From: a virus | DNA: 28,603 nt | Strand: one strand, 5' to 3' | Virus record (IMG/VR): IMGVR_UViG_3300032607_000970 | Location: 1 to 28,603 of that record | Part shown: in pieces, positions 1 through 28,603 of the stretch | Layout of the letters: every line of letters starts with the position of its first letter | Position numbering within the stretch: the first letter of the stretch is position 1 | The notes under the pieces: model-generated | Told to the model about the DNA's origin: nothing | What the model saw: only the letters and a program-made list of their open reading frames with translations | The model's database searches: none | Position numbers and translations under genes: made by a program

Positions 1-1
1 C

Positions 2-85
2 CTGTGCTCGGTCGTCTGTGCGATCCGTGAAATTCGTCGCGAGAACGCCGAGCCCATCCGTGGGAGCGAAAGGAAAAGCCAATGA
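2..85 (+). CDS. C-terminal end of an unknown upstream gene (partial)
   Basis: An open frame enters from the left edge and encodes 27 residues (ending IRGSERKSQ) before a TGA at 83-85. The stop overlaps the next start codon as ATGA, the same junction used by several other gene pairs in this window. That is the main reason to believe it is coding. Too little is present to assign a function; by position it probably belongs to the early or replication module. Confidence 0.45.
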   Translation: MCSVVCAIREIRRENAEPIRGSERKSQ

Positions 86-444
86 ATAACTGCAACGACG
101 ACAGCCACTATCATGTGTCCATAAGACTGGGATACCGATACTGCCCTGACTGCGGCCAGCAACTGCTAGGCGATTGCCCATCGGATGCGGCGGCTTGTTC
201 TCCGTCTTCGGCGCATGACAAGGCATGGGAAAGGGGCTTTATCGTCCCCATCGCCAAGGAGATGAAAGCCCGCGGCGTGGCCTACATGCTGATCGCGATC
301 CGCGACGACGGGAAGGCCGCCTACGTGCTGGAACCGAACGAGCCGGAATGCATCAAATGCGCGAAGAACGGGTGGAGCAACGAGAGAAATGGACCATGCC
401 CGAAGTTCCCGAACTGCGAGGAATCATTTCCGGAGAACAGCTGA
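82..444 (+). CDS. Small zinc-ribbon-like phage protein, function unknown
   Basis: This encodes 120 residues. A Cys-Pro-Asp-Cys-Gly pair (C21, C24) near the N-terminus and a second cluster (C90, C93, C106, C112) suggest one or two bound zinc ions. Such small cysteine-paired proteins are common in phage early regions, where they may bind DNA or protein, but no specific family is recognised. The start is well supported: AAAGGAAA lies about 7 bases upstream, one of the few clear ribosome binding sites in the window, and the ATG overlaps the previous stop as ATGA. It is followed 55 bases later by a helicase, so a role near replication is possible but inferred only from position. Confidence 0.6.
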   Translation: MNNCNDDSHYHVSIRLGYRYCPDCGQQLLGDCPSDAAACSPSSAHDKAWERGFIVPIAKEMKARGVAYMLIAIRDDGKAAYVLEPNEPECIKCAKNGWSNERNGPCPKFPNCEESFPENS

Positions 445-499
445 TTACGGAGTCTCAAGACTTCCTTATCTGAATAACAGAATCCAACAAGACACACAC

Positions 500-1840
500 A
501 TGAAACACGACACAGACCAGTTGGCGGCACTCGCCAGAATCAATGAAGGCAGGAATGTCTTCGTCACCGGGCCGGCGGGGACCGGGAAATCGAGCGTGAC
601 GGTGGAGGCGATCCGGCGACGGATCGGCGACCGCTCGCTTAAGGTGTGCGCCACGACCGGCGTGGCGGCTTTGAACTTGCGCGACAAACTGCAGGCCTTG
701 TTCGGCCAGCACGTTGACACGTCGACGGTCTACCGGTGGAGCGGCATCGGCCTGGGGCCGCAGAACGGGCAGGGGTTCGAGGAATATCTGCGGTATATGC
801 GTTCCAAGGGGCGATCGTTCCAAGGGGCGTGTGCGCGGATCCGCGGCACCAAGACGCTGATGATCGACGAGGTATCGATGCTGCCGGGGCGGGTGCTTGA
901 GTTCGTGGATTACGTGTGCCGGGAGGTGCGCGGGGATCCGCGGCCGTTCGGTGGGATCCAGGTGGTGGCGGTGGGGGATTTTTTACAGCTGCCGCCGGTG
1001 GCTAAAACCGGGCGCTATGACTGGGCGTTTCAGTCGCCGGTGTGGGATGCGTTGGATTTTGCCAACGTGACGCTGCGAAAAGTCCACCGGCAGGACGAAC
1101 CGGAGTTCGTGCGGATTTTGAATGATTTCCGTGAGGGATCGATTTCGAGAGAGTCGGCGGCGATCCTGAAGAACCGGGTGGCGATGTTTCCGAAGTCGAA
1201 AATCCTGCGCCTGTTTACCCACAACGCGCAGGTGGATAAGTGGAACAGCTATCAACTCGGCACGCTCGACGGCGGGGAGCAGGTGTTTCATGCGCACGGC
1301 GAGGGGCCGGCGGATGAGGTGGCGTTCTTGCAAAAGAACTTGGTGACGCCGACCGAGCTGCATCTGAAACACTATGCGCGGGTGATGGTGACCGCGAATT
1401 TGCCTGACCCCGACAAGCCGGAATCGCTGGCGGCGGCTAACGGTGACATGGGCACGGTGCTGGCGTGGGATGATGAGTCGGTGCGCGTGGCGCTCGACAA
1501 CGGGCGGGTGCTGGCGATCAAACAGCACCAGTGGGAGTTTGATCCGATGGCCGAGGGAGGAAGTGGGACGTTCGTGCAGTTCCCGCTGCGGCTGGCGTGG
1601 GCGACCACGATTCACAAGAGCCAGGGGCTGACGCTCGATGCGGCGCTGGTTGATATCCGCGCCGCCCGCGAGCCGGGGCAGGCTTACGTGGCGGTGAGTC
1701 GCGTGAAATCGCTGGCGGGGCTGCATCTGAAAGATTGGTTCCAGGGGATGTTCATCAGCCCGGACGCGAAAGAATTTCACCGGCGGATTGCTTCGGGCAT
1801 CGCGAAGGACGCGGCAACCTCAACCCTCAAACTGTCATGA
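500..1840 (+). CDS. Pif1/RecD-like ATP-dependent DNA helicase
   Basis: The 446-residue protein is a superfamily 1 helicase. Walker A is GPAGTGKS (residues 24-31), Walker B is LMIDEVSML with D123/E124, and the C-terminal helicase signature includes TIHKSQGLTLD (H372) followed by QAYVAVSRVKSLAGL, typical of the Pif1/RecD2/UvrD_C2 group. It would unwind DNA, presumably 5' to 3', during phage replication or recombination. An in-frame ATG at 389 would add 37 residues but lies inside the preceding gene and gives an unrelated basic extension, so the ATG at 500 just before the conserved region is preferred, though it has no Shine-Dalgarno sequence. The stop overlaps the next gene as ATGA. The family call is firm; the cellular role is inferred from the adjacent primase. 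Confidence 0.9.
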   Translation: MKHDTDQLAALARINEGRNVFVTGPAGTGKSSVTVEAIRRRIGDRSLKVCATTGVAALNLRDKLQALFGQHVDTSTVYRWSGIGLGPQNGQGFEEYLRYMRSKGRSFQGACARIRGTKTLMIDEVSMLPGRVLEFVDYVCREVRGDPRPFGGIQVVAVGDFLQLPPVAKTGRYDWAFQSPVWDALDFANVTLRKVHRQDEPEFVRILNDFREGSISRESAAILKNRVAMFPKSKILRLFTHNAQVDKWNSYQLGTLDGGEQVFHAHGEGPADEVAFLQKNLVTPTELHLKHYARVMVTANLPDPDKPESLAAANGDMGTVLAWDDESVRVALDNGRVLAIKQHQWEFDPMAEGGSGTFVQFPLRLAWATTIHKSQGLTLDAALVDIRAAREPGQAYVAVSRVKSLAGLHLKDWFQGMFISPDAKEFHRRIASGIAKDAATSTLKLS

Positions 1841-2241
1841 ACGGACCGGACGATTGCCCGAAGACCCGCGACATCGAGCGCGCCATCGACCGGGCCGACT
1901 GGCTGCGGGACGAACGGCGGGACCGTGAGATGGAAGAGCGCAAAGGCCAAGCGCGAGCAGGAGTGGAAAGAGCCGTGAGCGAACAGCTTGAGCTTTTCCC
2001 GACCGCTCCGGCGCCTGTCGATCTGCTGCCGTCATGGCGGGACCGTCTCACGGCGTGGCCGGCGAAGGTGGCACACTATCGCCACGCGCGCGGGACCAAT
2101 GGCTGGTCAATGAGCGTCGGTGGTTATGTCGCAGCACGGATCCTTTTCCGTGAAGGCGAGATGGATCGTCGCGAACTGAAGCGCTGGTGGTTGTTCAACC
2201 GTCGCGTGCGCCGCTGGGATCAGCTCGGTTTCACTCTCTAA
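1837..2241 (+). CDS. Hypothetical protein in the replication module
   Basis: The 134-residue product is not recognised. The N-terminal half is very rich in Arg, Asp and Glu (a predicted helix around DIERAIDRADWLRDERRDREM). The C-terminal half has several tryptophans and ends RRVRRWDQLGFTL. A Cys near the start is isolated, so there is no obvious zinc site. The ATG at 1837 overlaps the helicase stop by four bases, implying translational coupling. An upstream in-frame ATG at 1735 lies within the helicase gene and is rejected. Co-transcription with helicase and primase suggests a replication accessory role, but nothing in the sequence proves it. Confidence 0.6.
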   Translation: MNGPDDCPKTRDIERAIDRADWLRDERRDREMEERKGQARAGVERAVSEQLELFPTAPAPVDLLPSWRDRLTAWPAKVAHYRHARGTNGWSMSVGGYVAARILFREGEMDRRELKRWWLFNRRVRRWDQLGFTL

Positions 2242-2254
2242 TTCAATTTTGAAT
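2241..2254. repeat. Short inverted repeat before the primase gene
   Basis: ATTCAA-TT-TTGAAT has perfect 6-base arms with a 2-base spacer and is AT-rich in a GC-rich region. It begins on the last base of the preceding stop codon and ends 10 bases before the primase ATG. It could be a small operator or simply a hairpin that affects initiation; chance cannot be excluded for arms this short. Confidence 0.35.
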
Positions 2255-2264
2255 CACCCATGCT

Positions 2265-4931
2265 ATGCATTCTCTCCATTCTCCGAAACGACCCACAGGC
2301 CCTGAAATCGACTACTATCAAAACGCGGAGGGGTGGCGACCGACTGCGACCTGCACGCTGGCGGACCTGATCGACGGGATCCGTTCGGACGAATACGCCG
2401 AGCCGGTGGCCGAGGTGCGGCGATTGATCGCGGCCGGGGACAAGCCGGCGGCTGACATGCTCAAGCGGCAACTGCCGGCGGTGTCGCTGAGCGGTTGCAT
2501 CGAGGGCCGGCGCAAGGCGGCGGTGGCGGACGGGCGCTTTTCCCACTCGGGGCTGCTGCAGATCGACTTGGACGCGAAGGACAACATCGGGTGGAGCGTC
2601 GATGAGATGCGGGAGATTCTCCAGGCGGATCCGCGGATGGTGGCGGTGTTTGTGACGCCATCGGGCGAGGGGGTGAAAGGGGTGGCACGAGTGCCGGCGG
2701 ATGTGGAGACTCACAAGGCTGCGTTCCTGGCAGCCGAGGCCCATTTCCGGACGATGAATCTGGAGATCGATGGCTCGTGTAAGGATCCGGGGCGGCTTTG
2801 CTTCGTCTCGCACGATCCGAAGGCGTGGTTGCGGATGGATACCAGTGAGTGCTTCGAGCCGGTGGTGCTGGCGGTGCTGGATGCTGACGATGCTGACGAT
2901 GTTGACGATGTTGACGATGTTGACCAGGTTGACGACGACGAGCGGGAGGTGGTGCCGATGTCGTTCCGAGTGTCGGACGGCGGCGGGATCGTGATCCGGG
3001 GCGGGGCGCACCGTGAGCTGACGCTGGAGGTGGTGCGTGAGATGCTGGCTGTTATTCCTTACCCTGGTTATGACGGCTGGTTGAAAATCACGAACGCGGT
3101 GTGGGACGCTGTCGGTGAGGCCGGAACCTCCGCGCTGCAGGAGTGGGCGCCGGAAAAGAAGGAGGGTGACTACGAGCGGAAATTCAAGTGCCGGCTGACG
3201 GACGTGCACGCCGGATCGTTGGTGATGATTGCCAAGGAAAACGGGTGGGCGCCGACGATCACTTCCGCGGTGGCACCGCGGGCGCCGCGAACATTGAACA
3301 TCGAACGTCCAACATTGAACGTCGAAGGGAAGAAAGGGGGGAAGGATAAGGACGCGATTCCCGCGCACGTGTTTCCGGTGCCGGCGGGAGACATCGGGCA
3401 TGACCTGGCGGCCCGGCATATTTTTTCGATCATCGGGCCGACGAACCGCTTGTTCCTGCGTAGGACGGCGGTCTATGAGGTGGCGGCCGAGGAGGGCGAC
3501 GAGTTTTCCCTGGAGGCGGTGCCGGCGAAGCGGCTGGTGTCGGTGATGGAATCGTTCGGCTGCCGGGTGATGCGGCGGGAGATGCGGGAGGATGGCAATC
3601 CGCGGTGGCGCTCGACGGTGTTTCCGAAAGACGCGGCGGACGTGGCGCTGTCGTCGGACGGGGCGCGGGAGTTTCTGCCGAAGATCCGGCAGTTGGTGTC
3701 CGCTCCGGTGCTGGTGAGCGACGGCGGCGACGGGACGCAGGTGATCGGGCGCGGCTACCACCCGCACGCCGGGGGGACTTACGTGACGTCTGGAGAGATG
3801 CCGCCGCGGGTGCCGCTCGATGAGGCGAAGGCGATGATTCTGGAAATGCTGGCGGACTTCGATTTCCCCGATGGCGGGGACGCGTCGAGGGCGATTGCGT
3901 CGTTCATCTCGCCGGCGATGAAGATTGGCGGGTGGATCGAGGACGATTTCCCGTTGGACATCGCGGAGGCGGACCAATCGCAGTCGGGCAAGACTTACCG
4001 GCAGAAGATGATTTGTGCGATCTACCGGGAGCATCCAAGCGCGATCACCCAACAGGTGGGCGGCGTGGGGAGTCTCGACGAGCGGGTGAGCACGGCGCTC
4101 ATCAAGGGGCGGCCGTTCATCAGCTTTGATAACTTTCGCGGGCGGATGGACTCGCAGATTCTGGAGACGGCGATTCGTGGGCTGGGCAAAGTGTCAGCAC
4201 GCGCGCTGCGCATCGAGACCGACATCGATTCGACGCCGTTCCTGTGGCAGCTATCGACGAACGGCGCGGAGTTGACGCGTGACCTGGCGAACCGGTCGAT
4301 CATTACGAGGATCCGCAAGCGGGCGCCGGAGCATGTGTTCCAGACATTTTCCGAGGGCGACATTCTCGCTCACGTGAAGTGCAACCAGCCGCGGTTCCTC
4401 GGGGCGATTCACGCCATCGTGCGTGAGTGGGTGGCACAAGGGCGGCGGATGACGATGGAGGCGCGGCACGATTTCCGGACGTGGTGCCGCATCATGGATT
4501 GGATCGTGCAGAACATTTTTGAATTCCCACCACTGCTCGACGGGCACCGGGAGGAACAGATGCGGACGGCTAACCCGAAGCTGCAGTGGCTGCGGGACGT
4601 GGTGCACGCGGTGCTGAGCGACGGTTACCAGGGGGCTGGGCTGACGGCTTCTGACATGGCCGAGGTGGCCGAGGAACACGACCTGCCACTGCCCGGCCGG
4701 CGGGACTCGACCGAGCTGCTCGAGCTGCGCGTGGGCAAGCTGCTGGGGCGGCTCTTCAAGGAGGCCGGCGGCAGTGAGATCATCGTGGATGGGCGGCGGG
4801 TGACGCGGCAGGTGGAGAGCGAATACGAGCCGATTTCACGGCATCATCGCGAGAAGAAAACTTATGTGATCGAGATGGAAAACTCAAACGAACAGTGTTC
4901 AACCACCGAGGATGAAGCCGAGCTGTTTTGA
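2265..4931 (+). CDS. Primase/ATPase fusion (BT4734-like N-terminal domain, PriCT_2, P-loop C-terminal domain)
   Basis: The 888-residue protein starts with a BT4734/VirE_N-like domain (about residues 20-190). It shows LLQIDLDAKD, TPSGEGVKGVARVP and a KDPGRLCFVSHDP stretch, the pattern of this archaeo-eukaryotic-primase-related family. A PriCT_2-like domain follows (about 255-330: AVIPYPGYDGWLKITNAVWDA). The C-terminal half carries a Walker A-like DQSQSGKT near residue 570, a Walker B-like PFISFDNF, and an arginine-rich NRSIITRIRKR that could hold an arginine finger. It probably synthesises primers and may load on or unwind DNA. Two linkers are odd: an Asp-rich 9-bp tandem repeat (from residue 206) and a TLNIERPTLNVE insertion at about residues 343-354. 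The ATG at 2265 has no Shine-Dalgarno; another ATG at 2260 is out of frame. The DNA substrate is not deducible. Confidence 0.82.
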   Translation: MHSLHSPKRPTGPEIDYYQNAEGWRPTATCTLADLIDGIRSDEYAEPVAEVRRLIAAGDKPAADMLKRQLPAVSLSGCIEGRRKAAVADGRFSHSGLLQIDLDAKDNIGWSVDEMREILQADPRMVAVFVTPSGEGVKGVARVPADVETHKAAFLAAEAHFRTMNLEIDGSCKDPGRLCFVSHDPKAWLRMDTSECFEPVVLAVLDADDADDVDDVDDVDQVDDDEREVVPMSFRVSDGGGIVIRGGAHRELTLEVVREMLAVIPYPGYDGWLKITNAVWDAVGEAGTSALQEWAPEKKEGDYERKFKCRLTDVHAGSLVMIAKENGWAPTITSAVAPRAPRTLNIERPTLNVEGKKGGKDKDAIPAHVFPVPAGDIGHDLAARHIFSIIGPTNRLFLRRTAVYEVAAEEGDEFSLEAVPAKRLVSVMESFGCRVMRREMREDGNPRWRSTVFPKDAADVALSSDGAREFLPKIRQLVSAPVLVSDGGDGTQVIGRGYHPHAGGTYVTSGEMPPRVPLDEAKAMILEMLADFDFPDGGDASRAIASFISPAMKIGGWIEDDFPLDIAEADQSQSGKTYRQKMICAIYREHPSAITQQVGGVGSLDERVSTALIKGRPFISFDNFRGRMDSQILETAIRGLGKVSARALRIETDIDSTPFLWQLSTNGAELTRDLANRSIITRIRKRAPEHVFQTFSEGDILAHVKCNQPRFLGAIHAIVREWVAQGRRMTMEARHDFRTWCRIMDWIVQNIFEFPPLLDGHREEQMRTANPKLQWLRDVVHAVLSDGYQGAGLTASDMAEVAEEHDLPLPGRRDSTELLELRVGKLLGRLFKEAGGSEIIVDGRRVTRQVESEYEPISRHHREKKTYVIEMENSNEQCSTTEDEAELF
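2880..2933 (+). repeat. In-frame 9-bp tandem repeat in the primase linker
   Basis: Six 9-base units occur in a row: GATGCTGAC twice, GATGTTGAC three times, and a variant CAGGTTGAC. They are exactly in phase with the codons and encode DAD, DAD, DVD, DVD, DVD, QVD between the BT4734-like and PriCT_2-like domains. Copy-number changes would only lengthen or shorten an acidic linker, never shift the frame. Confidence 0.85.
3290..3326. repeat. LNIERPTLNVE-type dispersed repeat inside the primase gene
   Basis: Two near-identical tandem units (AACATTGAACATCGAA and AACATTGAACGTCGAA, 15 of 16 bases the same, 21-base period) are read in frame as TLNIERPTLNVE. On the other strand they read as FNVGRSMFNVRG-like peptides. 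From memory, repeats giving such peptides are scattered through many Verrucomicrobiota and related genomes. The unit lies in a linker between the PriCT_2-like and P-loop domains, where an insertion would be tolerated. That it is an inserted host-type repeat is an inference. Confidence 0.55.
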
Positions 4932-4942
4932 AAATCTCAACC

Positions 4943-4956
4943 CTTGCAATCGCAAG
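4943..4956. terminator. Small hairpin just after the primase gene
   Basis: CTTGC and GCAAG pair around the loop AATC, 11 bases after the primase stop. No T-run follows, so it is a weak terminator candidate at best; it directly abuts the outer arm of the longer inverted repeat. Confidence 0.25.
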
Positions 4957-5074
4957 TGCGCACCGTGCGCGCCGTTCCCCTAATTATGCTGAATGACTAC
5001 CCAATTTTCACCCATCACTGAAAACTGGGTAGGGATCTAGAGTTTTTACCCCCAACGGCGCGCACGGTGCGCAC
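4956..5074. repeat. Nested inverted repeats between primase and terminase genes
   Basis: The outer arms, 4956-4976 and 5054-5074, are perfect 21-base reverse complements rich in GTGCGC. Inside them lies a second inverted repeat, 4997-5009 with 5020-5032, in which 12 of 13 positions are Watson-Crick pairs and the other can be G-U, around a 10-base loop. The intervening DNA is AT-richer than the surroundings. The structure could extrude as a cruciform or fold in RNA as a long two-storey hairpin. Its place between replication and packaging genes fits a replication origin, packaging signal or processing/termination structure; sequence alone cannot choose. Confidence 0.75.
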
Positions 5075-5149
5075 GAAGCGCACCCATCTGAACACCTATT
5101 TCACCGCTCCGAGACTCGCCAACCGACCACCGAACTGATATTGAAAATC

Positions 5150-5587
5150 ATGAAATCGAAACTGACACCTGCCACGAAGAAAGCCGTTGTCCGCCGTCCC
5201 ACCGGCCGCCCTTCGAAGCGCACGCCGGAAGTCGTCGCCCGCATCATCACCGCACTCTCCGATGGCATCCCGCTGGCGGCGGTGTGCCGGGAGCCTGGCA
5301 TGCCACACCCCGATAAGGTGCGCGAGTGGCAGCGAGGCGATGAGATTCTTTCGGCGGACATCGCGCGTGCGAGGCTGGAGGGGTTTGACGCGATCGCCTA
5401 TCGGCTGCGCACGACGGCTCGTGGCACGGGTGAAAGCACGAAGGACGTGCAACGTGACAAGCTGATCATCGACACGGACCTGAAGCTGCTGGCGAAGTGG
5501 GATCCGAAACGCTACGGCGAGCGCATCGATGTGAACGCGAACCACAGCGGGGAAATCAAGATCGTGGTGGGAGGGGATGCGTCATGA
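5150..5587 (+). CDS. terS: Terminase small subunit
   Basis: The 145-residue product has the usual small-terminase layout: a basic N-terminus (TGRPSKRTPEVVARIITALSDG), a helix-turn-helix-like segment (PLAAVCREPGMPHPDKVREW) for DNA recognition, then a helical region with RDKLIIDTDLKLLAKWDPKRYG, a typical oligomerisation and family signature. It would bind the packaging site and present DNA to the large subunit. The ATG at 5150 is chosen over a TTG at 5141; neither has a Shine-Dalgarno. The stop overlaps the large-terminase start as ATGA, supporting a two-gene packaging unit. The nested inverted repeat just upstream is a possible binding region, but this is only positional inference. Confidence 0.85.
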   Translation: MKSKLTPATKKAVVRRPTGRPSKRTPEVVARIITALSDGIPLAAVCREPGMPHPDKVREWQRGDEILSADIARARLEGFDAIAYRLRTTARGTGESTKDVQRDKLIIDTDLKLLAKWDPKRYGERIDVNANHSGEIKIVVGGDAS

Positions 5588-6945
5588 GTGTGACGACCTT
5601 GGAGATCCGGCCGCGGCGGCAGTTCCGCGAGTTCATCGAGACCGACAAGCGGTGGGCGTGCTTGGTGGTGCACCGGCGGGGTGGCAAGACTTACTCGAGC
5701 TTGCAGAAGCTGCTGCTGCGGGCGCTGACCCACAAGCGGCCGGGGCCGCCGACTCGATACGTTTACATTGCACCGACCCAGGCGCAGGCGAAGGATATTG
5801 CGTGGGCCTATCTGAAGGCGTTCACTTGGCAGATTCCGGGGGTGGAGACGAACGAGAGTGAGTTGAAGATCACTTTCCCTGGCGGGATGATCATTCGGCT
5901 CTACTCGGGTGACAACTACGAGCGGATGCGGGGGCTCTACTTCGACGGCGTGGTGATCGATGAACCGGAGGACATCGACCCGATGGCGTGGCCCTCGGTG
6001 ATCCGGCCGTGCTTGTCGGACTACCGCGGGTGGGCGATCTGGATTGGCACGATCAAGGGCAAGAAGGGGCAGTGGAAGCGCTACGTGGAGGCGAGCAAGG
6101 ATCCGGACTGGTATGCGCTGCTGCTGAAGGCGAGTGAATCGGGGATCATCCCGCCGGACGAGCTGGCGGATTTGTGCAAAGGGATCGCTCCGGACATCTT
6201 TGAACAGGAGTTCGAGTGCAATCCGAACATCGGCCGGCCAGGGGCGATCTATGCCAAAGAGGTGAGCGAGGCGGAAGCGGGTGGAAGAGTGCGGGAGTTC
6301 GAGGCGGACAAAGGAGCGCTGGTGCACACGGTGTGGGATCTTGGCAGCCCGGAGAACACGCGGGTGATCTACTTCCAAAGGGTGGGGCCATTCCTCTACA
6401 TCATCGACCACGACAGCGGGCTGCGGCTGACGACGGCGGAGCGGGTGGCGCACATGATGGCGAAGGGCTACGCGCTCGGGTGCCACTGCCTGCCGCACGA
6501 CGGCGCGGCACGGCGACCAGGTGGTTTATCATTCGTCGAGGAGCTATCGGCGGCGGGGCTGCCGAACGTGCGGGTAATTCCGCGGACGGACGACCCGGAG
6601 CGGCGGATCAACCGGATGTGGGAAATGTTCCCGAACACGTATTTCCGGGCATCGACGACGGCGCGGCTGTTGGAGTCGTTGGAGTCGTATCGGCGCAAGG
6701 AGGAGATTTCGAGTGGATCAATCCGGTCGGAGATTCTGCATGACTGGGCGTCGCACGATGCGGATGCGTTCGGATACATCGCGGAGGCGGAGCTGGCCGG
6801 CGTGATCACGGAAAACCTGCCGCGGATCGGCAGCGGCAACCGGCCGGGACGGGTGACGGTGAACCTGGGTGGCGTGCGGGTGGTCGATGACTTCGATGCC
6901 GAGCCGGTGAAACCTAACTTCCGGAGAATCCGGGTGGTGCGATGA
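5584..6945 (+). CDS. terL: Terminase large subunit (packaging ATPase/nuclease)
   Basis: The 453-residue protein has both activities of a phage packaging motor. The ATPase half has the Walker A-like HRRGGKT (residues 30-36), an adenine-side APTQAQAKDIAW segment and Walker B VVIDEPED (D126/E127). The C-terminal RNase H-like nuclease half has acidic positions at WDLGSPENT (D252), LPHDGAAR (D306) and SHDADAFGY (D392/D394), as expected for metal-binding residues. It translocates DNA into the prohead and cuts concatemers. The ATG at 5584 overlaps the small-subunit stop and lies just before the first conserved block; an in-frame start at 5497 would run inside terS and is rejected. The stop also overlaps the next start as ATGA. 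Confidence 0.93.
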   Translation: MSVTTLEIRPRRQFREFIETDKRWACLVVHRRGGKTYSSLQKLLLRALTHKRPGPPTRYVYIAPTQAQAKDIAWAYLKAFTWQIPGVETNESELKITFPGGMIIRLYSGDNYERMRGLYFDGVVIDEPEDIDPMAWPSVIRPCLSDYRGWAIWIGTIKGKKGQWKRYVEASKDPDWYALLLKASESGIIPPDELADLCKGIAPDIFEQEFECNPNIGRPGAIYAKEVSEAEAGGRVREFEADKGALVHTVWDLGSPENTRVIYFQRVGPFLYIIDHDSGLRLTTAERVAHMMAKGYALGCHCLPHDGAARRPGGLSFVEELSAAGLPNVRVIPRTDDPERRINRMWEMFPNTYFRASTTARLLESLESYRRKEEISSGSIRSEILHDWASHDADAFGYIAEAELAGVITENLPRIGSGNRPGRVTVNLGGVRVVDDFDAEPVKPNFRRIRVVR

Positions 6946-7319
6946 GCCCGGTTCAACTGGCGGCACAGGTCTACCGGCGGGAGCCGTGTGCCCGGTCGTT
7001 CCGTGAGGACTTGGAGGCCCACTTACTGCATGGGCTGGTTTATTCGACGGCAACCTGCTTCATCATGGCCCGCTACGTCTCACGGTCGTGGCCGGATGCG
7101 ACGATCGTGGACCCGTGGTTGAACGATCCGACCTGTTCCCAACTCGACACGCTGCACGTGTATCTGGCGGCGGGTGACCTGGCGGAGTTTTTCAATTTCC
7201 CCTGCCAACCGGTGGTGTGGATTTCATTTGAACGCCGCAACATTTTGCGGTATTACAGTCATATCAGCCTAAAACGACGATGCACAATTTCGAAGGACCC
7301 CACTTCTCCGCTGACCTGA
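6942..7319 (+). CDS. Conserved small phage protein between terminase and portal
   Basis: The 125-residue product resembles, from memory, small proteins that sit between large terminase and portal in other podovirus-like genomes, with the shared theme of a hydrophobic start (HGLVYSTATCFIMARYV), a central IVDPWLND, and an aromatic FERRNILRYYSHISLKRR block. No enzymatic motif is visible and the function is unknown. Its ATG overlaps the terminase stop as ATGA. Its last 40 bases overlap the following gene in another frame, and the conserved-looking part ends just before that overlap. Confidence 0.65.
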   Translation: MSPVQLAAQVYRREPCARSFREDLEAHLLHGLVYSTATCFIMARYVSRSWPDATIVDPWLNDPTCSQLDTLHVYLAAGDLAEFFNFPCQPVVWISFERRNILRYYSHISLKRRCTISKDPTSPLT

Positions 7320-7555
7320 TCGGTCCGGACGGCAAACTGTCACGACTTCACAAGGGCGGCAAGCCGCCCAAAGCGGTGCCGCCACCTCCACCGGTTCGCG
7401 AGTCCAACCGCCAGGTGGCGGCGGTCGGCGAAACCGCGCGGGCCGCAGCGGCCAAGCGCAAGGGGCTGCAGTCGACGCTTGGCATGGACAAGCCGCAATC
7501 GCTGCTTGGTGGGGTGTCTTCGTATGATCAACCGGGCAGCCGCTCGCTTCTCTAA
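7280..7555 (+). CDS. Small proline-rich phage protein upstream of the portal
   Basis: The 91-residue protein contains a proline run (PPKAVPPPPPVRESN), an Ala/Lys/Arg-rich helix (TARAAAAKRKGLQST) and a Gly/Ser-rich tail ending SRSLL. I associate this AAAKRKG-x-ST theme with small proteins immediately before portal genes of related phages; the function is unknown, perhaps a portal- or scaffold-interacting peptide. It overlaps the preceding gene by 40 bases in another frame and ends 5 bases before the portal start. No Shine-Dalgarno is visible. Confidence 0.65.
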   Translation: MHNFEGPHFSADLIGPDGKLSRLHKGGKPPKAVPPPPPVRESNRQVAAVGETARAAAAKRKGLQSTLGMDKPQSLLGGVSSYDQPGSRSLL

Positions 7556-7560
7556 CTCTG

Positions 7561-9222
7561 ATGCCAGCCGACCCGCAACAACTTGCCGAGCGCCATGCGG
7601 CGCTCAAATCTGATCGTGCCTCGTGGGATTCCTGGTGCCAGGAACTCGGGCAAGTGGTGTCTCCCCGCAAGGCGGAGATCACGACGAAGAACACGACGCC
7701 GAGCGGGGACAAGGAAAGCAGGCTCTACAACACGACGGCGGTCGAGTGCAACATCACGAATGCCGGCGGCTGCATGGGCTACATCTTCCCGGTGTCGGAA
7801 CGGTGGTTCAATGCGGAGCCGCCGGCGGATGTGAAAGATGACTCGGCGTTCGCCTGGTATGCGAAGTGCGCGGAAATCATGCTATCGGGCATGGCGAACT
7901 CGAACTTTTATTCGGAGGCGCACGAGGCGTGCCTGGACCGATCGGGGTTTGGCACGGGCATGCTCTACATCGAAGAGAGCATCACCTCCGCCTCGGGGCT
8001 GATCTTCGACGCGGTGCCGGTGGGCACGTATGCGATGGCGGAGAACAGCGAGAAGATCGTGGACACGACCTTCCGCGAGCGGGAGATGACGGCGATGCAG
8101 TTGGCGCAGGAGTTCGGCGAGGAGAAGCTGCCGAAGAAGGTGGCCGATGCGCTCAAGGATGCGGCGCGGCGCAACAAGGACAAATTCATGGCGGTTCACG
8201 CGGTCTATCCACGCGAGGACCGCGACACGATGAAGCTGGACTCTCTCAACATGGGCGTGGCCTCGTGCTGGTTCATGCCGGATGAGAAGATTTTACTGCG
8301 GGAGGGTGGCTATGAGTCGAACCCCTACCTGGCGAGCCGCTACCTGAAGTGGGGCAGCGAGGTATATGGCTGGTGTCCGGGCTGGCAGGCGCTGCCGGCG
8401 GCCAAGCAGCTGAACTTCCTCGAGCGGATGATGGACGGCATGGCCGAGGTGCAGCTCTACCCGCGGATGCTGATCCCTTCCACGCTCGAGGGCGCGGTGG
8501 GGATGGGCGCCGGCGCGGTGACGATTTACAATCCGTTCCAGAGCGCGAAGCCGGAAATGTGGGGGACCGAAGGGCGGATCGACGCGGGCCTCGAACGGCT
8601 GGCGCGGCGGGAACAGGAAATCAAGGACGCTTACCACTACGACCTTTTCAAGATGTTTGCCCAGCTCGACAAGCAGATGACTCGGGCGGAGGTGCTCGAG
8701 CGCGCATCGGAGAAACTGATTCTGTTTTCTCCGACATTTAACCGGATGACCAGCGAGTGGCTGAATCCGCTGCTGCAACGGGTGTTCCGGATCTACATGA
8801 AGCAGGGCAAGTTCCCTGAGCCTCCGCCCTCGGTGATCGCGCTGGACGCGCAAGGCCCGCACGTGCGGCCACCGCACATGTTGTTCACGTCTCGGGTGGC
8901 GTTGGCCATCCGTGCGCTGCAATCGTCTGGCTTCATGCACTTGCTCGAAGCACTGCAGCCGATGCTAGCGATCGATCCGAGCGTGCGCCACGTGATCAAG
9001 GTGAGTGCCGCCGCCAAGGGGCTGGGCCGCAACTTCGGAGTGCCTGAAGAGTGGATGGCAAGCGAGGAGGAGTTCCAGGGCGCGGTGCAGGCGGAGCAAG
9101 CGGCGATGCAACAAGCGCAGGCGATGGAAGGCGCGGCCGGGCTGATGGGCACGGCGGGCAAGCTCAAACCTGAACAAATCAACGCCGTGGCCGGCGCGCT
9201 CGGCCAAGGCAAGGCGGCATGA
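7561..9222 (+). CDS. Portal protein (T7 gp8-like head-tail connector)
   Basis: The 553-residue protein matches the podovirus head-to-tail connector family in length and pattern: an N-terminal helical LAERHAALKSDRASWDSW block, then SRLYNTTAVECNITNAGGCMGYIFPVSERWF, a SGFGTGMLYIEES strand, and a late stem/crown region ending in a Gln/Ala-rich helix. Twelve copies would form the ring through which DNA is packaged and ejected, and to which tail tubular protein A attaches. It starts at ATG 7561 with only 5 bases after the previous stop and no Shine-Dalgarno. The stop overlaps the next ATG as ATGA. The order terminase, portal, scaffold, capsid supports the call. Confidence 0.92.
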   Translation: MPADPQQLAERHAALKSDRASWDSWCQELGQVVSPRKAEITTKNTTPSGDKESRLYNTTAVECNITNAGGCMGYIFPVSERWFNAEPPADVKDDSAFAWYAKCAEIMLSGMANSNFYSEAHEACLDRSGFGTGMLYIEESITSASGLIFDAVPVGTYAMAENSEKIVDTTFREREMTAMQLAQEFGEEKLPKKVADALKDAARRNKDKFMAVHAVYPREDRDTMKLDSLNMGVASCWFMPDEKILLREGGYESNPYLASRYLKWGSEVYGWCPGWQALPAAKQLNFLERMMDGMAEVQLYPRMLIPSTLEGAVGMGAGAVTIYNPFQSAKPEMWGTEGRIDAGLERLARREQEIKDAYHYDLFKMFAQLDKQMTRAEVLERASEKLILFSPTFNRMTSEWLNPLLQRVFRIYMKQGKFPEPPPSVIALDAQGPHVRPPHMLFTSRVALAIRALQSSGFMHLLEALQPMLAIDPSVRHVIKVSAAAKGLGRNFGVPEEWMASEEEFQGAVQAEQAAMQQAQAMEGAAGLMGTAGKLKPEQINAVAGALGQGKAA

Positions 9223-9521
9223 TCGACGACGACGACAACAGCGACGACGTGACGCGCAACCTGCAGCGCGCGGCCCGCATCGAGGCGCGGCAGTTCTGCC
9301 GGGTGTTCCGGTCGGCGGACGGCAAGGCGGTGCTCGAGGCGCTGAAGCGAGACTTCGGATGGGATGCGGCGGCACCGGTGCCAAACCAAGACGGCGAAAT
9401 TCCGGCGTCAAGGCTGCGGGCGTGGACCGGATCCCGCGCGGTGCTTGCCACGATCCTTCACAAACTTTCGCTCGGCGAGTCGCTGAGTGATGAACCAACA
9501 ACACCACACGATGAACACTGA
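9219..9521 (+). CDS. Small acidic phage protein, possibly Bbp19-like
   Basis: The 100-residue product begins with an acidic MIDDDDNSDDV, followed by a helical RIEARQFCRVFRSADGKAVLEALKRDFG block and GSRAVLATILHKLSLG. The VFRS-x-DG-x-x-VL-x-x-L pattern together with a later GxRxVL helix is reminiscent of the Bbp19 family of small podovirus proteins encoded near the portal, whose function is not known to me. The ATG overlaps the portal stop as ATGA. It overlaps the next gene by 11 or 32 bases depending on that gene's start. Confidence 0.6.
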   Translation: MIDDDDNSDDVTRNLQRAARIEARQFCRVFRSADGKAVLEALKRDFGWDAAAPVPNQDGEIPASRLRAWTGSRAVLATILHKLSLGESLSDEPTTPHDEH

Positions 9522-10119
9522 CGAAGAAACGACGGAAATTTTCATGATCGACAACGCGGGCCGACTGCTGCGCAAGGGCGAGCACATCGGCGACCTGGTA
9601 GACGACGACCTGCGGTTGCTGCCAGACGGCAAGAAATACGCCTCACCGGTGACCAAATGGCTGCGCAAGCGGAAGGATGAGGCGGAAGGCATCCCGGCAA
9701 AGCCGGCGCTGCTCAAGGTGGTCAAGAAGCTGACGCCTGCGCAACAGGCTGCCGCTGACCAACAGGGCATCGAGAGCGAAGCCAGCGCGGAGGCTGCCAA
9801 GTCGCGGGCCGCTTACCAAGATGACCTGGCGTTTGCCGAATCCACCGGCTGCCCGACACCGCCGAAGAAAAACCCGCAGTTCGGCGACAAGACGCCGGCC
9901 TATGTGGATTGGCTGGCAAAGTATCGCAAGGACGTGTTTGACGCCCGCTTCGGCGTGAAAGGCCGTGGCAAGGTGCCGATTCTCAAGACCAATCCGGACA
10001 CCGGGATGGACGAGGTGACCGGCTACCGGGACGCGGACTTCGCCACCCGCAAAACCCACCTGACCGAGAAGGTCGAAACGAACCGTGACCTCGCCGAGGA
10101 CATGGACTGGAACGCGTAA
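9511..10119 (+). CDS. Hypothetical charged protein between portal and scaffold
   Basis: From the ATG at 9511 the product has 202 residues. It is strongly charged, with a short N-terminal beta-like part (EIFMIDNAGRLLRKGEHIGDLVDDDLRLLPDG) followed by Lys/Ala/Glu-rich helices and a WLAKYRKDVFDARFGVKGRGKVPILKTNPDTG section. No known domain is recognised. Alternative starts at 9490 (ATG) and 9487 (GTG) add 7-8 residues; none has a convincing ribosome binding site, so the start is uncertain. By position it is probably a virion-assembly or minor virion protein. Confidence 0.6.
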   Translation: MNTDEETTEIFMIDNAGRLLRKGEHIGDLVDDDLRLLPDGKKYASPVTKWLRKRKDEAEGIPAKPALLKVVKKLTPAQQAAADQQGIESEASAEAAKSRAAYQDDLAFAESTGCPTPPKKNPQFGDKTPAYVDWLAKYRKDVFDARFGVKGRGKVPILKTNPDTGMDEVTGYRDADFATRKTHLTEKVETNRDLAEDMDWNA

Positions 10120-10128
10120 TCACCCGCC

Positions 10129-11142
10129 ATGAAACCATTCAACATGTTACGCAATGAAGCGTCCCAAGACGGCGGCGATGGGGGCGGTGGTGGTGGTGGC
10201 GATCCGCCAGCTGCGGGATTTGCGGCAACCTCTGCCGGAAGTGCGAGCCTTTTGGGCGGAAGTCCGGCGGGCGGCGGAGACGGATCTGCAAGCGCACCTG
10301 CGGCGACTGGCACACAATCGAGTGCGGCGGCTCCAACGGCGGCAGCGACGTTCGACTTCCGGACGCTAGTCGATGACCAGGGCAACTTCATGGCCGGCTT
10401 CGGTGCCAAGCTGCCGGAAGAGCTGAAAGGGTTGGAGAAATTCCGTTCTCCCAAGCAACTGCTGGAGGGATACTCGAACCTCTCTCAACTGCTCGGCAAG
10501 AAGGCGGACGCGGTGGTGATTCCTGGGCCCGATGCCACGCCTGAAGAGTGGGCGCCGGTGCTCAAACGCCTGGGCGTGCCGGATTCTCCGGAGGGCTACC
10601 AGCTCAAGGCTCCCGACCAACTGCCGGAAGGCGTGGTGGTGGATGCTGAAGAGTTGAAGGAGTTTGCGAAGACCGCGCATCAACTCGGGCTGACTCCGCA
10701 ACAGGTGGCAAAGCTGCAGGAATACGACCTGGCCCGCGCCGGGAAGAGCGTGGCCGGCAGTGCGGCGCAAGCGGCGGCGTTTGAAGCGGCGGAGTTCCAA
10801 AAACAGGCGGAGATCCTGACCAAGGAGTGGGGCAACGGCAATGCGCGGACGCAGAAAGCAGCGCTCGCCGAGCGTGCGGCGCTGACGTTCGGGTTCACGC
10901 CGGAAGAGGTGGCGTCGGATCCGTTGTTCCGGAATGCCCGCTTTGTGATGACGCTGGCCCGAGCCGGTGCCGCGATGTCGGAAGACACGCTGGTGCGTGG
11001 CGGGGATGTGAACAGCACCGGCGGCCTGAAGGCGCGGGCGCAGGACGTGATCAACAACACGGGCAACCCGCTTTACAAAAAATACTGGGCGGGCGACGAA
11101 GACACCGTGAACCAGGTGCGCAACTGGATGCGCGCAGGTTGA
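10129..11142 (+). CDS. Capsid assembly scaffolding protein
   Basis: The 337-residue protein sits immediately before the major capsid gene, the usual place for a podovirus scaffold. It has a low-complexity Gly/Ala/Ser-rich N-terminus (including a seven-glycine run near residue 20), a central block LPEELKGLEKFRSPKQLLEGY, the segment VLKRLGVPDSPEGYQL, and long Ala/Glu/Gln-rich helices towards a basic NWMRAG end. This combination of disorder plus helix with a LxxLGxPxxPEGY motif is typical of scaffold proteins in this phage group. It would shape the prohead and then leave or be degraded. The gene ends in TGA and is followed by a long leader and terminator. Confidence 0.75.
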   Translation: MKPFNMLRNEASQDGGDGGGGGGGDPPAAGFAATSAGSASLLGGSPAGGGDGSASAPAATGTQSSAAAPTAAATFDFRTLVDDQGNFMAGFGAKLPEELKGLEKFRSPKQLLEGYSNLSQLLGKKADAVVIPGPDATPEEWAPVLKRLGVPDSPEGYQLKAPDQLPEGVVVDAEELKEFAKTAHQLGLTPQQVAKLQEYDLARAGKSVAGSAAQAAAFEAAEFQKQAEILTKEWGNGNARTQKAALAERAALTFGFTPEEVASDPLFRNARFVMTLARAGAAMSEDTLVRGGDVNSTGGLKARAQDVINNTGNPLYKKYWAGDEDTVNQVRNWMRAG

Positions 11143-11309
11143 ATAATTGACATGCGCTGGCCTGCTCACTACTATTCTCACGTCCTGCTTGCTGGAAGTT
11201 ACCGGTGGGAGTTAACCTGGACACCAATGAGCAGTCAGGCTCCGGGCAACCGACCTGACCACTTTCCAAACTTGATGTAGGCGCCGCAAGGTTACCGCAG
11301 TAGAGTTCA

Positions 11310-11341
11310 GCCCACCACCCTCACCGGTGGCGGGCTTTTTT
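11310..11341 (+). terminator. Rho-independent terminator after the scaffold gene
   Basis: Arms 11310-11319 and 11326-11335 pair at 9 of 10 positions around a 6-base loop and are followed by six T residues. It lies about 170 bases after the scaffold stop and would end or attenuate transcription from the upstream packaging operon. Confidence 0.8.
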
Positions 11342-11357
11342 GTCCATCTCCCTCAAA

Positions 11358-11386
11358 TTGATTTGACGGGATGACAGTAATACTCT
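11358..11386 (+). promoter_or_regulatory. Weak promoter candidate upstream of the major capsid gene
   Basis: TTGATT at 11358-11363 and TACTCT at 11381-11386 are 17 bases apart and sit between two terminators, where a capsid promoter would be needed. An overlapping TTGACG (11363-11368) pairs only with a poor TATCGC. The ACAGTAATAC word at 11374-11383 recurs upstream of the tail fibre gene. Matches to the consensus are weak and host promoter rules are unknown. Confidence 0.3.
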
Positions 11387-11452
11387 ATCGCTCGTCACGT
11401 CAGACGGACAACTTCAGCTGAGGCCGCGCAAGCGACAACCTAACCAGCCAAG

Positions 11453-11490
11453 CCCGAAGCAGCACCAACGCTCCTTCGGGTTTTCATTTT
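11453..11490 (+). terminator. Second terminator-like hairpin before the major capsid gene
   Basis: CCCGAAG (11453-11459) pairs with CTTCGGG (11474-11480). The stem continues after one C-C mismatch with AGC/GCT around the loop ACCAAC, and TTTTCATTTT follows. It ends 50 bases before the capsid ATG, so it could be a leaky terminator, an attenuator or an mRNA-processing and stability element for the capsid message. Confidence 0.65.
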
Positions 11491-11494
11491 GAGA

Positions 11495-11527
11495 CCCGGC
11501 CACCGGGAGTGAATTCGATAAATTCAC
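11495..11527 (+). promoter_or_regulatory. Pair of hairpins in the capsid 5' leader
   Basis: CCCGG-CCA-CCGGG (11495-11507) and a perfect 7-base stem GTGAATT/AATTCAC (11509-11527) stand side by side, leaving the A/C-rich stretch up to the ATG at 11540 single-stranded. Such leaders can protect a highly expressed mRNA and keep the start accessible. There is no Shine-Dalgarno sequence. Confidence 0.5.
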
Positions 11528-11539
11528 ACACTCAAAACA

Positions 11540-12463
11540 ATGCCTGATCTTACGATTGACCAATTTTACACCGACCAGTTCGATGCGAACTGGCAACACC
11601 TCGCCCAGCAGAACGAAGGACGCCTCCACGCCCGCGTTCGGCAGGAAACCGTCAAGGGCAAGCGCAAGCTGCTTAACTTCATCGGCAAGTCCAAGGCTCG
11701 CTTGATCACGACCCGCTCGGGCAAGACGATCCCGTCCAACACGGCGCTGGCCAAACGCAAGATTTCGCTGCGCGAGTTCGACGACGTTTACCACGAGGAC
11801 GAATGGGACCAAGAACTGCTCGGCGAAGTGACTTCTCCGCGCTCCGCGGTGGTCATTTCCCATGCCTCCGCGTTCATGCGGGCGCGTGACGAAGCGGTGA
11901 TCCAAGCCGCGACCGGCACCGCCTACATCGGCGAGGACGGCACCGAGGCGGTGGACCTGCCGGCCACCCAGAAAGTGGGCGTCAACTACATCCACGGATC
12001 CACCGGATCCAACAGCGGGCTGACGCTTGCCAAGATCATCAAGGCTTCGTCCATCCTCGGGGTGAACGAAGTGGTCGGTCAAAGCAAGCCGGGCATGATG
12101 GGTGACGAGAAGCTGTTCTTTGTCTCTCAAAAGCAGCTCGACGACCTTCTCGTCAACGTCGAGCAAGTGGCCAACAGCCGCTATGCCGATGTTAAAGCGC
12201 TGGTCCAGGGCGAGGTGAACTACTTCATGGGCTTCACCTTCATCCGCACCCAGCTCTTGGAGCTCGATGCCTCCACCGACGTGCGCACCTGCATTGCGAT
12301 GGTGTCCAGCGGGGTGGCGTTTGCCTCCAACGGCATGAGCACCAAGATCACCGTGCGCGACGACTTGAACGAGACGCTCCAAATCCGCACCAAGGGCCGC
12401 CACGGCGCCACCCGCACGGAGGAAGAGAAGGTCGTGGCAGTCTACTGCGACGAGTCGCCCTAA
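11540..12463 (+). CDS. Major capsid protein
   Basis: The 307-residue protein follows the scaffold gene and has the composition and length of a podovirus HK97-fold coat protein. It begins TIDQFYTDQFDANWQHLAQQNEGRL, continues with basic N-arm and E-loop-like segments (RKLLNFIGKSKARLITTRSGKT), a helical SHASAFMRARDEAVIQAATG spine, and a C-terminal strand-rich part (VNYFMGFTFIRTQLLEL). I recognise the overall family of P22/T7-group-related phage capsid proteins rather than a precise member. The start is set by the only sensible ATG; it lacks a Shine-Dalgarno but follows an A/C-rich leader. Terminators before and after suggest separate, strong expression of this and the next gene. Confidence 0.85.
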   Translation: MPDLTIDQFYTDQFDANWQHLAQQNEGRLHARVRQETVKGKRKLLNFIGKSKARLITTRSGKTIPSNTALAKRKISLREFDDVYHEDEWDQELLGEVTSPRSAVVISHASAFMRARDEAVIQAATGTAYIGEDGTEAVDLPATQKVGVNYIHGSTGSNSGLTLAKIIKASSILGVNEVVGQSKPGMMGDEKLFFVSQKQLDDLLVNVEQVANSRYADVKALVQGEVNYFMGFTFIRTQLLELDASTDVRTCIAMVSSGVAFASNGMSTKITVRDDLNETLQIRTKGRHGATRTEEEKVVAVYCDESP

Positions 12464-12499
12464 TCCCTGACCCCAGCAATTCCAACAGGAACCAATATC

Positions 12500-12985
12500 A
12501 TGGCCATTCTTTATACTAACCTTGCTGCCCAACAGCTTCCCGTCGAAACGGCTGCCACCTGGAGCCGCGCCGATGGCAAGAAAGTCACCGGCGACATCAC
12601 TTACCTCGAGGGGATCTACACGGTTGCCGCGGGGACTGCCACCGCCGACATCATCCGGATCGCCAAGCTGCCGGCGAACGCCATCGTGATCCCGCACTTG
12701 TGCAAGATCACCTGCGGCGCTCCAGGTGCCGCGTTCACGGTCTCAAAGGTCGGCGACTTGTCGGTCGATGGCATCACCACGCCGGACGACGACGACCGCT
12801 ACAGCGGTTCGGTTGCCATCACGGCAGGCGGCACCTTCGACTACCTGCACGCCGCTCGTCCCGCCGGTCTGGCTGGCTACACCACCACGAAACCGATGTG
12901 GCTGATTGCCACGCTCGGCACGGTCACGACTCCCACCGCGGGGGCCGTGATCCGCTTCGTGGTCGCCTACGCCGTCCAGAGCTAA
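12500..12985 (+). CDS. Putative head decoration or minor head protein
   Basis: The 161-residue product is rich in Ala, Thr, Gly and Val and looks all-beta (GDITYLEGIYTVAAGTATADIIRIAKLPANAIVIPH, later TPTAGAVIRFVVAYAVQS). Proteins of this look often lie directly after the major capsid gene in podoviruses and are found on the head surface. The function is inferred from position and composition, with no specific motif. AGGA occurs 10 bases before the ATG, one of the rare Shine-Dalgarno-like sites here. It shares the capsid transcription unit and is followed by a strong terminator. Confidence 0.65.
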   Translation: MAILYTNLAAQQLPVETAATWSRADGKKVTGDITYLEGIYTVAAGTATADIIRIAKLPANAIVIPHLCKITCGAPGAAFTVSKVGDLSVDGITTPDDDDRYSGSVAITAGGTFDYLHAARPAGLAGYTTTKPMWLIATLGTVTTPTAGAVIRFVVAYAVQS

Positions 12986-13017
12986 ACCATCTGACAGCTG
13001 CGTGCTGTCGCACCCGA

Positions 13018-13052
13018 GGGGGGAAGGGTCTGTGTCCCCTTCCTCCCTTTTT
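13018..13052 (+). terminator. Strong Rho-independent terminator after the capsid unit
   Basis: Arms 13018-13028 and 13037-13047 pair over 11 bases with a single G-U pair, the loop is 8 bases, and TTTTT follows at 13048-13052. It begins 32 bases after the decoration gene and ends 12 bases before the tail tubular protein A start, so it may be partly read through to express the tail genes. Confidence 0.85.
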
Positions 13053-13064
13053 CATTTTCCAGTC

Positions 13065-13721
13065 ATGCCCTCTGAAGTTGAAATCTGCAATCTGGCGCTC
13101 CAATACCTGGGCGAGCCGGCGATCATCTCCCTGACGGATACGGGGGACAACGCGGCGCGCACCTGCGCGGTGAATTTCTCCCAGGCTCGCGACGAGGCGC
13201 TGTCTGCCGCCCAGTGGTCCTGCGCGAAACGTCAGGCTGCCCTGCCGCGGCTGACCGAGGCGCCGCTTTACAAGTGGGCTGCAGCGTATCAACTTCCGGT
13301 AGATTTCCTGCGACTGTGCGAAATCGACGGATCGAATGCCTGGACGCCGGCGGAGTATTTCGACCGCCAAGGCAGCACGCTGCTGATGGGCCGCGGGGTG
13401 GATGCGGAGACTTCCGCGGTGGTGTGCATCGAATACATCGCACGCATCGAGGACACCACCCAGTTCGACCCGCTGCTGGTCGAGTGCCTGGCGCTGATTC
13501 TGGGCGCAAAGATGGCCCGCACGCTGACCGGCTCGGACGCAAAAGGCCCCCAGCTGCGCGAGGAATACGAACGCGTGGCGCTGCCCAAGGCGCGGACCTT
13601 GAATGCCCAACAGATTTACAGCGGCAAGAATCACCCCATCCGGCAGATGCTCGGGGGCTCGTTCCTGCAAAAGGCCCGCCGCTCCGGGGATGCGTCTCAC
13701 GTCGGCCTCGAAAACTGGTAA
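13065..13721 (+). CDS. Tail tubular protein A (T7 gp11-like head-tail adaptor)
   Basis: The 218-residue product has the family hallmarks: an N-terminal EICNLALQYLGEPAIISLTDTGDNAARTC stretch, an FSQARDEALSAAQWSCAKRQAAL helix block, then YKWAAAYQLPVDFLRLCEIDG. In T7, gp11 forms a dodecameric ring joining the portal to the tail nozzle. The ATG at 13065 is chosen because it directly precedes the conserved N-terminus; an in-frame start at 13002 would cross the terminator. No Shine-Dalgarno is present. The next gene starts after 3 bases. Confidence 0.9.
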   Translation: MPSEVEICNLALQYLGEPAIISLTDTGDNAARTCAVNFSQARDEALSAAQWSCAKRQAALPRLTEAPLYKWAAAYQLPVDFLRLCEIDGSNAWTPAEYFDRQGSTLLMGRGVDAETSAVVCIEYIARIEDTTQFDPLLVECLALILGAKMARTLTGSDAKGPQLREEYERVALPKARTLNAQQIYSGKNHPIRQMLGGSFLQKARRSGDASHVGLENW

Positions 13722-13724
13722 CCC

Positions 13725-16700
13725 ATGGCAACGCTCTCGCTCATCCCATCGTTCAACAGTGGCGAGCTCTCGCCGCTGATCCACCTGCGCAGCGATCTGG
13801 AGAAATACCGGTCGGGCTGCCGCACGCTGCAGAACATGACGGTCACTCCCTACGGCGGGGTGCGCCGGCGCGCGGGGCTGGCGTATTTTGTGACGGCACC
13901 GGGCAAGTGCCGGCTGTTCAAATTTCAGGCATCGGTGGAGCAGGCGTATGTGATGGAGTTCAGCGCCGGGCTGGTTCGGTTTTTCCTGAATGAAACCACC
14001 CCAGTCTTTACGGTGGCGAGCCCCTACACCGCAGACGATCTGGACGGGATCCAAATGGCACAGGTGAACAACGTGGCGTATTTCACGCACCCCTTGCGCA
14101 CTCCCTACAAGATGCGTCGTGTCTATCACACGCTGTGGGAGTTCGCACCGGTGGAGTTCGATTACCCGGCGATGCTTGAAGAAAACCTCAACAAGTCGCT
14201 GACGATCACGACCAGCGCGGCGGGAGCGGCCGGAGCGTCCATCAATCTGGATTCGTCGGCGGCGTTGTTTGCGGCCGGCCACGTGGGCGCCCATTTTCAA
14301 ATCTCGCACGAGCGCACGGCGGATCAATTCGAAGTGACGATGACGGCGACGTCGGGCAACAACGGGCGCTTCACCGCGGGGCTGATCGTGCAGGGGGCGT
14401 GGTCGTTTGCCACCAGTGGCACCTGGAGCGGCACCTTTGTGATCCAGCGCTCGACCAACAACGGGGGATCGTGGCAGACGATCCGGCAATTCTCGGCGTC
14501 TGCCAATGACAACTACTCGGCGGGCGGCACCGAGCCAGGGCAAGTGCTGCTGCGGATCGGGTGGACCCATGTCGCGACCGGCAGCTCAAACCCAAGGGCG
14601 AGCTTGGAGGCAAGCGGGGCATTTATCCGCGGCTTGGTCCGAATCACTTCGGTGATGACAAGCACGCACGCCGAGGTGGTGGTCGTGAATCGGGTTCGTT
14701 CCGGTGCGACCAGCTACTGGCGGGAAGGGGCGTGGAGCGGCGTCAATGGCTACCCGCGCACCGTGGCGGCGCACGAGCAGCGGATCATCTACGGCGGCAA
14801 TGCGCTGCGCCCATCGACCTTGTGGGGCAGCGCGACGGACGACTACGAGCGATTCGAACCGGGCGTGGATGACACGGATTCGTGGACGCACGCGCTCGCC
14901 AGCGACCAGCAAAACTCGATTCAATGGCTCATCTCTCAGAAATCACTGCTCATCGGCACCTCGGGGGATGAGTGGGTGATGTCATCGGGTGGCGATGAAA
15001 CGACGATCACGCCGTCCAACGTGCGGGCCCGGCGCCAATCGGGCAACGGCTCGGACTTCCTCAAAGCCCGCGTGATCAATGATGCGGTGCTGTTCGTGCA
15101 GCGCGGCGGAAAAAAGCTGCGGGACATGACCTTCAGCTTCGAGGCAGACGGCTACACGACCAGCGACCTGACCTTGCTGGCCGAGCACATCGCGGGCGAG
15201 GGGATCATCGATACCGCTTACCAGGCGCAACCGATTTCAACGCTGTGGTGCGTGACGAGGGGTGGGACATTGATTGGCCTGACCTACGACCGGGCGCAGC
15301 AACTGGTCGGCTGGCACCGCCACGTGACCGGCGACGCGACGGACGGCTTCGAGTCCGTCACCGTGCGGACGACTGCCGGCGAAGCGGACCAGGTGTGGGT
15401 GAGCGTGCGGCGCCGCATCGATGGCACCGACCGCCGGCACATCGAGCGGATTTGCTCGGATGGGTTCTTTTTGGAAACTCCGTGGAGCCTGCTCTATCCA
15501 TCGACCGATGGTCTGGAGCTGTGGGACTATCGTTACCTGTCGAGCACCGCGGGCACCGCTTCGCTCGGGCCGGTGGGAGCTCCCTACCCTTTTTTCGATC
15601 CTGACTGGTTCTATTACTGCGTGGTTTCGCATACCATGGATGAGACCTACGTGGGAACTTTCGACACCCACGCGGGGTATTCTTTTGCGGCGCCGGATCT
15701 TGGGCAAACTTGGGTTTGGGTGGGTCCATGGATCAATTCGTTGAGCTCTGGCGGGTACGCGGTGGGTGACACGGTGCACCATGCGGACGTGATTTACCGA
15801 GTGATTTTGCACCACGGTGCATCAGGCGGCGGTCCTGGTATCAAAGAACCCGGTGTGGCAGTGGACTGGGCGACCTATTGGGCGATCGTCGATGACGTGC
15901 CGGTTTCTCTGCCCAACGTGGTGGTGCAAGACGAATACCTTGAAAACGACGAAGTGCAGTCTGGCGGCTACAAATACACCGCCACCGACGACCACGCGCA
16001 AACCGAGGACAACGAACCCGGCGTCGGGATCTCGTGGGGCTCTTACTGGGTCCGCGATCAAGGCACCTACTCCATCGGCGATCTGGTATCGGCGGACCGC
16101 GGCAACTATATCTGCACCGCCGACCACACACCGAGTGCGGCCACGCGTCCCGCAACCGGTGACGACTGGGGCGACGTCTGGGCGCTGCAACCCACCGACA
16201 ACCTGCTGTTCCACGTGGATGCCGGCGTGACCGCGCTGGCCTTCACCGGCGACGAAATGACCGGGCTCGATCATCTCGAAGGTGAGACCGTGCAGGTGCT
16301 CGCCAATGGCGCGGTGCTCTCGCCACGGGTGGTGAGCGGCGGGGCAATCCAGTTCGACCAGGAGGGCGATCCTACCGAGTTCGTTTCGGTGACCGCAGGG
16401 CTCGCTTATGAATCGCTGCTGGAACCGATGGCGCTGGAGGTCGGCATGCAAAACGGCACGTCGGTTTCCCGTGAGAAGCGGATTTACGAGCTGGTGATCT
16501 ACTTCGACAAGACCAACGGCTGCCAAGTGGCCAGCACGACGGCAGGACCGTTCGAGACGCTGCGGTTCCGGTTTGGCGATGTTTATGCCGACCAGGCGGT
16601 GCCGCTGTTTTCCGGGGCCTACGTGCACAAGCTGGCCGCGCGCCACGATCTGGAAGCGTCCTTCGTCATCAAACAGGACCAACCGCTGCCGCTGACGGTG

Positions 16701-16739
16701 CTGGCGGTGGTCCCCAAATGGAACGTGTATGGAGACTGA
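13725..16739 (+). CDS. Tail tubular protein B (T7 gp12-like nozzle) with carbohydrate-binding-like repeats
   Basis: The 1004-residue protein starts with the typical nozzle pattern FNSGELSPLIHLRSDLEKYRSGCRTLQNMTVTPYGGVRRRAG and continues with beta-propeller-like strands, including HEQRIIYGGNALRPSTLWGSATDDYERFE. The family usually runs about 650-850 residues. Extra length is partly explained by three tandem CBM5/12-like repeats at about residues 679-722, 741-775 and 782-821, with the recurring pattern of a GD/ND-x-V start, an internal Tyr, and a closing W-x(3)-W or W-x-x-YW. The family's usual C-terminal part resumes after them (SREKRIYELVIYFDKTNGC). In the virion it forms the tail tube. The repeats may bind surface polysaccharide or peptidoglycan; this is inferred. 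Its end overlaps the next gene by 11 bases. Confidence 0.88.
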   Translation: MATLSLIPSFNSGELSPLIHLRSDLEKYRSGCRTLQNMTVTPYGGVRRRAGLAYFVTAPGKCRLFKFQASVEQAYVMEFSAGLVRFFLNETTPVFTVASPYTADDLDGIQMAQVNNVAYFTHPLRTPYKMRRVYHTLWEFAPVEFDYPAMLEENLNKSLTITTSAAGAAGASINLDSSAALFAAGHVGAHFQISHERTADQFEVTMTATSGNNGRFTAGLIVQGAWSFATSGTWSGTFVIQRSTNNGGSWQTIRQFSASANDNYSAGGTEPGQVLLRIGWTHVATGSSNPRASLEASGAFIRGLVRITSVMTSTHAEVVVVNRVRSGATSYWREGAWSGVNGYPRTVAAHEQRIIYGGNALRPSTLWGSATDDYERFEPGVDDTDSWTHALASDQQNSIQWLISQKSLLIGTSGDEWVMSSGGDETTITPSNVRARRQSGNGSDFLKARVINDAVLFVQRGGKKLRDMTFSFEADGYTTSDLTLLAEHIAGEGIIDTAYQAQPISTLWCVTRGGTLIGLTYDRAQQLVGWHRHVTGDATDGFESVTVRTTAGEADQVWVSVRRRIDGTDRRHIERICSDGFFLETPWSLLYPSTDGLELWDYRYLSSTAGTASLGPVGAPYPFFDPDWFYYCVVSHTMDETYVGTFDTHAGYSFAAPDLGQTWVWVGPWINSLSSGGYAVGDTVHHADVIYRVILHHGASGGGPGIKEPGVAVDWATYWAIVDDVPVSLPNVVVQDEYLENDEVQSGGYKYTATDDHAQTEDNEPGVGISWGSYWVRDQGTYSIGDLVSADRGNYICTADHTPSAATRPATGDDWGDVWALQPTDNLLFHVDAGVTALAFTGDEMTGLDHLEGETVQVLANGAVLSPRVVSGGAIQFDQEGDPTEFVSVTAGLAYESLLEPMALEVGMQNGTSVSREKRIYELVIYFDKTNGCQVASTTAGPFETLRFRFGDVYADQAVPLFSGAYVHKLAARHDLEASFVIKQDQPLPLTVLAVVPKWNVYGD

Positions 16740-17166
16740 ACTTTTCACGGTGCGGCATTACGAGCCGGGCGACTATCCGACACTGCTCGGTTGGTGGGAG
16801 GCGCATGGAGCCGATGCGCTGCCGGAATTGATGGTGCCCGCCTCGACCTGCATCGTGCTGATGGAAGGCGAACCGGTGGCATCCGGCAGCGTCTTCCCGT
16901 GCAACTGCAACCACGTGGCATTCTTCCACGGGCTGGTCACCCGCCCTGGTCTTACGCTCCGCCAGACGCTCGAAGTGCAGCACGCGCTGCAAGCCGGGCT
17001 CGATTGCATCATGCGGGCCGGCGGTCACACCCTGCTGCTGGGGACGGTCCCGGCCGGCGGCATGCTGCGCGGAGCGAAGATGGCAGGATTTCACCCGGCG
17101 GGTGACGCGGTACTGCCGGTGCAACGTCTCGTCCAACCTCTAATCAATCACACTCATGGGTCTTGA
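16729..17166 (+). CDS. GNAT-like protein in the tail module
   Basis: The 145-residue product resembles small GNAT acetyltransferase-like proteins found between tail tubular and internal virion genes in several podoviruses. Features are FTVRHYEPGDYPTLLGWWEAHG, the MVPASTCIVLMEGEPVASGSVFP strand pair, FFHGLVTRPGLTLRQTLEVQHAL in the place of the pantetheine-binding beta-strand and loop, and a late MLRGAKMAGFHPAG. The canonical Q/R-x-x-G-x-G/A acetyl-CoA loop is not clear, so catalysis is uncertain. The ATG at 16729 overlaps the nozzle stop by 11 bases, and its own end overlaps the next gene by 11 bases, so it belongs firmly to the tail operon. Confidence 0.7.
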   Translation: METELFTVRHYEPGDYPTLLGWWEAHGADALPELMVPASTCIVLMEGEPVASGSVFPCNCNHVAFFHGLVTRPGLTLRQTLEVQHALQAGLDCIMRAGGHTLLLGTVPAGGMLRGAKMAGFHPAGDAVLPVQRLVQPLINHTHGS

Positions 17167-17662
17167 AGTCATGCTATTTGCGGGCATCGCAGCGTCTCTC
17201 GCAGGCGCTGGCATCTCCGCGTATTCGTCCTATCAACAGGGGCAGGCGGCAAACGCCATGGCCAAGCACAATGCCAAGGTGGCCACCAACGCCGCGACCA
17301 ACGAGGCGCAGGCGGCGCAGCAGAACACCATCCGCCAGCGTGAAGCGTCCCGCCGCCAGCTTGCCACGATCCGCTCGAAGATGGCATCGAGCGGCACGCA
17401 GATGGGCGCGGGCTCCTCGCTCGACGTGCTCGGCACCGCGGCCTCGGAGCTCGAGCTCAAGACGCTGGATCTGTTCCGCGACTCGGACGCCAAGCAGCGG
17501 CAGTATGGCAACGAAGCGACGATGACCCTCTGGGAAGGTGAGCAAACGGCCAAGGCCGGCACCATCGGCGCGCTGGGCACGCTGATCGGCGGCGTGGGCT
17601 CGGCGATGGGCAGCTACACCGATGCCAGAAAAAGCGGCGTGATCCGCACCGGCAAGCCCTAA
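17156..17662 (+). CDS. Small internal virion protein (T7 gp14-like position)
   Basis: The 168-residue product has a hydrophobic N-terminus (VMLFAGIAASLAGAGISAYSSY, about residues 5-26), a long Ala/Gln/Asn-rich helix (QGQAANAMAKHNAKVATNAATNEAQAAQQN), and a Gly/Ala-rich hydrophobic segment near the C-terminus (TIGALGTLIGGVGSAMGSY). This fits an ejection protein that inserts into the outer membrane during DNA injection, like T7 gp14; the assignment rests on size, composition and gene order. An alternative ATG at 17171 would remove 5 residues. The ATG at 17156 overlaps the preceding stop by 11 bases. There is no Shine-Dalgarno. Confidence 0.75.
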   Translation: MGLEVMLFAGIAASLAGAGISAYSSYQQGQAANAMAKHNAKVATNAATNEAQAAQQNTIRQREASRRQLATIRSKMASSGTQMGAGSSLDVLGTAASELELKTLDLFRDSDAKQRQYGNEATMTLWEGEQTAKAGTIGALGTLIGGVGSAMGSYTDARKSGVIRTGKP

Positions 17663-17679
17663 CCCACCCCTTTCCAATC

Positions 17680-19782
17680 ATGGCGAACATTCCACTACCC
17701 GGTAAAAATCTGATTCAAGGCTACTCGTCCGGCGGCGAGGGCAGCGTGGCCGCGGCGGCTGCACCGTGGGCGGCGACGGCGAATCTCGGTCGGGAGATTC
17801 AGGACACGGGCGACCAATACACCGCCCTGCTCGCCCAGGCGCAGAAGGCGCAGACCCGCACCAAGTCCAACGAAATGGAGTTGGAGCTGCTCAAGATCCA
17901 CGCCGACTACGAAAACGAGATGCTGAAAAGCCCGAACCCGTCCCAGTGGGTGGCCGGGTATGAGAAGAAAATGGCGGAGGCAAAGAAACGCTTTGTGCCA
18001 GACAACATGACGCCGGATGAGCAAGAGGCGATCGGTGGGGCGTTCAACAATTTCGCCACGCGCTCGTCAATCAGCGTCGGCCGCACGGCCGCGGTGGCGG
18101 TGTTCCAGAACGACAAGCTGGCGCTGGGTAACCTGCTCACCCAGGCGGAGGCCAGCGACGACGAGGAGCTGCGGCAGCGCGGGCTCTCGCAAACCCGCGA
18201 GATGATGCCGGCGGCCGAGGCGGACAAGGTGGCCGCGGAGTCTGACCGCCGGGTGGCGAGCACCCGCGTGACGCGTGAAATCGAGGCGGATCCCCTGGCG
18301 TGGAAGGACAAGCTCAAGGATCCGGAGGTGATCAAGGAATTTCCAGGGCTGGCGGTGGGCGATCTGCCTCGGCTGCAAGACATGGCGCGCGCCGCGGCGC
18401 GTCAATCGGTCGGCGATGCGCTCGACCAGTTCAACGACAGCTTGGCGACAGGCGCCGTGAAGTCTCCCGAGGAAATCGACCGGAGCTTCAAGGGCCGCGT
18501 CTCGCCGAGCGTGCTCGAAGACATGAAGGGCACGCTGGCCAAACGCTGGACCGCCGAGGAGACCGCCTTGCGCAAGTCGCCGGCGTATCAGGCGGAAATG
18601 GTCGGGAAAATTTCCTCGTCGATGGCAGGCCTGGCTGACGCCGAGGATTTTGAAAAACGCTATGCCACGAGCTCGTTCATGATCGACTCGCTGGAAGACT
18701 CGCCGATGAAGCGCCAGCTCACCGAGCAACTGCGCGCCACCAAGAGCGGCCGCGAGTGGGAGGTGAAGACGCACGCCGACGCCGCGATGAAGGCGCTCGA
18801 CGATGCCGCCAAGGCCGGCCGCTTCGGCGTGGTGCCGAGCACCAAGAAGATGCTGGTGGCGGATGCGCTGCAGGCGGGTTTCCTGAATGCTCCTGAAAAG
18901 CTGAAAAGCCTGGGCTACAGCGACGACCAGATTGCCAAGATCACCAAGGAGGATTCCAACGAAAAGCGGCAGCTGGCATTCCGCCAAGAGTGGACGAAGC
19001 GCGGCAAGGCCGACCCGAACGTCTCGCAAACCGTCTGGCAAACCGCGATGGCGATCCGCACCGGTGCCAACGAAGTGATGAATCCCGAGGCCGAGGACGC
19101 CGCAATCTCCGCGCAACTGGTGGCCGACCGCCGCCACGGCGAGGCGAAGATGAAGCTCGGCGAATTCCTGCGGCTCAACCCGGAAGCCTCGCCGGATCAA
19201 ATCGACACCAAGATTCTTGAAATCGGCGGTGAGCAAACGCACCGCGAGCTCAAGAGCGGGATTTACGACATGAAAAAGTCAACATCGGGCGGCCCGAACG
19301 GTGCCAGCGACTCGACGGCCTCCGTGCCGGTCGGCAACACTCTGACCGAGATTGTGAAAAACTTCGAAGCCGGCGGAGCACCGGGCGGCTTCCATCGCTC
19401 CGCATATTGGGACTATGGGCAATGGTCGATCGGTTACGGCACCAAGGCCAAGGAGGGGGAAACGATCACCCAGGCGCAAGCCGACAAACGTCTCGCCGAC
19501 GAGCTCGGGCAACACCGCGCGCGGGTGACCGCGGAGGCCGGCAAGCTCGGGCTCAAGTTCAACGACGCGCAACTCGACGCGCTGACGTCCTTCGATTTCA
19601 ACACCGGCAAGATCGAAACACTGCTGGCCAATGGCACCCGCTCTCCCCAGCAAATCGCCGACACGATGCTGCTCTATCGCAACGCTGACGGGCAACGCCT
19701 GCGCGGCTTGGAATCCCGCCGCAAGGCGGAGCGACATCTGTTCCTTCACGGTCACGCCAGCACCGACACTCAAAACTCATGA
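17680..19782 (+). CDS. Internal virion (ejection) protein with C-terminal lysozyme domain
   Basis: The first 540 or so of 700 residues are mostly alpha-helical and charged, like T7 gp15-type core proteins (AAAPWAATANLGREIQDTGDQYTALLAQ; many Glu/Lys/Ala helices). The C-terminal 150 residues form a phage lysozyme (GH24-like) domain: a likely catalytic Glu at NFEAGG (E563), Asp at AYWDYGQW (D578), and SIGYGT in place of the usual TIGYG (S583 at the Thr site), followed by FNDAQLDALTSFDFNTG and RRKAERHLFLHG. It would be ejected and locally cut peptidoglycan during genome entry. No stand-alone endolysin is seen in the window. The stop overlaps the giant gene start as ATGA. Confidence 0.85.
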   Translation: MANIPLPGKNLIQGYSSGGEGSVAAAAAPWAATANLGREIQDTGDQYTALLAQAQKAQTRTKSNEMELELLKIHADYENEMLKSPNPSQWVAGYEKKMAEAKKRFVPDNMTPDEQEAIGGAFNNFATRSSISVGRTAAVAVFQNDKLALGNLLTQAEASDDEELRQRGLSQTREMMPAAEADKVAAESDRRVASTRVTREIEADPLAWKDKLKDPEVIKEFPGLAVGDLPRLQDMARAAARQSVGDALDQFNDSLATGAVKSPEEIDRSFKGRVSPSVLEDMKGTLAKRWTAEETALRKSPAYQAEMVGKISSSMAGLADAEDFEKRYATSSFMIDSLEDSPMKRQLTEQLRATKSGREWEVKTHADAAMKALDDAAKAGRFGVVPSTKKMLVADALQAGFLNAPEKLKSLGYSDDQIAKITKEDSNEKRQLAFRQEWTKRGKADPNVSQTVWQTAMAIRTGANEVMNPEAEDAAISAQLVADRRHGEAKMKLGEFLRLNPEASPDQIDTKILEIGGEQTHRELKSGIYDMKKSTSGGPNGASDSTASVPVGNTLTEIVKNFEAGGAPGGFHRSAYWDYGQWSIGYGTKAKEGETITQAQADKRLADELGQHRARVTAEAGKLGLKFNDAQLDALTSFDFNTGKIETLLANGTRSPQQIADTMLLYRNADGQRLRGLESRRKAERHLFLHGHASTDTQNS

Positions 19783-22700
19783 TCGACTTCACTCAAGACC
19801 TCCCGCCTGCGCCTACCGTGGACGATTTGACCACGGCCAACCAGCTTCCCGAGGCGAGCCGCCCGCCGTCGCTGGTGCCGACCTTCGGGGAAAACCCGTG
19901 GGAGGTGGATCAACGCGAAAAGGATGCGGCTGACGCGGAGTTCCGCCAGACGGCACAAGCGAAACTCGACCAAGTGGCACTGGATCCGGATTCCTACTTT
20001 GCGGGCAAAGACCTCGGCTTCACCCGCGATCCGAAGAAATCGCAGGCCATGGCGCTGAATTCCGCCTTCATGGAATTTGCCAGCGGGGACATGCCAATCC
20101 CGCTGGGAGAATCCGACATCAACCGGCGCCTGATTCGTCAGGATTTGGCAATCCGGCTCTTCGAAGGCCGCGGCGCGGACACGGAAGAAGCCTTCCACGG
20201 CGAAATCGTCAAAGCGGCCCAGGGGCGCAAGGACACGGACGACCTGTTCCAGAAACTTACCGAGACGTCCCAGCTGGCGGTGACCGCCGGCAGCGTGGGC
20301 GAAGCGGCGACCACCTTCAAAGCGTGGCGCGACGAGGCGAAGGCGAAGCCGGGCTACAAGCCCGAGAACGACGCCGACTACCTGGAGGCGTGGCACCAGA
20401 CCCAGCGCGAGGCGCGCGAACGCATCGAGCCATTCCGCGAGGAACTGGCCAGCGTCTGGCAGGCGATGAAAGGGGGCGGCGCCGGGACCGCTTCCGAGTT
20501 GATCAAGAGCGCGGGGGCGGACTTGCTGCTGGCCGGCGGCAGCGACGGCGAAGACACGGTGGACGAGTTTGCCAAGAAAGACGCCGGCGCCGTGGCGTTC
20601 GAGGTTTACCAAAAACTCAGCGAGGCCGAGCGCGAGGAATTCATGGCGGGGCTCGACACGCTGGTGAAGACCTTCCCCAAAGAAGAACGTCCCGCGGTGC
20701 TGGCTAACCTCGCCAAATCCGGCGGCCGGATGGTCGATGACCTGGCACGCGGCGCGGCCTCACGGTTCTCGGTGAAAGGGCTGGAGCAGTATCTCAACCA
20801 GGGCATCGCCGACAGCGCGGGCCCGCTCGGGGCGTCGGACGCGGACAAGGCGGCAGCTGCAGCCAATGCGACGAACATCCAGGCGGACCGGCTGGCACAG
20901 AAGAACTTTGCCGATGGGATTCGCAAGATCGAGCGCGGGGAATACGCGCCGGTGCGGCATTTCTCGAAGCCGAGCAAGGACGTGTTTTCAAAGCGCACGC
21001 TCGAAGACGGGTTCTACGGTGTGCCCGGCGTGTTCGCCTCGGTGGCCACCGCGATGCTTCCCGGCGTGGGGCCCGGTGCGATGTATCTGGCGATGGAGGA
21101 TTTTGCTTATGGCGACCTCCGAGACAACGCGATGCGCGCCGGCATGAGCGACGAAGCGGCCAGTTTGTTTGCCGACGAGTGGAAGTCCGCTGCCGCCATC
21201 CCACAGACGGCGCTGGAAGTGCTCCAGATTTACGTGCCACTTGGCAAGCTGCCGGCAGTCAACAAGGTGCTCGGTGCGATGGGTGACAGGATCACCAACC
21301 GCTTGCTGCGCGGAGTGGTCAAGGCGGGGTCCATCGGGGCGGCCGAAACCGCGGTGGAGGAATTGCAGTATCTCACGCCGTATGCGGTGCAGGAAATCGC
21401 GCACTCGTTTGCTGCTGACACCGGCACGCCGCCCGCGGTGTGGCATAATGGCCAGAACGGTGCCTTCGATGGATTCTGGACGCGGCAGGCGACCACCTTC
21501 ATCTCGATGCTTCCGATGGCGGCCTTCGGGGCGGTGGGTGGCTTGAATGCGGAAGCGCGGGCTAAGGCGTTCAGCACGGCGACGCCGCTGCAACGGCGGG
21601 CGTTTGGCATCACCGATGCCCACAGTGCCGCCATCGATGCCGCCGCCGCTCAGGGGCCGTCCTCGCTGAATGCTGCCGTCGAGGCCGCGATGGCCGAGCG
21701 GGTGCCGGAAAGCGAGCAAGCCAAGGCCGCGGTGGCCGAGCTCGAAGCAGAGATTGCCGAGCAGCAAGCCGCCGTTGCCGAAGCGCAGGCTGCCGGCGTG
21801 ATGCCGCTCTTCGTCCGCGCGCCGGGCAGCAAGATGATTTCCGTGCTCGACGGCACGACCCGCGAGGAAATCGGGCAGGCCGCGACCCATGCGGACGCGC
21901 TGCGGATCGCGGCCGACCACACCAACGCCATCGATCTGACCAATGCCGACCAGGTGGCGTTCCTCTCGACGCTGCTGCAGGCCGCGCAAATCACTACCAT
22001 CAGCGACGGGGAGACGCGGCAGACCGGGTTTGATGTGGGGGCGGGGCGCTTAGTGACGGCCAGTGAGGAAGCGGCGCTGTCGCCCGCGGACGAGGCGCGG
22101 GTGCTCGCCCAGTCGAAAGCCAAGGAAGCGATCGGCGGCAAGCCTGGCTTCGTGGAAATCGTGCTCGGCAAAAGCGTCACGCGCACCAAGCAGAAGGTCC
22201 GCGAGACAGTCAACCGGATCAACGCCGGCGGCTCGGTGCTGACGATCTTTCACGAAGAGTCACACGGCTTTTTCCGCGAAGCTTTGACCAACGGACGCCT
22301 GACGAAAGAGAGCACCATTGAAACCATCCGCGGCCTTCAATCGTCCTTCGTCGGCAAGACGACCAAGGACGGCGAGGCGATCAGCTTCCTGCCCGCCGAG
22401 GGCGAGGTGACCGACGAGCAGCTCGACGAAGCGGTTTCCGAACTGATGGAAACGCTCATCTTGAAGAATCGCAAAACCAACGGCATGCCGCGGGGCATGG
22501 TGAGCAACAACCTTTCCGCCATGGCGCGGATGAACGGCGGGGCAAAGTCGTTCAAGGCGTTCGTCGATACCGTGCGGGATTTCTTCGGTGTCACGTTCTC
22601 ACGGGTTTACGAACTCAAGAAGGCAATCAAGGACGGCAAGGTGACGGAGGCGGATCTGGACGCATTCACCAACAAGCTCTTCGGCCTCGATGCGCAGGAC

Positions 22701-25700
22701 GAGCACGACGCTGCCGCGGTGACTGCGCGGGATGAGATTCTGGGCGAGGGGGATCCGTTCAGCATTCGGCCACAATCTCTCAAAATGCAGCCCCCCAAGG
22801 GGATCACTGCGAACACCACCGAATCCTTGCCGACGTGGACGATCCCCCAGGAAAAGGGTGTGAGTCTGCCCAAAGTGTTGTCCACGGCGAAGGCTCGGGC
22901 AGTGTTCTACAAGCGTCTGGACGGTGCGCTGAAATGGCTCAACGAGAATCCGGCGAGAATCACCACCGCTTCCGGCTGGGTGAAGTTCCTGCAAAAAGCC
23001 GGCGTATGGGGCGAGGTGCCGATGCCACCGATGGGGCTGGCGGAAATCATCAACAATCCGGCGGCCTATGTGGCCAAGCTCAACGGCGGCTATCACGAGG
23101 AATCGACCCTGCCAGGAACCCAGGAATCCGCGCGCGCGGGCTTGGACGGCACCACGGAGATGCGCGGGCTCATTGGCGCAGGAAAAGCGCCGGCGCCGTT
23201 CGTGGTGGCCCTTCATCACATGTGGGGCATTCTCTCGCGGATGTTGCCACCTCTCCACCAGGAGGGCATGTGGCTGCGTTTGATTTCCCACCGCCCGGTG
23301 CTCGATGCAATCCAAGCGTCGATTGACGGGACGTTCTCCGTGAGCATCAGTGAGTGGCAAACACTGGTGCAAGGGGCACGTGACACAACGGCGGACGGCG
23401 CCGGCCAAATCGGCAACGCCGCCACGGCGAATGCCAATTCATTTTTCATGATGCTCGATCGACTGAACGGTCGCTGGCAAGACATGGCGGATGTCTACAT
23501 GGCCCCGAACAGCCGGGAAATGGGCCGCCGGTTCTGGGACATCGATGCCGGCGCACTCGGCATCAAAAACAAGGTGCAACGATTCATCGGCCTCACCTTC
23601 GGCATTCCTGGGGTGATCATGGATCGCTGGAAATTCGTGGAGTTCTGGCTCCCTCTCGCCATGGAGGGCAAGGGCAATGAAACTTCTGCAGATTATTTCA
23701 CCTATGGAAACAATACTCCATCGGATCCGTCAGGAATTTACGGGGTCTATGGCAAAGTCGATAGCAGCAACGAGGCTCTGAGTCTGGCAATGTATGAAGC
23801 CTTCGAGACGGTGCTGGAATCCGCCATTGCCAAATCCCCTGAGCTGCAAGCACATCTGGGGGCCCACGCGAATCCCGGCGGGATGCACTGGCACGGTTGG
23901 AATGCCATCAAAAACGAAGCGGTCGGGCACTCGTCGCTGGATCTGACCAAGGAGTTGATCCAATCCTTCGGAGTTGATGTGACGGCAGAAACCGTCCACA
24001 ATGCCATCCGCAATGGAACCTACTACACCGAAGGAGCTGAGAGCCAACAGTCCAACGTCAAGTTCTTCCTCGACCGCGGAACAGTCCGGGTTGAAAGGAC
24101 CAGCGTGGCCGGCGGACTTCAGCCAGGACGTGCCGGAATACTCGGACGAGGAACTGGCGCGGGAGATGAAACTGGTGGAGGCGGAGAGCGAGGCCCGCAG
24201 GGCGAGCAAGGGCAAGTAGAGGAGTTGGGTTCATTCTCCCTCGGCCCGGCCCGCATGGCCGAAGCGCTGCAGGACAATGCGGTCAACCGCGTCTATGCCG
24301 ACCCGCGCGCCCGCAGTGTGGTCTTCAACGTGATGATGAAGAAACTCGGCGACCTCAAACGCGACCGGGACGAGATCGGGATTTCCTTCGGCAAGGGCTA
24401 CAAGCGCAAAGCCATCGAGGATCCGCGCAAGACGGCGAGCATTAACAAGGAATCCGCATTTCGCGAGGCAGCCCGCCGGGCGGAACTTGAGGAAATCGCT
24501 GCCGCCAAGTATGGCGAAATCCTCAACGACGACGATCTGGTCAAGATTAAGGCGCAGCCGGTGCACGAGATGCTTTCGGTGAAGCGCGCAGACGGCAAGG
24601 TGGACACGCTCCGCGGCCGGCTCATGTCACCTACCGCTGCGGCCGCCCGTGGTGAAACGTTCTTCGATGCCGGCAAGCACGGTGACTACGACGGCGCGTC
24701 GAACATCGCCCGCACCAACTTCGGCGGCACGCTCCTGCCCGACCAGGCGGCGCAGGAACTCTTCGACGCCGGGCTCATCCAGTCACCCACGCCTGACGCG
24801 ATGTGGCAGGCGATGGAGCGCGAGCAAAACTCGGTGGCCAAGTTCAAGGAATACCTCAAGGCTGCCCAGGAGGATCTGAAAGCCGCCCGCGTCCAGGCGA
24901 AGGCTGAGGCCGCCAAGTGGAAAGCGGAACGGCTCAAGGAAGAGAAGGCCAACTACTCGCCCAAAGCCCGCCTGCTGCGCGCCCTGGCGCTGCTCGATGG
25001 CATCATTTCCTCCCTCCCGATCAGCGAGCGTGGCCGCATCGGCGGCTACACCCAGCTGGCCAAGCTCGAAACCGACGAGGTGCGCCTGCGTTTCCTCAAC
25101 GAGCGGATCGATAAGGTGGACGAGGTGCTAGAAAAATACCTGGTCAAGGAATACGGCCGCATGCTCGACAAGCTGCTGGAGCGTTCGATCCCCAAGAAGG
25201 GCGCCGCCGGGGAAAAACCGAAAGGCAGCGCCGGCGCGGAGATCCACGAGATTTTCGCCGTGCTCCGCCAAGCCCGCGAGGGGACGCAGGACGAGGTGGA
25301 CGCCCATGTGGACGGCTTGCTGTCCGTCGTCGCCAGTGGCAACCAGACCGCCGCGGAAGTGGCCCGCATGACCATGCAGGCCAACCTCGTCGGGCTGGTA
25401 GGGAATTGGAAAGAAGCCGACAGCGTGCGCCGTGCCGCCGCCGTGGTGAACGCCACCAACGCTTTCGAGTCCGGCTACAGTCGCTTCCGCCTGGCGCTGC
25501 TTCTCAAGCAGGAAGATCAGACCATCCGCCGCCGTTCGCTGGCCGCATCCACCAAGGCCGCGGGCACCGCCGCCGCTCGCGATCTGAAAATGATCGCCGA
25601 CAACGGGCTCAAAGGCACGTGGAAGGACAACTTCCTCAGTCTGATTTCCTTTGAACAGCTCAACGAATACCTGTTTGGCCGCGACTCGCAAGAAGCCCGC

Positions 25701-27545
25701 GCCATCGTCGATGGCGAGCGTCTGGCCTCCAACCAGAAAGAGGACGTCATCCAAGCCAAGATGGACGCACTCGACGATCTCTTCGCCGACCTTGGTGGCT
25801 CGCAACTCGCCGGCGAGAAACTGCGGTGGGACTTGTCGCAGAAAAACCTGACGGTCGGTGGTCGCACGCTCTCCGCCTTCGAAGCGATCACCGCAACCCT
25901 GATGTGGCGGCAAGAGGACGGCCGCCGCCATATGGAAGGCCACAAGGACGAGAACGGCAACTTCGCCGGGCCGTGGCACTACGACCAGGGATTCGTCGAT
26001 GCCTGCGAAGCGGCGCTGTCCGACGATGCCAAGGCGGTGCGCTTACACATTGCAGACCAATACACCGGCGAATACGCCACCCTCAACCCGGTCTACAAGG
26101 CGCTCAACGGCATCAACCTTCCATCCAATCCGAACTATTCGCCGCTCACCGTCAAGCCGGTGCAAGCCGCCGGCGGCCAGGGCATCGATCCGGTCACCGG
26201 CTCCACCATGTCCGGTGCCTCGATGACTCCCGGCAGCCTGCGCACCCGCGGCCAAGCAATCGCCGAGCCGGATTTCCGCGACGCCCTGCAAACCTACATC
26301 GCCCACACCAAGCAGATTCAACACTGGATTGCCTACGCGCCCTTCATGGACGACGTCGGCGCCATCCTCCGCAACCGCGAGCTCGGCAACTCCATCGAGG
26401 AAAAGGGCGGTGCCCAAGCACTCAGCGTGCTGCGCAGTTGGCTGGATCTCTTCATGGCCGGCGGCGTGCGGGATGCCTCCGCCCACCTCGCCCTCAACGG
26501 CATGATGAACCGCATGATGGGCCGCACCGCATCCGCGGTGCTGGTCGGCCGCATGTCGGTGCTCGCCATCCAGACCACCCAACTCGGTGCCGCCCTCGCC
26601 GAAATGCCGACCGGCTCGTTTGCCGTCCGCTTCGGCAAGCTGTTCACCGGCCAGCTGGGCTGGGGCGCCGCCTTCCGCTCGGAATACATCCAGCGCCGCC
26701 TGGCACAAATGCCGGCCTCCGTGCAGCAGGCGATGGCCGGCCTCAAAGCCAGCCGTCCCAACCGGGTAAAACACTGGGTGCAAAAAGCCGGGCTGCTGAT
26801 TTCCGGCACCGATGCGCTGATGACCGCCGGTACCTTTGCCATGGTCCACGATTACCAACTCGGACAAGCCAAAGCCCTCGGCCTCACCGGTCCCGAGGCC
26901 GACGCCTACGCCCTGGCCGCCGCCGAGCGCGCGGTGGATCGCATCGCCCAACCGACCCGCCCCGGCACCCGCTCCCTGTTCGAGAACACGGCCACTAATC
27001 CCGCCATGCGCGTGCTGTGGGCGTTTGCCAGTGAGTCCCGCCAGAAACTAGCGCTGTCGCTGTGGCGCGTCGCAGCCAAGGACCGCACGCTCGGTGAGAA
27101 AACGCGCGCCCTCGCCGTCACCTGGGTGGTCGGCGGCATGCTTGCCACTGTCATGCGTGCCGCCATGCGCGACATCAAAGACGACGGCGATGACGACGAA
27201 ATTTTCGACGAACGCAACTGGGGCGCGAAACGCTTGGCGCTGTCCTCGCTCACCGGTCCCTTCGGCGGCATCCCGTTCATCGGCGACATGCTCGAGGGCG
27301 GCGTCTACGCGCTGGCCGGCGAGCGATTGCCAGAGGGCAACCTGCTGTCGTCCATGTCGTCCGCCTTCAAGGCTGCCACCCGCGCCACCGACTGGGGCGA
27401 CCAACCGCCCAACCGCATCATGCGAGACGTCGAAACCATCCTCGGCGGCATGGCCTTCATGAACGACACGCTGTCCGCTGCCGCGTCACTCTCCCACCTC
27501 GCCCGCGACCTGTTCGGCGTCGCCGCCAACCTCGCCGACGACTAA
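19779..27545 (+). CDS. Giant polyvalent-type virion protein with HEESH metallopeptidase motif and HhH-GPD-like module
   Basis: This single 7767-base frame encodes 2588 residues in the place of T7 gp16, the largest ejection core protein. The N-terminal 640 residues are helical with hydrophobic stretches near 415-437 and 571-594. A Glu/Ala coiled coil (about 640-675) leads to a zincin-like HEESH (residues 825-829) with downstream acidic ELMETL, followed by a phage-typical AIKDGKVTEADLDAFTNKLFGLD. Residues about 994-1485 form a distinct module with LGIKNKVQRFIGLTFG and IMDRWKF, resembling HhH-GPD DNA glycosylases. A Gly-rich linker (about 1445-1480) looks like out-of-frame coding. Residues 1486-2588 are helical, with a late membrane-like segment near 2446. 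It is probably packaged and ejected with DNA; each enzymatic call is inferred from motifs. Confidence 0.85.
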   Translation: MIDFTQDLPPAPTVDDLTTANQLPEASRPPSLVPTFGENPWEVDQREKDAADAEFRQTAQAKLDQVALDPDSYFAGKDLGFTRDPKKSQAMALNSAFMEFASGDMPIPLGESDINRRLIRQDLAIRLFEGRGADTEEAFHGEIVKAAQGRKDTDDLFQKLTETSQLAVTAGSVGEAATTFKAWRDEAKAKPGYKPENDADYLEAWHQTQREARERIEPFREELASVWQAMKGGGAGTASELIKSAGADLLLAGGSDGEDTVDEFAKKDAGAVAFEVYQKLSEAEREEFMAGLDTLVKTFPKEERPAVLANLAKSGGRMVDDLARGAASRFSVKGLEQYLNQGIADSAGPLGASDADKAAAAANATNIQADRLAQKNFADGIRKIERGEYAPVRHFSKPSKDVFSKRTLEDGFYGVPGVFASVATAMLPGVGPGAMYLAMEDFAYGDLRDNAMRAGMSDEAASLFADEWKSAAAIPQTALEVLQIYVPLGKLPAVNKVLGAMGDRITNRLLRGVVKAGSIGAAETAVEELQYLTPYAVQEIAHSFAADTGTPPAVWHNGQNGAFDGFWTRQATTFISMLPMAAFGAVGGLNAEARAKAFSTATPLQRRAFGITDAHSAAIDAAAAQGPSSLNAAVEAAMAERVPESEQAKAAVAELEAEIAEQQAAVAEAQAAGVMPLFVRAPGSKMISVLDGTTREEIGQAATHADALRIAADHTNAIDLTNADQVAFLSTLLQAAQITTISDGETRQTGFDVGAGRLVTASEEAALSPADEARVLAQSKAKEAIGGKPGFVEIVLGKSVTRTKQKVRETVNRINAGGSVLTIFHEESHGFFREALTNGRLTKESTIETIRGLQSSFVGKTTKDGEAISFLPAEGEVTDEQLDEAVSELMETLILKNRKTNGMPRGMVSNNLSAMARMNGGAKSFKAFVDTVRDFFGVTFSRVYELKKAIKDGKVTEADLDAFTNKLFGLDAQDEHDAAAVTARDEILGEGDPFSIRPQSLKMQPPKGITANTTESLPTWTIPQEKGVSLPKVLSTAKARAVFYKRLDGALKWLNENPARITTASGWVKFLQKAGVWGEVPMPPMGLAEIINNPAAYVAKLNGGYHEESTLPGTQESARAGLDGTTEMRGLIGAGKAPAPFVVALHHMWGILSRMLPPLHQEGMWLRLISHRPVLDAIQASIDGTFSVSISEWQTLVQGARDTTADGAGQIGNAATANANSFFMMLDRLNGRWQDMADVYMAPNSREMGRRFWDIDAGALGIKNKVQRFIGLTFGIPGVIMDRWKFVEFWLPLAMEGKGNETSADYFTYGNNTPSDPSGIYGVYGKVDSSNEALSLAMYEAFETVLESAIAKSPELQAHLGAHANPGGMHWHGWNAIKNEAVGHSSLDLTKELIQSFGVDVTAETVHNAIRNGTYYTEGAESQQSNVKFFLDRGTVRVERTSVAGGLQPGRAGILGRGTGAGDETGGGGERGPQGEQGQVEELGSFSLGPARMAEALQDNAVNRVYADPRARSVVFNVMMKKLGDLKRDRDEIGISFGKGYKRKAIEDPRKTASINKESAFREAARRAELEEIAAAKYGEILNDDDLVKIKAQPVHEMLSVKRADGKVDTLRGRLMSPTAAAARGETFFDAGKHGDYDGASNIARTNFGGTLLPDQAAQELFDAGLIQSPTPDAMWQAMEREQNSVAKFKEYLKAAQEDLKAARVQAKAEAAKWKAERLKEEKANYSPKARLLRALALLDGIISSLPISERGRIGGYTQLAKLETDEVRLRFLNERIDKVDEVLEKYLVKEYGRMLDKLLERSIPKKGAAGEKPKGSAGAEIHEIFAVLRQAREGTQDEVDAHVDGLLSVVASGNQTAAEVARMTMQANLVGLVGNWKEADSVRRAAAVVNATNAFESGYSRFRLALLLKQEDQTIRRRSLAASTKAAGTAAARDLKMIADNGLKGTWKDNFLSLISFEQLNEYLFGRDSQEARAIVDGERLASNQKEDVIQAKMDALDDLFADLGGSQLAGEKLRWDLSQKNLTVGGRTLSAFEAITATLMWRQEDGRRHMEGHKDENGNFAGPWHYDQGFVDACEAALSDDAKAVRLHIADQYTGEYATLNPVYKALNGINLPSNPNYSPLTVKPVQAAGGQGIDPVTGSTMSGASMTPGSLRTRGQAIAEPDFRDALQTYIAHTKQIQHWIAYAPFMDDVGAILRNRELGNSIEEKGGAQALSVLRSWLDLFMAGGVRDASAHLALNGMMNRMMGRTASAVLVGRMSVLAIQTTQLGAALAEMPTGSFAVRFGKLFTGQLGWGAAFRSEYIQRRLAQMPASVQQAMAGLKASRPNRVKHWVQKAGLLISGTDALMTAGTFAMVHDYQLGQAKALGLTGPEADAYALAAAERAVDRIAQPTRPGTRSLFENTATNPAMRVLWAFASESRQKLALSLWRVAAKDRTLGEKTRALAVTWVVGGMLATVMRAAMRDIKDDGDDDEIFDERNWGAKRLALSSLTGPFGGIPFIGDMLEGGVYALAGERLPEGNLLSSMSSAFKAATRATDWGDQPPNRIMRDVETILGGMAFMNDTLSAAASLSHLARDLFGVAANLADD
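22758..24219 (+). other. Apparent inserted module in the giant gene (HhH-GPD-like domain)
   Basis: The segment begins at FSIRP (residue 994) and ends just before a similar FSLGP (residue 1486). Base composition inside (for example 23680-23790) is less GC-rich than the flanks. Its core resembles a family I recall from other giant phage proteins (WGILSR, NANSFFMMLDRL, GGMHWHGWNAIKNEAVGHSSLDL). The GIKNK-x-(17)-D arrangement, K1265 and D1282, matches the catalytic Lys/Asp spacing of EndoIII/OGG-type glycosylases to within one or two residues. Confidence 0.5.
24076..24219 (+). pseudogene. Out-of-frame C-terminal tail of the inserted module
   Basis: In the frame one base ahead of the giant gene, these bases read as a plausible protein end: GLKGPAWPADFSQDVPEYS, then a Glu/Ala/Lys-rich helix, closing at TAG 24217-24219. 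The giant-gene frame over the same bases is low-complexity Gly/Arg/Gln. This suggests the module was once a separate or terminal reading frame whose stop was bypassed by a shift around 24075-24105. A programmed frameshift or overprinted coding is the alternative; no classical slippery site is obvious. Confidence 0.45.
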
Positions 27546-27590
27546 CCACCAGCGGTCACTCGCTGCCATTACACATCGACATCCCCTTCA

Positions 27591-27603
27591 TATTACAGTA
27601 ATA
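27591..27603. promoter_or_regulatory. Palindrome upstream of the tail fibre gene
   Basis: TATTAC-A-GTAATA is a perfect inverted repeat with one central base, AT-rich in GC-rich surroundings, 16 bases before the tail fibre ATG. TCGACA (27577-27582) lies 17 bases before TAATAC (27600-27605 region, overlapping the palindrome), giving a weak promoter-like spacing. It contains the ACAGTAATAC word shared with the capsid leader. It may be an operator, promoter or small hairpin. Confidence 0.35.
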
Positions 27604-27619
27604 CGCACTCAACAAACCG

Positions 27620-28603
27620 ATGGCCATTTCCACCACACCCAGCGCTGTCAGCTACGACGGCAACGACTCCGTCGCGACGCCCTACCCGGTGCCGTTCGTG
27701 TTCTTCGCCGACGCCCACCTGCAGGTCGTGGTCACCGACGACGAAGGCGTCGAGACGCTGCTGGCGCTTGGCACCGACTACACCGTCACCGGCGTCAACG
27801 ACCCCGCCGGCGGCGAACTGCTCACCGTCGATGAGTGGGACGACACCCACACCGTGACCATCGGTCGCGTCCCGCCGCTGACCCAGCCATTCGTGTATAC
27901 GGAAGGGGGCCGCCTCGGCATGAAAGTGATTGAGAAAAATTTCGACTGGCTGGCGATGGGCACTCAACGGCTGAAAACCGAGATCGATTCCGGCCTCGAT
28001 GTGCGGCCAACCCTTGTCGAGGTCGAGGCGCTCATCGAGGAAATCGAACTCACACCTGGGCCTCCAGGAGCAGATGGTGCGGATGGAGCAGATGGTGCGG
28101 ATGGTGCGGATGGTGTAGACGGCGCGGATGGTGTAGATGGTGCAGGAGATTTTGCCACGCTATCCGGCACCCCCGCCGACAACACGGCGCTGGCGGATGT
28201 GCTGGCGGGAAAGGCGTCACTAAGTGGTCCGAATGACTACAGCGGGGGACACTATTTTTACGGGGATGTTGAATTTTTAGGCGGTGTCTTATTCAATGCA
28301 GATAGCTTCTCCTACGCTTTCCCGGAAAGCGCTACTGCCCACCGTACCGCCCTCGGCCTCGGCACGCTCGCCACGCAGAACGGGACGTTTACCTCTGCCG
28401 GGATCGCTAGCACGCTGGCAGACGCATCTCTCACCATCGCAAAAACAAGCGGGCTGCCAGCGGCCTTATCTGGCAAACAAGCCGCGCTTGTCAGTGGGAC
28501 AAACATTAAAACCATCAACGGCAGCACATTACTAGGATCAGGCGACCTTACAGTTTCTGGCAGCGGTTCCAGTAATTACATCGACATCACAGCATCCCCA
28601 TAC
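27620..28603 (+). CDS. Tail fibre, T7 gp17-like N-terminus with collagen-like repeats (3' end outside window)
   Basis: An open frame of 328 codons runs to the right edge without a stop. The first 150 residues match the phage T7 tail-fibre N-terminal domain that attaches to the tail: YDGNDSVATPYPVPFVFFADAHLQVVVTD, LGTDYTVTGVNDPAGGELLTV, the beta-strand and turn VPPLTQPF, then a helical KVIEKNFDWLAMGTQRLKTEI. A Gly-x-y stretch (residues about 147-176, GPPGADGADG type) follows and should form a collagen-like triple helix. Beyond it come trimeric fibre-type repeats such as LGLGTLATQNG and GTNIKTINGSTLLGSGDL. It would carry the receptor-binding tip, which is not in view. Bases around 28240-28310 are AT-richer, as in recently exchanged fibre segments. 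No Shine-Dalgarno precedes the ATG. Confidence 0.88.
   Translation, partial: MAISTTPSAVSYDGNDSVATPYPVPFVFFADAHLQVVVTDDEGVETLLALGTDYTVTGVNDPAGGELLTVDEWDDTHTVTIGRVPPLTQPFVYTEGGRLGMKVIEKNFDWLAMGTQRLKTEIDSGLDVRPTLVEVEALIEEIELTPGPPGADGADGADGADGADGVDGADGVDGAGDFATLSGTPADNTALADVLAGKASLSGPNDYSGGHYFYGDVEFLGGVLFNADSFSYAFPESATAHRTALGLGTLATQNGTFTSAGIASTLADASLTIAKTSGLPAALSGKQAALVSGTNIKTINGSTLLGSGDLTVSGSGSSNYIDITASPY
28058..28147 (+). repeat. Collagen-like Gly-x-y coding repeat in the tail fibre
   Basis: Nine-base units close to GGTGCGGAT (read as GAD or GVD triplets) are repeated in phase with the codons, after GPPG. Slippage would add or remove whole triplets and so vary fibre length without breaking the frame. 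Confidence 0.85.

Follow-up and report, generated by a model that had tools for sequence, protein, structure and literature searches.

What does a segment that resembles a DNA glycosylase do inside a very large phage protein? The question is raised by the window analysed here, i.e. the whole stretch of 28,603 nucleotides of the virus record IMGVR_UViG_3300032607_000970. The first-pass annotation had placed a DNA-glycosylase-like (HhH-GPD) module at positions 22758 to 24219, within a giant protein supposed to be ejected by the phage. Our main reading, to which we give a probability of about 60%, is that the segment represents a divergent base-excision enzyme of the HhH-GPD type and is part of a polyvalent protein that enters the host together with the phage genome.

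The giant gene occupies positions 19779 to 27545 of the forward strand, as do all features below unless stated otherwise. It has an ATG start in the list of open reading frames and encodes 2588 amino acids. The ATG overlaps with the stop codon of the gene before it (17680 to 19782), which encodes a probable internal virion protein of 700 amino acids with a C-terminal phage lysozyme domain (PF00959, E-value 7.9e-19). Further upstream are the genes of a Pif1-like helicase, a primase-like protein, a terminase, a T7-type portal (PF12236), a capsid protein and a tail protein. The order tail protein, small genes, lysozyme/internal protein and giant is found, in part or completely, in seven of the homologous loci. 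Two long open frames on the reverse strand, 2238 to 4052 (604 aa) and 12924 to 14570 (548 aa), lie opposite the primase-like and tail genes and are probably shadow frames of GC-rich DNA.

Neither the complete 2588-residue protein nor the originally proposed span has a match in Pfam (E-values up to 1) or in PHROGs (E-values up to 0.1), and tblastn searches of cultured phages and plasmids gave nothing useful. The only domains that we recognise in the giant protein of the window are the module and a zinc-protease-like HEESH motif. The latter is located just upstream of the module at residues 825-829 (22251 to 22265) and is followed about 55 residues later by ELMETL (22422 to 22457), a combination that resembles a zincin-like metallopeptidase motif and has no Pfam match.

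Homologues were collected by searches of IMG/VR and GTDB genomes, which provided 18 contigs at first and many more later. The homologous giants contain ART-PolyVal, PBECR5, RadC, LPD22 and C5 methylase domains. The giant protein is thus of the polyvalent type, i.e. multidomain, with effector domains in its homologues and encoded beside virion genes. It is also strongly depleted in cysteine. By residue count there is one cysteine in the 2588 residues and none in the 700 residues of the lysozyme protein; elsewhere in the window, most proteins contain roughly 0.6-2.8% cysteine. The homologous giants, with lengths of 1000-4400 residues, have between zero and five cysteines, most of them zero to two. 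This depletion is consistent with a passage through the cell envelope. Judged from the gene position, the co-resident ADP-ribosyltransferase and PBECR5 nuclease domains and the near absence of cysteine, the protein is probably delivered into the host with the genome. Cysteine depletion might also be a signature of ejected proteins in general.

Some domain combinations among the homologues deserve mention. An ADP-ribosyltransferase domain (ART-PolyVal) is located N-terminal of the module in six of them, some with scores below the curated cut-off. In two of these proteins it is within about 100 residues of the module and in the others farther away, and a functional pairing is possible. In three homologues the region N-terminal of the module weakly resembles Phage_L5_gp82 (PF25735), with scores that do not reach the curated cut-off. 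In the record IMGVR_UViG_3300017746_000020 the module is part of an open frame of about 6512 amino acids. A C5 DNA methylase domain is present in the same frame, and HATPase, phosphoribosyltransferase and methyltransferase domains are matched there more weakly. This frame is among the largest phage open reading frames known to us.

The module itself is about 400 amino acids long, and the distinct phage-type sequences that carry it (less than 95% identical) number at least 34. Local comparison shows that eleven of these proteins have only about 400 residues in common with the giant of the window, and in one further homologue the C-terminal part is weakly similar as well, besides the module. The module forms the very C-terminus of nine homologues. 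It is thus mobile and has been inserted into otherwise unrelated giant proteins. Since the module is the only part that these proteins share, its boundaries can be defined without any prediction. The module proposed originally is present, only slightly smaller than annotated: the shared sequence covers approximately residues 1029-1440, and we aligned and modelled residues 1029-1448 (22863 to 24122).

After removal of near-duplicates at 95% identity 35 representatives remained, and 34 of them have letters at the key positions. In all 34, N1264, K1265, V1266, F1269, G1275, D1282, R1283 and W1284 are invariant, and so are H1370, W1371, W1374, N1375, K1378, N1379, E1380, G1383, H1384, S1385 and S1386. 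The module lacks cysteine, as do 34 of the 35 representatives. Ten sequences form a second subfamily, in which the proline of the FGxP turn is mostly replaced by lysine and the arginine of NKVQR by serine or glycine; the residues of the catalytic site are invariant here as well. Sequence searches did not assign the module to any family. The Pfam profiles PF00730 and PF22175 match none of 19 module members at E-values up to 1, a PHROGs search of the same 19 members gave nothing useful, and phmmer and hmmsearch found nothing among the sequences of the PDB.

An AlphaFold2 model based on the alignment of 19 sequences has a mean pLDDT of 88.8 and a pTM of 0.87. Apart from a beta stretch at the C-terminus, the model is helical. 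Foldseek alone does not identify the fold: the best E-value against the PDB is 0.37, which is not significant, EndoIII appears at E-values of 0.57-1.0, and BFVD gave no clear match. The superfamily emerged only with VIA-align, a DALI-like method. Here HhH-GPD glycosylases, together with their relative Qng1, take all of the first 36 places, and the first unrelated chain below them has a Z-score of 3.8. The best match is TmOgg (3n0u), with a Z-score of 11.5 and 205 of 208 residues aligned at 3.8 A. MjOgg (11.2), OGG1 (9.4), EndoIII (9.0), CacOGG (8.6), ROS1 (8.2), Qng1 (7.6), MagIII (7.2) and AGOG (5.1) follow, all with the full model. The alignment to whole Ogg2 chains covers model residues 60 to 356, and we assign the core glycosylase fold to the corresponding residues 1088-1384 (23040 to 23930).

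A second prediction, of residues 1084-1274 only, has a pLDDT of 79.3. Its top 15 rows are all HhH-GPD proteins with Z-scores above 4.6, including CacOGG, EndoIII, Ogg2, MagIII, NTHL1, TAG and MBD4, and nothing unrelated scores above 3.5. Helical proteins may reach middling Z-scores by chance, but the exclusivity of the superfamily, the full coverage of the target and the gap below argue against this for the full model. A chance resemblance is rejected on the basis of the invariance of the key residues, the shuffled profiles described below and the agreement of the two models. By its predicted fold, the module thus belongs to the HhH-GPD superfamily, with a two-domain all-helical architecture, as the first-pass annotation had expected of a structure prediction. 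We would class it as a new and divergent family within HhH-GPD, carried by polyvalent proteins.

The catalytic motif, LGIKNKVQRFIGLTFGIPGVIMDRWKF, is located in the 2588-residue frame, with K1265 at 23571 to 23573 and D1282 at 23622 to 23624. The proposed distance of 17 residues between the two is correct, and both are conserved in the homologues. The same spacing is found in an EndoIII of solved structure, PDB 9nzc (GRKSANVVLAYSDIPAIPVD). In the model, a helix (model residues 217-226), a hairpin (227-235) and a second helix (236-245) form a candidate helix-hairpin-helix; the hairpin reads ALGIKN where LPGVGR is expected. The second helix, a Gly-rich loop and the aspartate together form GIKNKVQRFIGLTFGIPGVIMDRW, residues 1261-1284 (23559 to 23630), defined by sequence, invariance and the EndoIII profile. 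The likeness of TFGIPGVIMD in this loop to AFGWPTIAVD of EndoIII holds for the FG, the spacing and the aspartate. It does not extend to the proline of this Gly/Pro-rich loop, which is replaced in 14 of the 34 sequences (20 Pro, 13 Lys, 1 His).

The position of K1265 was examined with the second model. This model ends at F1274, nine residues after K1265, and the register of the lysine helix can be read from the last residue pair of each alignment. There, F1274 pairs with residue 138 in 3n0u, 130 in BstNth (1orp), 231 in CacOGG (3f10) and 229 in NTHL1 (7rds). The catalytic lysine of 3n0u is K129 according to its own sequence, exactly nine before 138, and we take the catalytic lysines of the others to be K121 (1orp), K222 (3f10) and K220 (7rds). 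Because each pairing differs by exactly nine, K1265 falls on the catalytic lysine in four enzymes. The weak point of this register is the pLDDT of the lysine helix, about 50 in the second model compared with about 87-92 in the full model. K1265 is accordingly predicted to correspond to the lysine with which the second HhH helix begins in the bifunctional (lyase) HhH glycosylases.

For the aspartate, we used an EndoIII profile built from 18 open reading frames of Verrucomicrobiota genomes. In an unconstrained alignment FIGLTFGI-PGVIMD pairs with VLGNAFG..PG.PVD, which places D1282 on the catalytic Asp. Sub-profiles around the site place K1265 on the catalytic lysine of EndoIII via one gap. The full-length profile scores 28.8, and none of 200 column shuffles reaches this value (maximum 27.4). 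In the model D1282 directly precedes the helix 255-270 according to DSSP, as a catalytic Asp does. D1282 is predicted to be the catalytic aspartate after the loop, with its register taken from the profile only. The predicted fold, the invariance of K1265 and D1282 and the register of the lysine all support the earlier interpretation of the module as DNA-glycosylase-like. The structures 9o02 and 9o01 in the PDB are Ogg2 variants changed at exactly the catalytic Lys and Asp.

A putative base pocket can be located from the ends of the full-model alignments. The offsets at these ends are 27 for OGG1, 64 for CacOGG1 and 124 for AGOG. According to the literature, the flipped base is stacked by Phe319 in hOGG1, Phe282 in CacOGG1 and Trp222 in AGOG (PMC3397491), and all three lead to model residue 346, i.e. 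W1374. If there is no gap before the alignment end, W1374 is predicted at the position of the base-stacking aromatic residue and H1370 at that of Gln315 in hOGG1. Trp198 of Ogg2 falls one residue off W1374. We assign the predicted base-recognition helix and loop, on the basis of these offsets and of the invariance, to HWHGWNAIKNEAVGHSSL (23886 to 23939), which contains both residues. The invariant W1284, two residues after the aspartate (23628 to 23630), is at the position of His270 in hOGG1 and Trp243 in CacOGG1, whose roles are described in PMC3397491.

Taken together, the module is probably a lysine-dependent glycosylase/AP lyase, by analogy with the bifunctional enzymes for both the activity and the lyase step. 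It would bind DNA through the hairpin and flip a base into a pocket, which W1374 and H1370 would close. K1265 could then attack the sugar, assisted by D1282, and release of the base would produce an abasic site or, after beta-elimination, a nick. Several points weigh against this reading: Foldseek alone has no significant match, the sequence searches of Pfam and the PDB are negative, the hairpin differs from the classical LPGVG, and the lysine helix has a low pLDDT in the second model. As such an enzyme would arrive together with the genome and thus ahead of all phage gene expression, a role in conflict appears most likely, either damage at a particular base in the DNA of the host or of a competitor, or the removal of a base mark placed by the host's defence. 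The conflict domains in the neighbourhood speak for attack or counter-defence rather than for the repair of lesions in the phage's own DNA. A more specific version of this role is tentative, and we regard it as possible but less than even: the family would serve ejected polyvalent proteins as a mobile effector cartridge, a virion-delivered base-excision weapon. Within minutes of the start of infection it would excise one specific base from the DNA of the host or of a competitor, or else remove from the phage's own DNA a base adduct made by a defence system.

A serious rival, although in our view an unlikely one, is virion-borne repair, in which base excision would start the repair of oxidised or deaminated bases accumulated in free virions once the DNA enters the cell. 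It has to be taken seriously because the nearest folds are those of 8-oxoguanine enzymes, Ogg2 and OGG1. The pocket residues are also invariant across phages whose hosts, according to the genome bins, differ (Verrucomicrobia, Microthrix), as expected for one universal lesion. However, the partner domains in the homologues are conflict effectors (ART, PBECR5), and cutting the single incoming copy of the genome would be risky. In addition, the C-terminal lysine by which Ogg2 tells 8-oxoG from G cannot exist as such in the module, where the chain continues.

Rather improbable is a glycosidase like Qng1 (DUF2419), acting on a free modified nucleoside or nucleotide, or on a defence signal, and not on DNA. 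More of the model is aligned to Qng1 (225-233 residues, Z-scores 6.5-7.6), and polyvalent and other ejected phage proteins have been proposed to attack nucleotide signals (PMC7824862), which counts in its favour. Against it, the DNA glycosylases have higher Z-scores (11.5 for Ogg2), a lower rmsd (3.8 A versus 5.1 A) and near-complete coverage, and a hairpin segment between helices is kept at the HhH position. We infer DNA, not a nucleoside, as the substrate, in the same way as we infer the enzyme activity, the delivery, the target and the purpose.

More doubtful again is a non-catalytic use of the fold, for DNA binding or as a structural element. HhH-GPD domains do bind DNA and the activity of the module is a prediction, but K1265, D1282, W1284, H1370 and W1374, i.e. 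the catalytic and pocket positions, would hardly be expected to be invariant across 34 sequences in that case. Thymidylate synthase (PF00303), QueC and N6/N4 methylase genes gave no match in 21 related records, many of which are fragments, making the absence weak evidence, and C5-methylase matches occur in only five of the 21. As the first three are missing from these records, there is no sign that the module serves a hypermodification of the phage's own DNA. We reject as highly improbable a base-modifying transferase that decorates thymine without excision, like the phage aGPT-Pplases, which reportedly share the glycosylase fold (Iyer et al. 2013) and speak for this reading as the best-known phage reuse of it. 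The aGPT-Pplase1 and aGPT-Pplase2 of phage SN1 read GWGPFM and GFGPWI where the module has K1265, neither aligns with the module, the module has no Pfam match, and the 21 records contain no thymidylate synthase-type gene.

We return to the reading as an ejected base-excision enzyme for the comparison with known systems. Ogg2 is the best structural match (TmOgg 3n0u and MjOgg 3knt), with almost the whole Ogg2 chain covered, the position of the catalytic Lys coinciding and the stacking Trp in nearly the same place. The DRW of the module also resembles IIDRH or ILDKH after the Asp in Ogg2. However, the identity is about 10%, the Lys to Asp spacing is 17 in the module and 18 in Ogg2, and the module has an insertion of about 40 residues behind the helix that follows the Asp, as well as additional helices at its N-terminus and beta hairpins at its C-terminus. 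The link to Ogg2 is structural only, as a profile comparison of the module with a six-sequence Ogg2 alignment gave no match. In Ogg2, the carboxylate of the C-terminal lysine recognises 8-oxoG (PMC3397491). Membership in Ogg2 is rejected: the module has no such lysine, its chain runs past the aligned end at residue 1384 and its own C-terminus is variable.

For EndoIII/Nth, and for no other family, a sequence profile picks out the motif, with the FG-x-x-x-x-x-x-D spacing, and some Nth proteins, such as 9nzc, share the 17 residues from Lys to Asp. The structural Z-score is lower, and the module lacks both the LPGVG hairpin sequence and the Fe-S cysteines. An EndoIII with a four-Cys Fe-S cluster is excluded by the complete lack of cysteine; some genuine EndoIII relatives also have no Fe-S cluster. 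OGG1 and CacOGG1 have corresponding pocket positions, with W1374 at Phe319/Phe282, H1370 at Gln315/Gln278 and W1284 at His270/Trp243. They differ in the spacing (19 residues), and the OGG1 A-domain does not align.

The phage polyvalent proteins (Iyer et al. 2017, PMC5512222) resemble the giant protein in size, multidomain architecture and location near virion genes, and the homologues carry ART-PolyVal, PBECR and LPD domains. Unlike what we describe here, the main text of that survey mentions no glycosylase, helix-hairpin-helix or base excision, and the module has no Pfam entry. A DNA glycosylase, Brig1, was recently shown to be an anti-phage weapon in host defence (PMC11078745). The likeness is the use of a DNA glycosylase in phage-host conflict, whereas Brig1 is host-encoded, monofunctional and a member of the uracil-DNA glycosylase superfamily. 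If the tentative weapon reading is true, the module would be the particle-borne counterpart on the phage side, base excision would be used by both sides, and polyvalent proteins would gain a new catalytic activity.
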